Below, in pieces: positions 1 to 64,000 of a stretch of DNA of 64,000 nt. The DNA comes from Armatimonadota bacterium (GTDB lineage Bacteria; Sysuimicrobiota; Sysuimicrobiia; Sysuimicrobiales; Sysuimicrobiaceae): the NCBI GenBank assembly GCA_025060455.1, contig JANXBY010000066.1:1-64000 (forward strand), written 5' to 3'. The notes under the pieces were generated by a model that saw nothing but the letters and a program-made list of their open reading frames with translations, did no database searches and was not told where the DNA came from. Both the position numbers and the translations under genes were made by a program. Each line of letters opens with the position of its first letter. Position 1 is the stretch's first letter.

Positions 1-1
1 G

Positions 2-568
2 CTGCACTTCTACTTCTGGCCGGACGTGGCGCCGGACGGGTATGCGTGGGCGTTCCCGTGCGGGGATGTGGTGCGTTTCGGGGTGCTGTCGTACCGGGGC
101 CGCACGCGTCTGCGGGCTCAGCTGGACCGGTTCGTGGCCCGATTCGGCCTGCGGCCACAGGGCTACCACGGGGGCTTCCTGGGGGTCGGGCTGGGGTGGA
201 CGGGAAGCGGGCGGCTGTTCGTGGTGGGCGACAGCGCGGGCTGCTGCCTTCCCCTCACGGGGGAAGGGATCCGGTGCGCCCTAAACGCGGGGTGGCTGGT
301 GGGATCCCTGGTTCGCGAGGTGGTGGCAGGGCGGTGTACCCTGGACGAGGCGCACCGACGCTATGACGAGTACGTGAGGAAGCAGCGGCGGGCGGTGGTC
401 TTCCTAGGGGCTGCCACAGGGTGTGCGCGGCGCCTGCGTGGAGCGTTCCTGGAGTTCGTGCTGACCGCCTGGTCGGCGCCCTTGCTGCGCCGCGCATTCC
501 TGCGCCACTACCTGGCTGCCTTCCCCGCGCCTGCGGTTGGTGGGCCGGCGGGACGCGTGGGCTGGTAA
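2..568 (+). CDS. Geranylgeranyl reductase-family FAD-dependent oxidoreductase, C-terminal part (truncated by window start)
   Basis: Frame open from base 2; ...FVVGDSAGCCLPLTGEGIRCALNAGWLVG resembles the GDAAG...TGEGI motif of the GGR/FixC family. Confidence 0.7.
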   Translation: MHFYFWPDVAPDGYAWAFPCGDVVRFGVLSYRGRTRLRAQLDRFVARFGLRPQGYHGGFLGVGLGWTGSGRLFVVGDSAGCCLPLTGEGIRCALNAGWLVGSLVREVVAGRCTLDEAHRRYDEYVRKQRRAVVFLGAATGCARRLRGAFLEFVLTAWSAPLLRRAFLRHYLAAFPAPAVGGPAGRVGW

Positions 569-580
569 ACTACCTGCGGG

Positions 581-667
581 GCCGGAGTGGCGGAACCGGC
601 AGACGCGCCGGACTCAAAATCCGGTGGGCGCAAGCCCGTGTGGGTTCGACTCCCACCTCCGGCACCA
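581..667 (+). tRNA. tRNA-Leu (anticodon CAA), CCA encoded
   Basis: GCCGGAG...CTCCGGC acceptor, CCGGA-CTCAAAA-TCCGG anticodon arm, long variable arm, GGGTTCGACTCCC T-arm, A-CCA end. Confidence 0.95.
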
Positions 668-742
668 GGGCGGATAGCTCAGCGGGAGAGCACGTCCCTT
701 ACAAGGACGGGGTCGCAGGTTCGATTCCTGCTCCGCCCACCA
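668..742 (+). tRNA. tRNA-Val (anticodon UAC), CCA encoded
   Basis: GGGCGGA...TCCGCCC acceptor, GTCC-CTTACAA-GGAC anticodon arm, AGGTTCGATTCCT T-arm. Confidence 0.95.
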
Positions 743-926
743 CAGGGGTGCGGCGCGGTCTTGGTACGGGCTTCGTTTTGGTAGGACCCGCTACTCGCAG
801 CTCGCGGCGTCCCGGAGCGGAGAGGGACTCCGGACTGGTTGAACCGTCGGGAGGATCGCGGGGATGCCGGAAGAAGTAGAGGTAGCGGCGTTGCATCCGG
901 GAGGGTGATTTGCGTCGGAGGGATCC

Positions 927-1412
927 GTGCGGGTGACGCTCCCGTTGGAGGTGCGCTACGCGGAGACCGACCAGATGGGTGTGGCGCACCATGCGGCGTA
1001 CGTGGTGTGGATGGAGGCCGCGCGTGTGGAGTTCCTCAAACGGGTCGGCAGCCCCTACCACGAACTGGAGCGGTCGGGCGTGCGGCTTCCGGTGGTGGAG
1101 CTGAGGGTGACGTACCGGGCGCCGGCGTCCTTCGGGCAGGTGGTGCAGGTGAGCTGCGAGGTGCAGGACGTGCGCAGCCGCGCCGCCACCTTCCGGTATG
1201 CGGTGGAGGCCGAGGGCCGGCGTCTGGCGGAGGGCTACACCCGGCACGTGTGCTGCGATGGGCAGGGCCGGGCAATCCCGCTGCCGGAAGCGCTGCGGAG
1301 GCTGCTGGAAGGAGCGTCGTCCGCAGACCGCTCGGGGCCGCCGGGGCACCAAGGCGAACTTCTCTACAATAGACCTAGCAGGCCTCGAACGACGGGACGA
1401 GGGAGGTGGTAA
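927..1412 (+). CDS. Acyl-CoA thioesterase (4-hydroxybenzoyl-CoA thioesterase / YbgC-like hotdog family)
   Basis: VRYAETDQMGVAHHAAYVVWMEAARVEFLK hotdog motif. Confidence 0.88.
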   Translation: MRVTLPLEVRYAETDQMGVAHHAAYVVWMEAARVEFLKRVGSPYHELERSGVRLPVVELRVTYRAPASFGQVVQVSCEVQDVRSRAATFRYAVEAEGRRLAEGYTRHVCCDGQGRAIPLPEALRRLLEGASSADRSGPPGHQGELLYNRPSRPRTTGRGRW

Positions 1413-1588
1413 CCGTGGCCGTACGGACAGCCGTTCGAGACGCTGCGCTGAACTGCTACCGGGAGCTCGTGCGCATCCAGAAAGAGCTGCAGGGCCTGGG
1501 AGAATACCCCAGCACCAAGGATGTCGTCAAGCAGGTGCAGGCGCTGGTGGAAGCGCTCCAGCGGTTCATGCGGGAGGCGGGAGACTAG
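1406..1588 (+). CDS. Hypothetical 60-aa protein
   Basis: Short ORF overlapping the preceding stop; no family recognised. Confidence 0.45.
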   Translation: MVTVAVRTAVRDAALNCYRELVRIQKELQGLGEYPSTKDVVKQVQALVEALQRFMREAGD

Positions 1589-1644
1589 GCCAGCACGGGT
1601 GCTCCTTCACGGACCCGCCCGAAAGGGCCTCGGCGGCTGACAGC

Positions 1645-3507
1645 TCACCGGCTGCGGCCGTCCGGGGTCCCCTTCGGACAGACGGTGAACGACCATAACT
1701 CCCAGCAGCTGGAGCCGGCAGAGGGGGTCCGAATCTCACCGGCCTCCAGGGAGCCGCGGAAGGCGGCCCACAGCAGCCTCGCGGCCTCGCCCCGCGTGAG
1801 GCTACGCCCTCCCGAGGGCTGGGACGCGGGAAAGCCCAGGGCCCGCAGGAGGGCGCCCGCGGAGGAGGCGGGCAGCGGGTAGCCCAGGGTGCTGTAGGAG
1901 GTCAGGCGGACCGCGTGGATGGTGTCCACCGCGGAGGAGGGCCCCCTGGCCCTGAAGAAGTGCTCGAGGTTTTCCAGCCACTCACGCACGGACATGAGTT
2001 GGCGCAGGTGCATCCCTCCCCGCAGCCAGTAGGAACCGTTGAACAGACCCCGGCGCAGCAGCTCCACCGCGTCCAGGTAGCCAGGGTCCAGTACGTCGCC
2101 CACCGCGACCTTCCTCGGTGCTTCCAGACGCACCCCGGCCAGGCGTAAGGCGCCGCGGAGCTGCTGCAGGGCGGCAGGGTTTTCCACGAAGACGGACGGC
2201 GGCCTGCCCAACGCGCGGGCCACCGCGCACGCGATGCCCGCGGCCTCCCCGAGCGCCATCTGAAGGGGCACCACGCGGGCGGAGAACGCCGCCACGGAGT
2301 CGAAGGACGCTGCCTGGGAGACCACCAGCAGGTTGTCGAGCCGCTCCGGCAGCAGCGCGCGCAACGGCACGCCGTACGGGGCGGGTACACCCGGCAGGTA
2401 CGGGGGCTCCCCAGCGTAGTAGGCCTGCCCGTCGAGAGGGTAACCGCCCACGGCCACCGTGTCGGGGAAGTCGCGTCCGTACAAGACGTCGTCCGCCCGG
2501 AGCCGGTGCCGGCCCACCATGTGGCGGCTTTCCCGGATGTACAGGGCTGGAGCGGTGGCCACCAGCTCCGCGGTGCCGAACAGGTGTGGGGCTGCAAGCC
2601 GCAGGAACCGCACCGCCCGGACTGCCTCTGCCTGGGCCTGTCGGTATGCGGCGGTGGTGCCGTCGGGATCGGTGGCGTCCACTCCGAACACCTGCAGGCC
2701 CTTGACCAGCACGCTGCCGTCGCCCTGCAGGGCCAGCTCCAGGCCCCGGAGGGTGAAGCGGGACGGGTCGCTGGGCACGTACCGGCTCACCAGGCTGTTG
2801 AACCCCCAAACCAGCCCCGGCCGTCGGCCGTTGCCCTCCGGGCAGGGGCGGCTCGGGCAGGCGGCCGCGGACACCTCGGTCCACGAAACCCCGCGCAGCC
2901 GGAACACCAACCCCGCGGCCATGGACCGGCGGTCCAGGCCGGTGTCCTCCCGGCCTGTGGTGAAGCCCACGCCTGCCGCGGCCGCCAACTGGGCCAGGTC
3001 GGTGGCGTCCACGAACGCCTGCGCGGACACCACCACCGGGCCCTCAGGGGTCGCAAAGCTAACCGACGCCAGCCTGTCGCGGAAGACCTCGACGCCATCT
3101 GCTCGCCAGCCCAGTCTCAGCTGCACCCCCGCCGCGTGCAAGAGGTCGCGCAGGACCCGCTCCGCCCGCCGGACGTCCACCCCGTCGTAGGAACCCAGCC
3201 GGCGGACGAACTCCTGTGTGAGTCCCCCATACAGCAGCGCGCCGGAGGAGTCCCACGACAGGTCCAGGGTGTTCAGCCAGCTTTGAGCGAAGGCCCCGCC
3301 CACGAACGGGGTCGGCTCGGCCAGGAACACCCGGAGGCCGCGGAACGCAGCCGCCGCGGCCGCGGTGACGCCCTGCGGGGTGGCGCCGTACACCACCAAG
3401 TCGGCGGAGACGGACCTGGCCGGCGGCTGCGCGGAGGCCGGCCCCGCGGCGGTCAGCAGCAGCGTTACCAGCCAGGCCCACCTGCTCCGCGTCCGAAGAG
3501 ACCTCAC
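1645..3507 (-). CDS. Exported FAD-dependent oxidoreductase (FAD_oxidored / xanthan-lyase-like)
   Basis: GTG start at 3507 gives signal peptide VRSLRTRSRWAWLVTLLLTAAGPASAQ followed by ADLVVYGATPQGVTAAAAAAFRGLRVFLAEP Rossmann motif. Confidence 0.8.
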   Translation of the reverse strand: MRSLRTRSRWAWLVTLLLTAAGPASAQPPARSVSADLVVYGATPQGVTAAAAAAFRGLRVFLAEPTPFVGGAFAQSWLNTLDLSWDSSGALLYGGLTQEFVRRLGSYDGVDVRRAERVLRDLLHAAGVQLRLGWRADGVEVFRDRLASVSFATPEGPVVVSAQAFVDATDLAQLAAAAGVGFTTGREDTGLDRRSMAAGLVFRLRGVSWTEVSAAACPSRPCPEGNGRRPGLVWGFNSLVSRYVPSDPSRFTLRGLELALQGDGSVLVKGLQVFGVDATDPDGTTAAYRQAQAEAVRAVRFLRLAAPHLFGTAELVATAPALYIRESRHMVGRHRLRADDVLYGRDFPDTVAVGGYPLDGQAYYAGEPPYLPGVPAPYGVPLRALLPERLDNLLVVSQAASFDSVAAFSARVVPLQMALGEAAGIACAVARALGRPPSVFVENPAALQQLRGALRLAGVRLEAPRKVAVGDVLDPGYLDAVELLRRGLFNGSYWLRGGMHLRQLMSVREWLENLEHFFRARGPSSAVDTIHAVRLTSYSTLGYPLPASSAGALLRALGFPASQPSGGRSLTRGEAARLLWAAFRGSLEAGEIRTPSAGSSCWELWSFTVCPKGTPDGRSR

Positions 3508-3574
3508 ACACCCTCCCCGCGACGTACGTGGTGCATCAGATACGCAGTCGGCAGGCGTGGTTCCTGCCGGGTCC

Positions 3575-3605
3575 TTGACCGCCCGTCGGTGGTCGTGCGT
3601 ACAAT
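3575..3605 (+). promoter_or_regulatory. Candidate sigma70-type promoter for the T-box/ileS transcript
   Basis: TTGACC-N19-TACAAT directly upstream of the T-box leader. Confidence 0.5.
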
Positions 3606-3611
3606 CCCCAC

Positions 3612-3880
3612 ACGAGGCGACGACGGGGACACGTCGCGCCGCAGGCAGGCCCTCAAGCGAGCCGCGTCGGTGCGAGGCGGCGGGACAGGCGGCGGCGACA
3701 TCCCCCCGGAGCTTCCCGGCGAAACGAGCTCGGAGTAGCCGAGGACGGAGCCTCCACCGTGATCCGGAGGGCGGAATCGGAGGCGCACCTGCCTCCCGTT
3801 CCGGCAGAGGGCAGGCGTTTGCCTGAAGCGGGGTGGTACCGCGGGCCGAGGCCCGTCCCGGAGGGGACGGGCCTCGGCTT
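3612..3880 (+). promoter_or_regulatory. T-box leader of ileS
   Basis: Contains GGGTGGTACCGCGG (T-box core TGGNACCGCG) at about 3833-3845, followed by a 14-bp competing hairpin, directly upstream of an isoleucyl-tRNA synthetase. Confidence 0.85.
3846..3880 (+). terminator. T-box terminator/anti-antiterminator hairpin
   Basis: CCGAGGCCCGTCCC-GGAG-GGGACGGGCCTCGG perfect 14-bp stem followed by only CTT. Confidence 0.75.
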
Positions 3881-3895
3881 GTCCAGGAGGGCTGT

Positions 3896-6800
3896 ATGGG
3901 ATTTTCGCCGGCTTCGCCCCGGGTGAACTTCCCGGAGCTGGAGGAGCGCATCCTCGGCTTTTGGGCGGAGCAAGATGTGTTCCGCAAGACGCTGCAGGCC
4001 CGGGAAGGCCGCCCTCAGTTCACCTTCTACGAGGGACCGCCCACCGCCAACGGCCTGCCGGGGGTTCACCACGTTCTGGCCCGCGCCTACAAGGACGCCA
4101 TCCCCCGCTATCGCACCATGCGCGGGTACTTCGTTCCCCGCAAGGCCGGCTGGGACACCCACGGGCTGCCCGTGGAGATCGAGGTGGAGAAGGAGCTGGG
4201 CCTGAACAGCAAGCGGGAGATCGAGGCGTACGGAGTGGCGGAGTTCAACCGCCGCTGCAAGGAGTCGGTGTTCCGTTACGAGCGGGAGTGGGTGCGGCTC
4301 AGCGAGCGCATCGGGTTCTGGCTGGATTACGACCGGCCCTACGTCACGTACTCAGACGAGTACATCGAGTCGGTGTGGTGGATCCTCCGGCAGCTGTGGG
4401 ACCGGGGGCTGCTGTACCAGGGGTACAAGGTGGTGCCCTACTGTCCCCGCTGCGGCACGCCCCTGAGCAGCCACGAGGTGGCGCTGGGCTACCAGGAGAC
4501 CGAGGACCCCTCGGTGTACGTGCGCATGCGGCTGCGGGGACAGCCCGACACCTCCCTCCTGGTGTGGACCACCACCCCGTGGACGCTGCCCGCCAACGTG
4601 GCGTGCGCGGTGCACCCGCAGGTCACCTATGTGAAGGCCCGCCAGGGGGGAGAGGTGCTGGTGGTGGCCCGGGACCTGGCGGAGAGGGTGCTGCAGGGTC
4701 CCTACCAGGTGGAGGAGGAAGTCCGGGGGCAGGCCCTGGTGGGGCTGTCCTACGAGCCCCTGTTCCGCTTCTACCCCGAGGACGACCGGTTGTGGCGGGT
4801 GTGGGCCGCGGACTTTGTGACCACCGAGGAGGGCACCGGGGTGGTGCACATCGCGCCCGCGTACGGCGAGGAGGACATGGAGCTGGCGCGCCGCCACGGG
4901 TTGCCCGTGTTCCACCCCGTGGGACCCGACGGCCGGTACACCGCGGAGGTGCCGCCGTGGGCGGGGCGGTTCGTCAAGGAGGCGGACCCGGAGATCGTGG
5001 AGGACCTCCAGGGCCGGGGCCTCCTGTACCGGTCGGGCACGTACCGCCACACTTACCCCTTCTGCTGGCGGTGCGACAGCCCGTTGCTGTACTACGCCCG
5101 CACCAGCTGGCACGTGGCGGTCACCCGGTGTAAGGAGCAGCTGCTGCGGGCCAACGAGGAGATCCGGTGGGTTCCGGAGCACATCCAGCACGGCCGGTTC
5201 GGCAACTGGCTGGAGAACGTGGTGGACTGGGCCCTGTCCCGGGAGCGGTACTGGGGCACGCCGTTGCCCGTGTGGGTGTGCGAGGGGTGCGGGGCGCAGC
5301 ACTGCGTGGGCAGCCTGGCGGAGCTGCGGGAGATGGCCACGCACCTGCCCGATCCACTGGAGCTGCACCGGCCGTACGTGGACCAGGTGCTCCTGCGGTG
5401 CGCGCGGTGCGGGGGGACCATGCGCCGGGTCCCCGACCTCATCGACGTGTGGTTCGACTCCGGGGCCATGCCCGTGGCGCAGTGGCACTACCCCTTCGAG
5501 AACCGGGAGTGGTTCGAGCGGTCGTTCCCCGCGGACTACATCTGCGAGGGAATCGACCAGACCCGCGGGTGGTTCTACAGCCTTCACGCCATCTCCGTGC
5601 TCCTATTCGGCCGGCCCGCGTACCGGAACTGCGTGTGCCTGGAGCTGGTGCTGGACGAACGCGGGGAGAAGATGAGCAAAAGCCGCGGCAACGTCCTGGA
5701 CCCGTGGGCCCTCATCCACCGGTTCGGGGCGGACGCCCTGCGGTGGTTTTTCTTCTCCGTGAGCCCTCCGGGGATTCCCAAGCGGCTGGGGCCTGCGGCG
5801 GTGGAGGAGGTGGTGCGGCGCTTCTTCCTGACGCTGTGGAACACCTACGTGTTCTTCACCACGTACGCCAGCCTCGACGGATTCGACCCCCTGCGCTGGC
5901 CGGCGCCGCCCGTGCGGGAGCGGCCGGCCCTGGACCGGTGGCTGCGCTCGCGGTTGGCCGCGGTGGTGGCCGACGTCACGGACCACATGGAGAACTACAA
6001 CCCCACGGACGCGGCCCGGGCGGTGGAGGCCTTCGTGGAGGACCTGTCCACGTGGTACGTGCGCCGCGGACGCCGCCGGTACTGGAAGGCCAAAGATCCT
6101 CACGACCAGCGCAGCGCCTACCACACTCTGTACGAGGCGCTGGTGACCACCGCCAAGCTGATGGCTCCCCTGGCGCCGTTCCTGTCGGAGGAGCTGTACC
6201 AGGGCCTGGTGCGGGCGGTGGACCCGACGGCGCCCGTGAGCGTGCACCTGACGGACTGGCCGGAGGCTCGGGAGGAGGACCGGGACCCGGAGCTGGAACG
6301 GGCCATGGAGGAGGCGCGGTGGGTGGTGAGCCTGGGCCGCGCCGCGCGCTCCCGGGCACGCATCCGGGTGCGCCAGCCCCTGCCGGCGGCGGTGGTGGTG
6401 GCGCCCCGGTCCGCTCTGGAGCAATACCCGGAGCTGGTGGCGCACGTCTGCGACGAGCTGAACTGCAAGCGGGTGGACCTCGCGAGCCACGAGAGCGGGT
6501 TCGTGGACTACGAGGTCAGGCCGCGGTTTGACGTCCTGGGGCCGCGATACGGCGCCCGCGTGCAGGTCCTGGCGGCGGCTCTACAGGGGATGAGCCCGGA
6601 GCAGGCGCGGCAGGCGGCCGCGGAGGGGCGGGTGGTGTTGGAAGTCGACGGCGAGCGGGTGGAGTTGGGATCGCAGGAGCTGGAGGTGAGGGTGCGGGAG
6701 CGGGAAGGGTTCGTGGCGGAGGGGGGGCGCGGGTTCGTGGTGGTGCTGGACACGCAGCTCACCCCCGAGCTCCAGCGGGAGGGCCTGGTGCGGGAGTTGG

Positions 6801-7033
6801 TGCACCACGTGCAGCAGCTCCGCCGGGAGGCAGAGCTGCGGGTGGACCAGCGGGTGGTGCTGGGGGTGGAAGGGCCGCCGGAGGTGCTGGAGGCGGTGGA
6901 GGAGCACCGGGGGACCGTAGCGGAGGAAGTGCTGGCGATGGGGGTGCAAGTGGGAGCGAGCGTGGAGGGCTTCCGAAAGCAGGTGTCGGTGGTGGGCCAT
7001 CCGGTGACCCTGACCCTCCAGCCTGTGGCGTGA
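3896..7033 (+). CDS. ileS: Isoleucyl-tRNA synthetase
   Basis: PTANGLPGVHHVLARAYKD (HIGH-like), KMSKSRGN, AGWDTHGLPVE, CEGIDQTRGWFYSLH; preceded by AGGAGG. Confidence 0.97.
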   Translation: MGFSPASPRVNFPELEERILGFWAEQDVFRKTLQAREGRPQFTFYEGPPTANGLPGVHHVLARAYKDAIPRYRTMRGYFVPRKAGWDTHGLPVEIEVEKELGLNSKREIEAYGVAEFNRRCKESVFRYEREWVRLSERIGFWLDYDRPYVTYSDEYIESVWWILRQLWDRGLLYQGYKVVPYCPRCGTPLSSHEVALGYQETEDPSVYVRMRLRGQPDTSLLVWTTTPWTLPANVACAVHPQVTYVKARQGGEVLVVARDLAERVLQGPYQVEEEVRGQALVGLSYEPLFRFYPEDDRLWRVWAADFVTTEEGTGVVHIAPAYGEEDMELARRHGLPVFHPVGPDGRYTAEVPPWAGRFVKEADPEIVEDLQGRGLLYRSGTYRHTYPFCWRCDSPLLYYARTSWHVAVTRCKEQLLRANEEIRWVPEHIQHGRFGNWLENVVDWALSRERYWGTPLPVWVCEGCGAQHCVGSLAELREMATHLPDPLELHRPYVDQVLLRCARCGGTMRRVPDLIDVWFDSGAMPVAQWHYPFENREWFERSFPADYICEGIDQTRGWFYSLHAISVLLFGRPAYRNCVCLELVLDERGEKMSKSRGNVLDPWALIHRFGADALRWFFFSVSPPGIPKRLGPAAVEEVVRRFFLTLWNTYVFFTTYASLDGFDPLRWPAPPVRERPALDRWLRSRLAAVVADVTDHMENYNPTDAARAVEAFVEDLSTWYVRRGRRRYWKAKDPHDQRSAYHTLYEALVTTAKLMAPLAPFLSEELYQGLVRAVDPTAPVSVHLTDWPEAREEDRDPELERAMEEARWVVSLGRAARSRARIRVRQPLPAAVVVAPRSALEQYPELVAHVCDELNCKRVDLASHESGFVDYEVRPRFDVLGPRYGARVQVLAAALQGMSPEQARQAAAEGRVVLEVDGERVELGSQELEVRVREREGFVAEGGRGFVVVLDTQLTPELQREGLVRELVHHVQQLRREAELRVDQRVVLGVEGPPEVLEAVEEHRGTVAEEVLAMGVQVGASVEGFRKQVSVVGHPVTLTLQPVA

Positions 7034-7065
7034 GCAACCCGCCCCTGGGGTGGGTTGCGGCTTTG
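7034..7065 (+). terminator. Putative intrinsic terminator after ileS
   Basis: GCAACCCGCCCCTGGGGTGGGTTGC hairpin followed by GGCTTT. Confidence 0.55.
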
Positions 7066-7133
7066 TGCTAAGATGAAACGCCAGGGCCGGCGGGCGCGCG
7101 CCTGTTGCGTCCCAACATCCGTCGGAGGGGCTG

Positions 7134-7862
7134 ATGGCGCGGACGGTGGGTGTCCTCGGCGGCATGGGGCCGAGGGCGACGGTGGACTTCCTGCAGAAGC
7201 TGGTGGAGCTGACGCCCGCGGAGCGGGACCAGGATCACCTCCGGGTGGTGGTGGACAGCAATCCCAAGATCCCCGACCGGTCGCGTTGCATCCTCGAGGG
7301 CGGGGAGGACCCGACCCCGGCGCTGGTGGCCACCGCGCAGAACCTGGAGCGGGCAGGTGCTGACTTCTTGGTGATCCCATGCAACACCGCCCACCACTTC
7401 CTCGACAGCATCCGCCGGGCAGTAAAGATCCCGGTGCTGGACATCACCGAGGCGGTGGCGCGCAGCGCCGAGGGTCTTTCGGTGGTCGGGTTGCTGGCCA
7501 CCCACGCCACGGTGGTGGCCGGGCTGTACCAGAGGGCCCTGGGAAGCCGGGGCTGCCGGGTGCTGGTGCCCACCCCGCAGCGGCAGGACCTGGTGGACCG
7601 TGCCATCCGGGCGGTAAAGGCGGGCCAGCTGGGAAGCCAGGTGCGGGCGTGGGTGCGGGAGGCCGGGCTGGAGCTGGTGGCCTCCGGAGCACAGGCGCTG
7701 GTGCTGGGCTGCACCGAGATCCCCCTGGTGGTGGACGCACGGGATTGGACGGTGCCGGTCCTGGACTCCACGGCCCTTCTGGCACAGGCGGCGGTGGAGG
7801 AGGCGCTGCGGGACGAGCGCGGGGCGGCAATGGCCGCGGTGGCGGCGGCGTTCGGCGACTGA
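7134..7862 (+). CDS. Aspartate/glutamate racemase family protein
   Basis: VGVLGGMGPRATVDFLQKLV, IPCNTAHHF, LGCTEIPL with both catalytic Cys contexts. Confidence 0.9.
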   Translation: MARTVGVLGGMGPRATVDFLQKLVELTPAERDQDHLRVVVDSNPKIPDRSRCILEGGEDPTPALVATAQNLERAGADFLVIPCNTAHHFLDSIRRAVKIPVLDITEAVARSAEGLSVVGLLATHATVVAGLYQRALGSRGCRVLVPTPQRQDLVDRAIRAVKAGQLGSQVRAWVREAGLELVASGAQALVLGCTEIPLVVDARDWTVPVLDSTALLAQAAVEEALRDERGAAMAAVAAAFGD

Positions 7863-7905
7863 AGAAACGAGATCGGGGCGGAGGCCCGGAGCAGCGGGGG
7901 CGAGG

Positions 7906-8610
7906 ATGGCGAAGAAGAAGGAGTCTGGGGCGAAGCGCGCGGCGAAGAAGGCGCAGAAGGCTACGGCCAAGCCCGCGCGGAAGCGCGCAGCTGCGCAGCA
8001 GCCTGCGCGCAAGCAGAGGACTGCGGCGCAGCCGGCCAAGCAGCTAGCCAGCGAGCGGGTGACAGCGCAGACTTCCTTGAGCCGGCCCTCCGCCGGTACC
8101 CCTGCGGGCTCGGTCCTTCTCAAGCCCCCGCGGGTGGACTTACCCTCTCCCACCCCACCCCGGCCGGCGGCCAGGCCCAGCGCGGTGGCCGCGGCGGCCG
8201 CCGGGCAGGTCCAGCCGGTGACCCAGGCCGACTACCCCGAGTTCCGCCGGCTGCTGCTGGCGGAACGTGACCGGCTGCTGCAGGAGCTGGCGGCGTTGGG
8301 CGAGCGGCTGCAGCAGGTGGAGGAAATCGGGCTGGTGGAGGCCGCCAACGAGGACGACTACGGCGACGTGGCCAGCGAGGCGTTCGAGCGGGAGAAGGGG
8401 TTTGCCCTGGAGACGTCGGTGCAGGGGATGCTCCGCATGGTGGAGGATGCCCTACGGAAGCTAGACGCAGGGACCTACGGCACGTGCGAGCGCTGCGGGG
8501 GGGCCATCGACGTGGAGCGGCTGCGGGCGCTGCCGTTCGCGAGCCTATGCATCCGGTGCAAGGCCGAGCAGGAGCAGCAGAGCAACTCCGGCAACGGCTG
8601 GTCCAGCTGA
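7906..8610 (+). CDS. TraR/DksA C4 zinc-finger protein with Lys/Ala/Pro-rich histone-H1-like N-terminal tail
   Basis: C-terminal CERCGG...CIRCKAEQE; N-terminal AKKKESGAKRAAKKAQKATAKPARKRAAAQQPARKQ. Confidence 0.85.
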   Translation: MAKKKESGAKRAAKKAQKATAKPARKRAAAQQPARKQRTAAQPAKQLASERVTAQTSLSRPSAGTPAGSVLLKPPRVDLPSPTPPRPAARPSAVAAAAAGQVQPVTQADYPEFRRLLLAERDRLLQELAALGERLQQVEEIGLVEAANEDDYGDVASEAFEREKGFALETSVQGMLRMVEDALRKLDAGTYGTCERCGGAIDVERLRALPFASLCIRCKAEQEQQSNSGNGWSS

Positions 8611-8630
8611 CCTCTAGCAGCCGGGAGGGT

Positions 8631-9074
8631 GTGCGGCGGGACCTGGTGGTCGCTGCCGTCTTGGTCCTGCTGGCAGACCAGGCGACCAAAGCCTGGGTTC
8701 TCGCCCGTATGGAGTTTGGGGCGTCGTTGCCGCTTGTGCCTCCGCTCGTGCGGATCACCCTGTGGCGCAACACCGGCATCGCCTTCGGGCTGCTGAGCGG
8801 GGCCAACGAGCTGGTGGCGCTGGCGGCCGTGGCGGCCGCGGTGTGGCTGGTCCTGTACCACCGGGACCGCTGGCAGCTTCGGGTGGTCCGGGTGGGCACG
8901 GGGATGGTGTTGGGCGGGGCTGTGGGGAACCTAGTGGACCGGGTCCGCTTCGGGTACGTGGTGGACTTCCTGGAGCTGCCGTACTGGCCCATTTTCAACG
9001 TGGCAGACGCCTGCATCGTCACGGGAGGAGTGCTCCTAATCCTGAGCAGCCTGCGGTCCGGCCGGCGCCCCTGA
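8631..9074 (+). CDS. lspA: Signal peptidase II
   Basis: DQATKAWV, NTGIAFG, GNLVDRVRFGYVVDF, FNVADACI motifs. Confidence 0.93.
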   Translation: MRRDLVVAAVLVLLADQATKAWVLARMEFGASLPLVPPLVRITLWRNTGIAFGLLSGANELVALAAVAAAVWLVLYHRDRWQLRVVRVGTGMVLGGAVGNLVDRVRFGYVVDFLELPYWPIFNVADACIVTGGVLLILSSLRSGRRP

Positions 9075-9829
9075 GGGCCTGGCGGTCGCGCGGGGAGGGT
9101 GGCATTTGGATCCCACCGTGCTGCAGGTCGGAAGCGTGCGGGTCACCGGGCACGGTGTGGTGTTGCTGTTGGCCTTCGCGGTAGGGCTGTGGCACTTCGT
9201 GCGAGGTGGCCGGCGAGCTGAGCTTGCCCCCCAGGACGCCCTGGACCTGGGCCTGTACCTCCTGGTCGCGGGTCTTGTGGGCGCGCGGTTGGGGCACGTG
9301 TTGGCGCATGCGGGCGCGTACGCGCACGACCCGCAGCGGGTATTTTGGGTCTGGCAGGACGGCGGGCTGGCCTTTTACGGAGGCGTGGCCGGCTGTGCGG
9401 TGGCGTGCCGGTGGCTGCGTCCGCGGGACTGGGCCGCCGTGTTGGATCACGCGGCGCCGGCTGCGGCGGTAGCGTACGCGGTCGGGGCTGTGGGAACCCT
9501 GTGGACCGGGCTGTTCTTGGGGAAGCCCACGGACGTGCCGTGGGCCGTGGATGCAGCCGGCACCCTGCGCCACCCGGTGGGCGCCTACCTGGCGTTGGCG
9601 TCCGTGGCCGCGTACCGCCTGTTGGAGCCCGCGGCTTCCCGCGAGCACCCACCGGGCCAGGTGGCCCTCACTTACCTTCTTCTTCAGTCCACCGCCCGTG
9701 CCGCCTCGGACGTGTTCGTGGACCCGCAGACCACCTCCCCTGTGCTCGGGCCGTTCACTGCCGGTCAGCTCAGCGCCGCAGCGGTCGCGTTGGGCTCGGC
9801 CTTGGGCCTTTGGGCCTCGGCAAAGGGCC

Positions 9830-11343
<1,514 letters not shown>

Positions 11344-11357
11344 CGGGGGAGCGGGGA

Positions 11358-13031
11358 TCAGCGGTCTTCCGGCAGCTCGGGACGCACGCGCAGGGTGCGC
11401 TCCGCGCGGTAGGTGACGCGGCCCGGCGCAGCGCCCGCCAGCTTGCGCACCCACCGGCGCTCCGTGCAGTCCACGTCCACCGAGGTGGCGGTGCGCGCCG
11501 CGCTGTAGTACGCGGCCACCGCCGCCACCCGCTCCAGGGTCTGCTCGGACGGGGCCCGGCCTGCGGTCTTCAGCACCACGTGGGCTCCGGGGATCCCCCG
11601 GGCGTGGAACCACAGGTCTTGAGGGCCGGCCATCTCGAAGGTCACCCGCTCGTTTTCCCGGTTGGACCGACCCACGAGCACCGTAAAGCCGTCCACGGTG
11701 AAAGTGCGGGGGCCTGCTCGGGCCGGGGGTGCCCTGCGGGGCCGGCTACCCGCGAGCTCCGCCTCCACCTCGTCCAGCTCCTCGTGGGTCCGGGCGCACT
11801 CCGCCTGCACCTGCAGGTCCTCCAGGGCTTGTAGCTCCTGCTGCAGGGAGCGCAGCCGTTGGGGCAGGGTCTGGGAGGCGGCCTGCAGCTTGCGCGCCCG
11901 TCGGAACAACTCCTGCGCCTTCTCCACCGGTCCGCGCGCCGGGTCCAGGGGGATCTCCACCGTCTCGCCTTGGTAGCCCGCAAGCCGCGCGGAGGGCACG
12001 CCGCGCGGCACCTGGTGCGCGTAGGCCAATAGTAGCGTACCCCACTCCCGCAGGCGATCCGCCTGGCCGGCTTCTGCGAGCTCCGCCTGCACCTGCTCGA
12101 CCGCCGTACTCTTGCGCTGCAGCATCGCCCGGATGCGTCCCAGCAGCGCCTGGCGCCGGGCTTCCAGGCGTGCGGCCTCAGACCGCGGGCCGGCTACCCG
12201 CTCCACCGCCTCGCTCATGGAAGCCGGCGCTGCGGGCAGGTGCTGGAGGCAGGCGTAGGGGAACGGGGCGAACGCCACCGGTGCCTGCTCCGGCCCGTAT
12301 ACGCGAGGGTCGAACCGCCCGGCGACCACCCGCTCCTGGAGCTCGTCCAGCAGCCGCGCGAGGGCTTCCGCGCGTTCCGGCTCGCACCGGCTAGCCTCCG
12401 GGTCTCCGGTGCGCCCGGCGAGCTCGTACGCTAGCAGCGGGCCCACACCGGCCACGCAGCCCAAGAGGCCCTTCCACACGGGCTGCGCCGCCCGCTGCAG
12501 GCAGTTCAGAAGGTCGCCCGCGCCGGCCTCTCCCGGCTTGGGCCTGGGGTCGGCGGGTGGCGGCTGGTATGGGCTCCCTGGCGCGAGGGGGCGTAGGCGC
12601 GACCGGGCTGCCGCCGCGGGCCGCGCCAGACCCACCACCCGTCCGTCGTGCACCAGGAGCAGGTTGGCGTGCTTGGGGATGGGCTCCGCCACGAGCCGGT
12701 AAGCACCGTCGGCGGCCTGCAGGTGGAGCTCCAGCACCCGCTCGAAGGGCGGCTGGTGCACGTCCACCAACCGTGCGCCCACTAGCCGCGCGCGCAACAG
12801 GTCCACCACAGGGCTGGGGGACGGGTGAGGGGGACGGTGGCGGACGAAGTGGACCCGGGCCCATGTGGGGTCCGCGCTGAGCAAAAGCACCCCTCGGTCG
12901 GTGTGCAGGACCACCTCGTGGGCTTCCCCCGGATCCACCCTCAGCACGCGGAGAGGAAGCCGCCGACAGATCTCCTGGGCGACGGCGGCCAGGACCACGC
13001 TGTCAAAGGTGGGCGGAGGGGCGGGTGGCAT
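11358..13031 (-). CDS. rqcH: NFACT-family protein (RqcH/FbpA-like, ribosome quality control)
   Basis: C-terminal VLVGRSNRENERVTFEMAGPQDLWFHARGIPGAHVVLK (NFACT-R); NFACT-N and coiled coil upstream. Confidence 0.88.
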   Translation of the reverse strand: MPPAPPPTFDSVVLAAVAQEICRRLPLRVLRVDPGEAHEVVLHTDRGVLLLSADPTWARVHFVRHRPPHPSPSPVVDLLRARLVGARLVDVHQPPFERVLELHLQAADGAYRLVAEPIPKHANLLLVHDGRVVGLARPAAAARSRLRPLAPGSPYQPPPADPRPKPGEAGAGDLLNCLQRAAQPVWKGLLGCVAGVGPLLAYELAGRTGDPEASRCEPERAEALARLLDELQERVVAGRFDPRVYGPEQAPVAFAPFPYACLQHLPAAPASMSEAVERVAGPRSEAARLEARRQALLGRIRAMLQRKSTAVEQVQAELAEAGQADRLREWGTLLLAYAHQVPRGVPSARLAGYQGETVEIPLDPARGPVEKAQELFRRARKLQAASQTLPQRLRSLQQELQALEDLQVQAECARTHEELDEVEAELAGSRPRRAPPARAGPRTFTVDGFTVLVGRSNRENERVTFEMAGPQDLWFHARGIPGAHVVLKTAGRAPSEQTLERVAAVAAYYSAARTATSVDVDCTERRWVRKLAGAAPGRVTYRAERTLRVRPELPEDR

Positions 13032-13076
13032 CCGGGGCTTATCATACTAGTGCCGGTGCCGGCGCAGGGAGGAATC

Positions 13077-13955
13077 GTGGTCCGCAGCATGACGGGGTAC
13101 GGGGCCGCGGACGGGCAGCGGTGGCAGGTGGAGGTGAGATCCACGAACCACCGCTTCCTGGAGGTGGTGGTGCGGTTGCCGCGGGAGCTCGGCGCGCTGG
13201 AGGAACGCGTGCGGGCCGCGGTGGCGCAGCGGGTCCGGCGCGGCCGCGTGGAGGTGCTGGTGCGGGACGAAGGCGGGTCCCGGTGCCGCGAGGCGGTGGT
13301 GGACACCGAGCTGGCCCGGCGCTACGCACAGGCCCTGGACCGGCTGCGGCAGGAGCTGGGGCTGGAAGAACCGGTGAGCCTGCAGTCCCTGCTGTCCCTG
13401 CCGGAGGTGGTGCGGCTGGAGGAGGTGCGCGCGGACGCGGAGGCGGTGTGGGGGGACCTGAGGCCTGTGCTGGACCAGGCGCTGGAGGGCTTGGTGACGA
13501 TGCGGACCGCCGAGGGGCAGCGCCTGGCTGAGGACCTGCGGAGGCGGTTGGTGCGGCTGGAGGCGTGGGTGGACCAGGTGGCCCGACGGGCGGAGGAACT
13601 ACCGGCAGCGTACGGGGAGCGCCTGCGGCAGCGGGTGGCCGAGCTGCTGCGGGGGCTCCACCCGGACTATGCGCCCGACGAGGGTCGGCTGGCCATGGAG
13701 GTGGCCGCGTACGCGGACCGCTGCGACGTGCGGGAGGAGCTGGTGAGGCTGCGCAGCCACCTGCAGGAGGCCCGTACGCTGCTGGACGCAGACCAGGGAG
13801 CGGTAGGGCGGAAGCTGGAGTTCCTCCTGCAGGAGATGCAGCGGGAGGTGAACACCCTGGGGTCCAAGGCCGCGGACCTGGAGGTGAGCCGGGCGGTGGT
13901 GGAGATGAAGTCGGAGCTGGAGGCGATTCGGGAGCAGGTGCAGAACCTGGAGTGA
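13077..13955 (+). CDS. yicC: YicC/YloC-family endoribonuclease
   Basis: [10 protein letters not shown]...[14 protein letters not shown]-terminus; [17 protein letters not shown]...[19 protein letters not shown]-terminus. Confidence 0.94.
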
Positions 13956-13959
13956 GGCC

Positions 13960-14229
13960 GTGGAGCTCAAGCTCATCCACATCGGGTTCGGCAACGTGGT
14001 GGCCGCGCACCGGATCGTGGCCATCGTGAGCCCCGACAGCGCGCCGATCAAGCGGATCATCCAGGAGGCGCGGGAGAACGGGTCGCTCATCGATGCCACG
14101 TACGGCCGGCGCACGCGGGCGGTGGTGATCACCGACAGCGGCCACGTGGTCCTCTCCGCGGTGCAACCCGAGACCGTGGCGCACCGCTTCCTGTCCCGGG
14201 AGCCGGCGGAGGAGGCGGAGGAGGCGTAG
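13960..14229 (+). CDS. remA: RemA/DUF370 DNA-binding regulator
   Basis: [72 protein letters not shown]. Confidence 0.93.
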
Positions 14230-14246
14230 CGGTCCCGGAGGCGCGG

Positions 14247-14777
14247 GTGATCGTCACCGTCAGCGGGCTGATCGCCAGCGGCAAGACCACGCAGGCCAGG
14301 GCCCTGGCCGCGCGGCTGGGGCTGCGGTACCTGTCCGCGGGCGAGGTCATGCGCCGGTGGGCTCAGGAGCGGGGCGTGAACCTCCTGCGGTTTTCGGAGA
14401 TGGCCGAGCAGGACCACACCATCGACCGAGAGCTGGACCGGCTGCAGGTGGAGATGGCGCGGGAGGGCCACGCGGTGGTGGACTCCCGGCTGAGCGGCTG
14501 GTTCGTGCCCGCCACCATGAAGGTGTGGCTGCGGGCGCCGTTGGAGGTGCGGGCGCAGCGGGTGGCCGAGCGGGAGGGCGTGGAGTTCCACGTGGCCCTG
14601 GAGGCGCTGCAGCGGCGGGAGGCCAGCGAACGGCGCCGTTACAGGGCCATCTACGGAATCGACCTGGACGACCTGTCGCCCTACCACGTGGTGGTGGACA
14701 CGCACCGGTGGGAGCGGGACGACGTCACGCAGGCCCTGGTGGACCTGGCGCGGGCGCTGATGGAGCGGGAGAGGTGA
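14247..14777 (+). CDS. cmk: Archaeal-type cytidylate kinase-like P-loop kinase
   Basis: VSGLIASGKTTQARALA Walker A; SAGEVMRRWAQERG; SRLSGWFVP...KVWLRAPLEVRAQRVAEREG; RRYRAIYGIDLDDLSPYHVVVDT. Confidence 0.8.
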   Translation: MIVTVSGLIASGKTTQARALAARLGLRYLSAGEVMRRWAQERGVNLLRFSEMAEQDHTIDRELDRLQVEMAREGHAVVDSRLSGWFVPATMKVWLRAPLEVRAQRVAEREGVEFHVALEALQRREASERRRYRAIYGIDLDDLSPYHVVVDTHRWERDDVTQALVDLARALMERER

Positions 14778-15328
14778 CGGGCCGCACGGTGGTGGTGGGG
14801 GTGTGTGGCGGTGTGGCCGCGTTCAAGGCCGCGGCCCTCGTGAGCGCCCTGCGCCGCGAGGGGGCGGCGGTGTGGGTGGCGGTGACGCGGTCGGGCAGGC
14901 GGTTCGTGGGCGAGGCCACCTTCCGGGCCCTTTCGCACAACCCCGTGCTGGTGGACCTGTGGGACCCGCACGGACCGGACCCGGAGCCTCACGTCGCCCT
15001 GGGCGAGCGCGCGGACCTGGTGGTAGTGGCGCCGGCGACCGCCCACACCCTCGCAAAGCTGGCCGCAGGTCTGGCAGACGACCCCGTGTGCGCGGTGGTC
15101 CTGAGTACCCGGGCGCCGGTCCTACTGGCGCCGGCCATGGCGGAGAGCATGTGGCTGCACCCCGCCACGCGCCGCAACGTGCAGGCCCTGCGAGAGATGG
15201 GCTACCGGTTCGTAGGGCCCACGTACGGCCGCCTGGCCTCGGGTCAGGAGGGGTGGGGCAGGATGGCAGAGCCGGAAGAGATCCTGAAGGCCGCGAGGGA
15301 GCTGCTGCAGCCGCTCCCGCACGGCTGA
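14774..15328 (+). CDS. coaC: Flavoprotein, phosphopantothenoylcysteine decarboxylase (CoaC domain only)
   Basis: VVVGVCGGVAAFKAA, PATAHTLAKLAAGLADD, LAPAMAESMWLHPATRRNV; ends before any CoaB domain. Confidence 0.85.
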   Translation: MTGRTVVVGVCGGVAAFKAAALVSALRREGAAVWVAVTRSGRRFVGEATFRALSHNPVLVDLWDPHGPDPEPHVALGERADLVVVAPATAHTLAKLAAGLADDPVCAVVLSTRAPVLLAPAMAESMWLHPATRRNVQALREMGYRFVGPTYGRLASGQEGWGRMAEPEEILKAARELLQPLPHG

Positions 15329-15358
15329 GCGGCCTCGCGGTCCGACGGTAAGCGCCCC

Positions 15359-17737
15359 GTGTACGCGCTGGTCCTGCCGGATGTGCCCGGGCCGTTTCGG
15401 GCACCGCTGCACTACTCCGTCCCCGCGGAGCTGGAGCCCGTGGCCGTGGGCTTCCGGGTGCTGGTGCCCCTCGGAGGCCGCAAGGTCCCCGGGTTCGTGG
15501 TGGGTTTTGACCCGCAAGCTCCCGTAGATCACGTGCTGCCGGTTGACAGGGTTCTGTCCCGAACCCCGCTGTTTGACGGGGAGACGTGGGAGCTGGCGCG
15601 GTGGGTGGCAGAACGCTACCTGTGCCAGCTGCGGGAAGCGCTCAGGGCCGCCTTTCCGTCGGACGCCGTGTCCCGGGCGGTGCGCGTACTGCGGCTGGTG
15701 CGGGACCCCCGGGAGCAGGCCGCACAGGACCCCGCGGTGGTGGCGGTGGTGGAGCGGCTACGCGCAGGCCCCGTGCCGGAGCGGGAGCTGGTGAGCAGTG
15801 CAGAGGCCAGGCGGGCCGTGGAGCGGCTGAAGCGCGCGGGCTGTGTGGAGGCCGACGTAGAGGTCCTCCCTCCTGCGGTACGGCCGGCCCGCGGGGCGGT
15901 GGTGAGCCTGGCGGTGCCGCCGGAGCGGGCGTGGGAGCTGGTGCGGCGGTGGAGGCGGCGGGCTCCCAAAAAGGCCGCGGCGGTGGAGCGGCTGTTGCAG
16001 GCCGGGGAAGTGGCCAGATCAGACCTTTCGCGGGCGGTGGGGCAGGCGGCGGTGAAGGGGCTGGTGCAGGAGGGGGTGCTGGCAGAACGGGTGGTGGAGG
16101 TGGTGCGCGACCCCCTGCGGCATGCCCTCCGAGAGGCAGGCCCTGCCCCGCAGCCCACCGCGGAGCAGCAGGAGGCCTCCCGGGCCGTGCTGCAGGCCCT
16201 CGCAAACCGCGAGCACCGGGTGTTCCTGCTCCACGGGGTCACGGGCAGCGGCAAGACGGAGGTGTACCTGCGGTGCGCGGCGGAGGCGGTGGCCCGGGGA
16301 GGCCAGGTACTGGTGCTGGTCCCCGAGGTGGTACTGGCGCCGCAGACGGTGGCACGGTTCTTGGGCCGCTTCGGCGACCGCGTGGCGGTGCTCCACAGCC
16401 ACCTCGGCGCGGGCGAGCGGTTCGACACCTGGCGGCGGCTGCGGGCGGGCCAGTTCGACGTGGTGGTGGGGACGCGGTCGGCAGCGTTCGCGCCCCTCCA
16501 GCGCCTGAGCCTGGTGGTGGTGGACGAGGAGCACGAGCCGGCGTACAAGCAGCCGCACGCGCCCCGCTACCACGCCCGGGAGGTGGCGGTGGAGCGGGCC
16601 CGCAGGGCAGGTGCACCGGTGATCCTTGGGAGCGCCACCCCGGCGGTGGAGTCCCTGTGGAAGGCGTGGTGCGGCCCGTGGGAGTACCTGCAACTTCCCC
16701 GCCGGGTGCTGGACCGGCCGCTGCCGGAGGTGCAGGTGGTGGACATGCGCGCCGAGCACCGGCGGGCGGTGTTCGCGCGGCCCCTGGTGGAGGCACTGCG
16801 CGCGCACCTCAGCCGCGGCGACCAGGTGCTGCTCTTCGTGAACCGCCGGGGCTACGCCGCGTGCCTGGTGTGCCGCGAGTGCGGGTTCGTGCCTCGCTGC
16901 CGCCGGTGCGCGGTGTCCCTCACCTTCCACCTGACCAGCCGGACCGTACGGTGCCACTACTGCGGCCAGGTGCTCCAGGCTCCCAGCACCTGTCATTCCT
17001 GCGGCGGGGTGGACCTGCGGCCGTACGGCCCCGGAACCCAGCGGGTGGAGGAGGCGGTGCGGGCGCTGTTCCCCGGGGTTACGGTGGCGCGCGCGGACCG
17101 GGACACGCTGTCCCGCCGCGGAGCGCACGACAGGCTGGTGGAAGCACTTCGGACGGGCGAGGTCCGGGTGGTGGTGGGGACCCAGGTGGTGGCCAAGGGG
17201 CTGGACCTCCCACAGGTCGGGCTGGTTGGGGTGGTGGCCGCGGACGTGGCGCTCTCGTTGCCGGACTTCCGGGCCGGGGAGCGGACGCTGCAGCAGCTGG
17301 TGCAGGTGGCGGGTCGTGCGGGGCGCGGGGATCGCCCAGGGCGCGTGGTGGTGCAGACGTACCAGCCGGACCACCCGGCGGTACGCGCGGCGGCGAGGCA
17401 CGACGTCCTGGGTTTTTACGAGCGGGAGTGGGAGGACCGCCGCGCGCTGGGCTACCCTCCCTTCGCAAGCCTGGTGCACGTGGTCCTGGCCTCCCGCAGC
17501 GAGCCCGCGGCCGCGGAGGCCAGCCGTGTTCTGGCGGACCGCCTCAAGGGCGCGGAGGTGCTGGGGCCGTCGCCCGCGCCCCTGAGCCCACTGCGGGGCT
17601 GGTTCCGGTGGCGGCTGGTGGTGCGCGCAGGCGACGAACGGGCTGCCCTAGAGGCGGTGGGGGACGCCTTGGACGGCTGGCGCCGGCCCCCGCAGGTGCG
17701 GGTGGTAGTGGACGTGGATCCCATGGAGATGATGTAG
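15359..17737 (+). CDS. priA: Primosomal replication protein N' / helicase
   Basis: GVTGSGKTEVYL, DEEHEPAYKQ, CLVCRECGFVPRCRRCAVSLTFH...CHYCG zinc clusters. Confidence 0.96.
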   Translation: MYALVLPDVPGPFRAPLHYSVPAELEPVAVGFRVLVPLGGRKVPGFVVGFDPQAPVDHVLPVDRVLSRTPLFDGETWELARWVAERYLCQLREALRAAFPSDAVSRAVRVLRLVRDPREQAAQDPAVVAVVERLRAGPVPERELVSSAEARRAVERLKRAGCVEADVEVLPPAVRPARGAVVSLAVPPERAWELVRRWRRRAPKKAAAVERLLQAGEVARSDLSRAVGQAAVKGLVQEGVLAERVVEVVRDPLRHALREAGPAPQPTAEQQEASRAVLQALANREHRVFLLHGVTGSGKTEVYLRCAAEAVARGGQVLVLVPEVVLAPQTVARFLGRFGDRVAVLHSHLGAGERFDTWRRLRAGQFDVVVGTRSAAFAPLQRLSLVVVDEEHEPAYKQPHAPRYHAREVAVERARRAGAPVILGSATPAVESLWKAWCGPWEYLQLPRRVLDRPLPEVQVVDMRAEHRRAVFARPLVEALRAHLSRGDQVLLFVNRRGYAACLVCRECGFVPRCRRCAVSLTFHLTSRTVRCHYCGQVLQAPSTCHSCGGVDLRPYGPGTQRVEEAVRALFPGVTVARADRDTLSRRGAHDRLVEALRTGEVRVVVGTQVVAKGLDLPQVGLVGVVAADVALSLPDFRAGERTLQQLVQVAGRAGRGDRPGRVVVQTYQPDHPAVRAAARHDVLGFYEREWEDRRALGYPPFASLVHVVLASRSEPAAAEASRVLADRLKGAEVLGPSPAPLSPLRGWFRWRLVVRAGDERAALEAVGDALDGWRRPPQVRVVVDVDPMEMM

Positions 17738-17751
17738 ACTCGCCTCAGGAA

Positions 17752-18240
17752 ATGCGGATCCTCACCCTGGACGGACCCGGAGGCGCCATCCTGCGCAAGC
17801 GGGCGCGGCCCGTGGGCCGCGTCACAGAGGAGGTGGTGCGCCTCATGGACCAGATGGTGGAGGTGATGCGGCAGGCTCCGGGCGTGGGCCTGGCCGCACC
17901 GCAGGTGGGGCGCAGCCTGCGGGTGATCGTGGTGGAGTACGACGGCCAGCTGTACCAGCTGGCGGACCCGGAGATCACCCACCGGGAGGGCTCCGAGCTG
18001 GGTCAAGAGGGCTGTCTTTCCCTGCCGGGGATCCTGTGCGACATCTGGCGCAGCACCCGGGTGGTGGTGCGGGGGAAGAACCGCAGGGGGCGCACGGTCA
18101 CGGTGCAGGCGGAGGGGTGGATGGCGCGCATCTTCCAGCACGAGGTCGACCACCTGGACGGCATCCTGATCACCGACCGGGTGGAAAGCCCGGCCCACAT
18201 CCACTACACCGACCGCGAGAGGGTGGGCGAGGCAGTCTAG
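17752..18240 (+). CDS. def: Peptide deformylase
   Basis: GVGLAAPQVG, EGCLSLPG, QHEVDHLDG. Confidence 0.97.
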   Translation: MRILTLDGPGGAILRKRARPVGRVTEEVVRLMDQMVEVMRQAPGVGLAAPQVGRSLRVIVVEYDGQLYQLADPEITHREGSELGQEGCLSLPGILCDIWRSTRVVVRGKNRRGRTVTVQAEGWMARIFQHEVDHLDGILITDRVESPAHIHYTDRERVGEAV

Positions 18241-18247
18241 GGGCCGC

Positions 18248-19162
18248 ATGCGGGTGCTGTTCTGCGGCACGCCCCGCTTCGCGGTCCCGTCCCTGGAGGC
18301 GGTGGCGCGTGCTCACCAGGTGGTGGCGGTGGTGACGCAGCCCGACCGGCCCGCGGGCCGCGGCCTCCGGCTCGTCTCTCCTCCCGTGGCGGTACGGGCC
18401 CGCGAGCTGGGGCTTCCTGTACTGCAGCCGGAGCGCCTGCGGGACGTGCGCGGCGCGCTGGAGGACGCCTGCCCGGAGGTGGGCGTGGTGGTCGCCTATG
18501 GCCGGATCCTCCCCGGGTGGCTTCTGCAGCTGCCGCCCCGGGGCTTCGTTAACCTCCACCCCTCCCTGCTCCCCAGGCACCGGGGCGCCTCCCCCGTCCA
18601 GGCGGCCATCCGGAGCGGAGACCCCACCACCGGGGTGTCGGTGATCCGGGTGACGGAAGAGCTGGACGCAGGCGACGTCCTGGCCCAGAAGGAGGTGCCC
18701 ATCTACCCGGACGACACCGCGGGCACGCTCGAGTCCCGGCTCGCGGAGGAAGGCGCTCGCCTCCTCGTGGGGGTCCTGGACGCCATGGAACGGGGCGACC
18801 TACGGCCGACCCCCCAAGACCCTGCGCGCGCCACCTACTGCGGCAAGCTGTCCAAAGAGGCAGGCCAAATTTCGTGGGAGTGGCCCGCAGAGCTGGTGGA
18901 GCGGCACGTGCGAGCCATGGACCCCTGGCCGGCCGCCTACACCCTGCACCAGGGGCGGGCGCTGAAGGTCTGGCGGGTGCGTCTTACAGACGGAGACGGC
19001 GCGCCCGGGGAGGTCCTTCGGCTGACCCCTCAGGGCTTCGTGGTGGCCACCGGCCGGGGTGCGGTGGAGGTGCTAGAGGTGCAGCCTGCCTCGGGCCGCA
19101 GGATGACGGCCGCCGAGTATGCGCGGGGCTACCGGCTCAAAGCCGGGGATCGGCTGGGCTGA
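18248..19162 (+). CDS. fmt: Methionyl-tRNA formyltransferase
   Basis: MRVLFCGTPRFAVPSLEAV, NLHPSLLPRHRGASPVQAAI, TGVSVIRVTEELDAGDVL. Confidence 0.96.
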   Translation: MRVLFCGTPRFAVPSLEAVARAHQVVAVVTQPDRPAGRGLRLVSPPVAVRARELGLPVLQPERLRDVRGALEDACPEVGVVVAYGRILPGWLLQLPPRGFVNLHPSLLPRHRGASPVQAAIRSGDPTTGVSVIRVTEELDAGDVLAQKEVPIYPDDTAGTLESRLAEEGARLLVGVLDAMERGDLRPTPQDPARATYCGKLSKEAGQISWEWPAELVERHVRAMDPWPAAYTLHQGRALKVWRVRLTDGDGAPGEVLRLTPQGFVVATGRGAVEVLEVQPASGRRMTAAEYARGYRLKAGDRLG

Positions 19163-19211
19163 AAGGGAATTCCGGACGTGGGTCCGTTATAATGGGTCAG
19201 GAGGTGGTGCG

Positions 19212-19904
19212 ATGCTGTTCTTCGGCGGTCCGCTGTTCTGGCTGGCGGTGGCGGCCTTCGGGTTCGCCCTGTGGGCGCAGTTCAAGGTGATGAGCGCCTT
19301 CCAGCGTTACAGCCGGGTTCCGGCGGGCGTGGGGCTGACGGGGGCGCAGGTGGCCGAGCGCATCCTGCACGTCGCGGGGCTGTACGACGTGCGGGTGGAG
19401 CCGGTCCGGGGCATGCTGTCGGACCACTACGACCCGCGGCACCGGGTGTTGAGGCTGTCCCCGGAGGTGTACGGCACGCCGTCGGTGGCGGCCCTGGGGG
19501 TGGCGGCACACGAGGCAGGCCACGCCCTGCAGCACCGGGAGAACTACGCGCCTTTGGCCCTGCGCAACGCCATCGTACCCGTGGCGGGGATCGGGTCGCA
19601 GCTGGGAATCTGGCTGTTCGTGATCGGGATGTTCCTGGGCCAGGCGGGCGGCTGGCTGATGGACGTGGGCATCCTGCTGTTCCTGGGCGTGGTGGCTTTC
19701 ACCCTGGTGACCCTGCCGGTGGAGTTCGACGCTAGCCGCAGGGCGGTGGCGGCACTCCAGGCGCACGGGCTGGTGACCCCGAGGGAGCTGGACGGGGTCA
19801 AGGCGGTGTTGGGTGCGGCGGCCCTGACCTACGTGGCGGCCGCGGCCAGCGCCATCGTGGAGCTGTTGCGGCTGGTGGCCATCCGCAACATGTCCCGCGA
19901 GTGA
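19212..19904 (+). CDS. Zinc metallopeptidase, YugP/Zn_peptidase_2 family, membrane
   Basis: VAAHEAGHALQHRENYAPLALRNAIVPVA HExxH-type motif; TM segments. Confidence 0.88.
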   Translation: MLFFGGPLFWLAVAAFGFALWAQFKVMSAFQRYSRVPAGVGLTGAQVAERILHVAGLYDVRVEPVRGMLSDHYDPRHRVLRLSPEVYGTPSVAALGVAAHEAGHALQHRENYAPLALRNAIVPVAGIGSQLGIWLFVIGMFLGQAGGWLMDVGILLFLGVVAFTLVTLPVEFDASRRAVAALQAHGLVTPRELDGVKAVLGAAALTYVAAAASAIVELLRLVAIRNMSRE

Positions 19905-21280
19905 CCGCCAGGACGCCTGCGACGGGGTGGGCCGGGCCGCGCCCCCGCGCGGCCCGGCCCGTCTCTGAGCCCCCTCGCTCGGGACGGGAGGCGGCGTTGC
20001 GGCTGCTGCAGCGGGTGGAGCTGGAGGGGGCGTTCGCCAACGTGGCACTGCGGGCGGCCCTGTCCCAGGCGTCTTTGCCCCAGGGGGAGCAAGAACTGGC
20101 CACAGAGCTGGTGTTGGGCGTGCTGCGGTGGCAGGGCCGGCTGGACTGGAGCCTGCAGGCCAAGTGCGAGCGGGACCTGCACGACCTACCACCGGCCATC
20201 CGGCAGGTCCTCCGCCTCGGCGCTTACCAGCTGCTCTTCCTCCACCGGGTGCCGGCGGCGGTGGCGGTCAGCTCCAGCGTAGACCTCGCCCGCCGGTACG
20301 GGCACCCGGGGACTGCGGCGCTGGTGAACGCGGTCCTGCGGAGGCTCGCCCGGGAAGGCGAGCCTCCTCCCCCGCAGGCGCCGGACGAGCGGCTGGCGGT
20401 GATGACCAGCCACCCCCTGTGGCTCGTGCGGAGGTGGCTGGACCGCTTCCCCGAGCACGAGGTGCAGGCCCTGTGCGAGGCCAACAACACAGAAGCCCCC
20501 GCCCACCTGCGGGTGAACACCCTCAAGGCCCGGCCCGAAGACGTCGCCCGGAGGTTGCAGGAGGCGGGGGCGGAGGTCCGGGCAGGTTCGCTGCCGGAGT
20601 CCTTGCACGTACGGCGTGCGTTTGACGTGCGGGCGCGCCTGGCCCACGAGGGGATGGTGGTGCCGCAGGACGAAGCCGCCATGGCGGTGGCGTACGCGGT
20701 GGACCCTCAGCCGGGGGAGTTGGTGGTGGACGCCTGCGCGGCGCCGGGCGGGAAGGCCACGCACCTGGCGGCGCTCATGGGCGACCGAGGCAAGGTGCTG
20801 GCGTGCGACGTCCACCCGTGGAAGGTGGACAGTCTGGTCCGCCGGGCGCAGGCGTTGGGGGCCACGTGCTTGGAGGGCAGGGTGTGCGACGCGCGGAGCC
20901 TGGACGTGCGCGGGGCGGACCGGGTGCTGGTAGACGCTCTCTGCACCGGGCTGGGCGTGGTGCGCCGCAGGCCGGAGATCCGCTGGCGGGTCCAACCGGA
21001 CCACCTGGCGCGCGCGGCGCAGCTGCAGAGGGCCATCCTGGAGGGTGCGGGCCGGGCGGTGAGGCCGGGCGGCGTGCTGGTGTACAGCGTGTGCAGCACG
21101 GAACCGGACGAGGGGGAGGCCGTCGTAGAATGGTTGCTGGCTTCAGGCGGGTTCGTGGCCGACCCGTTCGCGGTGCCGTGGAGGGGTGGTCAGCTGCAGG
21201 CGGAGGACGGGAGGCTGCGCCTGTGGCCGCACCACCACGGGACCGACGGCTACTTCGTGGCGAGGCTGCGCAGGAGATGA
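19901..21280 (+). CDS. rsmB: 16S rRNA (cytosine-5)-methyltransferase RsmB with NusB domain
   Basis: DACAAPGGKATHLA; VYSVCSTEPDEGEAVV; NusB-like N-terminus. Confidence 0.94.
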   Translation: MTARTPATGWAGPRPRAARPVSEPPRSGREAALRLLQRVELEGAFANVALRAALSQASLPQGEQELATELVLGVLRWQGRLDWSLQAKCERDLHDLPPAIRQVLRLGAYQLLFLHRVPAAVAVSSSVDLARRYGHPGTAALVNAVLRRLAREGEPPPPQAPDERLAVMTSHPLWLVRRWLDRFPEHEVQALCEANNTEAPAHLRVNTLKARPEDVARRLQEAGAEVRAGSLPESLHVRRAFDVRARLAHEGMVVPQDEAAMAVAYAVDPQPGELVVDACAAPGGKATHLAALMGDRGKVLACDVHPWKVDSLVRRAQALGATCLEGRVCDARSLDVRGADRVLVDALCTGLGVVRRRPEIRWRVQPDHLARAAQLQRAILEGAGRAVRPGGVLVYSVCSTEPDEGEAVVEWLLASGGFVADPFAVPWRGGQLQAEDGRLRLWPHHHGTDGYFVARLRRR

Positions 21281-22353
21281 GCGGCCGTCCCGACCTGCGC
21301 GGCATGGACGTGGACGAGCTGGTGCGTTGGGCAGCCGAGCTCCGGCAGCCCCCGTACCGCGGCCGCCAGCTGGCCCGGTGGGTCCACGGCCACGGGGCCC
21401 GCGCCTTTGACGGGATGACCGACCTGCCTGCCTCCATGCGGCAGCAGCTGGCCCAGCGGGCGGCCCTGACCTGCCTGAGGGTGCTGCACCGGACCACTTC
21501 CGCGGACGGGTCCACCACCAAGTACCTCCTCCAATGTGAGGACGGTAGCACCGTGGAGAGCGTGTGGATGCGCTACGCGGACGGCCGGCGCAGCGCGTGC
21601 GTGTCCACCCAGGTGGGCTGCGCCATGGCGTGCACCTTCTGTGCCACGGGCCTGGCGGGGTTCGGCCGCAACCTCACCGCGGGCGAGATCACCGACCAGG
21701 TCCACGTGATGCGGCTGGACCAAGGCGAAGACCCTACCCACGTGGTGTTCATGGGGATGGGCGAACCCCTGGCCAACCTGGACGCCACCGTGCGAGCGGT
21801 GCGGTTGCTGAACGCGCCGTACGGGCTCGGGATTGGGATCCGCCGGATCACGGTGTCCACGGTGGGCCTGGCCCCCCAGATCCGGCGCCTCGCGAAGCTC
21901 CGGCTGGGCTGCAAGCTGGCGGTGTCGCTGCACGCCCCCGACGACGACCTGCGCAGCCAGCTGGTGCCCATCAACCGCCGTTACCCCATCGCGGAGCTGA
22001 TGGACGCCTGCCGGGAGTACGTGGAGGCGGTGGGCCGGCGGCTGACGTTTGAGTACGTGCTGCTGGACGGGGTCAACGACAGCCCTGACCACGCGGCCCG
22101 GCTGGCGGCCCTCCTGCGCGGGATGCTGGCGCACGTGAACCTGATCCCGTGGAACCCCGTGCCCAACCTGCCCTACCGGAGGCCGCGGGCCGAGCGGGTG
22201 CGGCAGTTCGCGCGGGTGCTACGGTCCGCAGGGATCCCCGCCACGGTGCGGGTGGAGCGGGGGACGGACATCCTGGCCGCCTGCGGCCAGCTGCGGGAAG
22301 CCCACACACCGGGCCGCCGCCCCGTGCGCCTGGCGGCCGCAGGCGCTCGGTGA
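21277..22353 (+). CDS. rlmN: 23S rRNA/tRNA adenine-C2 methyltransferase RlmN (radical SAM)
   Basis: STQVGCAMACTFCATGLAGFGRNLTAGEI; FMGMGEPLANLD. Confidence 0.96.
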   Translation: MSGRPDLRGMDVDELVRWAAELRQPPYRGRQLARWVHGHGARAFDGMTDLPASMRQQLAQRAALTCLRVLHRTTSADGSTTKYLLQCEDGSTVESVWMRYADGRRSACVSTQVGCAMACTFCATGLAGFGRNLTAGEITDQVHVMRLDQGEDPTHVVFMGMGEPLANLDATVRAVRLLNAPYGLGIGIRRITVSTVGLAPQIRRLAKLRLGCKLAVSLHAPDDDLRSQLVPINRRYPIAELMDACREYVEAVGRRLTFEYVLLDGVNDSPDHAARLAALLRGMLAHVNLIPWNPVPNLPYRRPRAERVRQFARVLRSAGIPATVRVERGTDILAACGQLREAHTPGRRPVRLAAAGAR

Positions 22354-22360
22354 GGACGGG

Positions 22361-22687
22361 GTGGAAGCCGACACCCGTGTCTACCGTGTGGGCACCGCCC
22401 CGGTGCTCCGTGTAGTGCGGGGGCCGGGGGAGGGGAAGGCGGTGGTGCTGGGGGACGGTGGGGTGACCATCGGCCGCGGGCACGCCTGCGACCTCGTCCT
22501 GCCAGACCCCTTGGTGTCCCGAGTGCACGCGCGGGTAGAGCGTGGCCCCCGCGGTACCGAAGTGGTGGACCTGGGCTCCACCAACGGGACGTACGTGAAC
22601 GGACGGCGGGTGACCCGCTGCCGGCTGGAACACGGGGACCGGCTCCAGCTGGGCGCGGTGGTGCTGGAGTACCGCGAGGTGCCGTGA
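22361..22687 (+). CDS. FHA-domain protein (intact pThr-binding motif)
   Basis: VTIGRGHACDLVLPDPLVSRVHARVERG...DLGSTNGTYVNGRRV. Confidence 0.9.
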   Translation: MEADTRVYRVGTAPVLRVVRGPGEGKAVVLGDGGVTIGRGHACDLVLPDPLVSRVHARVERGPRGTEVVDLGSTNGTYVNGRRVTRCRLEHGDRLQLGAVVLEYREVP

Positions 22688-23136
22688 ACGAGGCCCTGCA
22701 GGCGCTGCGCTACGCGGTGCTGGCGGCGCTGCTGCTCTTCGTGTACCGGGCGGTGCGCGCGGTCCTGGACGATGTGCGCACCGCGGAGGCCGAAGCACCC
22801 TGGGCGGTGCTCGTGGTGGAGGAGGGTCCGGGGCTGAGCGCGGGCGAAGCGTTCGCGGTGCGCGGCCTAACGGTGGTGGGGCGCGCGGAGGCCAACCAGG
22901 TGGTGGTCCCAGACCCTGAAGTCGCGCTTCAGCACGCCCGGCTGGTGGCCCGGGGTGACAGCTTATGGCTGGAGGACCTGGGCTGTCCCGCGGGCACCTA
23001 CCTGAACGGCCGCCGGCTGGAAGCCCCGGCCCCGGTCCGGCACGGAGACCGCGTGCGCGTGGGCTCGACGGTACTGCGGGTGGTGCAACCCGCACGTCCG
23101 CGAGAACGCCGCGGCGGACGAACGGGTCGTGACTAG
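22684..23136 (+). CDS. Membrane-anchored FHA-like protein with degenerate pThr-binding motif
   Basis: N-terminal TM AVLAALLLFVYRAVRAV; VVGRAEANQVVVPDPEVALQHARLV...EDLGCPAGTYLNGRRL. Confidence 0.85.
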   Translation: MNEALQALRYAVLAALLLFVYRAVRAVLDDVRTAEAEAPWAVLVVEEGPGLSAGEAFAVRGLTVVGRAEANQVVVPDPEVALQHARLVARGDSLWLEDLGCPAGTYLNGRRLEAPAPVRHGDRVRVGSTVLRVVQPARPRERRGGRTGRD

Positions 23137-24364
23137 GCTGCTGTTTGGCAGGTCGGCCCGAGACCCTGTGCCCCTCCTGCGTGCGGACAGCTGGCGGCGG
23201 AGCCTGCGGCTGTACGCGCCGGTGTTCGCGGTGGGAGTGGGAGGGTCGGCGCTGGTGCACTGGAACCGGACTCCCGACGACCCCCCGTGGGCAGTCCTGT
23301 ACGTGGCCGCGGTGCTGCTGGGCTTCCTCGTGGCCCACCGCGTGCTGGACGGTGAAGACCCGATCCTACTGCCCACCACCGCTCTGTTGGTGGCCGTAGG
23401 GCTGGTGATGGTGTTCCGCCTGCAGCCCCACGGGTTGGCCTACCACGCCGCGTGGACGTGCGCGGGGCTTGGGGGGCTTGTGGCTGCTTGCCGGGTCCCA
23501 TCCTGCTTCCGGTGGCCCCAGGCGGCCACGGCGGCCGCGCTGCTCCTGGGCTCCGTGGCGCCTTGGGCGTGGCAGGCGCTACCGGGCGGGTGGCAGCTCG
23601 CCGCAGGGGACCTGGTAACGCAGCTGGGGTCCGAGGTGGCCAAGGTGTGCGTGGTGGTCTGGGCAGCTTCGGAGCTCAAGCACGGACGGATCCGGGGCCC
23701 AGCTGTAGCGGTGTGGGCGACGGCGGTAGCTCTGTGGCTGGTGCGGGGCCAGGTGGCCACCGCGGCGGTGCTGGTGTGGGTGGGCCTGGCGGTGGCGTAC
23801 TGCGCGGGCCCGCCGGTGCGGGCGCTTGCCCTCGTGGCCGGCGGGTTTGTCGTGCTGGCGGGGCTGGTGCACGCCAGCTTCCCTCACCTGGTGGATCGGG
23901 TGGCGGGGTGGGCCAACCCATGGGCCGACCCCATGGGCGCGGGCTACCCCTTGGTCCAGAGCCTGTTCGCGGTCGCTGCGGGCGGGCTAGTGGGTTCCGG
24001 GCCAGGCGCAGGCTACCCCGAGCTGGTCCCGGAGGCCCACACGAGCCAGACGCTGGCCGCGGTGGCGGAGGAGTGGGGGTTTGTGGGCGTGGTGGGGCTG
24101 GTGTGCGCATACGCCGTGTGGGTGGGAAGGATGCTGCGCCTAGCGGTCCGGGCTCGCCGGATCTGGTCGCGGTGGGCAGCGGTGGGGGCTGCTTCCCTAG
24201 TGGCTGGCCAGGTGTTCCTGTCCGGCGCTGGGTGTACGGGCCTCCTGCCGCACACCGAGGCCGCTCTCCCGTTCGTGAGCACAGTCGGTGTGTCCGTGGC
24301 CGGCTACCTGATCCTGCTGGGCGTGGTAGTCGGGAGCGGACAGGTGGAGGAGGGGGGCGGGTGA
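23129..24364 (+). CDS. SEDS-family (RodA/FtsW-type) protein, apparently lacking the catalytic Asp
   Basis: Multi-TM; WANPWADPMGAGYPLVQSLFAVAAGGLVGSGPGAGYPELVPEAHTSQTLAAVAEEWGFVG. Confidence 0.88.
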   Translation: MTRLLFGRSARDPVPLLRADSWRRSLRLYAPVFAVGVGGSALVHWNRTPDDPPWAVLYVAAVLLGFLVAHRVLDGEDPILLPTTALLVAVGLVMVFRLQPHGLAYHAAWTCAGLGGLVAACRVPSCFRWPQAATAAALLLGSVAPWAWQALPGGWQLAAGDLVTQLGSEVAKVCVVVWAASELKHGRIRGPAVAVWATAVALWLVRGQVATAAVLVWVGLAVAYCAGPPVRALALVAGGFVVLAGLVHASFPHLVDRVAGWANPWADPMGAGYPLVQSLFAVAAGGLVGSGPGAGYPELVPEAHTSQTLAAVAEEWGFVGVVGLVCAYAVWVGRMLRLAVRARRIWSRWAAVGAASLVAGQVFLSGAGCTGLLPHTEAALPFVSTVGVSVAGYLILLGVVVGSGQVEEGGG

Positions 24365-25662
24365 GCCGACGGGTTGTCCACCTGGCCCGTACGTACCTGA
24401 CCCTCCTGGCCCTTCTGGCGGTGTGGGCGGGCTACTGGCAAGTGGTGCGGGATCCGGACCTGGCACGGCACCCGGCCAACCCACGGCTGGTCCTCGCGGA
24501 GGAGCGAATCCACCGCGGCCGCATCCTGGATCGCCACCTGGGCGTGCTCGCGGAGACCGTCCGCCGCGGTAGCCGCACCGTGCGGACCTACCCGGAGGGA
24601 GAGGTGTTCGCCCACCCGGTAGGGTACCGCAGCCTTTTGCTGGGCAAGGCGGGCCTGGAGGCGGGGGTGGACGCCCACCTGTTGGGAGTGGGCCAGCTCG
24701 GGCCGTGGCAGGGCTTGCGCGTGCGGGGGGACAGGCCGCGCAGGGGCTTCGACGTCGTGACGACGCTGGATCGCGAGGTGCAGCGGGCCGCCTGGTCCGC
24801 GCTGGGCGCACGGGCGGGCGCGGTGGTGGTGATGGAGGTCGGAGGGGCGATCCTGGCTTCCGCCAGCCGCCCCAGCTACAACCCCAACCGCCTCGAGGAG
24901 ACCTGGGCCGAGCTGCGGTGGTCGACCGGCTCGCCCCTCTTGGACCGTGCTACAAACGGCCTCTACCCCCCCGGACGCCCGTTCGGCGTGGTGGTGCTGA
25001 GTGCGGCGCTCAGCCGCGGGCTGATCACCCTGGACAGCCCCTTGGACTGCCCGGGCTCTCAACGCGGCCGCCTTGCCAGGGAGATCCTGGCGGGAGCTTG
25101 CGACCACGCCCTCGCGAGCCTCGGCCGCCTCCTCGGCGGCCGGGTTCTGTGGGAGACCGCGCGGGCGTTCGGTTTCGGGAAAGCCCCCACATCCGAGTTG
25201 CCGGTCGCAGACGGCGAGCTGCCGGAGCCTGAGGCTGACCCGGCACAGCTGGACCGCGTCAGCTCCGGGAGAGGGGGGGTGCTGGCCTCGCCCCTGCAGA
25301 TGGCTGCAGCGGCTGCCACCGTGGGCCGCGGAGGGGAGCGCGTGCAGCCGTACTTCGTGCTCGCGTTGCGGGACGAAGCCGGCGCGGTGGCTAAAAGACC
25401 CGCCCCGCCTGCGGCCCGGATCCTGGCCCCCGAGGTGGCGGCCGCGGTGCAGGAAGCTCTGCGGGCGTCTGGAACCCCACAGGTGGCGGCCGTGGCGGAC
25501 ACGGTGCGCGCCGGCGGCCTGCCCGTGGGTTGGTTTGTGGGCCTGGCACCCGCGCGGAGGCCCAAGGTGGTCGTGGCGGTGGTGGTGGAGGGGGAGGGCG
25601 AGGAGGTAGCCGCGGTGATGGCCCAGAAGGTGCTGCCGGTGGCCCTGCGCGTGATACCGTAG
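24361..25662 (+). CDS. PBP2/PbpA-type penicillin-binding protein homologue lacking SxxK/SxN/KTG
   Basis: N-terminal TM, RGRILDRHLGVLAET, YPPGRPFGVVVLSAAL, PLQMAAAAATVGRGG, GWFVGLAPA. Confidence 0.85.
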   Translation: MSRRVVHLARTYLTLLALLAVWAGYWQVVRDPDLARHPANPRLVLAEERIHRGRILDRHLGVLAETVRRGSRTVRTYPEGEVFAHPVGYRSLLLGKAGLEAGVDAHLLGVGQLGPWQGLRVRGDRPRRGFDVVTTLDREVQRAAWSALGARAGAVVVMEVGGAILASASRPSYNPNRLEETWAELRWSTGSPLLDRATNGLYPPGRPFGVVVLSAALSRGLITLDSPLDCPGSQRGRLAREILAGACDHALASLGRLLGGRVLWETARAFGFGKAPTSELPVADGELPEPEADPAQLDRVSSGRGGVLASPLQMAAAAATVGRGGERVQPYFVLALRDEAGAVAKRPAPPAARILAPEVAAAVQEALRASGTPQVAAVADTVRAGGLPVGWFVGLAPARRPKVVVAVVVEGEGEEVAAVMAQKVLPVALRVIP

Positions 25663-25684
25663 GCGCGGCGGAGGAGGACAGTCG

Positions 25685-27601
25685 GTGGCGGTGGCTTCCG
25701 GATCGGTGCTGGCAGGGCGGTACGAGCTGGTGGAGACCATCGGCCAGGGCGGAATGGCCGTGGTGTACCGGGCCCGCCGGCTTTCCGACGGCAAGGTGGT
25801 GGCGGTGAAGGTACTGCGGGAGCCGTACCGCCACGACCGGGAGTTCGTGGAGCGGTTCGAGCGGGAGGCACAGGCCGCCGCCTCCCTGGCGCACCCCAAC
25901 GTGGTGGCGGTGCTAGACAGCGGAGAGGATGGCGGGGTGCGGTTCCTCGTGATGGAGTACGTGGAGGGAGAAGACCTCAAGACGCTGTTGCGGAAGTCAG
26001 GCCCGCTCCCTCCCGCCCGGGCCGCGGCGGTGGCCGCCGCGGTGTGTGACGCCCTGGAGTATGCCCACGCCCGGGGGATCGTCCACCGGGACATAAAGCC
26101 CCAGAACATCCTGCTGACCCCCACCGGCCAGGTGAAGGTCACAGACTTTGGCATCGCGCGGGCCCTCAGCTCGGCCACCATCACGGAGACGGGCACGGTG
26201 CTGGGCTCGGTCCACTACCTGGCTCCGGAGCAGGCAAAGGGGGAGCCGGCCACCGCCGCCTCCGACGTGTACGCCCTGGGCGTGGTGCTGTACGAGATGC
26301 TCACCGGCCGGCTGCCCTTCGACGGCGAGTCGCCCATTGCGGTGGTGCTCAAGCACCTGTACGAGGAGCCTCCGCCGGTGCGCCAGGTGAACCCCGCGGC
26401 GCCGGAGTGGCTGGAGGCCGTCGTGCACCGGGCGCTGGCGAAACGCCCCGAGGAGCGGTACCCGTCCGTGGCCCACATGCGCGCGGACCTCGAGGGCCGC
26501 GCCGAGTACTGGCGGCACGGCCCGACGGTGGTGTTGCCGCAGCCCGTGCCGCGGCGCCGGTGGCGGGCGCCGTCGGCGGCGGTGGTGGCCGCGGTGCTGC
26601 TGGTGGCGTTGGCCTCCGGCATGGTGGCGGCGTGGCGGGCCCTGCAGGCGTACGTCAACGTAGGGGAGGTGACCGTGCCGGACTTTCGAGGCCAGCCGTT
26701 CACCCAGGCTCAGGCGGCGGCCGCGGGGCTCCGGTTGCAACTGGTGGTGGCGGGCCGGCAGTACCACGACCGCTACCCGCCGGACGCGGTGGTGGACCAG
26801 GACCCGCCTCCGGGGCAGAAGGTGAGGGAAGGCCGGTGGGTGTCCGTGGTGCTCAGCCAGGGTGCCCAACGCGTGCTCGTTCCGGACGTGACCCGCAGGC
26901 CCCTGTCGGAGGTCACCCTCCTGCTGGAGCAGAACCGGCTGCGGGTGGGCACAGTGAAAGAAGACTTCGACGACGAGGTACCCCGCGGCGCCGTGGTCTC
27001 GCAGGAACCCGCGCCGGGTACGCAGGTGGCCCGGGGCACCCCGGTGCACCTGGTGGTGAGCAAGGGCCCGGAGCTGGTGACCGTACCGGGGCTGGTGGGC
27101 CTGAGCCTGGCGCAGGCCCGGGAGGTACTGCACCGCGTGGGGTTGAGCCTGGACCGGGTGGGCTACGTGGCGCGGGCGGACCTGCCCGAGGGAGTGGTGG
27201 TAGAGCAGTCCCCACCGGCGGGAACTCAGGTGCGCCGCACGCAAAAGCTCGGGCTGGTAGTGGCGGTGCGGCCTCAAACGCCACCCAGCCCTCCCGCCTG
27301 GGCGACCCCGTGGCCCGGCCCACAACCCGCCGCACCCCCTGCGCTGCCCTCTCCGCCGGCGGTCCAGGCCACCACGGAGCCCACAGGTGGCGCGGTGCGG
27401 CGCGTCCGACTGGATGTGACCTTGCCGCCCGGGGAGCCGGGGGAAGTCCGGATCGTGGTGATCGACAACCGGGGCGTGCGGGTGGTGTACCGCCAGGTGC
27501 ACGACCCGGGCGAGCGCGTGGTGCAGACGGTGGACGTCGAAGGGTACGCCATCGTGCAGGTTTACTTCGGCGGCCGGTTCATCCAGGAGGTGCGGCCGTG
27601 A
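25685..27601 (+). CDS. pknB: Ser/Thr protein kinase with TM segment and three PASTA repeats (PknB/PrkC-type)
   Basis: VAVKVL, HRDIKPQNILL, DFGIA, APEQ; PASTA repeats beginning VPDFRGQPF, VPDVTRRPL, VPGLVGLSL. Confidence 0.95.
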   Translation: MAVASGSVLAGRYELVETIGQGGMAVVYRARRLSDGKVVAVKVLREPYRHDREFVERFEREAQAAASLAHPNVVAVLDSGEDGGVRFLVMEYVEGEDLKTLLRKSGPLPPARAAAVAAAVCDALEYAHARGIVHRDIKPQNILLTPTGQVKVTDFGIARALSSATITETGTVLGSVHYLAPEQAKGEPATAASDVYALGVVLYEMLTGRLPFDGESPIAVVLKHLYEEPPPVRQVNPAAPEWLEAVVHRALAKRPEERYPSVAHMRADLEGRAEYWRHGPTVVLPQPVPRRRWRAPSAAVVAAVLLVALASGMVAAWRALQAYVNVGEVTVPDFRGQPFTQAQAAAAGLRLQLVVAGRQYHDRYPPDAVVDQDPPPGQKVREGRWVSVVLSQGAQRVLVPDVTRRPLSEVTLLLEQNRLRVGTVKEDFDDEVPRGAVVSQEPAPGTQVARGTPVHLVVSKGPELVTVPGLVGLSLAQAREVLHRVGLSLDRVGYVARADLPEGVVVEQSPPAGTQVRRTQKLGLVVAVRPQTPPSPPAWATPWPGPQPAAPPALPSPPAVQATTEPTGGAVRRVRLDVTLPPGEPGEVRIVVIDNRGVRVVYRQVHDPGERVVQTVDVEGYAIVQVYFGGRFIQEVRP

Positions 27602-28272
27602 TCCGGCTGGCGCCGTCGTTGCTGTCCGCGGACTTCGCGCGGCTCGGGGAGCAGGTGGCGGAGGCGGAACGGGCGGGCGCAGACTGGATCCACGTGGACG
27701 TGATGGACGGCCGTTTCGTCCCGAACCTCACCGTGGGACCGCTGGTGGTGGAGGCCCTCCGTCGGTGCACGCGGTTACCCCTGGACGTGCACCTCATGGT
27801 GGAGGACCCGGACGGGCTGCTGCCGGCGTTCCGCGCCGCGGGCGCGGACCGGATTTCCGTGCACGTGGAGGCGTGCCGGCACCTGCACCGGACACTGGCC
27901 CGGATCCGGGAGCTGGGGGCGGCCCCGGGGGTGGCCTTGAACCCGCACACGCCGCCGGAGGCGGTGGAGTGGGTGCTGGAGGAGGTGGACACCGTGGTGG
28001 TGATGACCGTGGACCCTGGCTTTGGAGGCCAGCAATTCCTGCCGTCGATGGTGCGCAAGGTGGAGCAGCTGGCGCACCTGCGGCGGGAGCGCGGCCTGGA
28101 CTTCGAGCTGCAGGTGGACGGGGGCATCGACGCGGGCAACGCCGCGCAGGTGGTGCAGGCGGGGGCCACGGTCCTGGTGGCCGGACACTTCGTGTACCGT
28201 CACCCTGACGGCGTGGCCGCGGCGCTGCGGGCTCTGCGGGAGAGCTTGGGTCCGAGGGCGGCCCGCGCGTGA
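27598..28272 (+). CDS. rpe: Ribulose-phosphate 3-epimerase
   Basis: LAPSLLSADFARLGEQV, HVDVMDGRFVPNLTVGP, VMTVDPGFGGQQF. Confidence 0.96.
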   Translation: MIRLAPSLLSADFARLGEQVAEAERAGADWIHVDVMDGRFVPNLTVGPLVVEALRRCTRLPLDVHLMVEDPDGLLPAFRAAGADRISVHVEACRHLHRTLARIRELGAAPGVALNPHTPPEAVEWVLEEVDTVVVMTVDPGFGGQQFLPSMVRKVEQLAHLRRERGLDFELQVDGGIDAGNAAQVVQAGATVLVAGHFVYRHPDGVAAALRALRESLGPRAARA

Positions 28273-29309
28273 GCTGCCTGGTCCTCTACCACCCGGACTG
28301 CCTGCGGCACGTTCCACCCCGTCCGCACCCGGAGAAGCCCGAGCGGCTTGTGGCGGTGAGGGAGAGGCTGGAGCGGGGGGAGCTGTGGGATCAGGTGCCC
28401 AGAGAGGAGCCTGCGCCCGCGGAGCCAGAGCTGCTGGAGCTGGTGCACCCTCGCACCTACCTCGACCAGGTCCGCCGCGCGAGCCGCGACCCGGGTATGT
28501 GGCTGGACCCCGACACGTACGCGGTGGAGGGCACCTGGGCCGCGGTGCTGGCAGCCGCAGGGGGTGCCACCCATGCCGTGGACGCGGTGGTGCGGGGGCA
28601 GACTCCGTGTGCGTTTGCCCTCGTGAGGCCACCCGGGCACCACGCGGGACCCGCCAGGGCCATGGGGTTCTGCTTGGTCAACCACGTGGCGGTGGCGGTG
28701 CGCCACGCACGGGAGCGCCTGGGCTTGAAGCGGGTCATGGTGGTGGACTGGGACGTACACCACGGCAACGGCACCCAGGAGGTGTTCTACCGGGACGGTG
28801 GGGTGTTGTTCGCCTCCCTCCACCAGGAGGGGTGGTACCCGGGCACGGGTGCGCTGGAGGAGACCGGCGAAGGAGACGGGGAAGGGCTGACGGTGAACCT
28901 ACCGCTCCCGCCCGGTGTGGGGGACGAGGGGTACCGGACGGTCTTCGAAGAGGTGCTCCTGCCCCTGGGGGACGCGTGGCACCCGGAGCTGGTGGTGGTG
29001 TCCGCGGGGTTCGACGCACACCACACGGATCCCCTGGGCCGAATGCAGCTGACCGAGGCAGGGTTTGCCCGGCTGGCGCTTCTGCTCCGGGAGGCCGCGG
29101 GGCGCTGGTGCGGCGGGCGCTTGGCGCTGGTGCTGGAGGGGGGATACGACCTCCAGGGGCTCCCGCGGTGCGTGGAGGCCACCCTGCAGGTCCTCGCGGG
29201 CCTCGCCGGGCCTCCGTCGGTGGCCGCGCAGCCCGAGGTGCCCTACGCGGTGGTGCGGGAGCGTGTGCGGGCCGCCCGGCGGGTGTTGGGCCAGTACTGG
29301 TCGCTGTAG
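28269..29309 (+). CDS. Histone deacetylase-family / AcuC-like amidohydrolase
   Basis: HPEKPERL, RPPGHHA, DWDVHHGNGTQEVFY, SAGFDAHHTDPLG. Confidence 0.93.
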   Translation: MSCLVLYHPDCLRHVPPRPHPEKPERLVAVRERLERGELWDQVPREEPAPAEPELLELVHPRTYLDQVRRASRDPGMWLDPDTYAVEGTWAAVLAAAGGATHAVDAVVRGQTPCAFALVRPPGHHAGPARAMGFCLVNHVAVAVRHARERLGLKRVMVVDWDVHHGNGTQEVFYRDGGVLFASLHQEGWYPGTGALEETGEGDGEGLTVNLPLPPGVGDEGYRTVFEEVLLPLGDAWHPELVVVSAGFDAHHTDPLGRMQLTEAGFARLALLLREAAGRWCGGRLALVLEGGYDLQGLPRCVEATLQVLAGLAGPPSVAAQPEVPYAVVRERVRAARRVLGQYWSL

Positions 29310-29403
29310 GGTAAGAGCCTATCCTGGGAAGCTGGCCACGCCCGCAGGACCGGTGTCCCCCAGAAAGCTCCCCAGCGATTTTGGGGATGGTCGAGGGGCC
29401 CCG

Positions 29404-29433
29404 TTGCCCGCGGTCCGGGGGCGTGGGTATAAT
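29404..29433 (+). promoter_or_regulatory. Candidate sigma70-type promoter for S1-domain gene
   Basis: TTGCCC-N18-TATAAT about 60 nt upstream of ATG. Confidence 0.5.
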
Positions 29434-29492
29434 GGCGGAGCACCCGGGCGGAAACGCCCTTTTTTCGCGTGTGGGCTCGCGCAGGAGGCCGT

Positions 29493-30710
29493 ATGTCTGA
29501 GGAAACCCGTACTCCCGCCGAGGACGTCAGCATGGAGAATGCGTTCCCGGAGCTGCAGGAACGCCAGATCGTCCGCGGAACGGTGGTCCGCGTGGACAGC
29601 GAGGGCGTCTTGGTGGACGTGGGCGCCAAGTCGGAGGGGCTGATCCCCGTCCGGGAGTTCCGGCCAGGTGAGTCTCCCACGGACCTGCGGGTGGGCGAGC
29701 AGATCGACGTGTACGTGATGCGGGTGGAGCAGGAGGAGGGTAACATCCTCCTCAGCAAGCGCCGCGCGGACGTGCAGCGGGCGTGGGAGCGGCTGGAGAC
29801 CGCCCTGCGGGATGGCCAGATCCTGCACGCCATGGTGGTGGACCGCGTCAAAGGCGGGGTGGTGGTGGACGTGGGGCTGCGCGGGTTCGTGCCCGGCTCC
29901 CACATCGACCTCACCCGGGTCAAGGGGCGGCGGTTCGAGAACCTGGTGGGCGAGAGCGTACCCCTGAAGGTGATCGAGATCGACCGGGAGCGCAACCGGG
30001 TGATCCTGTCCCACAAGCAGGCGGTGGAGGAGGAGCGGGCCCGGAAGCGGGAGGAGCTGTTCAACACCCTCCGCGAGGGGGACGAGGTGGAGGGGGTGGT
30101 GCGCCGGATCACCGACTTCGGGGCCTTCGTGGACCTGGGCGGTGTGGACGCGCTACTGCCCATCAGCGAGATGGCGTGGACGTACATCAAGCACCCCTCG
30201 GAGGTGGTGCGCCGGGGCCAGACCCTGCGGCTGCGGGTGATCCGGGTGGACCCCACGGCGGGCAAGATCAGCCTGAGCTTGAAGCAGGTGCTCCCCGACC
30301 CCTGGGTGGACATCCGGTCGCGCTACCGCGAGGGGGACGTGGTGCGGGGCAAGGTGGTGCGTCTGGCGCCCTCGGGGGCCTTCGTGAGGCTGAAGGACGT
30401 GGACGCGTTCCTGCCCCTCAGCGAGCTGGCGGAGCGGCGGGGCCAGAAGGTGGAGGAGCTGGTGCAGGTGGGCGCCACCGTGGAGGCGCTGGTGTTGGAG
30501 ATCAAGCCGGAGGACCGCCGCATGGTGGTCAGCGTGCGGCGGCTGAAGCAGCAGCGGGAGCGCGAGGAGCTGAGCCAGTACCAGCAGTCGCAGGAGCGCA
30601 GCGGGTTCACCATCGGCGCGGTGGCGGGTGACGTGCTCCGGCAGGCGGTGCAGGGGGTGGCACCTCCGGCGCCGGAGACGCCCTCCGGGGAGGAAGGGCC
30701 CCGCTCGTAG
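29493..30710 (+). CDS. rpsA: Ribosomal protein S1-like protein, four S1 domains
   Basis: Repeated S1 motifs GTVVRVDSEGVLVDVGAKSEGLIP / GVVRRITDFGAFVDLGGVDALLPISEM. Confidence 0.93.
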   Translation: MSEETRTPAEDVSMENAFPELQERQIVRGTVVRVDSEGVLVDVGAKSEGLIPVREFRPGESPTDLRVGEQIDVYVMRVEQEEGNILLSKRRADVQRAWERLETALRDGQILHAMVVDRVKGGVVVDVGLRGFVPGSHIDLTRVKGRRFENLVGESVPLKVIEIDRERNRVILSHKQAVEEERARKREELFNTLREGDEVEGVVRRITDFGAFVDLGGVDALLPISEMAWTYIKHPSEVVRRGQTLRLRVIRVDPTAGKISLSLKQVLPDPWVDIRSRYREGDVVRGKVVRLAPSGAFVRLKDVDAFLPLSELAERRGQKVEELVQVGATVEALVLEIKPEDRRMVVSVRRLKQQREREELSQYQQSQERSGFTIGAVAGDVLRQAVQGVAPPAPETPSGEEGPRS

Positions 30711-30751
30711 ACCCCACGGCCGCGGGCGGTCCGTGGTACCTTAATGAAGTG

Positions 30752-30829
30752 CGGGGCGTGGCGCAGCTTGGCTAGCGCGCAGCGTTCGGGACGCTGAGGT
30801 CGGCGGTTCAAATCCGCCCGCCCCGACCA
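30752..30829 (+). tRNA. tRNA-Pro (anticodon CGG), CCA encoded
   Basis: CGGGGCG...CGCCCCG acceptor, CAGCG-TTCGGGA-CGCTG anticodon arm, CGGTTCAAATCCG T-arm. Confidence 0.95.
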
Positions 30830-30882
30830 GAGTTCCAGCAGGAGCGGGTGTTTACCGGGGGGGCAGGTGGTTTCTCCGTTCG

Positions 30883-30897
30883 TGAACCGCCGACCTC
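30883..30897 (-). repeat. Inverted 15-nt copy of tRNA-Pro 30796-30810
   Basis: TGAACCGCCGACCTC is the exact reverse complement of GAGGTCGGCGGTTCA. Confidence 0.8.
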
Positions 30898-30971
30898 GGG
30901 CCGGGGTTCCCAGCCGGTCGTGGGGAGCATGGAAGGGCAGGTGGGTGTGGGTTCGACCGGCTGGGATGGCT

Positions 30972-31001
30972 TCGGCGGTTCAAATCCGCCCGCCCCGACC
31001 A
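30972..31001 (+). repeat. Exact 30-nt direct repeat of tRNA-Pro 3' end (T-arm to CCA)
   Basis: TCGGCGGTTCAAATCCGCCCGCCCCGACCA identical to 30800-30829. Confidence 0.95.
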
Positions 31002-31047
31002 AGTAGGCGGGGTCCCCACGGATCGCGCCAGCGATCCGCGGGGTCGT

Positions 31048-31062
31048 AAATCCGCCCGCCCC
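31048..31062 (+). repeat. Partial 15-nt copy of tRNA-Pro 3' end
   Basis: AAATCCGCCCGCCCC. Confidence 0.75.
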
Positions 31063-31063
31063 A

Positions 31064-31335
31064 CCCGGTCTCGGGCACCTCCTGAACAGAGCAGTTCCCC
31101 GCCTCCCGCATCTGCCGGAACTCCTTTGGGGTGTAGCCCACGGCCTGCAGAGGTAACCCGATGCCGTCGTTCAGGTCCAGAAGTCGGATCCGGTCGAGGA
31201 ACGGCTTTCGGAAGTCTGCGTCCACCACCAGGTCCACGTCCGAACCCTCGTGGACGTCGTCGCGTGCGGAAGATCCGAACTGGATCACGCAATGCGGTCG
31301 AACCGTTCGACCACGCCCTCGGCGTAGGCTCTCAC
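31064..31335 (-). pseudogene. Decayed MNT-type minimal nucleotidyltransferase (antitoxin of HEPN-MNT module)
   Basis: VRAYAEGVVERFDRIA then, after a frameshift, VIQFGSSARDDVHEGSDVDLVV...GYTPKEFRQMREAGNCSVQEVPETG; C-terminus cut at the tRNA fragment. Confidence 0.75.
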
Positions 31336-31339
31336 CTTC

Positions 31340-31693
31340 TCAAGTACTCCGCAATTTGTTCAGGATCGACGCGGTGTAGCTTGTGCACCGCTCCGAGACC
31401 TCCCCCGTGTAGTACTTGTCCAGCGGCCCGGCGAGGTGGAACTCTGGAGAACGGACTCCGATGTCGTGACGGTGGAGTTCCTTCCCGAGATCCTACAGGA
31501 GTGCAAGGCCGCTTTCGAAATTCGCGGCTTTCCAGCAACTCCACGAGCGAGTGAGTGATCAGCGCCCGGTATCCCGGCCGTACAGAACCCCTCCAGCACT
31601 TCCCCCCCCCAGCCTGTTGTGCATCCCACTGCACCCGCCCGGCGCCCTCCCGTCCAGCCCGTGCGAGCCACCGTGTACCCCACTTCAACCGCT
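31340..31693 (-). pseudogene. Decayed HEPN-domain gene (toxin partner of MNT)
   Basis: Frame 1: RVQWDAQQAGGGKCW...RALITHSLVELLES (HEPN AQQA..K, Rx4H, HSLVELLE); frame 2: LAGPLDKYYTGEVSER; frames interrupted. Confidence 0.65.
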
Positions 31694-31767
31694 AGACGGG
31701 TCGGCCGGGCCCGGCGTTGGCGGCAGGCATTGACACACCGGCGCGGTTGCCCTGACCATGGAGCTGG

Positions 31768-31856
31768 AAGCGCACGGGGTGGTCGGCTGGACAGCCGGCC
31801 TGAGAGTACACCCGTAGAACCTGATCCGGGTAATGCCGGCGGAGGGAATGCGCAGC
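31768..31856 (+). promoter_or_regulatory. TPP riboswitch (THI element)
   Basis: GGCCTGAGAGTACACCCGTAGAACCTGATCCGGGTAATGCCGGCGGAGGGA; P1 GCGCA (31770-31774)/TGCGC (31849-31853); upstream of thi genes. Confidence 0.93.
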
Positions 31857-31938
31857 ACGTGTCCAACGGGATCCCCCAAGTTTGCCCCCTGACCCTCTGT
31901 GCTGCTGCCGGACGGGCCCGGCGACCGGAGGTGGGCCT

Positions 31939-33047
31939 GTGACCGCGGACGCGGTGGTGGTCGGCGCGGGCGTGGTGGGCCTGGCGGTGGCGGAAGAGCT
32001 GGCCAGGGCCGGGCACCGGGTGGTAGTGCTGGAGCGGGACCGGGTGGGGGAAACCTGCGCCGCCGCGGCGGCCGCGGGGATGCTGGCGCCGGCCGCGGAG
32101 GCGGACGCGACCCCTCAGGTTACCACCCAGCTGGCCCTGGAAAGCCACCGGATGTATCCGGACTGGGTGGCGCGGCTGGAGGATGTTTCGGGGACGCCGG
32201 TGGGGTTTGACCGTTCGGGCACCCTGGTGGTGGCGCTGGACGCGGACGACCTGCGCGAGCTGGTCCACCTGGAGCGGGCGCAGCAGAGGTTCGGGCTGCG
32301 CACCCAAAGGCTTTCCGCTTCCGAAGCCCGGGCGTTGCAACCCTCCCTGGGACCGTCGGTGGTGGGAGGGCTGCTGCTCGCGGACGACTGGCAGGTGGAT
32401 CCCCGCCGGCTGCTGGAGGCGCTGCGGCGTTGTGTGGAACGGTCGGGCGGCCGCGTGGTGGAGGGCGCGCCTGTGGAGGCGCTGCGCCGGCAGAACGGGA
32501 CGTGGCGTGTCCAGGTGAGGGGTGGCGAAGAGGCGGCGGCCCGCCTGGTGGTGGTGGCCGCGGGTGCGTGGTCGCCGTCGGTGCTGCCGCCGGGCGTGTT
32601 GCGCCCTCCTGTGCGGCCGGTACGGGGGGTGGTGCTGCGGCTGGGGGCGGGGCTGGAAGCTGGGTGCGTGGTGCGGACGCCAAGGGTGTACGTGGTGCCG
32701 CGAAGCTGGGGCGAGACCGTGGTGGGTGCCACGGTAGAAGAACGCGGCTGGGCTCGGGAAGCCCTGGCGGGTGGCGTGTACGAGCTGCTGCGGGAAAGCC
32801 GCAGGGCGTTGCCGTGCGTGGACGAGATGCCCTTGCGGGAGGTGGCGGTGGGATTCCGGCCCGCCATCCGCGACAACGTGCCCGCCGTCGGACCTGTGGA
32901 CGGGGAGGGAACCCTGTTCGTGGCCACCGGACACTACCGAAAGGGCGTGGAGCTGGCGCCCCTCACCGCGGTCATGGTGCGGCAGCTGGTGGAGGGCGCC
33001 GGGCACCCCCTGGCGGGGTGCGTAGACCCGCGGAGGTTCGCGGAGGC

Positions 33048-33051
<4 letters not shown>
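31939..33051 (+). CDS. thiO: Glycine oxidase ThiO
   Basis: VVVGAGVVGLAVAEELARAGHRVVVLER FAD motif; thi operon context. Confidence 0.92.
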
Positions 33052-34063
<1,012 letters not shown>

Positions 34064-34067
34064 GCGC

Positions 34068-34721
34068 GTGGAGGGCTCCCGCGGGGTGTCGCCTGCACCC
34101 CTGGTGCTGCCGAGGGTGTTGGTGGTCGCGGACGTGGACGCCGCGGGTGGGGAAGAGGAGTGGCTGCGGGTGCTGCGCGGGCTGGGGCAGCTACCCCCGG
34201 GGTTGCCGGTGGCCGTGCAGGTGAGGGCGAAGGGGCGCCCTCCGGAAGAGCTTGGGCGGTTGGCGCGCCTGGCGCAGGCGGCCCTTGCGAGCCGTGTTCC
34301 TGTGGTGCTGAATGGACCGGCGGAGGTGGCGCGGGCGCTCGAGCTGGCGGGAGTTCACTGGCCGGAGTCCGGGATCCCACAACGGGTGCCGGAGACAGCA
34401 CGGGCGCTGGTGCGGTCCGCCAGCGTGCACAGCCCGCAGGCTGCGCAGAGGGTACAGTCGCTGGTCCACTACCTGGTGTTCGGGCCCGTGTTCCCCCCGG
34501 GGTCCAAAGCCGCGCCCGCCGTGGGGCTTGGGGTGCTGCGGCAGGTCTGTGCCGCGGTCTGCCGTCCGGTGTTGGCCATTGGGGGTGTGACCCCAGAGCG
34601 GGTGGCGGACTGCCTGGCCTGCGGTGCCACGGGGGTGGCGGTGGTGTCGGCGGTCATGCGGGCACCGGACCCCGCGACGGCTACCGTTCGGCTGGTGGAG
34701 GCGGTACAGGCGCGCCCCTGA
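34068..34721 (+). CDS. thiE: Thiamine phosphate synthase / TenI-like protein
   Basis: VHWPES...SVHSPQAAQR...HYLVFGPVFPPGSK...PVLAIGGVTPERV. Confidence 0.8.
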   Translation: MEGSRGVSPAPLVLPRVLVVADVDAAGGEEEWLRVLRGLGQLPPGLPVAVQVRAKGRPPEELGRLARLAQAALASRVPVVLNGPAEVARALELAGVHWPESGIPQRVPETARALVRSASVHSPQAAQRVQSLVHYLVFGPVFPPGSKAAPAVGLGVLRQVCAAVCRPVLAIGGVTPERVADCLACGATGVAVVSAVMRAPDPATATVRLVEAVQARP

Positions 34722-34766
34722 GCGGCCAGCAGGGGTCGGGGTCGCCCACGGGGAACACCCCTGGGG

Positions 34767-35465
34767 ATGGATCCTCGGGAGGCGCTGTGGAACCTCCACC
34801 TCCTGGACGTGGCCATTGCGGAGCGGCAGGCCGCCGCGGATGCGCTGGCCGTGGACCCCACCACTGCCGCGCGGCTCGCGGACCTGCGGCAGCGTCTGGA
34901 CTCCCTACGGTCGCGCGCGCGCCAGGTGCGCTCTGCGCAGCAGGCCGCGGAGCTGCAGCTGCAGTCCCTTCGGGACAAGCGCAGACGGCTGGAACAGGAG
35001 CTGTACAACGGCCGCCTGAACCCCAGGGAGCTGGTGAACCTGCAGCGGGAGCTGGACGCGCTAGCCCGTCAGCACGCGGAGCTGGAGAACTGGATCCTGG
35101 AGCAGATGGAAGAGGCGGAGTCGGTGGAACGGGAGCTGGAGCAGTTGGACTCGGAGCTCCGGGAGCTGGAGGCCGCCTACGAAGCCGCAGTCCAGGACCG
35201 TGCGGCCCGCTCCAGGGCCCTGGAAGCCGAGCTGGCGGTTCTCCGACAGCGCAGGGAAGCGCAGGCGGCGTGTGTGGATGCCGCCCTCCTGGAGCGGTAC
35301 GAGCGGCTGCGGGGCCGGCTGCACCCGCCGGTGGCCAAGCTCCTGGGCGGGGTGTGTGGGGGGTGCCACGTGAGCCTGGCTCCGGCCTTCCAGGAGCGGT
35401 TGCGGTCCGCGGACGATGGGCAGCCCATGGCCTGCCCGGCCTGCGGCCGCCTGCTGGTGCCGTGA
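34767..35465 (+). CDS. Coiled-coil C4-type zinc-ribbon protein
   Basis: Long coiled coil then GGVCGGCHVSLAPAF...MACPACGRLL. Confidence 0.88.
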   Translation: MDPREALWNLHLLDVAIAERQAAADALAVDPTTAARLADLRQRLDSLRSRARQVRSAQQAAELQLQSLRDKRRRLEQELYNGRLNPRELVNLQRELDALARQHAELENWILEQMEEAESVERELEQLDSELRELEAAYEAAVQDRAARSRALEAELAVLRQRREAQAACVDAALLERYERLRGRLHPPVAKLLGGVCGGCHVSLAPAFQERLRSADDGQPMACPACGRLLVP

Positions 35466-36118
35466 AGGTGGTGCTTCGGCCTGACGGTGCGTCGCGGGGC
35501 AACCCCGGGCCAGCGGCGGTTGGGGTGGTGGTGGAGGACGCGTCCGGGAGGGTGCTTCGAGAGGTGTCGGAGGCCATCGGACAGGCCACCAACAACGTGG
35601 CAGAATACCGGGCACTGCTGAGGGGGCTGGAAGAGGCCCGGAAGCTGGGTGCCCGGGAGGTGGAGATCCGCACCGACAGCGAGCTGGTCGCCAGGCAGCT
35701 CCTGGGCCAGTACCGGGTCCGGGACCCGGAACTGCGGCCGCTGTTTGAGTCCGCCCGCCGGCAGCTGGCAACCTTTGACCGCGTCAGCGTGCGGTCGGTG
35801 CCCAGGTCGGAAAACGCGCGCAGCGACTGGCTGGCTCGACAGGCCCTCCAGCACCCCGGGGACTCCGCGGACGCGGTGGTGGAGACGGCGCGGCGCGGGG
35901 AAGTGGGGCGAGCGCTGGGGGCCCTGCGGCGGATGTCCCCGGAGCAGGTGCAGGCTGTGGCGGAGCGGCTGGTGCGGGAGCTGGCCCGGAGCGCGCGGCA
36001 GCTGCAGGGTGGTCCCCTTTTCAGGCGTGCGAAAATGGAAGCGGGAGCGGGCCGGGCGGCCGCGCCGCCTGAGGGCGGTGAGGAAAGTCCGGGCTCCACA
36101 GGGCAGGGTGGTGGGTAA
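35462..36118 (+). CDS. Ribonuclease HI family protein with C-terminal extension
   Basis: LRPDGASRGNPGPAAVGVVV, NNVAEYRALLRGLE, RTDSELVARQL, NARSDWLARQAL. Confidence 0.9.
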   Translation: MKVVLRPDGASRGNPGPAAVGVVVEDASGRVLREVSEAIGQATNNVAEYRALLRGLEEARKLGAREVEIRTDSELVARQLLGQYRVRDPELRPLFESARRQLATFDRVSVRSVPRSENARSDWLARQALQHPGDSADAVVETARRGEVGRALGALRRMSPEQVQAVAERLVRELARSARQLQGGPLFRRAKMEAGAGRAAAPPEGGEESPGSTGQGGG

Positions 36119-36400
36119 CGCCCACCCGGGGTGACCCGAGGGAAAGTGCCACAGAAACATACCGCCGGCCGGTCGGCCGGTAAGGGTGAAAAGGTGCGGT
36201 AAGAGCGCACCGGCGGCGCGGTGACGCGCCGGCCAGGCAAACCCCACCCGGAGCAAGGCCGAGTAGGGGGAGATGAGGTGGCCCGCCGATCCCCGGGTAG
36301 GCCGCTAGAGGCCTCCGGCGACGGAGGTCCCAGAGAGATGGCCGCCGCACCGAGGGACGCCTCGGTGTACAGAACCCGGCTTACAGGCCCGCTCCCACTG
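36043..36400 (+). ncRNA. rnpB: RNase P RNA, bacterial type A-like
   Basis: GAGGAAAGTCCGGGCTCCACAGGGCAG, GAAAGTGCCACAGAAACATACCGCC, GGTAAGGGTGAAAAGGTGCGGTAAGAGCGCACCGGC, AACCCCACCCGGAGCAAG, 3' ACAGAACCCGGCTTACAGGCCCGCTCCC. Confidence 0.95.
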
Positions 36401-36441
36401 CTGAGAAGGCCGCGCCCGCACGGCTGCGGCCGGGTGCGAGG

Positions 36442-36702
36442 ATGACGTGCCCGTACTGCAACAGCGAGAACGTGGTGTGCAACGTCACGATCCGGTGGAA
36501 CCAGGTCCGGGGGGTGTTCGTTCCCCGGCGCGGACACTACTGCACCACCTGTGGGAAGTCCTTCGACCCCTCCCCGGAGGACGGCCTCAGCCTTTCCGCG
36601 GTGGTGCTGGAGGAGATCACCCCGGCCATCCGCAAGCTGCAGGAGAGCGGCGACGTGATCGTGGTCCGGCACAGGGACGGCCTCCACGAGGTGGTGTACT
36701 GA
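36442..36702 (+). CDS. Small zinc-ribbon protein, unknown function
   Basis: MTCPYCNSENV...YCTTCGKSFD; two CxxC knuckles. Confidence 0.75.
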   Translation: MTCPYCNSENVVCNVTIRWNQVRGVFVPRRGHYCTTCGKSFDPSPEDGLSLSAVVLEEITPAIRKLQESGDVIVVRHRDGLHEVVY

Positions 36703-36852
36703 ACCCGCTCTCCAGAACCTGCACGAGGATCCAGCGGACCCGAACGTAGATACGGACCCAGACCAGGGCCCTGCGAACGATCCTCGGTCTAGCGCCTCCA
36801 GTTGCGAGATTTGCTTGCAAGCCGGCAGGATTCGTGCTCTCTATGGGCGTAG

Positions 36853-36897
36853 TGGGGAACAGTGGGGATTGTTGGGTTAACGTCCCAAGCCGTGGGG
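36853..36897 (+). promoter_or_regulatory. MraZ-box cluster
   Basis: TGGGG-N5-TGGGG-N5-TGGGT at 36853/36863/36873 with a fourth in-phase TGGGG at 36893. Confidence 0.8.
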
Positions 36898-36901
36898 AAC
36901 A

Positions 36902-37324
36902 ATGCTCAAAGGGGAGTACGAGTACACCCTGGACGACAGGGGCCGGCTGGTGATGCCGCCCCGGTTCCGGGGGCCTATGGGAGAGCGGTTCGTGGCCACC
37001 CGGGGGTTCGACGGGTGCGTGGTTCTGTACCCTTTGCTGGAGTGGCAGCGGGTGGAAGCCAAGCTGGGCGCCGAGCCGTTGGAGAACCGCCGGCTGGTGC
37101 GTTACCTCCTGGGCTCCGCGGTGGAGTGCGAGCTGGACCGCCAGGGCCGGTTCCTGCTACCGCAGCCGTTGCGGGAGCACGCCGGGATCAGCCGGGAAGC
37201 GGTGGTGGTGGGGCTGGTGAACAAGGTGGAGGTGTGGAGCAAGGAGCGCTGGCAGGCTTACCTGCGGGCTACCGCAGAGGACGAGGCGGCCCTCCTGGAG
37301 GGCCTGCGTGGACTGAACCTGTAG
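36902..37324 (+). CDS. mraZ: Transcriptional regulator MraZ
   Basis: MLKGEYEYTLDDRGRLVMPPRFR; second repeat ECELDRQGRFLLPQPLREHAGI. Confidence 0.96.
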   Translation: MLKGEYEYTLDDRGRLVMPPRFRGPMGERFVATRGFDGCVVLYPLLEWQRVEAKLGAEPLENRRLVRYLLGSAVECELDRQGRFLLPQPLREHAGISREAVVVGLVNKVEVWSKERWQAYLRATAEDEAALLEGLRGLNL

Positions 37325-37515
37325 TGCCGAGATGGCGGGAGGTTACGAACGCGCGGAGAGACCGGGGCCCGGGCTGTATAACGACCACGCGAGGACGCCG
37401 CGCTCACGCACCGTCGCTCGCTCCAACCCCCCTGCTCCACGCCCAGCCGACGCAGCGCGGACGCACCAACCCCGGGCCCCGATCCCTCCGCGCGCCAGAA
37501 GGCACAGCACCGCAC

Positions 37516-38385
37516 GTGCCGGTCCTGGTGGACGCCGTCCTGCGCTGGCTGGAACCCCGGCCGGGCGGCGTGTACGTGGACGCCACGGTGGGGGCCGGTG
37601 GGCACGCGGAGCGGATCCTGGAGGCGTGCGCGCCCACAGGCCGCCTGGTGGGGATTGACCGGGACCCCCAGGCTCTGGAGGCGGCCCGGGAACGCCTGTC
37701 CCGCTTCCACGGGCGGGTGCAGCTGGTGCGCGGCAACTTCGCGGACCTCCAGGCGCTGCTGAGGGAGCTGGGCGTGCGGGTTGCAGACGGAGTGCTGTTC
37801 GACCTGGGCGTGTCCAGCCTGCAGCTGCAACATCCGGAGCGCGGCTTCAGCTTCCAGCTGGAAGGGCCTCTGGACATGCGCATGGACCCTGCGCAGCCCC
37901 AGACGGCGGCGGACCTGGTGAACCGCCTGTCCGAGCCGGAGCTGGCGGAGCTGCTGCGCCGCTATGGGGAGGAGCCCTTCGCGCGCCGCATCGCTCGCTC
38001 GATCGTGCGCCGGCGGCCCCTGAGGACCACCACGGAGCTGGTGGAAGCGGTGCAGGCAGCAGTCCCCCGGAGCCGCTGGCCCCGCCGCACACACGTGGCG
38101 ACCCGGACCTTCCAGGCCCTCCGCATTGCCACCAACCGGGAGCTGGAGGCCCTCCAGACGGCTTTGGACGAGGTGCCGGAGGTGCTGCGCCCGGGCGGCC
38201 GCGTGGTGGTGATCGCCTTCCACTCCTTGGAGGACCGGCTGGTGAAGCAGGCGTTCAGGAGTGACCCCCGTCTGCGCCCCCTCCTGCGCAAGCCCGTGCG
38301 GCCAACGCCGGAAGAACTCTCCGCAAACCCGCGCGCCCGGAGCGCGCGGCTGAGAGCCGCCGAGCGGGTGGAGGCGGTGAGTTGA
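37516..38385 (+). CDS. rsmH: 16S rRNA (cytosine-N4)-methyltransferase RsmH (start uncertain)
   Basis: HVPVLVDAVLRWL, DATVGAGGHAERIL, FDLGVSSLQLQHPERGFSF, IAFHSLEDRLVK. Confidence 0.93.
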   Translation: MPVLVDAVLRWLEPRPGGVYVDATVGAGGHAERILEACAPTGRLVGIDRDPQALEAARERLSRFHGRVQLVRGNFADLQALLRELGVRVADGVLFDLGVSSLQLQHPERGFSFQLEGPLDMRMDPAQPQTAADLVNRLSEPELAELLRRYGEEPFARRIARSIVRRRPLRTTTELVEAVQAAVPRSRWPRRTHVATRTFQALRIATNRELEALQTALDEVPEVLRPGGRVVVIAFHSLEDRLVKQAFRSDPRLRPLLRKPVRPTPEELSANPRARSARLRAAERVEAVS

Positions 38386-38849
38386 TCGCGGCGCACCGCA
38401 GGCACCGCACCTACCCCGTCATCCTGCCGGAGGAGTCGGTTGTTGTTGCGCCACACCGCCGGCCCCGGCGCGCCCACCCGCTGGCGCGGGGCCTTGTGTT
38501 GCTGACCCTGTTCGGAGCTCCCCTGCTGGGCCATGTGTGGCTGGAAAGCCAGGCCGCCCAGGCGGGCTACCGGTTGCGGGCGCTGCGCCAGGAGGTCGCG
38601 CAGCTGGAACGGGAGCGGGAAGCCCTACGCAGCCAGGCCGCGGCCCTGCGTTCGCCCGACCGACTGGAACGCCTGGCTGCCCGCTGGGGCCTGAAGCCTC
38701 CGAGTCCGGACCAGCTGGCCGCCGTGGTAGTGCCCGGGGACCTAGTGAGCCGGCCTGCTGTAGCTTCCGCACCGCCCCCATGGTGGGAGCGGCTCGCACG
38801 GTTCCTGCACGACACCGCCGCCGTCGCCGCGGAGCGGCCGCGCCCATGA
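38382..38849 (+). CDS. ftsL: FtsL-like cell-division protein
   Basis: Position between rsmH and ftsI; one TM plus short coiled coil; divergent sequence. Confidence 0.7.
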   Translation: MIAAHRRHRTYPVILPEESVVVAPHRRPRRAHPLARGLVLLTLFGAPLLGHVWLESQAAQAGYRLRALRQEVAQLEREREALRSQAAALRSPDRLERLAARWGLKPPSPDQLAAVVVPGDLVSRPAVASAPPPWWERLARFLHDTAAVAAERPRP

Positions 38850-40612
38850 AGCGAGCCGCCTTGCCCCCGCGGGGACCGCGGAGCGGGGCCCCGCAGGTCC
38901 TGGCCCTTCCCCGGTGGAGGCTCAAGTGGCTGGCCGCCGGCTGGCTCGTGGCCCTGGCCACCGTCGCCGCAAGGGTGGCGTACCTGCAGACCCCCAGGTT
39001 CGACCACCTCCGGGAGCTGGGTCGCCGTCAGCAGGTGGAGACAGTGACGCTTTCAGGTTCCCGGGGCAGGATCTACGACCGCGCAGGCCGCGAGCTGGCG
39101 AGCAACGTGATCCGCGACTCTGTATACGCGGTGCCGCGTGCGATCCGGGACCCGGAGGGGTTCGCGCGGAAAGTGGGACCCCTGCTCGGGCTGGAGCCGT
39201 CCGCGGTGGTGGAGCGGGTGCGCCGGGGCGGCTACTTCGTGTGGCTGGCGCGCCAGGTGAGCCCTGAAGTGGCCGGCCGGCTGCGGCAGCTGGGCCTGGA
39301 GCAGGAGCTGGGCTTCGAGCCGGAGGAAAAACGGGTCTACCCCTTCGGGCGTCTTGCGGGCCCCGTGCTCGGGTTCACCGGGGTGGACAACCAGGGGCTC
39401 GCGGGCCTGGAGCTGCGCTACGAACAGGCCCTGCGGGGCCGGCCCGGGCGCGCCATCCGGGTGCGGGACGCGTTCGGTCGGGAGATCCTCGAGGGGCGGC
39501 AGGTACTTTTGCAGCCCCGCAGGGGCCAGGATTTGGTGCTGGCGCTGGACAGCGTGGTGCAGCACGTGGCGGAGCGGGAACTTGTGCGGACCGTGGAGCA
39601 CTACCGCGCGCAGGGCGGAGCCGCGGTGGCCATGGACGTCCGCACGGGCGAGGTGCTGGCCCTAGCCAGCGTCCCGGGGTTCGATCCGAACTCCGTCCCC
39701 GACGGGACGGAGGCCTGGCGCAACCGAGCCCTGGAGGCGTACGAACCCGGATCCACCCTGAAGGCGGCGGTGCTGGCCGCGGCCCTGGAAGAAGGCGTGG
39801 TGGACGCGGGCTGGAAGGTCACCTGCCCGGGCTGGCTGCGGATCCCGGGCGGCTACACCGTGCGCGAGGCGCACGGGGAGGCCCACGGCCGCGTGGGGAT
39901 CGCGGACGTGGTGCGGCTTTCGTGCAACGTGGCCGCCGCGCGGGTGGGTGCGGAGCTCGGACCGGCCCGCCTGCACCGCTACCTCCGGCAGTTCGGGTTC
40001 GGCGAGCCCACCGGGGTCGATCTGCCCGGTGAATCCGCGGGCATCCTGCGGGACCCGTCGCAGTGGTCCGGCAGCGACCCATACGTGCTGGCCATCGGTC
40101 AGGGTGTGGCCGTTACCCCTCTGCAGCTGGTGCGGTTTGTGGCCGCGGTGGCCAACGGTGGATGGTTGGTGAGGCCGCGCGTGGCGGTGGCCATGCGGGA
40201 TCCCGAAGGAGGCCTGCGGCGCGTGGCCGCGGACGAGCGGGTCCGGGTGCTTTCGCCCCGGGTGGCCCATACGCTTTTGCTGGCCATGGAGCGGACGGTC
40301 GCCGACGGCACCGGGACCGCGGCAGCGGTCCAGGGCTACCGGGTGGCGGGTAAGACGGGCACCGCCCAGAAGCCCTCTCCCCACGGCGGCTACCAGCCCG
40401 GCCGGTACGTGGCCTCGTTCGTGGGCGTGGTGCCGGTAGACCAACCCCGGCTGGCCATCGCGGTGGTGGTGGACGAGCCGCAGGGGGCGTACTACGGCGG
40501 TGTGGTGGCCGCGCCCGCGTTCAGCCGGATTGCTTCTCAGGCCCTGTGGGTGCTGGGCGTGCCGCCGGGGGAGGTGGCCCCACAGGCGGTGCGGCGGCCC
40601 GGCGGGGACTGA
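38846..40612 (+). CDS. ftsI: FtsI/PBP3 peptidoglycan transpeptidase (catalytic motifs intact)
   Basis: YEPGSTLKAAVLAAAL (SxxK), LSCNVAAARVG (SxN), VAGKTGTAQKP (KTG). Confidence 0.96.
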   Translation: MKRAALPPRGPRSGAPQVLALPRWRLKWLAAGWLVALATVAARVAYLQTPRFDHLRELGRRQQVETVTLSGSRGRIYDRAGRELASNVIRDSVYAVPRAIRDPEGFARKVGPLLGLEPSAVVERVRRGGYFVWLARQVSPEVAGRLRQLGLEQELGFEPEEKRVYPFGRLAGPVLGFTGVDNQGLAGLELRYEQALRGRPGRAIRVRDAFGREILEGRQVLLQPRRGQDLVLALDSVVQHVAERELVRTVEHYRAQGGAAVAMDVRTGEVLALASVPGFDPNSVPDGTEAWRNRALEAYEPGSTLKAAVLAAALEEGVVDAGWKVTCPGWLRIPGGYTVREAHGEAHGRVGIADVVRLSCNVAAARVGAELGPARLHRYLRQFGFGEPTGVDLPGESAGILRDPSQWSGSDPYVLAIGQGVAVTPLQLVRFVAAVANGGWLVRPRVAVAMRDPEGGLRRVAADERVRVLSPRVAHTLLLAMERTVADGTGTAAAVQGYRVAGKTGTAQKPSPHGGYQPGRYVASFVGVVPVDQPRLAIAVVVDEPQGAYYGGVVAAPAFSRIASQALWVLGVPPGEVAPQAVRRPGGD

Positions 40613-40649
40613 GGCCGTGCCCCTATAATTGGGGAAGGTTGAGGCGGCG

Positions 40650-42125
40650 GTGCGTCTTCGCGAACTGATCCGTTGCCTGCCGAGCTACCACCTCCTCGGC
40701 GAAGACTCCGTGGACGTGTCCGGCATCGCGTACGACTCTCGGCGCGTGCGGGCCGGAGACCTGTTCTGCGCGGTAGTGGGCCGCCGGCACGACGGCCACG
40801 ACTTCGTCCACGAGGCCTGCAGCAGGGGTGCAGCGGCGTTGCTGGTCCAGCGTCCGGTGCGCTCGTCTGTGCCGCAGGTGGTGGTGCCCTCCGTGCGGGA
40901 GGCCATGGGGCCGGTGGCGTCCGCGTTCTGGGGGTACCCCTCCCACCAGATGGAGGTGGTGGGAGTCACCGGCACCAACGGCAAGGGCACGGTGACCTGG
41001 CTGGTGCGCGCGGCCCTGGAGGCCGCCGGAGTTCGGTGCGGAGTGGTGGGCACCCTCGGCGCGTGGCTGGGCTCGGGGTGGGAGCCTCTCGAGCGTACCA
41101 CCCCCGAAGCAGCCGACCTGCACGCCTTGCTGGCGCGCATGGTTCAGGGCGGGATGAGGGCTGCCGCGGTGGAGGTGGCCTCGCACGCCCTGGACCAGGA
41201 GAGGGTGGGGGGCGTGCGGTTCCGGGTGGCGGCGTTCACCAACCTGACCCAGGACCACCTGGACTTTCACGGCACCTGGGAGGCCTACCGGGAGGCGAAG
41301 GCCAAGCTGTTTCGCCGGGTGGAGCCGGACGGGTTGAGCGTGGTGAACCGAGACGACCCGCACGGGGCGTACATGGCCAGCTGCAGCCGCGCCGCGGTCC
41401 TCACCTACGGTGTGCGTGGGCAGGCGGACGTGAGGGCCCGGAGCGTGCGGGTGGGCCCGGAGGGGTGCACCTTCGAGGTGGTAGCGCCTGCAGGCCGCGC
41501 GGAGGTCCGGCTGCACCTGGTGGGCCGGTTCAACGTGTACAACGCCCTGTGCGCCCTGGCGGTGGCGTCGTACCTGGGCGTGCCCCTGCAGCAGGCCGCT
41601 TCCGGCCTGGCGTCGGTGCGCGGCATCCCGGGCCGGTTCGAGCGGGTGCACTGCGGCCAGCCCTTCACGGTGGTGGTGGACTACGCGCACACCCCGGACG
41701 GCCTGGCCAACGTACTGGCCGCCGCGAGGGAGATTACCCGGGGCAGGGTGATCGTGGTGTTCGGGTGCGGCGGAGAGCGGGACCGCGCCAAGCGGCCGCA
41801 GATGGGCCAGGTGGCTGCCCGGCTGGCGGACCACGTGGTGGTCACCAGCGACAACCCCCGCGGCGAGGATCCCCTGGCCATCGTGGAGGAGGTGGTGCAG
41901 GGGGTCCGCCGCGCAGGGGGGCTAAGCACGTACGAGGTGGAGCCCGACCGCCGGGAGGCCATCCGCAAGGCGGTGCGGGCCGCCCGGGCCGGGGACGCGG
42001 TGCTGATCTGCGGCAAGGGCCACGAGACCACGCAGGTGTTCAAAGACCGTGCGGTGCCCTTCGACGACCGAGAGGAAGCCCGGCGGGCCCTGCGGGAGCT
42101 GGGATGGGACTCGGAGGTATCCTGA
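40650..42125 (+). CDS. murE: UDP-MurNAc-tripeptide synthetase MurE, likely meso-DAP-adding
   Basis: VTGTNGKGTVTWLV, TQDHLDFHGTWEAY, DNPR motif in TSDNPRGEDP. Confidence 0.95.
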   Translation: MRLRELIRCLPSYHLLGEDSVDVSGIAYDSRRVRAGDLFCAVVGRRHDGHDFVHEACSRGAAALLVQRPVRSSVPQVVVPSVREAMGPVASAFWGYPSHQMEVVGVTGTNGKGTVTWLVRAALEAAGVRCGVVGTLGAWLGSGWEPLERTTPEAADLHALLARMVQGGMRAAAVEVASHALDQERVGGVRFRVAAFTNLTQDHLDFHGTWEAYREAKAKLFRRVEPDGLSVVNRDDPHGAYMASCSRAAVLTYGVRGQADVRARSVRVGPEGCTFEVVAPAGRAEVRLHLVGRFNVYNALCALAVASYLGVPLQQAASGLASVRGIPGRFERVHCGQPFTVVVDYAHTPDGLANVLAAAREITRGRVIVVFGCGGERDRAKRPQMGQVAARLADHVVVTSDNPRGEDPLAIVEEVVQGVRRAGGLSTYEVEPDRREAIRKAVRAARAGDAVLICGKGHETTQVFKDRAVPFDDREEARRALRELGWDSEVS

Positions 42126-43483
42126 CCGCGGAGGAGATCGCCACGGTCACCGGAGGCCGGGTGGTTCGCGGGGACCCGGCTACGCGGGTGAGCTCCGTGA
42201 GCACCGACAGCCGCAGCTGCCAGCCGGGGGCGCTGTTCGTGGCCCTCCAGGGCGCGCGGCGGGACGGCCACGACTTCGTGGGAGAAGCCCAGCGCCGCGG
42301 CGCCGCGGCCGCGCTGGTCTGCCGTCCCGTAGACGCGGGATTGGCCCAGGTGCAGGTCTCCGACACCCGGAGGTCCCTGCTGCCCTTGGCGTCCGCCTGG
42401 AGGGCGCGGTTCGCGGCGGACGTGGTGGGGGTCACGGGCAGCGTGGGCAAGTCCACCACGGTGCAGATGGTCGCCGCGGTGCTGCGCGCGCGGTACCCCA
42501 CCTGGGCTTCGAGGCCGGAGTGGAACGCCGAGCTGGGAGTGCCCCTCACGGTGTTCGGCCTCGCCCGGGAGCACCGCTACCTGGTGGTGGAGCTGGCCAT
42601 GCGTGGACTGGGCCAGATCGCGGAGCTCTGCCGCGTGGTGCGTCCTTCCATCGGCGTGGTGACCCGCGTGGGCCCGGTGCACACCGAACAGCTGGGCTCC
42701 GTAGAGGCGGTGGCCAAGGCCAAGGCAGAGCTGGTGCAGGCGCTCCCAGCGGACGGCGTGGCGGTGCTCAACGGCGACGACCCGCGGGTGCGCGGCATGG
42801 CACCGCACACCGCCGCCCGGGTGGTGTTGTACGGGACCGCGGGGGACTGCGCGGTGCGGGCGGAAGGGGTGCAGGTGAGCCCGGACGGGGTGCGCTTTCT
42901 CGTGCGGGCTGGGAAGACCCGTGTCCAGGGGTTTCTGCCCGTGCCGTCCACGCAGCTGGTGGCCAACGCCCTGGCGGCCTTTGCGGTGGGGCTGGAAGCG
43001 GGAGTGCCTTTGGAGGAGGCGGCCGAGGCCCTGCGGGGGTTCCAGATGCCGCCCATGCGGCTTCAGGTGCTGCAGCTGCCCGGCGAGGTGGTGGTGGTGA
43101 ACGACGCGTACAACGCAAGCCCGCTGTCGGTGGAGGCGGCTCTGGAGGCCGTCCGGCCCCTGCGGGCCGGGCGGCGGCTGGTGGCGGTGTTGGGCGAGAT
43201 GCGGGAGCTGGGCCAGCTGCATGAGCTGGCGCACCGCGAGGTGGGCAGGCTGTGTGCCCGGGAGGGCGTGGACGTGCTGGTGGTGGTCGGCGAAGGCGCC
43301 AGGGAGCTGGCGGCCGCAGCCTTGGAGGCAGGGCTTCCGCCGCAGCAGGTCCGGTGGGTGGCGGACGCAGGGCAGGCGGCCCAGCAGGTGCTCCGACAGC
43401 TCCAGCCCGGGGATGTGGTCCTGGTGAAGGGGTCCCGGGCCGTGGCTCTTGAGCGCGTGGTGGAGAGTCTGTGGCCCCGGTGA
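42104..43483 (+). CDS. murF: UDP-MurNAc-pentapeptide synthetase MurF
   Basis: VTGSVGKSTTVQMV, VVVNDAYNASPLSVEAALEAV. Confidence 0.95.
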   Translation: MGLGGILTAEEIATVTGGRVVRGDPATRVSSVSTDSRSCQPGALFVALQGARRDGHDFVGEAQRRGAAAALVCRPVDAGLAQVQVSDTRRSLLPLASAWRARFAADVVGVTGSVGKSTTVQMVAAVLRARYPTWASRPEWNAELGVPLTVFGLAREHRYLVVELAMRGLGQIAELCRVVRPSIGVVTRVGPVHTEQLGSVEAVAKAKAELVQALPADGVAVLNGDDPRVRGMAPHTAARVVLYGTAGDCAVRAEGVQVSPDGVRFLVRAGKTRVQGFLPVPSTQLVANALAAFAVGLEAGVPLEEAAEALRGFQMPPMRLQVLQLPGEVVVVNDAYNASPLSVEAALEAVRPLRAGRRLVAVLGEMRELGQLHELAHREVGRLCAREGVDVLVVVGEGARELAAAALEAGLPPQQVRWVADAGQAAQQVLRQLQPGDVVLVKGSRAVALERVVESLWPR

Positions 43484-44430
43484 CGGACCGGGTGGTGTGG
43501 GCCGCGCTGGCGTCCGCCGCGGCCGCCGCCGGGCTGGTGGCGCTCCTGATCCCGTGGTTGCGGCGGGTGGCTCCCCAGCGGATCCGGGAGGACGCCCCAC
43601 CCCGCCACCGCCAGAAGGAAGGCACGCCTACCCTCGGAGGGTTGGCCATCCTCGGGGGCGCGCTGGCGGGGCTGGCGGCTTCGGCCTCGTGGGGACCCAA
43701 GGTCCTGGTGGCCTGTGGTGCGGTGGCGCTGTACGCGGGAGTGGGCTTCGTGGACGACTGGCTGAGCGTGCGCCGTGGGCGCAACCTGGGGCTGCGGGCC
43801 CGGGAGAAGTTGGCGTTCCAGGTCCCGGTGGCGATCGGGGTGGGGTGGTACGCGGCGACGAGCCTGCCGCAGGGCACGGGGTTGTGGACGCCCTGGGGCG
43901 GCGTGTGGGAGCTCGGCTGGGGTTACGTGCCGTTCGCCGCCCTCCTGGTGGTGGGGTTCACCAACGGGACCAACCTCACGGACGGGTTGGATGGGCTCGC
44001 CGCAGGGTGCGGGGCGCTGGCCCTGGCGGCGTACGCGGTGGTGGCCCTGCGCACGGGCCAGCCCGAGCTGGCCGGGTTCGCGGCGGCCATGGCAGGCGGC
44101 TGTCTGGGCTTCCTGTGGTTCAACGCGCACCCGGCGCAGGTCATCATGGGCGACGTGGGCTCCCAGGCTTTGGGTGCTGCCCTGAGCTCGGTGGCGTTGC
44201 TGACCCGCACGGAGCTCCTGTTGTTCGTGGTAGGCGCGGTGTTCGCCGCGGAGGCCGCGTCCGTGGTGGTGCAAGTGGTCTACTTCCGGTTCACGAGAGG
44301 CCGGCGGGTGTTCCGCAGCTCACCCCTGCACCACCACTTCGAGCTGGTGGGCTGGGAGGAGCCGAAGATCGTGACGCGCTTTTGGGTGGCGGGAGCCCTG
44401 GCCGCCCTGGCGGGTCTGGGTTTGGTGTAG
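43471..44430 (+). CDS. mraY: Phospho-MurNAc-pentapeptide translocase
   Basis: PTLGGLAIL, TNLTDGLDGLAAG, WFNAHPAQVIMGDVGS, SPLHHHFELVGW. Confidence 0.95.
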   Translation: MAPVTDRVVWAALASAAAAAGLVALLIPWLRRVAPQRIREDAPPRHRQKEGTPTLGGLAILGGALAGLAASASWGPKVLVACGAVALYAGVGFVDDWLSVRRGRNLGLRAREKLAFQVPVAIGVGWYAATSLPQGTGLWTPWGGVWELGWGYVPFAALLVVGFTNGTNLTDGLDGLAAGCGALALAAYAVVALRTGQPELAGFAAAMAGGCLGFLWFNAHPAQVIMGDVGSQALGAALSSVALLTRTELLLFVVGAVFAAEAASVVVQVVYFRFTRGRRVFRSSPLHHHFELVGWEEPKIVTRFWVAGALAALAGLGLV

Positions 44431-44432
44431 CC

Positions 44433-45896
44433 GTGGATGGGCGGGTCGGCTGGAGGCCGCGTCCGGTGCACCACCCCGCGGTGGAAGCCCTGCGCGGCCG
44501 TCGCGTGCACGTGCTGGGCATCAGCGGCACCGAGGGGTCCGCGGTGGCGGAGTTCCTCCTGGCGCAGGGCGTGGAGCCCACCTGCCACGACCTGCAGACC
44601 CCGGAGGAGTTCCCGGAGGTGTTCCACCGCACCCACCGCTGGATGCCCGCGGAGGAGCGGGAGGAGCGGGTGCGGTGGTGGCTAGAACAGCCCGTGCGCT
44701 GGGGGCCCCGCTACCTGGAGGGGATCGAGGACGCGGAGGTGGTGTTCCTACCGCAGGCGTGGTTCCGTAGGCCGGAGAACGCCCGCCTGAAAGAGCTGCT
44801 GGCCCGGGGACTGCAGGCCTCCAGCCTCACCCAGCTGGTGCTGGACCTGGCCCCCTGTCCCGTGGTGGGGGTGACGGGGACCAACGGCAAGTTCACCGTG
44901 GTCACCCTGGTGCAGCGCATCCTGGAGGTCTCGGGTCTGCGGGCGTATGCCAGCGGCAACGACCGTAGCCACGTCCCTGCTCTGTACTTCCTGCACGAGC
45001 TGCGGCCGGAGGACCGGCTGGTGCTGGAGGTCAGCAACCGGCAGCTGCTGGGCGTCCGGCGCAGCCCTTCTGTGGCGGTGCTCACCAACGTCACGCCCCA
45101 CCACCTCGACGACCACGGCAGCTTCGAGGCGTACGCGGAGTGCAAGGCTCGGATCTTCCTCTACCAGGGGCCGGGCGACGTGCTGGTGGCCAACCAGGAC
45201 GACCCGGTGGCGTGGCGGCTGGCCGCCCGCGCGCCCTCCCGGGTGGTGCCGTTCGGGCGGGCGGCGTATGGGGGCGCGTGGGTGGACGGGGCGTGGATCC
45301 GGTGGTCGGACGAGCGGGTGGTGTCCCGGTGGGAGCTAAAGGTGCCCGGTTCCCACGCGCTTCTGAACGCCCTGGCTGCGTGCGCGGCCGCCGGGGTGGC
45401 GGGCGGCTCGGTGCAGGCCATGGCCCAGGTGCTGCGGGAGTTCCGGGGCCTGCCGCACCGGCTGTGGCTGGTGGACGAGGTGCAGGGCGTGCGGTTTTTC
45501 GAGGACTCCCTGGCCACCAACCCCGCGGCTGCGGCGGCAGCGGTGGAGGCCATGGACCGGCCCTTCGTGCTCATCGCGGGGGGCCGCAGGCCCAACGCCA
45601 CCCCCGAGGACTTCCGGCCCGTGCGCGAGGCGCTGGTCCGCAGCCCCGTGCGGGCGGTGTACCTCATCGGGGAGTGTGCGCCGGTCCTGTGGGACGCGCT
45701 GCGGGGCCTGCCCGCGGAGGTGGTGGAGGTCCGTACCCTGGCGCAGGCGTTCCGGCGCGCGGTGCAGCTCGCCAGGCCCGGGGAAGCGGTGTTGCTGTCG
45801 CCGGGGTGTGAGTCCTTCGACCAGTTCACGGACTATCGGGAGCGCGCGGAGGTTTTCACCGCCCTGGTAGCGCAACACAGGAGGCGGGCGGGATGA
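44433..45896 (+). CDS. murD: UDP-MurNAc-L-alanine--D-glutamate ligase MurD, divergent
   Basis: VTGTNGKFTVVTLV, TNVTPHHLDDHGSFEAY, DSLATNPAAAAAAVEAM, LSPGCESFDQFTDY. Confidence 0.88.
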   Translation: MDGRVGWRPRPVHHPAVEALRGRRVHVLGISGTEGSAVAEFLLAQGVEPTCHDLQTPEEFPEVFHRTHRWMPAEEREERVRWWLEQPVRWGPRYLEGIEDAEVVFLPQAWFRRPENARLKELLARGLQASSLTQLVLDLAPCPVVGVTGTNGKFTVVTLVQRILEVSGLRAYASGNDRSHVPALYFLHELRPEDRLVLEVSNRQLLGVRRSPSVAVLTNVTPHHLDDHGSFEAYAECKARIFLYQGPGDVLVANQDDPVAWRLAARAPSRVVPFGRAAYGGAWVDGAWIRWSDERVVSRWELKVPGSHALLNALAACAAAGVAGGSVQAMAQVLREFRGLPHRLWLVDEVQGVRFFEDSLATNPAAAAAAVEAMDRPFVLIAGGRRPNATPEDFRPVREALVRSPVRAVYLIGECAPVLWDALRGLPAEVVEVRTLAQAFRRAVQLARPGEAVLLSPGCESFDQFTDYRERAEVFTALVAQHRRRAG

Positions 45897-47074
45897 CCCG
45901 GCCCAGCCCCCCGCAGGAGATCCGGCGTGGTCCAGTGGACGGGTGGCTGGTGGCCAGCGTGTTGGGGCTGTGCGGGGTCGGCCTGGTGATGGTCTACAGC
46001 GCCAGCTCCGTGGCGGGCTTTGAGCGCTTCGGGGACGCCAGCTACTTCCTCAAGCGGCAGCTGGCCTGGTTCACCCTCGGGTGCGGCTGCATGGTGCTCA
46101 CCTCCCGGGTGCACTACACCGCGTGGCGCAGACTCGCGGCACCGCTCGTGGTGGCCTCCCTGCTGTTGTTGGGCGCGGTCCTGGTGCCCGGCATCGGAGA
46201 CGTGGCCGGCGGGGCGCGGCGGTGGATCTCCGCAGGTCCGGTGAACTTCCAACCCGTGGAGGTGGCCAAGTTCAGCTTGGTGGCCTACCTCGCCCACTTC
46301 CTCGCCAACCGGCGCGACCAGGTCCGCTCCCTGACCAGGGGTGTGTTGCCGCCCCTGGGGTTCGCCGGGGCCATGGCCGTGTTGGTGCTGCGGCAGCCGG
46401 ACATGGGCAGTGCGGTGGTGCTGGTAGGGATCGCGGCCGCGGTGCTGTTCTGCGCGGGCGCGCGCCTGCACCACCTGGGTGGGCTCGCGGTGGTGGCGGC
46501 TCCTGCCGCGGCGTGGGCCGCCCTGGCGGAACCGTACCGCAGGGAAAGGATCCTGGCGTTTTTGGACCCTTGGCGAGACGCCCAGGGCAGTGGCTTTCAC
46601 GTGATCCAGTCCCTGGTGGCGGTGGCTTCCGGCGGCCTGGTGGGGGTCGGGCTGGGCCAAAGCCGCCAGAAGTTCTTCTACCTGCCGGAGCGCCACACGG
46701 ACTTCATCTTCGCCATCCTGGCGGAGGAGCTGGGGTTGGCGGGGGTGGTGGTGGTAGTGGGCCTGTACGCGGTGTTGGTGGCCCGCATTTACCGAGCCGC
46801 CCTACGGGCCCCTGACCGCTACGGAGCCCTCCTGGCATCTGGTTTCGGAGCGTGGGTGGCGGGCCAGGCGGTCCTGAACCTGGGGGTGGCCACGGGGCTG
46901 CTGCCGGTCACCGGGGTCCCGCTGCCGTTCGTGAGCTTCGGCGGGTCCTCGCTGGTGTCGCTGATGGCGGCCGCGGGCGTGTGCATGAACCTTTCCCAGT
47001 ACGCGCGGGCCGTGCGGGAGGCGGACGTGTTCAGCGCGTGGGCGTCTTCGCCCGCGAGGGAGAGAGCTCCTTGA
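45893..47074 (+). CDS. ftsW: FtsW SEDS peptidoglycan polymerase (catalytic motif intact)
   Basis: YLPERHTDFIFAILAEELGLAG; TGVPLPFVSFGGSSL. Confidence 0.95.
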   Translation: MTRPSPPQEIRRGPVDGWLVASVLGLCGVGLVMVYSASSVAGFERFGDASYFLKRQLAWFTLGCGCMVLTSRVHYTAWRRLAAPLVVASLLLLGAVLVPGIGDVAGGARRWISAGPVNFQPVEVAKFSLVAYLAHFLANRRDQVRSLTRGVLPPLGFAGAMAVLVLRQPDMGSAVVLVGIAAAVLFCAGARLHHLGGLAVVAAPAAAWAALAEPYRRERILAFLDPWRDAQGSGFHVIQSLVAVASGGLVGVGLGQSRQKFFYLPERHTDFIFAILAEELGLAGVVVVVGLYAVLVARIYRAALRAPDRYGALLASGFGAWVAGQAVLNLGVATGLLPVTGVPLPFVSFGGSSLVSLMAAAGVCMNLSQYARAVREADVFSAWASSPARERAP

Positions 47075-48159
47075 GGTGGCGGGTGGTGCTGGCAGGAGGT
47101 GGAACCGGCGGGCACGTCTACCCGCTGCTGGCGGTGGCGGAGGCGGGCGCAGGGCAGGCGGCGTTCGAGTTCGTGGGGGGCGACGGCCTGGAGCGGCAGC
47201 TGGCCCCGCGGCACGGGATCCCCTTCCACCGCGTGCCGTCTGCGGCGGTGGTGGGCAAGGGGGCCTTGGGGGCGGCCCGAAGCCTCTTGCGGGTGGTGGG
47301 AGGGGTGCTGCGCGCCCGCCGGCTGCTGCGGCAGCTTCGGCCCCACGTGGTGGTGTCCACCGCGGGCTACGCGGGGTTCCCTGCGGCGCGGGCGGCTGCG
47401 GACCTAGGGATTCCGCTGGTGTTGGTGGAGCCCAACAGGGTGCCGGGCAGGGCGACTTGCGCCCTGGCGGCCCGAGCCCGGGCGGTGTGCGTGGGGTTCG
47501 CCGCCACCGCCTCTGCCTTCGGAGCGCGGGCGGTGTGGACAGGAGCGCCCGTGCGCCGCGCCGTGCTGCACGGGGACGCCGACCGGCTGCGGGCAGCCTA
47601 CGGGCTGCGGCCCGACCGCCCCACGGTGCTGGTGGTGGGCGGTAGCCAAGGTGCGGCGGCGCTGAACCGTGCGGTCCGGGAGGCGCTGCGGCTTTTGGCC
47701 CACAGGGAGGATCTCCAGGTGCTGCACGTGACGGGGAAGGCGCGGGCCGGGCTGGAAGGGGAACTAGCGAGCGGAGCGGTGACGTACCGAGCCGTGGACT
47801 ACCTGGAGGCCATCGGCGACGCTTACGCGGCGTGCGACCTGGTGGTGGCCCGTGCGGGGGCCCTCACGTGCGCGGAACTGCTGGCCACGGGCCGGCCGTC
47901 TGTGTTGGTGCCTCTGCGCCTGGCCTCCGGCCACCAGCGGCACAACGCCCGGGCCCTGGAGGAGTTCGGTGCCGCGGTGGTGGTGGAGGAGACGGAGCTT
48001 TCGGGTGCGCGTCTGGCGCAGGTGCTGGAGGACCTGGTGGACGACCGCCCGCGGCTAGAGGAGATGGGCCGGGCCGCCCGCGCTCTGGGTCGGCCGGAGG
48101 CGGCGGAAGCGGTGTGGGAGCAAGTGGTGCGGGCCGCGGAGGAGTCCGGCGTTGGGTGA
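47071..48159 (+). CDS. murG: UDP-GlcNAc:lipid I transferase MurG
   Basis: VVLAGGGTGGHVYPLLAVAE, GGSQGAAALN, ARAGALTCAELLATGRPSVLVPL. Confidence 0.95.
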   Translation: MRWRVVLAGGGTGGHVYPLLAVAEAGAGQAAFEFVGGDGLERQLAPRHGIPFHRVPSAAVVGKGALGAARSLLRVVGGVLRARRLLRQLRPHVVVSTAGYAGFPAARAAADLGIPLVLVEPNRVPGRATCALAARARAVCVGFAATASAFGARAVWTGAPVRRAVLHGDADRLRAAYGLRPDRPTVLVVGGSQGAAALNRAVREALRLLAHREDLQVLHVTGKARAGLEGELASGAVTYRAVDYLEAIGDAYAACDLVVARAGALTCAELLATGRPSVLVPLRLASGHQRHNARALEEFGAAVVVEETELSGARLAQVLEDLVDDRPRLEEMGRAARALGRPEAAEAVWEQVVRAAEESGVG

Positions 48160-49495
48160 GCTGCATTTCGTGGGCGCAGGGGGTTCCGGGATGAGCCCGC
48201 TGGCGGAGGTGTACGCCCGCCGCGGCGCGCACGTGTCGGGCTGTGACCTCCGCGACAGCCCGGCCCTCCGCCGCCTCGAGACCGTCGGGGTGCAGGTATA
48301 CGTGGGGCACACTCCCGACCACCTGGAGGACGCACAGCGCGTGGTGGTGTCCCGGGCGGTCCCTCCGACCGAGCCGGAGCTCGCCGCGGCCCGGGCCCGC
48401 GGCCTTCCTGTCCTCCACCGGGCGGAGCTGCTGGCGGAGTTGGTGGCGGGCGGGGACTCCGTAGGGGTGGCGGGCACGCACGGCAAGACAACCACCACCG
48501 CCCTCGTGAGCGTGGCCCTAGAGGCTGCAGGGCTTGACCCCACGGCCGTGGTGGGCGGAGAGGTGCGCCCGTACGGCGGCGGGGCGAGGGTGGGAAGCGG
48601 ACCCACGGTGGCGGAGGTGGACGAAAGCGACGGCTCCCTGGTCCGGGTGCGGGTGCACAGTGCGGTGGTCACCGGCCTGGACCTTACGGACCACGCGGAC
48701 CACTACCGCGACCTGACCTCGCTGCTGAACACCTTCGCGCAGTTCGTGGCGGCCACGGATCCCGGTGGGTGGGTGGTGCTTTGCGCGGACTGCCCCAACG
48801 CGGGCCGCCTCGCCCCGCACGCGCGGGGCCGGGTGGTGACCTACGGCCTGCAGTCCGGTAGCTACCGCGGCCGGGTGTTGGAGGTGCAGGGGCGGTGGAG
48901 CCGGTTCGTCCTTCAGCAGCGGGGCCGGGAGGTCGGAGAGGTACTCCTGAGCCTACCTGGCCGCCACAACGTGCTGAACGCCACCGCGGCGCTGGCGGTG
49001 GGGCTGGAGCGGGGAGCTTCGTTCGAGGCCATGCGGGAAGCCCTGGCGCGTTTCGGGGGCGTGCGGCGGCGGTTCGAGGTGTACTGCGACGCCCCCTTGG
49101 TGGTGGACGACTACGCCCACAACCCGGTGAAGGTGCGGGCGTTTCTGCGGGCGGTGCGCGAGGCCTGGCCGGGCCGTCGGGTGGTGGCGGTGTTCCAGCC
49201 CCACCGCTACTCCCGGACCCGGACCACCTACCGGCAGTACGCGGAAGCCTTTGAGGACGCGGACGAGGTGGTGGTGACGGAGCTGTACCCCGCGGACGAG
49301 CCGCCAGAACCGGGGGTGAGCGGGAGGCTGATCGCCGACCACCTGCGCCACCCAAGGGTGCGGTGGGTCCCGGAGCTGGAGGACGTGGTGGGCGTGCTGT
49401 TGGGGTGCGTGCGGCCCGAGGACGTGGTAGCCACCCTGGGGGCGGGGGACGTGTGGCGGGTGGCGCAGCGGCTGGCTCAGGAGGTGAAGCGGTGA
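48152..49495 (+). CDS. murC: UDP-MurNAc--L-alanine ligase MurC
   Basis: HFVGAGGSGMSPLAEV, VAGTHGKTTTTALV, DDYAHNPVKVRAFL, VFQPHRYSRT. Confidence 0.96.
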   Translation: MGELHFVGAGGSGMSPLAEVYARRGAHVSGCDLRDSPALRRLETVGVQVYVGHTPDHLEDAQRVVVSRAVPPTEPELAAARARGLPVLHRAELLAELVAGGDSVGVAGTHGKTTTTALVSVALEAAGLDPTAVVGGEVRPYGGGARVGSGPTVAEVDESDGSLVRVRVHSAVVTGLDLTDHADHYRDLTSLLNTFAQFVAATDPGGWVVLCADCPNAGRLAPHARGRVVTYGLQSGSYRGRVLEVQGRWSRFVLQQRGREVGEVLLSLPGRHNVLNATAALAVGLERGASFEAMREALARFGGVRRRFEVYCDAPLVVDDYAHNPVKVRAFLRAVREAWPGRRVVAVFQPHRYSRTRTTYRQYAEAFEDADEVVVTELYPADEPPEPGVSGRLIADHLRHPRVRWVPELEDVVGVLLGCVRPEDVVATLGAGDVWRVAQRLAQEVKR

Positions 49496-50409
49496 CCGCC
49501 ACCGCGCGGGCGGACCGGCTGGCGCAGCGGCTGCAGGAGCTGTGTCGGGACGTGCGGCGGGACGAACCCCTCCGCCGTCACACCACCTTCCGCATCGGAG
49601 GGCCTGCGGACGTGTTGGTGGTCCCGCGGAGCACGGAGGAGCTGCGCGCGGTGGCGCGCTGGCTGTACACCTCCGGGGAGCCGTTCGTGGTGCTGGGGCG
49701 AGGGTCCAACGTGCTGATCTCCGACCGCGGCGTGCGCGGGGTGGTGGTGAAGGTGGGGGGCGCGCTGGACCGGGTCCGGTGGGACGGCGCCCGGGTGGTG
49801 GCGGAGGCGGGGGCTGGACTACCGCGGTTGAGCCTGCGGGCCGGCCGGCGGGGCCTGGCGGGCCTCGAGTTCGCGGCGGGCATCCCCGGGTCCGTGGGAG
49901 GAGGTGTGGCCATGAACGCGGGAGCGCACGGCCACAGCCTGCAGGAGGTGGTGCGGCGGGTGCACGTGGTGACGCCCCATGGTGACCGCGCGTGGCGGGC
50001 CGACGAGATGGGCTTCGGCTACCGCACCAGCCGGCTGCACCACGAGGCGGCGGTGGTGGTGGAGGTGGAGATGGAGCTGGAGCCAGCTGCATCGGAGGAG
50101 GTGTTGGACCGCACCACCCGGTGGCTGCAGCACCGCGGCGCCACACAGCCCGTGCGGCTCCCCTCCTCCGGCTGCGTGTTCCGGAACCCTCCGGGAGACG
50201 CCGCAGGGAGGCTGGTGGAGCTGGCCGGTGCGAAGGGGTTGCGGGAAGGAGGGGTGGAGGTGTCCACCCTGCACGGGAACTACGTGGTGAACACCGGGGG
50301 AGGCCGCGCGGAGGACGTGCTGCGGCTGGTGGACCGGGTCCGCGAGCACGTGCGCCGGGCGTTCGGCGTGGAGCTGGAGCTGGAAGTCCAGCTGGTGGGG
50401 GAGTTCTGA
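49492..50409 (+). CDS. murB: UDP-N-acetylenolpyruvoylglucosamine reductase MurB
   Basis: HTTFRIGGPADV, GRGSNVLISD, GIPGSVGGGVAMNAGAHG, SSGCVFRNP. Confidence 0.96.
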   Translation: MTATARADRLAQRLQELCRDVRRDEPLRRHTTFRIGGPADVLVVPRSTEELRAVARWLYTSGEPFVVLGRGSNVLISDRGVRGVVVKVGGALDRVRWDGARVVAEAGAGLPRLSLRAGRRGLAGLEFAAGIPGSVGGGVAMNAGAHGHSLQEVVRRVHVVTPHGDRAWRADEMGFGYRTSRLHHEAAVVVEVEMELEPAASEEVLDRTTRWLQHRGATQPVRLPSSGCVFRNPPGDAAGRLVELAGAKGLREGGVEVSTLHGNYVVNTGGGRAEDVLRLVDRVREHVRRAFGVELELEVQLVGEF

Positions 50410-51135
50410 GTGGGGGCTTGGCCGGATCCGGGCCCGTTCCCGTGGGCGCGGCTGCTGCGCCTGTGGGCCGCGGTGGCCGGCACGTGCGCGGTGCTGAGCT
50501 TTCCGAGTTCGGCCGCGTTTTCCCTGCAGGAGGTGGAAGTGCACGGGGCCCGGCGGCTGGACGCGCGGGAGCTGGCACGGGCCGGGGGGCTGGAGGTGGG
50601 AATGCCGCTGGCCTCCGTGGACCCGGACCGGGTCCGGCGGCGCCTGCTGCGCCTTCCCCGGGTCCGTGACGCCTGGGTCCAGGCGCGGTGGCCCTCGCGG
50701 GTGCGGGTGTGGGTGGACGAACGCACGCCGCAGGCGGTGCTGCGGCTTCCCGACGGCACGGAGGTGTTGGTGGACGAGGACGGCGTGGTGTTGGACGGGG
50801 CCGCGCAGGGGCTTCCGGTGGTGCTGGGCCCGAAGGTCCGGTGGCTGCAGCCCGGCGAGGCGGTGCCCGCGCCGGAGGTGGTCCGGCTGGTGCGGGAACT
50901 GGCAGCTCTGCCCGATCCGGACCGGCAGCAGGTGGCCTGGGCGCGGCCGCTCGCCACCGGGGACGTCACCGTGGGCACGCGGGACGGACTGGTCGTGCGC
51001 GCGGCGGCCGGGCGGCTCGGTAAAGGGCTGCGGACCGCGCGAGAGGTGGCACAGGCGCTCTGGGCCCGGGGCGTGCGCGCCGGGGTGGTGGACGTGCGGT
51101 ACGCGGACCGCGCGGTGGTCCAGCCGGCACCCTAG
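50410..51135 (+). CDS. ftsQ: FtsQ/DivIB-type POTRA cell-division protein
   Basis: TM then FSLQEVEVHGARRLDARELARAGGLEVGMPLASVDPDRVRRRLLRLPRVRDAWVQARWPSRVRVWVDER. Confidence 0.9.
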   Translation: MGAWPDPGPFPWARLLRLWAAVAGTCAVLSFPSSAAFSLQEVEVHGARRLDARELARAGGLEVGMPLASVDPDRVRRRLLRLPRVRDAWVQARWPSRVRVWVDERTPQAVLRLPDGTEVLVDEDGVVLDGAAQGLPVVLGPKVRWLQPGEAVPAPEVVRLVRELAALPDPDRQQVAWARPLATGDVTVGTRDGLVVRAAAGRLGKGLRTAREVAQALWARGVRAGVVDVRYADRAVVQPAP

Positions 51136-51323
51136 ACCACTCCGAAAATCGCCGGCGCGATTTTGGGGATCCCGGTCTACCCCGCACGCTCCGTAGCTTG
51201 TCACCGGCGCGGGAACGTCCGGGCGTTGCAGGTTGCCGGCAGGAGTCAGGCCGGGGCCGCAGAAGACCTTCGGAGAAGCAAAAGCCCATTTCCTTGCGCG
51301 AAGTTGCACGGAGGAGGTCGGCG

Positions 51324-52559
51324 GTGCCGAAGAAGGGTTCCCTGGTGGGGCTGGACATCGGCACCACGAAGGTGTGCGCGCTCGTGGGAGAGGTGGACGA
51401 GGACGGCGAGGTGCACGTGGCCGGCGTGGGGACCGTGCCGTGCACCGGGCTGCGCCGGGGCGTGGTGACGGACCTGGAGGCCACCACCCAGGCCCTGGCG
51501 GAGGCGGTGGAGCGCGCGGAGCGGATGTCGGGTCAGACCATCCGCTCTGCATACCTGTCCGTCTCCGGTGAGCACATCGCGTCGCAGAACAGCCGCGGAG
51601 TGGTGGCGGTTTCCCGCAGCGACCGGGAGATCAGCCCGCAGGACGTGGAGCGGGTGGTGGAGGCGGCGCGCATGGCCGCCATCCCCGCGCCCGACCGGGA
51701 GATCATCCACCTGCTGCCTCGGGGGTTTGTGGTGGACGGCCAGGAGGGCGTGCGGGACCCGGTGGGCATGTACGGCACCCGGCTGGAGGTGGAAGCGCAC
51801 ATCGTCACCGGCACGAGCACGCTGCTGGCCAACCTGGTGAAGTGCGTGCACCGGGCAGGCCTGGAGGTGGAGGAGATGGTGCTGGAGCCCCTGGCCTCCG
51901 CGGAGGCGGTGCTGTCCCCCGCGGAGCGGGAGCTGGGGGTGGTGGTGTGTGACGTGGGCGGCGGGACCACCAGCCTCGGCGTGTTCCACACAGGCGGGCT
52001 GGTGCACACCGCGGTGCTGCCCGTGGGGGGCAACCACATCACCCACGACATCGCCTTCGGGCTGCGGACGCCCCTGCCGGAGGCGGAGAAGCTGAAGGTC
52101 CGGTACGGGGCCGCGTCGGTGCATGCGGTGCAGGAAGGAGAGCTGGTGGAAGTGGTGGGCGTGGGCGAACAGGAGCCTCGGGTCCTGCCCCGGCGCCACC
52201 TGTGCGAGATCATCCAGCCCCGGGTGGAGGAGATCCTGAGTCTGGTGGCCTCGCACCTGCACCGGCCGGAGTTGGCCCGGCGGGTGCCCGCGGGCGTGGT
52301 GCTCACGGGCGGGACCGCCCTGCTGCGGGGGTTTGCGGAGCTGGCGAGCGAACGGCTGGGGCTGCCCGCGCGGGTGGGCTACCCGACGGGCGTGGTGGGG
52401 CTGGCGGACGCGGTCAGCAGCCCGGCCTTCGCCACCGCCGTGGGGCTGGTACTGTACGGGGTGCGGCAAGACCGCCACCGGACGCGGCGCGCGGAGCGCA
52501 ACGGCGCGGTGTGGGGGCGCCTGCGGGCGTGGGTGCGCGGCGTGTTGCACGGAGAGTAG
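51324..52559 (+). CDS. ftsA: Cell-division protein FtsA
   Basis: GLDIGTTKVCALVGE, VVCDVGGGTTSLGVF, VVLTGGTALLRGF; GTG start with GGAGGAGG upstream. Confidence 0.95.
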   Translation: MPKKGSLVGLDIGTTKVCALVGEVDEDGEVHVAGVGTVPCTGLRRGVVTDLEATTQALAEAVERAERMSGQTIRSAYLSVSGEHIASQNSRGVVAVSRSDREISPQDVERVVEAARMAAIPAPDREIIHLLPRGFVVDGQEGVRDPVGMYGTRLEVEAHIVTGTSTLLANLVKCVHRAGLEVEEMVLEPLASAEAVLSPAERELGVVVCDVGGGTTSLGVFHTGGLVHTAVLPVGGNHITHDIAFGLRTPLPEAEKLKVRYGAASVHAVQEGELVEVVGVGEQEPRVLPRRHLCEIIQPRVEEILSLVASHLHRPELARRVPAGVVLTGGTALLRGFAELASERLGLPARVGYPTGVVGLADAVSSPAFATAVGLVLYGVRQDRHRTRRAERNGAVWGRLRAWVRGVLHGE

Positions 52560-52610
52560 GTGTGGAACGGCGTGGCAGCGCGAGCAAACCGGGGTGACGA
52601 GGAGGGGACC

Positions 52611-53687
52611 ATGGCGCACCTGGACCGAGACCTGCGGCGGTTCGCCTCCATCAAGGTGGTGGGGGTCGGCGGGGCGGGCAGCAACGCGGTGAACCGCATG
52701 ATCGCCGCGGGCCTGCGCGGGGTGGAGTTCATCGCCATCAACACCGACGTGCAGGCCCTGGCCCTTTCCCAGGCGGAGCGGAAGATCCACATCGGGGCGA
52801 AGCTCACCCGGGGCCTGGGGGCCGGCGGCAACCCGGAGGTGGGCCGCCAGGCGGCGGAGGAGACCAAGGACGAGCTGTACGACGCCCTGGAAGGCGCGGA
52901 CATGGTGTTCGTGACCGCGGGGATGGGCGGCGGCACCGGCACGGGCGGTGCGCCGGTGGTGGCCCGCATCGCGCGGGAGCAGGGCGCGCTCACCATCGGG
53001 GTGGTCACCAAACCCTTCTCCTTTGAGGGGCGCCGGCGGGCCGCGGCGGCAGAGGAGGGCATCCGGAACCTCAAGGAGCAGGTGAACACCCTCATCACCA
53101 TCCCCAACGACCGGCTCCTGCAGCTGGTGGACCGGAGCGTGAGCATGATCGAGGCCTTCCGGGTGGCGGACGACGTTCTCCGCCAGGGGGTCCAGGGCAT
53201 CGCAGACCTCATCACCGTGCCGGGCCTCATCAACCTGGACTTCGCGGACGTGCGGACGGTGATGGCGGAGGCCGGAAGCGCCCTCATCGGCATCGGCGTG
53301 GCCTCCGGCGAGGACCGGGCGGTGCGGGCTGCCCGCACCGCCATCAGCAGCCCCCTGCTGGAGACGTCCATGGACGGTGCCCGGGGCGTGCTGCTGAACG
53401 TCACCGGCGGCCTGGACCTGGGCCTGGTGGAGGTGAACGAGGCCGCCCAGATCATCGCGGACGCCGCGGACCCCGACGCCAACATCATCTTCGGGGCGGT
53501 GATCGACGAGGGGCTCCGGGACGAGGTGCGCATCACCGTGATCGCCACCGGCTTCGACGCCGCGCGGACGAAGCAGGCTGCGACGGCCCCGGAACGGGCG
53601 GCGGCCCCGGCATCCGTGGACCGCGAGGTGCCCGTGAAGATGTTCATCGACGACCTGGACGTGCCGGCGTTCCTGCGGAAGCGCTGA
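52611..53687 (+). CDS. ftsZ: Cell-division GTPase FtsZ
   Basis: [28 protein letters not shown]-terminal [12 protein letters not shown]. Confidence 0.98.
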
Positions 53688-53708
53688 CCGACCGCACTCC
53701 GGAAAGCG

Positions 53709-53730
53709 CCGGCGCGGCGCGCCGCGCCGG
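53709..53730. repeat. Perfect 22-bp palindrome
   Basis: CCGGCGCGGCGCGCCGCGCCGG between ftsZ stop and next gene. Confidence 0.9.
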
Positions 53731-53739
53731 AGGAGGGTC

Positions 53740-54921
53740 ATGACCGACCTGGGCGATCCCCTGGAGCGGGCTGTCCGACGCCACGTTCCGGTGCTGGAGG
53801 TGCACCGGGCGGACGGGGCGCTGGGGTTCGTGGTGGCGGACAGTCCCCACCTGACCCCTGCCTTCCGCAGCCTCCGGCGGGAGCTGGCCGCCCTGGGCTA
53901 CACGCCGTTGCTGCGCAGGCGCCACGGCCGCGTGTGGCTGCACCTGGTGCCGAAGCCCCCGCGCGGGGGCAGCAACCGCTGGCTGGTGGTGGCGCTGTTC
54001 CTGGCCACCTTGGCGACCACCTTCGCCACGGGTTTCCTGGCCTCCCAGCGGTTCGCGCAGGTGCTGCAGCAGGTCCCGCACGCGGTGCTGCGGGCCGGCT
54101 ACTGGCCCAACCCGTGGCTGGACGGGCTCACCTTCAGCGCGGCCCTCATGAGCATCCTCCTGGTGCACGAGCTGGGCCACAAGCTGGCCGCCCGGGTGCA
54201 CGGGATCGAGGCCAGCGGCCCGTACTTCATACCGTTCCCGCCCCTGCTGGTGGGCAGCGAGATGTCCCTGGGGACCATGGGCGCGGTGATCTTCTCCAAG
54301 GAGCCGGCCCCGGACCGGGACGGGCTGTTCGACCTGGGCGCATCCGGCCCCGTGGCGGGCCTGGTGGTGGCCGCGGTGGTACTGTGGGTGGGACTGGAGC
54401 GTACGGTGCTGCTGGACCTGCACGCCCTGTGTCCCGGCCTGCAGCCGGAGAACTGCGGCCCGCTGCTGGCCCTGCCAAGGTTCCCCTTCGGGCTGCCGTG
54501 GGTGGTGGACCAGGTGGTGCGGTGGCGGTTCGGGGCGTCTGCCGACGTGGTGCCGTACCTGGACCCGCTCCTGGACGCCGCGGTGATCGGCCTGTTTGTC
54601 ACCGCGGTGAACCTGTTGCCCGCGAGCTCCCTGGACGGCGGCCACGTCACCCGGGCTCTGCTGGGCGAGCGGTGGCACCGGTGGGGATCGTACCTGGCCG
54701 TGGGTTTGCTGTTCCTGATGGGCCTGTGGCTGATGGCGGTCCTGTTGCTGTTCCTGCTCTCCCGGGGCCACCCTGGCCCCATGGACGACCTCACCCCGCC
54801 CTCTGCAGGCCGGCTTTGGGCCGGGCTCGGGCTGCTGGCGGTGTTCCTGGCCTCCCTGCCGTGGACCACCTTCCTCCTGCTGTTCCGGCTCCTGGGGGAG
54901 CTGGTGGGGCGCTGGCTGTGA
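53740..54921 (+). CDS. M50-family site-2-protease-like membrane metalloprotease
   Basis: LVHELGHKLAAR and NLLPASSLDGGHVTRA in multi-TM protein. Confidence 0.92.
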   Translation: MTDLGDPLERAVRRHVPVLEVHRADGALGFVVADSPHLTPAFRSLRRELAALGYTPLLRRRHGRVWLHLVPKPPRGGSNRWLVVALFLATLATTFATGFLASQRFAQVLQQVPHAVLRAGYWPNPWLDGLTFSAALMSILLVHELGHKLAARVHGIEASGPYFIPFPPLLVGSEMSLGTMGAVIFSKEPAPDRDGLFDLGASGPVAGLVVAAVVLWVGLERTVLLDLHALCPGLQPENCGPLLALPRFPFGLPWVVDQVVRWRFGASADVVPYLDPLLDAAVIGLFVTAVNLLPASSLDGGHVTRALLGERWHRWGSYLAVGLLFLMGLWLMAVLLLFLLSRGHPGPMDDLTPPSAGRLWAGLGLLAVFLASLPWTTFLLLFRLLGELVGRWL

Positions 54922-55613
54922 GCGTGGAGCTCGAAGGAGTCCGCAAGCGCTACGGCCCCCTGGAGGTGCTGCGGGGTGTGACCCTGCGGGCTGCACCGGG
55001 GGAGGCGGTAGGGTTGGTGGGCCCCAACGGCGCGGGGAAGACCACCACCCTGCGTGTACTGGCAGCCCTGGCCCGGCCCACGGGGGGAGTCGCGAGGGTG
55101 TGCGGGTGGGACGTGGCCCGCCACCCCGACCAGGTGCGCCGGCGCGTGGGGTTTGTGGCCGAGCAGTCCGGGGTGTACGGGAGACTTTCCGGGCTGGAGA
55201 TCCTGGAGTACTTCGGTGTGCTATACGGCCTCGCGCGCAGCGAAGCACGGCGGAGGGCGGAGCAGCTGGTGAGCTGGCTCGGCATGGAGAAGTTCTGCGG
55301 TCGGCCCGCGTCCACCTACTCCCGCGGCATGCGCCAGCGGCTGCACGTGGCGAGGGCGCTGCTGCACGACCCCGAGGTGCTGTTGCTGGACGAGCCCACG
55401 ACCGGACTGGACGCGTCCACCTGCCGCCTCGTCCGGGAGGCGGTGCGTTCCCTCGCCCGCCAGGGACGCTGTGTGGTACTGGCCACCCACTCCGCGGAGG
55501 AAGCCTCGCACGTCTGCTCCCGCGTGGTGCACCTGGCAGAAGGGACCGTTCAGCACGAGGAGGCTGCCCATTATCCCCTGCGCGCCACGGTCGAAGGCCA
55601 CCCGGTCCCGTGA
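54918..55613 (+). CDS. ABC transporter ATPase (NatA/ABC-2 exporter type)
   Basis: GPNGAGKTTTLRVLAAL, YSRGMRQRLHVARALLHDPEVLLLDEPTTGLD. Confidence 0.94.
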   Translation: MSVELEGVRKRYGPLEVLRGVTLRAAPGEAVGLVGPNGAGKTTTLRVLAALARPTGGVARVCGWDVARHPDQVRRRVGFVAEQSGVYGRLSGLEILEYFGVLYGLARSEARRRAEQLVSWLGMEKFCGRPASTYSRGMRQRLHVARALLHDPEVLLLDEPTTGLDASTCRLVREAVRSLARQGRCVVLATHSAEEASHVCSRVVHLAEGTVQHEEAAHYPLRATVEGHPVP

Positions 55614-56695
55614 GACGCGCGTGGGCCGTAGCGGCCAAGGAACTGCTGGACCTGAGCCGGGACCGACGGGCCCTGTTGCTGGGCCTGTTGGTGCCCGCCC
55701 TAAGCGTGCCCCTGCTGTCGCTGCTGGTCGAGGCGGACACTTCCCGGCGCCTCAGCTCCCCTGCCCGTGTGGCGGTGGTGCGGTCTGCGGGGGCTGAGGA
55801 GCTGCTGCGGTTCGCACAGGGCTTGGTGGAGGCCGTGCCTGTGGCAGACGCGCAGGAGGCGCTGCGCACAGGCCAGGTGTCCGCGGTGGTGGAGGTGCGC
55901 CAGGCCGACAAGGGCGGTGCGCTACAGGAGGTGGTGGTGCGGTACCGGGCCCGCGACCCGGAGGGGCTGGTGGCCCGGGAGCGGGTGGCGCAGGTGGTGG
56001 CCCGCTATTCCCTGCCCTTGGTGGACCGCGCCCTGCGCGCCCACGGGCTAGATCGGGAGGCGCTGACACCCGTCCGCCTCCGGGACGAGCCGGTGCCGGG
56101 AGGTGCCGGGTGGGCCGGAAGTCTGGTCCCCCTGGTGGTGGTGGTGTGGAGCTTCGCGGGCGCGTCCCTGGTGGCCGCAGATCTCACCGCCGGAGAGAAG
56201 GAACGCGGCGCGTGGGACATCCTGCGGTGCGCCCCCGTCAGCCGCTGGTCCCTGGTGGCCGGCAAATTCGTGGCCTGCTGGTGGGCGGGGACCGCCCTGG
56301 CCGCGGTGGCCACTGCCGCCCAGCTGGCCGCCTCCGCCGCGGGTTTTCCCGGGATCCCGCAGGCTGTGGTGCTGCTCCTGGCCGCCGCCTGCGCCAGCGC
56401 CCTGGCGGGGGGAGCGTCCCTGGCCGTGGGGATGGTGAGCCGCAGCGCGCGGGAGGCCCACCAGTGGACGTTTCCCCTCTACCTCCTGGCCATGGCCGGC
56501 GCCACAGGTTCCGGTTCGTTGGCGGGCTGGCCGCCCGCGGCCGCAGTACCGGTGCTGAACGCCTTCCTCCTCGCGCAGCGGGCCGCCGCCGGGGGCCTGC
56601 CGGAAGCCAGCCAGCTTGCCTGGGCCGTTGCGACCTCCGCGGCAGCATGTGCCCTCCTTCTGGCCACCTGCACGCGCCTCGTGGACAGGGAGTGA
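55610..56695 (+). CDS. ABC-2 type permease (NatB-like)
   Basis: RRAWAVAAKELLDLSRDRRALLLGLLVPAL, TAGEKERGAWDILRCAPVSRWSLVAGKF. Confidence 0.88.
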   Translation: MRRAWAVAAKELLDLSRDRRALLLGLLVPALSVPLLSLLVEADTSRRLSSPARVAVVRSAGAEELLRFAQGLVEAVPVADAQEALRTGQVSAVVEVRQADKGGALQEVVVRYRARDPEGLVARERVAQVVARYSLPLVDRALRAHGLDREALTPVRLRDEPVPGGAGWAGSLVPLVVVVWSFAGASLVAADLTAGEKERGAWDILRCAPVSRWSLVAGKFVACWWAGTALAAVATAAQLAASAAGFPGIPQAVVLLLAAACASALAGGASLAVGMVSRSAREAHQWTFPLYLLAMAGATGSGSLAGWPPAAAVPVLNAFLLAQRAAAGGLPEASQLAWAVATSAAACALLLATCTRLVDRE

Positions 56696-56781
56696 GCTGA
56701 GAATTCCGGGGCCTGGGGGAGCTTGGTGGCAAAACACGGCGCCCGGGGCTGCCAGCTGGACTTCAGCGCAGTCCAGCGGGC

Positions 56782-56810
56782 TTGCCCGCTAGGCGCAGCG
56801 TCGCTACAAT
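56782..56810 (+). promoter_or_regulatory. Candidate sigma70-type promoter of nrdR-nrdJ
   Basis: TTGCCC-N17-TACAAT. Confidence 0.55.
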
Positions 56811-56850
56811 ATGTGGCACCGGTTCCGCCTCGAACCTCAACATCTAGGGG
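56804..56850 (+). promoter_or_regulatory. Tandem NrdR-box candidates
   Basis: CAATATGTGG core at 56807 and CAACATCTAG core at 56838, 31 nt apart; each matches 8 of 10 positions of the CWATATATWG core. Confidence 0.6.
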
Positions 56851-56873
56851 AGCTTGGGGGAAAGCCAGGAAGG

Positions 56874-57413
56874 ATGCGCTGTCCCTACTGCGGCCACCAC
56901 GACAGTCGGGTCCTGGACTCCCGTCCCGCGGAGGGCGGGGCTGCGGTGCGCCGGCGGCGGGAGTGCCCCCGTTGCGAGCGGCGGTTTACCACCTTCGAGC
57001 GGCCGGACCTGGCCCCGGTGGTGGTCGTCAAGCGCGACGGCCGGCGCGAGCCCTTTGACCGGGCCAAGGTCCTGGGAGGGCTGCTGAAGGCCAGGGGCAA
57101 GCGTCCCATCCCCACGGAGGTCCTGGAGGAGGTGGCCGCGGAAGTGGAGCGGCAGGTGCGGAACCTGGGAGAGCCGGAGGTGCCCAGCAGCCGCATCGGA
57201 GAGCTGGTGATGGAGCGCCTGCGGCGGGTGGACGAGGTGGCGTTCGTACGGTTCGCCTCCGAGTACCGCCGGTTCCAGGACGTGCAGAGCATCGTGGAGG
57301 AGGTGGAGCGGCTGCGGGCGCACAAGGAGCGGGAAGAACAGCTGCGGCGCCAGGTGTTGCTGCTGCCCCTGGCGGAGGGCCCTACGAACGGCAAAAACGA
57401 GCCAGGAAGGTGA
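56874..57413 (+). CDS. nrdR: Transcriptional repressor NrdR
   Basis: MRCPYCGHHDSRVLDSRPAEGGAAVRRRRECPRCERRFTTFER; ATP-cone. Confidence 0.97.
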   Translation: MRCPYCGHHDSRVLDSRPAEGGAAVRRRRECPRCERRFTTFERPDLAPVVVVKRDGRREPFDRAKVLGGLLKARGKRPIPTEVLEEVAAEVERQVRNLGEPEVPSSRIGELVMERLRRVDEVAFVRFASEYRRFQDVQSIVEEVERLRAHKEREEQLRRQVLLLPLAEGPTNGKNEPGR

Positions 57414-57417
57414 GCCC

Positions 57418-59808
57418 ATGAGCACCACGCGCGAGGCCACGGACCTGTTCCAACAGACCCTGCGCTACTTCCGCGGCGACGAGCTCCGCGCTCGGGTGTT
57501 CTTCGACAAGTACGCCCTGCGGGACGCCCGCGGTCGGGTGGTGGAGGCCACCCCGCCCGAGATGTGGGCCCGGGTGGCGCGGGAGATCGCGTCCGTGGAG
57601 GCCACGGAGGCCAAGCGGCGGGAGTGGGAGGAGAAGTTCTACTGGCTGCTGGAGGACTTCCGGTTCGTCCCGGGCGGCCGCATCATGTTCGGCGCGGGCA
57701 ACCCCCGCCGGGCCACCCTTCTGAACTGCTACGTGATCCCCATCCAGGGCGACTCCCTGGAGGACATCTTCGAGTGGTGCAAGCAGGCGGCCCGGACCTA
57801 TTCCTTCGGCGGCGGGGTGGGAACGGACATCAGCGTGCTGCGGCCCCGGGGCACGCCGGTGAACAACGCGGCCATCACCAGCTCCGGGGCGGTGTCCTTC
57901 ATGGAGCTGCTGTCCACCACCACCGGCACCATCGGCCAGGCGGGCCGTCGGGGCGCCCTCATGATCACCCTCCGCAGCGACCACCCAGACGTGCTGGAGT
58001 TCACCCGCGTCAAGCGCAACCTCGACAAGGTCCGGTACGCCAACATCAGCGTCCGGGTGGACGACGCGTTCATGCGGGCGGTGGAACGGGACGGGGAGTA
58101 CACCCTGCGCTTTTCCAACGACAAGGTCCGGGCGGAGCGGACCATCCGGGCCCGGGAGCTGTGGGACGAGCTGGTCCGCGGGGCCCGGGACTACGCGGAG
58201 CCGGGGGTGATCTTCTGGGACACGGTCCAGTGGTGGTCCACCTCCGAGTACAACGGGATGCACGTGATCACCACCAACCCGTGCTCCGAGATCCCGCTGG
58301 AGCCGTACGGTGCCTGCTGCCTGGGGAACGTGAACCTGAGCGCGTTCGTGCGCGAGGCGTTCACGGAGCGGGCGCACCTGGACTGGGAGGCCCTGGAACG
58401 GGCCCTGCGGTACGCGGTGCGGTTTTTGGACGACGTGCTGGACTACAACGCGGACAAACACCCCCTGCCGGAGCAGCGGGAGGCCAGCCTGCGCAGCCGG
58501 AGGATCGGGGTGGGTTTCACGGGCCTGGGAGACATGCTGGCGAAGCTGTGCCGGAGGTACGACTCGGAGGAGGCCATCGCCTTCGTGGACCGCACCTTCG
58601 AGCGGATCAAGAACGTGGTGTACGAGGAGAGCGCCCACCTGGCCGCAGAAAAGGGGCCCTTCCCGGCCTTCGACCGGGAGCAGCACTTCCGAGGGGCGTT
58701 CCTGCAGACGTTGGATCCCGCGGTGCGGGACAAGGCGTACGCCCTTGGCCTGCGCAACGTGGCGCTCCTCACCGTGCCCCCGGTGGGCAGCGGTGCCGCC
58801 CTGGCGGGGACCACCAGCGGCATCGAGCCCATCTTCGACCTGTACTACCTGCGCCGCAGCGAGTCCCTGAGCCAGGAGCAGTTCAAGGTGTACCACCCGC
58901 TGGTGCGGGAGTACATGGACGAGTTCGGGGTGGACGAAGAGCACCTGCCGGAGTTCTTCGTCACCGCGCACCGGATCGCACCCGAGATGCGGGTGCGCAT
59001 GCAGGCGGCCGTTCAGAAGCACGTGGACCACAGCATCAGCAGCACCGTGAACCTGCCAGAGACCGCCAGCGTGGAGGACGTGGAGCGGGTGTACTTCCTG
59101 GCGTGGAAGCTGGGGTGCAAGGGGATTACGGTGTACCGAGAGGGTTCCCGCGAGGGGGTCTTGATCACCGAGGCGAAGGCGCAGCAGCAGACACCCCCGG
59201 AGCCCATCCGGGTGCCCGCCGAGCCGGCGCGGGACCGGGCGGTCACGCGCCCCAGGCCGAAGGTGACGCAGGGACGGACGGAGCGGATCGAGACCCCCCG
59301 CGGGCGGGTGTACGTGACGGTGAACGAGGACGAGTACGGCCCCTGCGAGGTGTTCGTGGAGTCCCTGGACGAGGAGGCAGAGGCCACAGGCCGGCTGGTG
59401 TCCCTGTGCCTGCGCAGCGGCGTGGACCCCCGGGAGGTGATCGAGCAGCTGTGGCGGGTCCAGTCCCGGGAGGTGGCGTTGGACCGGTCCGCGGACGGCA
59501 CGGTGGTCCGCGTGAGCACCATCGCGCAGGCGGTGGCCCTGGCCCTGGGGCGCGTCCTGTACGGAGACAGCTTCCGGCCGGACCGGGAGTTCCCGCGCGC
59601 GGCGGCGTTGCCCGAGCCGGCGCCGCGCGCCCGACAGGAACGCCTCCGGTTTGCGGTCCTGGAGCCCTCGCCCCCAGAGGCCGACGGCATGCGCGGGAAC
59701 GGGGCTGCGGCGGTGCCGTTTGCGGGGGTGTGCCCGGACTGCGGGGACAGGCTGGTGCACGAGAACGGCTGCGCCCACTGCCGGTCCTGCGGCTACTCCC
59801 GTTGCTGA
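57418..59808 (+). CDS. nrdJ: Adenosylcobalamin-dependent class II ribonucleotide reductase
   Basis: RIMFGAGNPRRATLLNCYV, NPCSEIPLEPYGACCLGNVNL, C-terminal CPDCGDRLVHENGCAHCRSCGYSRC. Confidence 0.95.
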   Translation: MSTTREATDLFQQTLRYFRGDELRARVFFDKYALRDARGRVVEATPPEMWARVAREIASVEATEAKRREWEEKFYWLLEDFRFVPGGRIMFGAGNPRRATLLNCYVIPIQGDSLEDIFEWCKQAARTYSFGGGVGTDISVLRPRGTPVNNAAITSSGAVSFMELLSTTTGTIGQAGRRGALMITLRSDHPDVLEFTRVKRNLDKVRYANISVRVDDAFMRAVERDGEYTLRFSNDKVRAERTIRARELWDELVRGARDYAEPGVIFWDTVQWWSTSEYNGMHVITTNPCSEIPLEPYGACCLGNVNLSAFVREAFTERAHLDWEALERALRYAVRFLDDVLDYNADKHPLPEQREASLRSRRIGVGFTGLGDMLAKLCRRYDSEEAIAFVDRTFERIKNVVYEESAHLAAEKGPFPAFDREQHFRGAFLQTLDPAVRDKAYALGLRNVALLTVPPVGSGAALAGTTSGIEPIFDLYYLRRSESLSQEQFKVYHPLVREYMDEFGVDEEHLPEFFVTAHRIAPEMRVRMQAAVQKHVDHSISSTVNLPETASVEDVERVYFLAWKLGCKGITVYREGSREGVLITEAKAQQQTPPEPIRVPAEPARDRAVTRPRPKVTQGRTERIETPRGRVYVTVNEDEYGPCEVFVESLDEEAEATGRLVSLCLRSGVDPREVIEQLWRVQSREVALDRSADGTVVRVSTIAQAVALALGRVLYGDSFRPDREFPRAAALPEPAPRARQERLRFAVLEPSPPEADGMRGNGAAAVPFAGVCPDCGDRLVHENGCAHCRSCGYSRC

Positions 59809-60830
59809 CGGAGGGCTACGAGGAGGCGGCGCAGGGGAGCGGGTAGCGGCACGGTTTCCGCGTCGGGGCGCACGAACCGGCCCACGCGGGGCGGCTCGGG
59901 GGTTCTGGCGCCCACCACCTGGAAGTGGGCGTGGAAGTGCGTGAAGGTGTGGCGGAAGGCCAGCCGGAGGCCGTCTGCCTCAAGGGGCACGCCCAGCTGA
60001 CGCCGGAGGAGGCGGCCGGCGCGTTCCCAGGAAGGCGCCTCCACGTACGGCAGCGTCCACAGCCCGCCCCAAAGACCCTGTGAAGGCTGGCGGACCAGTA
60101 GCACGCGCCCCCACCGGTCCCGTACCACAGCCGCCACGAACCGCCGGCGGGGCTTAGGGTACCTGGGAGGCCGAGCGGGGATCTGGTGGACGCGGCCCGT
60201 GCCGCGGGCGCGGCAGAAGGTCTGCACGGGGCAAGCGGTGCACCGCGGCCGAGTGGGAAGGCAGACGGTAGCGCCCAGGTCCATGAGGGCCTGGTTGAGC
60301 TCGCCCGCACGGCCCGGAGGCAGGACGGCTGCCAGCGCGGCCTGCACGGCCCTGCGGGCTGTGGTGTCGCGGGGGGAACGTCGCAGGCCCAACAGCCGCA
60401 AGCCCACCCGGGCCACGTTGCCGTCCACCGCCACCACGTCTTCACCGAACGCGATGCTGGCTACCGCGGCCGCGGTGTACGCTCCCACCCCCGGAAGCTT
60501 CCGCCAGCCTGCGGCAGTGGTGGGGAAGCTGCCCCGCTGTACCACCTCGCGGGCCGCCCGGAGAAGGTGGCGGGCGCGAGCGTAGTAGCCCAGCCCCGCC
60601 CACACCCGGAGGACGTCCTCCTCCTGTGCCGCGGCCAGGGCGCGCACGTCGGGGAAGGCGCGCAAGAACGCCCGGTAGTACGGCACGACGGCGTCCACCC
60701 GGGTCTGCTGCAGCATCACCTCGGACACCCACACCCGGTAGGGGTCCCGGGTGCGCCGCCACGGGAGGTCCCGGCGGTTCTGTGCGTACCAGCGCAGCAG
60801 CCTGCGTGCGAAGCGGACGTCCAGGCCCAT
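59793..60830 (-). CDS. mutY: A/G-specific adenine glycosylase MutY with NUDIX-like C-terminus
   Basis: RDLPWRRTRDPYRVWVSEVMLQQTRV, KLPGVGAYTAAAVASIAFG, CPTRPRCTACPVQTFCRA-type FeS cluster. Confidence 0.95.
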   Translation of the reverse strand: MGLDVRFARRLLRWYAQNRRDLPWRRTRDPYRVWVSEVMLQQTRVDAVVPYYRAFLRAFPDVRALAAAQEEDVLRVWAGLGYYARARHLLRAAREVVQRGSFPTTAAGWRKLPGVGAYTAAAVASIAFGEDVVAVDGNVARVGLRLLGLRRSPRDTTARRAVQAALAAVLPPGRAGELNQALMDLGATVCLPTRPRCTACPVQTFCRARGTGRVHQIPARPPRYPKPRRRFVAAVVRDRWGRVLLVRQPSQGLWGGLWTLPYVEAPSWERAGRLLRRQLGVPLEADGLRLAFRHTFTHFHAHFQVVGARTPEPPRVGRFVRPDAETVPLPAPLRRLLVALRQQRE

Positions 60831-60844
60831 CCCGCAGGCGTGAT

Positions 60845-61216
60845 CTACGATGCCGTGTCCGGCCGCCGGCGGCCGCGTTCCCACAGCCCTACAGCCAGCC
60901 GCACGAGGAGGAGGACGGCTCCGCAGGTGGCGGTCCCTACCAGCAGGAACGCCAAAGTGCCCTGGCTCAGCAGCCGGCCTACCAGCAGCTGCCGCAGCAG
61001 GATGCCCGCGGGCACCGCGACCGCCCACGTGAGGGCAAAGCTCCGCCACCCGGGCGTGCGGTACGTGCCCACGACGGCCGCCACCGCAAGCCACGGGAAC
61101 ACCAGGGGGAGGAAGGTGCGCAGCAGGAGCTGCGCGTCGGGAACGGTGCCGTGGAACGCCGCGCCCACCGCAGAGAACAGCAGTAGCCCGGCGAGGTCTG
61201 CCACCAGGTAGCGCAC
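60845..61216 (-). CDS. DUF3054-like small membrane protein
   Basis: Four predicted TMs; VVGTYRTPGWRSFALTWAVAVPAGILLR. Confidence 0.7.
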   Translation of the reverse strand: MRYLVADLAGLLLFSAVGAAFHGTVPDAQLLLRTFLPLVFPWLAVAAVVGTYRTPGWRSFALTWAVAVPAGILLRQLLVGRLLSQGTLAFLLVGTATCGAVLLLVRLAVGLWERGRRRPDTAS

Positions 61217-62385
61217 TACTTCCCTCCCGCGGTGAGCATCTCCGTGCGCTGCGGACGGGCTGTCGGCAGCCACGCGGCCAGCACCGCGCCTACTACGGCC
61301 AAGGCGGACGCCACCCGCAGCACCGCGGGCACTCCCCACGCGTCCGCCACCAGGCCAAAGGGGGTCGCGGTGAGTGCTGCCACGGAGCTGGCGGCCACCT
61401 GCATCCCGCCGCCCAAGGCGGTGTGGCCGGGCAACAACTCCTGGGACAGGACCAAGGTGATGGGTAACACGCCCTGGGAGCACGCGCCCAGGACCAGCAC
61501 CGCGGGGTACGTCCACGGCGGGCGCAAAAGCGGCAGCAGCAACACCACGGCAGCCAGCACCGCCATGGTGCCCCCGAGCACGCCCCGCCGGCTCCACCGG
61601 TCCGCCAGCCGGCCCAGCACGGGCGCGGCCACCACCCCGCCCGCCAGCAGCAGGGACAGGGATGCAGAGGCGGCTTCGCGGGTCTGCCCCAGGTGGTCGA
61701 TGAGGTAGCCGGGGTAGAACACCGTCACGCCCACGTGCACCCCGCCGCGCAGCAGCGCGATGGCCAGCAGCACGCCGTACGCCACCCACAGGTCTTGGCC
61801 ACCGCGGGAGTCGGCCTCCCCCTGCCGGAAGGCCTGCGGGCGGCTTCCGAACGCCAACAGGAGCGCGGCCACGGGCAGCCCCACCAGAAGCCACAGGCTG
61901 AGCCCCCGCAGGCCAAACGCACCCGCCAGCACCGCCACCACCGTGGGGCCCAAGGCCCAACCCACGCTCCCGCCCACGGTGAAGTAGCCCATCATGGTGG
62001 CGCGGCGTTCGCCCGCGGCCTGGTAGGCGGTGCGCACCGCCTCGGGGTGGAACAGCGCGGGGCCCAACGCCAGCACCGCCAGGGCCGCCGCGGCCGACAG
62101 CGGGCCCGTGGCGAACCCCGCCAGCGCCAGTCCGGCCGAGGTCAACGCCACCCCTGCGGGGACCATCCACAGGCTGGGACGCCGGTCCGCGGCCCAGCCC
62201 GCGGTGACCTGGACCAGCGCCCCGCACAGGGACGCCGCGGTCACCATGGCGCCCGTGAGGGTGTAGGTCAGGCGCAGCTCCGTGCGCAGGTACTGCGCCA
62301 GGGCAGGCAACGCACCGGCCCCCACGTCCACCGCGGCGTGCCCGACGATGAGGAGCACGAGGACGGCGGTCGGCGAAGGGTGCAC
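61216..62385 (-). CDS. MFS transporter, fosmidomycin-resistance-like
   Basis: 12-TM pattern; ALVQVTAGWAADRRPSLWMVPAG; FHPEAVRTAYQAAGERRATMMGYFTVGGSVGWALGP. Confidence 0.85.
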   Translation of the reverse strand: MHPSPTAVLVLLIVGHAAVDVGAGALPALAQYLRTELRLTYTLTGAMVTAASLCGALVQVTAGWAADRRPSLWMVPAGVALTSAGLALAGFATGPLSAAAALAVLALGPALFHPEAVRTAYQAAGERRATMMGYFTVGGSVGWALGPTVVAVLAGAFGLRGLSLWLLVGLPVAALLLAFGSRPQAFRQGEADSRGGQDLWVAYGVLLAIALLRGGVHVGVTVFYPGYLIDHLGQTREAASASLSLLLAGGVVAAPVLGRLADRWSRRGVLGGTMAVLAAVVLLLPLLRPPWTYPAVLVLGACSQGVLPITLVLSQELLPGHTALGGGMQVAASSVAALTATPFGLVADAWGVPAVLRVASALAVVGAVLAAWLPTARPQRTEMLTAGGK

Positions 62386-62414
62386 GGATCCAGTTTACTG
62401 TAGGTGCCCCGCGC

Positions 62415-63311
62415 TCAGACGCGCAGTTTGGGGTCCAGGGCGTCCCGCAGAGCGTCGCCCAGGACGTTGAACGCCAGCACCGTGAGGGTGATGGCCAGCC
62501 CGGGGAAGACTGCCATCCACGGCGCCTTCTGCACGAAGTCCACCGCCGCCCCGCTCAGCATGAGGCCCCACGCGGGGGTCGGCTCGGCCACCCCCAGCCC
62601 CAAGAAGCTCAGGGAGGCCTCCAGAAGAATGGCTTGGCCGAGGAAGGCGGTGAGCATCACCAGGTAGGGGGCCATCACGTTGGGGAGCATGTGGCGCAGG
62701 ATGATCCTCCAGGGACCCGCGCCGACGGCCCGGGCCGCTTCCACGTAGGTGGTATGGCGGACCTGCAGGGCGCTGCTGCGCACCACCAGCTCCGCCCGAG
62801 GCGCGAAGGACAGGGCGATGGCCGCCACCAGGTTCGCGGTGCCGCTGCCCAGGATGGCCACCATGGCCATGGCCAGCACGATGAGGGGGAAGGACACGAG
62901 GATGTCCGTGACGCGCTGGATCACCAGGTCCACGGTCCCGCCGAAGTACGCGGAGGCGACCCCCACCACCGCGCCCACGGTGGCGCCGATCACGGAGGAG
63001 GACAGCCCCACCAGCAGCGCGGTGCGGGAACCGAAGATCAGGCGGCTCAGAATGTCACGGCCGAAGCTGTCCGTGCCCAGCCAGTGTTTGGGGCCGGGCG
63101 GGCTGAACATGGACAGGTAGTCGTTGGCCAGCGGGTCGTACGGCGCGATCCACGGCGCGAACAGGGCGGCGACGCCCAGGAGGGCTAGGAAGGCAGCCGC
63201 GGCCACCGCCACCGGGTAGCGCCGGGCGAACCGACTCAGGCGTCCTCGGGGCCGGGGTCGCGAGAGGGCGACCCACACGCGGGCGGCGACAGCGTCCGAA
63301 GGTCCCGTCAC
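62415..63311 (-). CDS. Dipeptide/oligopeptide ABC transporter permease, DppC-like
   Basis: HWLGTDSFGRDILSRLIFGSRTALLVG; EAARAVGAGPWRIILRHMLPN. Confidence 0.95.
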   Translation of the reverse strand: MTGPSDAVAARVWVALSRPRPRGRLSRFARRYPVAVAAAAFLALLGVAALFAPWIAPYDPLANDYLSMFSPPGPKHWLGTDSFGRDILSRLIFGSRTALLVGLSSSVIGATVGAVVGVASAYFGGTVDLVIQRVTDILVSFPLIVLAMAMVAILGSGTANLVAAIALSFAPRAELVVRSSALQVRHTTYVEAARAVGAGPWRIILRHMLPNVMAPYLVMLTAFLGQAILLEASLSFLGLGVAEPTPAWGLMLSGAAVDFVQKAPWMAVFPGLAITLTVLAFNVLGDALRDALDPKLRV

Positions 63312-63315
63312 GGCC

Positions 63316-64000
63316 TCACGCGTACCGGATCCGCGGGTCCAGGCGGGCGTACAGCAGGTCCAGCAGGACGTTGACCAGCACGTACGCCGACGCCACCAGG
63401 AGCATGAGCCCCTGGATGAGGGTGTAGTCGCGACGGCTGATGGCGTCCACGAACAGCTTACCGATCCCGTTCAGGTTGAACACCTGCTCGGTCACCACCA
63501 GCCCGCCGATGAGGAACGCAAACTCCAGCCCGATCACGGTGACCACGGGCAGCAGTGCGTTTCGGAGGGCGTGCCGCAGCACCACCGCCCGCTCCGCCAG
63601 CCCCTTGGCCCACGCGGTGCGCACGTAGTCCTCCCGCAGCACCTCCAGCATGGCCGACCGGGTCATACGGGTGGCCACCGCGGAGTACCGGTAGCCCACC
63701 GCCAGCGCGGGCCACACCAGCTGGCTCAGGTTGGCCACAGGATTCACCCACAGAGGGGTGAAGGTCATGGGCGGAAGCCACCGGAAGGCGTACAGGAGGA
63801 ACAGCAGGAGCAGGATGCCCAACCAGAAAGACGGCGTCGCCAGGCCGGCCACGCTGAACACCTGGACCAGGTGGTCCGCCCACGTGCCCCGCCGCACCGC
63901 GGCCCACACCCCGAGGGGCAGGGCGAGGCTGACAGCCACCACCGTGGCCATCACCGCCAGCTGCAGGCTGAGCTCCAGCCGCAGGGCGATCTCCTTGGAC
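63316..64000 (-). CDS. Dipeptide/oligopeptide ABC transporter permease, DppB-like (5' end outside window)
   Basis: VREDYVRTAWAKGLAERAVVLRHALRNALLPVVTVIGLEFAFLIGGLVVTEQVFNLNGIGKL. Confidence 0.95.
   Translation of the reverse strand, partial: SKEIALRLELSLQLAVMATVVAVSLALPLGVWAAVRRGTWADHLVQVFSVAGLATPSFWLGILLLLFLLYAFRWLPPMTFTPLWVNPVANLSQLVWPALAVGYRYSAVATRMTRSAMLEVLREDYVRTAWAKGLAERAVVLRHALRNALLPVVTVIGLEFAFLIGGLVVTEQVFNLNGIGKLFVDAISRRDYTLIQGLMLLVASAYVLVNVLLDLLYARLDPRIRYA

Follow-up and report, generated by a model that had tools for sequence, protein, structure and literature searches.

Why would a genome keep three adjacent genes, each open over its full length, whose products lack the residues by which their families act? 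The question is raised by a locus of an Armatimonadota bacterium (genome G000, 2.26 Mb, 95% complete) that lies within positions 1-64000 of contig 8, the 64,000-nucleotide stretch that was analysed and is here called the window. Five ORFs on the + strand encode two FHA proteins (FHA1 and FHA2), a SEDS protein, a PBP and a PASTA kinase; the frames overlap by 4-8 bases, with a 22-base gap 5' of the kinase. These ORFs, and two controls from the same window, are as follows.

22361..22687, + strand: FHA1, an intact FHA protein (GR, SRxH and STNGT present), context (PF00498, E=7e-23)
22684..23136, + strand: FHA2, an N-terminal TM anchor and an FHA domain without the pThr-contacting Ser and Asn (PF00498, E=3e-16)
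23129..24364, + strand: pseudo-SEDS, RodA-type of the pbpA operon (FTSW_RODA_SPOVE, PF01098, E=7e-40)
24361..25662, + strand: pseudo-PBP, a PbpA-type class B PBP with TM, pedestal and transpeptidase fold retained (Transpeptidase, PF00905, E=5e-25)
25685..27601, + strand: PASTA Ser/Thr kinase of the PknB/PrkC type, context (PknB_PASTA_kin, NF033483, 582 bits)
38381..40609, + strand: canonical FtsI open frame, intact control, the true start lying inside the frame (STLK, SCN, KTG)
45812..47071, + strand: canonical FtsW open frame, intact control (HTDFIFAILAEE, SFGGSS)

The family assignment of the proteins at the locus is secure. The PBP also matches PBP_dimer_2 (PF21922, E=5e-7), which identifies it as PbpA-type, and the kinase has three PASTA domains, with VAVK, HRD and DFG all present in each of the four congeners compared below. 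The SEDS protein of the operon carries approximately 60 additional N-terminal residues (window 23129-23350), which make up two helices outside the part that aligns to solved FtsW and RodA.

Loss of catalytic and binding motifs

A preliminary description of this DNA had held that FHA2, SEDS and PBP each lack the residues that define their families, and ORF calls, profiles and motif alignment bear this out. The SEDS motif of the window is EAHTSQTLAAVAEE, with STVGVS where SYGGS would be expected; the catalytic Asp of HTD that characterises the class (D262 of E. coli RodA) is replaced by Ser306, and the equivalents of R48, R109 and D159 are gone, that of R210 (R257) being present. The PBP has none of the motifs of a class B PBP, reading RPFG (within PPGRPFG) in place of SxxK, ACD in place of SxN and RAG in place of KTG; with all three missing, it would be expected that a serine acyl enzyme cannot form. 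FHA2 reads VALQHA and CPAGT. Of the residues that make up a phosphothreonine-binding FHA domain (GR, SxxH, NGT), the Ser and the Asn are gone from all four congeners, so that the earlier claim stands for these two, but the Arg of GR and the His are still in place.

The proteins that had been named as intact in the same window, FHA1 (VSRVHA, STNGT), FtsW and FtsI, do indeed have complete motifs. Furthermore, canonical RodA, PBP2 and MreC are encoded, intact, on contig 42 of the source genome; taken with FtsW and FtsI in the window, this gives the genome both of the standard SEDS-PBP pairs in intact form.

Distribution and order of loss

Four species of the genus were compared, namely G000 (the window), G001, G002 (bacterium HR32), which is the more distant, and G003; the named congener records are JAVKKH010000006.1 (Armatimonadota bacterium), BEII01000011.1 (bacterium HR32, not classified further by NCBI) and CALIMJ010000019.1 (uncultured bacterium). 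The order RlmN-FHA-FHA-SEDS-PBP-kinase is conserved in the window and 14 relatives, and these 14 share the wider arrangement of Fmt, zinc protease, RsmB, RlmN, FHA1, FHA2, SEDS, PBP, kinase, Rpe and HDAC, excepting genes that are undetected (RlmN in L047) or that fall at a contig end (as in L051). The SxxK, SxN and KTG of the PBP and the Ser and Asn of FHA2 are gone in all four species, and the catalytic Asp of SEDS in three of the four. G001 and G003, which are independent assemblies, show losses in all three proteins: HAG for HTD in SEDS; RPFG, DCD for SCN and no KTG in the PBP; and neither Ser nor Asn in FHA2. The third congener, G002, shows them in the PBP (ITFR, PCD, no KTG) and FHA2 only; its SEDS protein retains HTD (as HTDL) and GGS (as SYGGS), though the PL2/PSExxK region of this protein shows erosion: PSExxK has lost its E and K, and the RQW loop is gone. 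Whether the substitutions are fixed had been put forward as a check; they are, across the genus, for the PBP and FHA2, and in three of four species for the SEDS Asp.

In the core tree G002 branches off first within the genus and G000 next, leaving G001 and G003 as the closest pair. Since the Asn of SxN has become Asp in all four species, parsimony would place the death of the PBP and of FHA2 in their common ancestor. The loss is therefore, as far as alignment and tree tell, stepwise, with the PBP and FHA2 first and the SEDS Asp later. A coordinated loss had been proposed at the outset, and three adjacent proteins are indeed affected; the events were not simultaneous, however, as the SEDS protein of G002 still has HTD and GGS.

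The 11 copies from sister lineages are all intact; they come from sister genera within the family (G004-G006) and from relatives at the level of the order. The Ser and Asn motifs of FHA1 are intact in 15 of 15 aligned copies, and the Ser and Asn of FHA2 are present in the sister genera and the order-level relatives. Intact orthologues in close relatives had been named as a sign of local error or recent decay; such orthologues were found, in the sister genera, but rather than indicating either of these they date the loss to the level of the genus. An error of sequencing or assembly, or a misread frame, might be suspected, given that these are draft assemblies and that at least two of the congeners are metagenome-assembled genomes. 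Against this, independent assemblies share the losses and the full-length ORFs can be aligned from end to end, and error is thereby rendered so improbable that it can be ruled out.

In a survey of 43 genomes of the class, the pair is found in 15 (the PBP being intact in 11 and dead in 4) and a PASTA kinase match in 41. The third SEDS-PBP pair is missing from 28 of the 43 (within G007-G042), nearly all of which have a PASTA kinase. Because the kinase is kept in nearly all class members without the pair, the pair is not required for the kinase in general, and because most of the class manages in this way the pair may be slowly disappearing. No further dead pairs outside the genus were detected among named genome records, within a survey that covered the 80 loci with the highest scores in a single pattern scan and scored PBP motifs by a crude regular expression. 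Among the records of other phyla in these best 80 loci, the SEDS Asp is missing only from the congener loci L057 and L059; L094, L097 and L103 gave no match to the expression, yet the Asp is present when they are read by eye.

Selection on the dead proteins

dN/dS was calculated pairwise by the Nei-Gojobori method and branch lengths were taken on a fixed topology. Between G001 and G003, dN/dS is 0.22 for SEDS, 0.28 for the PBP and 0.14 for FHA2, a range of 0.14-0.28 that answers in the affirmative the proposed check of a ratio below 1. The catalytic controls in the same comparison give 0.31 (FtsI), 0.25 (RodA) and 0.16 (FtsW), and for the intact sister pair G004/G006 the values are 0.28 (SEDS) and 0.15 (PBP); between G000 and G001 the ratio for SEDS is 0.46. 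Under neutrality, SEDS or the PBP should have gathered 4-11 stop codons in the G001/G003 comparison and 17-30 in that of G000 with G001; none was observed. Purifying selection, seen in both the ratios and the missing stops, makes repurposing a better explanation than decay, which is the view that the preliminary description had taken.

The branch lengths tell of a less even history. Measured against the kinase, SEDS has branches in the genus that are longer by a factor of 3-4 (2.5 in G002) and the PBP by a factor of approximately 2, whereas in the sister genera both are similar to the kinase. The fast branches indicate that constraint on SEDS and the PBP was loosened or redirected during their conversion and then persisted; given its fast evolution, relaxation is probably a part of the history of SEDS.

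Conserved columns and predicted structure

For the PBP, 61 columns that are conserved in 32 intact homologues were used as the reference. None of the 8 catalytic columns is common to all four dead copies, compared with 38 of the 53 others (Fisher p=1.7e-4), and the loss of catalytic columns therefore exceeds chance. The best-conserved stretch between G000 and G001 is the former SxxK helix (window 24961-25026, residues 201-222), where 20 of 22 residues (91%) are identical; this helix is equally conserved among active homologues. For SEDS, 27 of 47 conserved columns are retained in all four species, and three of the four have neither the Asp nor the GGS region, nor the equivalent of the cavity B residue Arg48. 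R257, which aligns with R210 of E. coli RodA, is invariant, dead copies included; the residue equivalences were read off motif positions and involve no structural superposition. R210 is the pyrophosphate-binding Arg of cavity A, the residue roles being taken from PMC10449877. ECL4 and TM8 are among the best-preserved regions of SEDS (67-71% between G000 and G001) and TM3/PL2, which lies close to the substrate cavities, is the least preserved (33%). The ECL4/TM8 region flanks the PBP contacts known from RodA-PBP2, and its conservation may reflect preservation of the interface.

The SEDS protein retains the fold and profile of its family, and the PBP its TM anchor, pedestal/dimerisation region and transpeptidase fold. 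The AF2 models, each made with an alignment rich in active homologues, are of high confidence, with a pLDDT of 86 for SEDS, with FtsW/RodA structures as the best PDB matches in Foldseek (8bh1, 8tj3, 6pl6), and of 90 for the PBP, with PbpA-type structures as the best PDB matches (4r1g, 3upn).

Discussion

The active sites are gone and fold and frame are under purifying selection, as in a pseudoenzyme that is under selection; it is very likely that the pair is both dead and maintained. What it is maintained for is less certain. The PBP is implausible as a transpeptidase and the catalytic Asp is missing from three of the four SEDS proteins; their maintenance therefore calls for a non-catalytic role. 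The reading considered best, and on balance a probable one, is that the RodA-PbpA pair of an ancestral operon has become a dead yet maintained membrane complex, acting as a scaffold or tuner under the kinase; for the scaffold or tuner role taken by itself the odds are about even. The starting point would be an ancestral FHA-FHA-(PP2C)-SEDS-PbpA-PASTA kinase operon, which corresponds to the mycobacterial module fhaA/fhaB-pstP-rodA-pbpA-pknB. Catalysis would be left to the intact FtsW-FtsI and RodA-PBP2, and the dead SEDS and dead PBP would still bind each other; together with the membrane-anchored FHA2, the pair could then position active synthase complexes, compete with them or tune them, whether as a scaffold or as an allosteric partner. 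The complex would be controlled by the co-encoded PASTA kinase, with the phospho-signal now perhaps read by FHA1 and not by FHA2. That the pThr site of FHA2 was lost along with the enzymes, FHA1 and the kinase both remaining intact, hints at a function of FHA2 dedicated to the pair. A scaffold or tuner is favoured by analogy, since SEDS-PBP complexes operate by allostery between the partners (PMC10257715) and a catalytically inactive PBP 2B of B. subtilis is still needed structurally, building the division complex (PMC5656894).

The acceleration of the SEDS and PBP branches is compatible with partial relaxation and counts against a scaffold. It raises the alternative of slow pseudogenisation, in which the pair, redundant beside RodA-PBP2, would have lost its active sites under relaxed selection, with the frames shielded by operon position and recency. 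The absence of the pair from 28 of 43 class genomes, the accelerated branches and the SEDS ratio of 0.46 between G000 and G001 would all fit; the ratios of 0.14-0.28 between G001 and G003, the 0 stops where 4-30 were expected, the overlapping full-length ORFs in four species and the loss of catalytic columns far beyond that of others do not. Simple decay is thus disfavoured by dN/dS and the missing stops, and the small probability that it keeps is owed to the acceleration in rate.

Alternatively, the pair may have been wholly converted to a receptor for lipid II or peptidoglycan, in which the cavity A Arg and the PBP groove bind lipid II or a muropeptide, and a shift in the complex modulates signalling through the PASTA kinase. 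This would account for the invariance of R257 even in dead copies (the role of R210 being known from PMC10449877), for the 91% identity of the SxxK helix region between G000 and G001 despite the loss of the motif residues, and for the genetic coupling of the pair to the kinase. However, cavity B no longer has its Arg48 equivalent, PL2 is lost in part, the SxxK helix is as conserved in active homologues, and the operon is the sole link of the pair to a kinase that related genomes use without it; we regard such a sensor as unlikely. Some activity might also remain: the SEDS protein, at least in G002 with its HTDL and SYGGS, could polymerise glycan with the transpeptidase-dead PBP as its allosteric activator, crosslinking being left to other PBPs. 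Yet even in G002 the RQW loop is missing and PSExxK is without its E and K, whose mutation in SpoVE severely affects sporulation (PMC10449877), and the remaining three species are entirely without the catalytic Asp, so that residual activity seems quite unlikely. The maintained, non-catalytic complex is therefore the reading that we retain.

SEDS-PBP pairs are core growth machines of bacteria and targets of antibiotics, and the usual way to ask if they have structural or regulatory roles apart from catalysis is to engineer inactive mutants; in this genus evolution has done that experiment. Step by step, a complete pair lost catalysis along with its FHA partner, yet selection has continued to act on it for no less time than the genus has existed, and the residues that are still conserved indicate non-catalytic surfaces. 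Searches of the open-licence literature for pseudo-SEDS, inactive SEDS, pseudo-PBP and PBP pseudoenzymes returned no description of a paired pseudo-SEDS and pseudo-PBP, in agreement with the novelty suggested in the preliminary description. The wall module itself is already known; a naturally dead SEDS-PBP pair is undescribed, as far as the open literature shows.

Several known systems resemble parts of the locus. CwlM is an inactive amidase homologue. In mycobacteria CwlM, with FhaA, and the pseudokinase domain on MurJ (MviN) belong to the PknB pathway that controls wall synthesis (PMC6180346), but their folds are unrelated to those of the window pair and neither is a dead synthase pair. The inactive B. 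subtilis PBP 2B (PMC5656894) is likewise a class B PBP, and its structural role does not depend on catalysis, as is proposed for the window PBP; it is an engineered point mutant, whereas the window PBP is a natural pseudoenzyme. PbpA (M. tuberculosis 3UN7/3LO7; Atopobium 4R1G) shares fold and domain layout with the window PBP, which, unlike PbpA, is without SxxK, SxN and KTG. With RodA/FtsW (6PL5, 8TJ3, 8BH1) the window SEDS shares the core fold, a conserved ECL4 and the cavity A Arg and adds the two N-terminal helices; unlike in those proteins, the Asp and GGS are gone in three of four species, the fourth having both but not the PL2/PSExxK residues.

The actinobacterial operon fhaA-fhaB-pstP-rodA-pbpA-pknA-pknB (e.g. 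Mycobacterium; PMC6554272, PMC11898655) has the same families in a similar order, and relatives of the window have a PP2C at the same position. It differs in that the active or binding sites of SEDS, PBP and FHA2 are dead in the window and in that no PP2C was found in the genus. The PP2C phosphatase is present at the G005 and G036 loci; the four congeners and G004 gave no PP2C match, and their kinase thus seems to be without its usual phosphatase. In relatives, a PP2C-type phosphatase lies between FHA2 and SEDS (L041, 4951-6030, + strand; L044, 8373-9974, - strand). One order-level relative (genome G026) has SEDS and PBP in a single open frame of 1098 aa (L047, 4638-7931, - strand), apparently a natural SEDS-PBP fusion in which the PBP motifs are intact.

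Follow-up and report, generated by a model that had tools for sequence, protein, structure and literature searches.

We analyzed a window of 64,000 nucleotides from an Armatimonadota bacterium, which forms part of a 103,781-base contig in a 2.26 Mb draft genome that is 95% complete. The window carries the parts of a pknB-type operon in order, with genes for an FHA protein, an FtsW/RodA-family (SEDS) protein, a class B penicillin-binding protein (bPBP) and a PASTA Ser/Thr kinase, and lacks the PP2C phosphatase gene; the SEDS stop codon overlaps the PBP start codon (GTGA). Actinobacterial operons of this kind run fhaA–fhaB–pstP–rodA–pbpA–pknB, and we take the window order FhaB–SEDS–PbpA–PknB to be the same arrangement and the operon to be of the same type as the M. 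tuberculosis pbpA operon. The features are as follows.

22361..22687, + strand: FhaA remnant consisting of the FHA domain, whose core residues are intact; start codon provisional
22684..23136, + strand: FhaB-like TM and FHA protein, lacking two phosphothreonine contacts, the Ser of SxxH and the Asn of SxNG
23129..24364, + strand: predicted pseudo-SEDS glycosyltransferase (FtsW/RodA family), cognate partner of the PBP
24044..24046, + strand: AGC, encoding Ser306 at the catalytic Asp position of the SEDS protein
24361..25662, + strand: predicted pseudo-PbpA, a class B PBP homolog with TM helix, pedestal and transpeptidase fold, without catalytic motifs
24976..24987, + strand: RPFG, residues 206–209, at the catalytic SxxK site and the start of the active-site helix (codons CGC CCG TTC GGC)
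25096..25104, + strand: ACD, residues 246–248, at the SxN site (codons GCT TGC GAC)
25492..25533, + strand: residues 378–391 (VADTVRAG/GLPVGW) around a 9-residue in-frame KTG(T) deletion, placed by alignment
25685..27601, + strand: PASTA Ser/Thr kinase of PknB type with intact catalytic motifs

A histone-deacetylase-like gene, assigned by reading its sequence, lies at 28269–29309 and is syntenic on the 3′ side of the pknB operon in 15 of 15 genomes compared.

Motif loss in the PBP and its SEDS partner

The open reading frame at 24361–25662 (+) is intact and encodes a 433-residue protein whose translation contains YPPGRPFG, ILAGACDHAL and VADTVRAGGLPVGWFVGLAP, with Pfam matches to Transpeptidase (88.9 bits) and PBP_dimer_2, the PbpA dimerisation domain (30.5 bits). 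A sequence-only reading had described it as a PBP2-type protein with all three transpeptidase motifs erased from a preserved fold. Codon-level alignment with orthologs bears out the loss of SxxK (Ser to Arg, Lys to Gly), the RPFG codons falling exactly under the ortholog STFK codons, and likewise the replacement of SCN within AGACD, where the ACD codons sit under SCN. The third motif is also gone, but the KTGT segment is missing through a nine-codon in-frame gap, so that deletion describes the change better than the replacement of GKTGT by VRAGG that had been claimed. The reading had named another SxxK in the active-site helix as the finding that would count against it; none exists anywhere in the 433-residue protein, and the claim stands. 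The sole SxN, SYN at residue 172, lies in a different element, and the protein has five lysines in total. Of the 74 distinct PBP rows without a gap at the SxxK site, 70 carry the motif, the four exceptions being the window gene and its counterparts in three congeners, and each of the genome's three remaining PBPs is intact (SVFK/SCN/KTGS, STLK/SCN/KTGT and SAFK/SRN/KTGT). With no nucleophilic Ser, Lys general base or KTG strand, the window PBP is predicted to escape acylation by β-lactams, as follows from established serine-PBP chemistry. PBP_dimer_2 and the best structural matches refine the PBP2-type label and make the protein PbpA-type. We rejected its identification as the cell's own PBP2, since the RodA-partner PBP2 (contig 42) and a dcw-type FtsI are separate and intact. 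The active PBP2 proteins of two congeners, G001 and G003 (L090 and L094), read VEPGSVFK and those of relatives YEPGSVFK.

An AlphaFold2 model of the PBP built on 16 orthologs (pLDDT 87.8, pTM 0.84) keeps the PbpA fold, with a helix at 206–218 that starts at RPFG and a tight hairpin that joins strands 376–384 and 387–396 at the site of the KTG deletion. Foldseek returns an Atopobium PBP and M. tuberculosis PbpA as the best Protein Data Bank matches (E about 1e-32, TM about 0.78), and Pfam, the model and Foldseek together place a TM anchor, a PBP_dimer_2 pedestal and a transpeptidase domain fold in the protein. Orthologs, phylogeny, model and structural search thus agree with the earlier claim that the fold outlasted its motifs.

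The transpeptidase motifs are absent at the locus in all four genomes of the genus that were compared, the window genome (G000) and its congeners G001, G002 and G003. The SxxK site reads RPFG in G000, G001 and G003 and ITFR in G002, the SCN site reads xCD in all four, and none has an active-site KTG. At the same operon position, S[TSA]FK, SCN and KTGT are kept in 11/11 relatives of the order (three from the sister family, eight from elsewhere in the order). The four PBPs of the genus form a clade with 100/100 support inside the PbpA clade, separate from PBP2 and FtsI, and tree and synteny together back orthology of the window PBP to the active PbpA of these relatives. Other genomes of the order yield only PBP2- and FtsI-type matches and most lack this pair; in 18 genomes of other groups we likewise found no clear PbpA ortholog, only matches of PBP2 or FtsI type as judged by frame length and rank. 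Among the genomes compared, the motif loss is lineage-specific. An annotation or assembly artefact, in which the protein would be mistranslated or chimeric, has a negligible chance of accounting for it: the genomes are fragmented draft assemblies, but the same state recurs in three independent congeners at 54–65% identity, which refutes both assembly error and chance, and shared codon-level changes, in-frame deletions and low dN/dS argue the same way.

The sequence-only reading covered the PBP and did not report the losses in the SEDS partner and FhaB or the continued selection described below. The window SEDS protein scores 137.5 bits against the FTSW_RODA_SPOVE profile and its congeners 133–174, compared with 225–278 for active orthologs. 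At the catalytic Asp position, matched by alignment to D255 of T. thermophilus RodA and equivalent to the catalytic D297 of E. coli FtsW (PMC8765783), the window protein has Ser and G001 and G003 have Gly, while G002 keeps Asp. The ECL2 GARxW motif is lost in 4/4 genus genomes, and the catalytic Asp, ECL3 QRDLG and ECL5 TG..YGG are changed in 3/4; G002 keeps HTD and the ECL3–ECL5 motifs and lacks the ECL2 GARxW and SExxK residues. Substitution at several of these positions abolishes function in E. coli FtsW, as judged by failure to complement (PMC8765783). The FtsW and RodA paralogs are intact in the same genomes. Structural modeling of the SEDS protein is weaker (pLDDT 75.8, pTM 0.80; one of five models good), with FtsW and RodA as the best Foldseek matches. 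On the residues present, both halves of the pair are almost certainly catalytically dead in the window species, and by parsimony the transpeptidase was lost before the glycosyltransferase. In genome G026, SEDS and PBP occupy one 1098-aa open frame with no stop between them (L044 9350–11977, −), an apparent natural fusion that supports the two as cognate partners.

Losses extend to the neighboring genes. FhaB lacks the SxxH Ser and SxNG Asn in 4/4 genomes of the genus and keeps the GR and His of the FHA core, whereas sister genera keep both contact residues; FhaA in the genus consists of the FHA domain only, without the N-terminal domain of the sister-genera protein. A PP2C gene occupies the fhaB/SEDS junction in g3 and f7 (L042 7317–8333; equivalent to window position ~23130) and is absent in g1, g2 and G026, and the sister protein as query found no PP2C match in the window genome. 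We rejected PP2C loss as a genus-specific trait because it is shared by genus g2 and G026; the operon PASTA kinase is thus without its usual cognate phosphatase beside it in all three. The catalytic residues of PknB are intact, to judge from its Lys, HRD and DFG motifs and a 582-bit match to NCBIfam PknB_PASTA_kin.

Selection after the loss

Both the PBP and SEDS open reading frames are intact in 4/4 genomes of the genus. We treated this as weak evidence and rejected an open frame alone as proof of selection, since simulated neutral drift at the observed third-position GC leaves the frame open in about 13–20% of runs at 0.2–0.45 changes per site, and used dN/dS (NG86) instead. Because G000, G001 and G003 all carry RPFG, their divergence postdates the loss under parsimony. 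Between G000 and G001/G003, dN/dS is 0.30 for the PBP (CI 0.22–0.38) and 0.44–0.48 for the SEDS protein (CI 0.34–0.63), and between G001 and G003 the values are 0.29 and 0.25. Neutral simulation of the same sequences gives a mean of 1.1–1.3 and a minimum of 0.71, and working genes in the same comparisons give 0.14 for PBP2, 0.19–0.21 for FtsI, 0.23–0.26 for RodA and 0.17–0.18 for PknB. The excess over intact paralogs indicates relaxed constraint; the pair is held less tightly than its working paralogs, yet it is clearly under purifying selection.

The distribution of constraint within the two proteins is uneven. Between G000 and G001/G003, SEDS ECL2, which forms the catalytic cavity, has a pN/pS of 1.15 (CI 0.82–1.64), where active groups have 0.42 and 0.31, and ECL4, which in E. 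coli FtsW is the region at the interface with the FtsI pedestal (PMC8765783), has 0.32 against 0.23 and 0.21. The most conserved 30-residue segment of the PBP lies in the pedestal (72–101, 86%); next comes the helix that once carried SxxK (191–220, 81%). Profile scores of the genus proteins are 30.5–42.6 for PBP_dimer_2, compared with 45.2 in an active ortholog, and 80–104 for Transpeptidase, compared with 220. A pattern of lost ECL2 and kept ECL4 constraint is only suggestive, because ECL2 in the G001–G003 comparison alone is again constrained with a wide interval (0.27, CI 0.08–0.72) and the ECL2 alignment is gappy.

Retention of a non-catalytic pair or its decay

We somewhat favor the reading that a non-catalytic SEDS–bPBP complex has been retained as a scaffold or sensor within the PknB operon. 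Both proteins have lost catalytic residues, yet selection still maintains their intact genes next to that of a wall-sensing kinase, so the pair probably persists in such a role and not as an enzyme. It is the third SEDS–bPBP pair of the cell, encoded in an operon of FhaA–FhaB–(PstP)–RodA–PbpA–PknB type, both of whose enzymes would have turned into pseudoenzymes in this genus. Pseudo-SEDS and pseudo-PBP would still associate, ECL4 of the former meeting the pedestal of the latter, and the complex would make neither glycan nor cross-links. Its role would be that of a scaffold in the membrane, or of a substrate sensor, by which the PASTA kinase is positioned or informed. Wall synthesis would fall to the intact RodA–PBP2, FtsW–FtsI and class A enzymes; the genome keeps two other complete SEDS–bPBP pairs and one class A PBP. 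A bolder version, in which the whole complex has been repurposed as a catalysis-free receptor, perhaps binding lipid II or stem peptide and reporting to or anchoring the PASTA kinase, we regard as tentative and rather unlikely.

The main rival is that a redundant third pair is slowly eroding under relaxed selection, its frames kept open by a continuing need for proper membrane-protein folding, whether to avoid misfolded, toxic protein or to spare pknB polar effects, and by the scarcity of stop codons at high GC. We consider this a real possibility, though a doubtful one. The module does look like it is eroding, with FhaB degenerate, FhaA truncated and PP2C missing, and the raised dN/dS relative to paralogs and the survival of open frames in a fraction of simulated drift runs fit such a course. 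Against a retained role, the pair is missing from most genomes elsewhere in the order although these have PASTA proteins, which makes it dispensable for the kinase, and ECL4 conservation could be purely structural. Against decay stand a dN/dS that, once the shared loss had occurred, is about 0.3 and far under the neutral simulation, both frames open in four of four genomes of the genus, and constraint that is patterned, with ECL4 and pedestal kept and ECL2 lost. We prefer a scaffold or sensor over decay because dead relatives of both proteins can still work: E. coli FtsW retains binding to both FtsI and lipid II in the nine inactive variants examined (PMC8765783), and B. subtilis can divide with PBP2B inactive, the protein then serving a structural role (PMC5656894). 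Residual glycosyltransferase activity, with the transpeptidase alone dead and the dead PBP activating glycan polymerization by the pair, appears very improbable. The HTD and ECL3–ECL5 motifs of the G002 SEDS protein speak for it, and one lineage may be at that stage, but G002 too lacks the ECL2 GARxW and SExxK residues, the window species has Ser for Asp and four altered cavity regions, and substitutions at matching FtsW positions fail to complement (PMC8765783). Retention as a scaffold or sensor thus remains our preferred account of the pair.

Comparison with known SEDS–bPBP systems

Three genomes that have lost the catalytic residues of both proteins, a congener (G002) without transpeptidase motifs and with the SEDS Asp, and intact sister genera constitute a natural experiment in which the order of loss, the persistence of interface residues and any signaling role beside PknB become directly testable; were the pair only decaying, it would still provide a phylogenetically ordered example of a redundant wall-synthesis module being dismantled. 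SEDS–bPBP pairs are regarded as enzymes, and work on separating their structural role from catalysis has used dead mutants made by engineering. We found no report in the open-access literature of a pseudoenzyme, paired or not, that arose naturally among SEDS proteins or class B PBPs.

The window PBP shares domain architecture and fold with M. tuberculosis PbpA (3UN7/3UPN) and the Atopobium and Eggerthella PbpA-type PBPs (4QJG, 4MNR), with a profile match to PbpA-type PBPs at E 3.6e-110; those proteins are acylated by β-lactams in crystals, whereas the window PBP is without the Ser, Lys, SxN and KTG. The window SEDS protein has the fold and ECL4 region of T. thermophilus RodA (6BAR) and P. aeruginosa FtsW (8BH1) and differs from both in lacking the catalytic Asp and cavity motifs. 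Gene order and families match the actinobacterial fhaA–fhaB–pstP–rodA–pbpA–pknB operon, in contrast to which the window has no PP2C, an FhaA reduced to its FHA domain, and FhaB, SEDS and PBP proteins without their working residues. The B. subtilis PBP2B catalytic mutant resembles the window PBP as a dead class B PBP that is structural in a wall-synthesis complex (PMC5656894), but it is laboratory-made and its SEDS partner is no pseudoenzyme, whereas the window pair is natural and almost certainly dead in both halves. In E. coli FtsW, D297A and further dominant-negative variants have lost the catalytic Asp or cavity residues (PMC8765783), as has the window SEDS protein; those variants are engineered and toxic when overexpressed, whereas the loss in the window is natural and lies in a dedicated extra pair.
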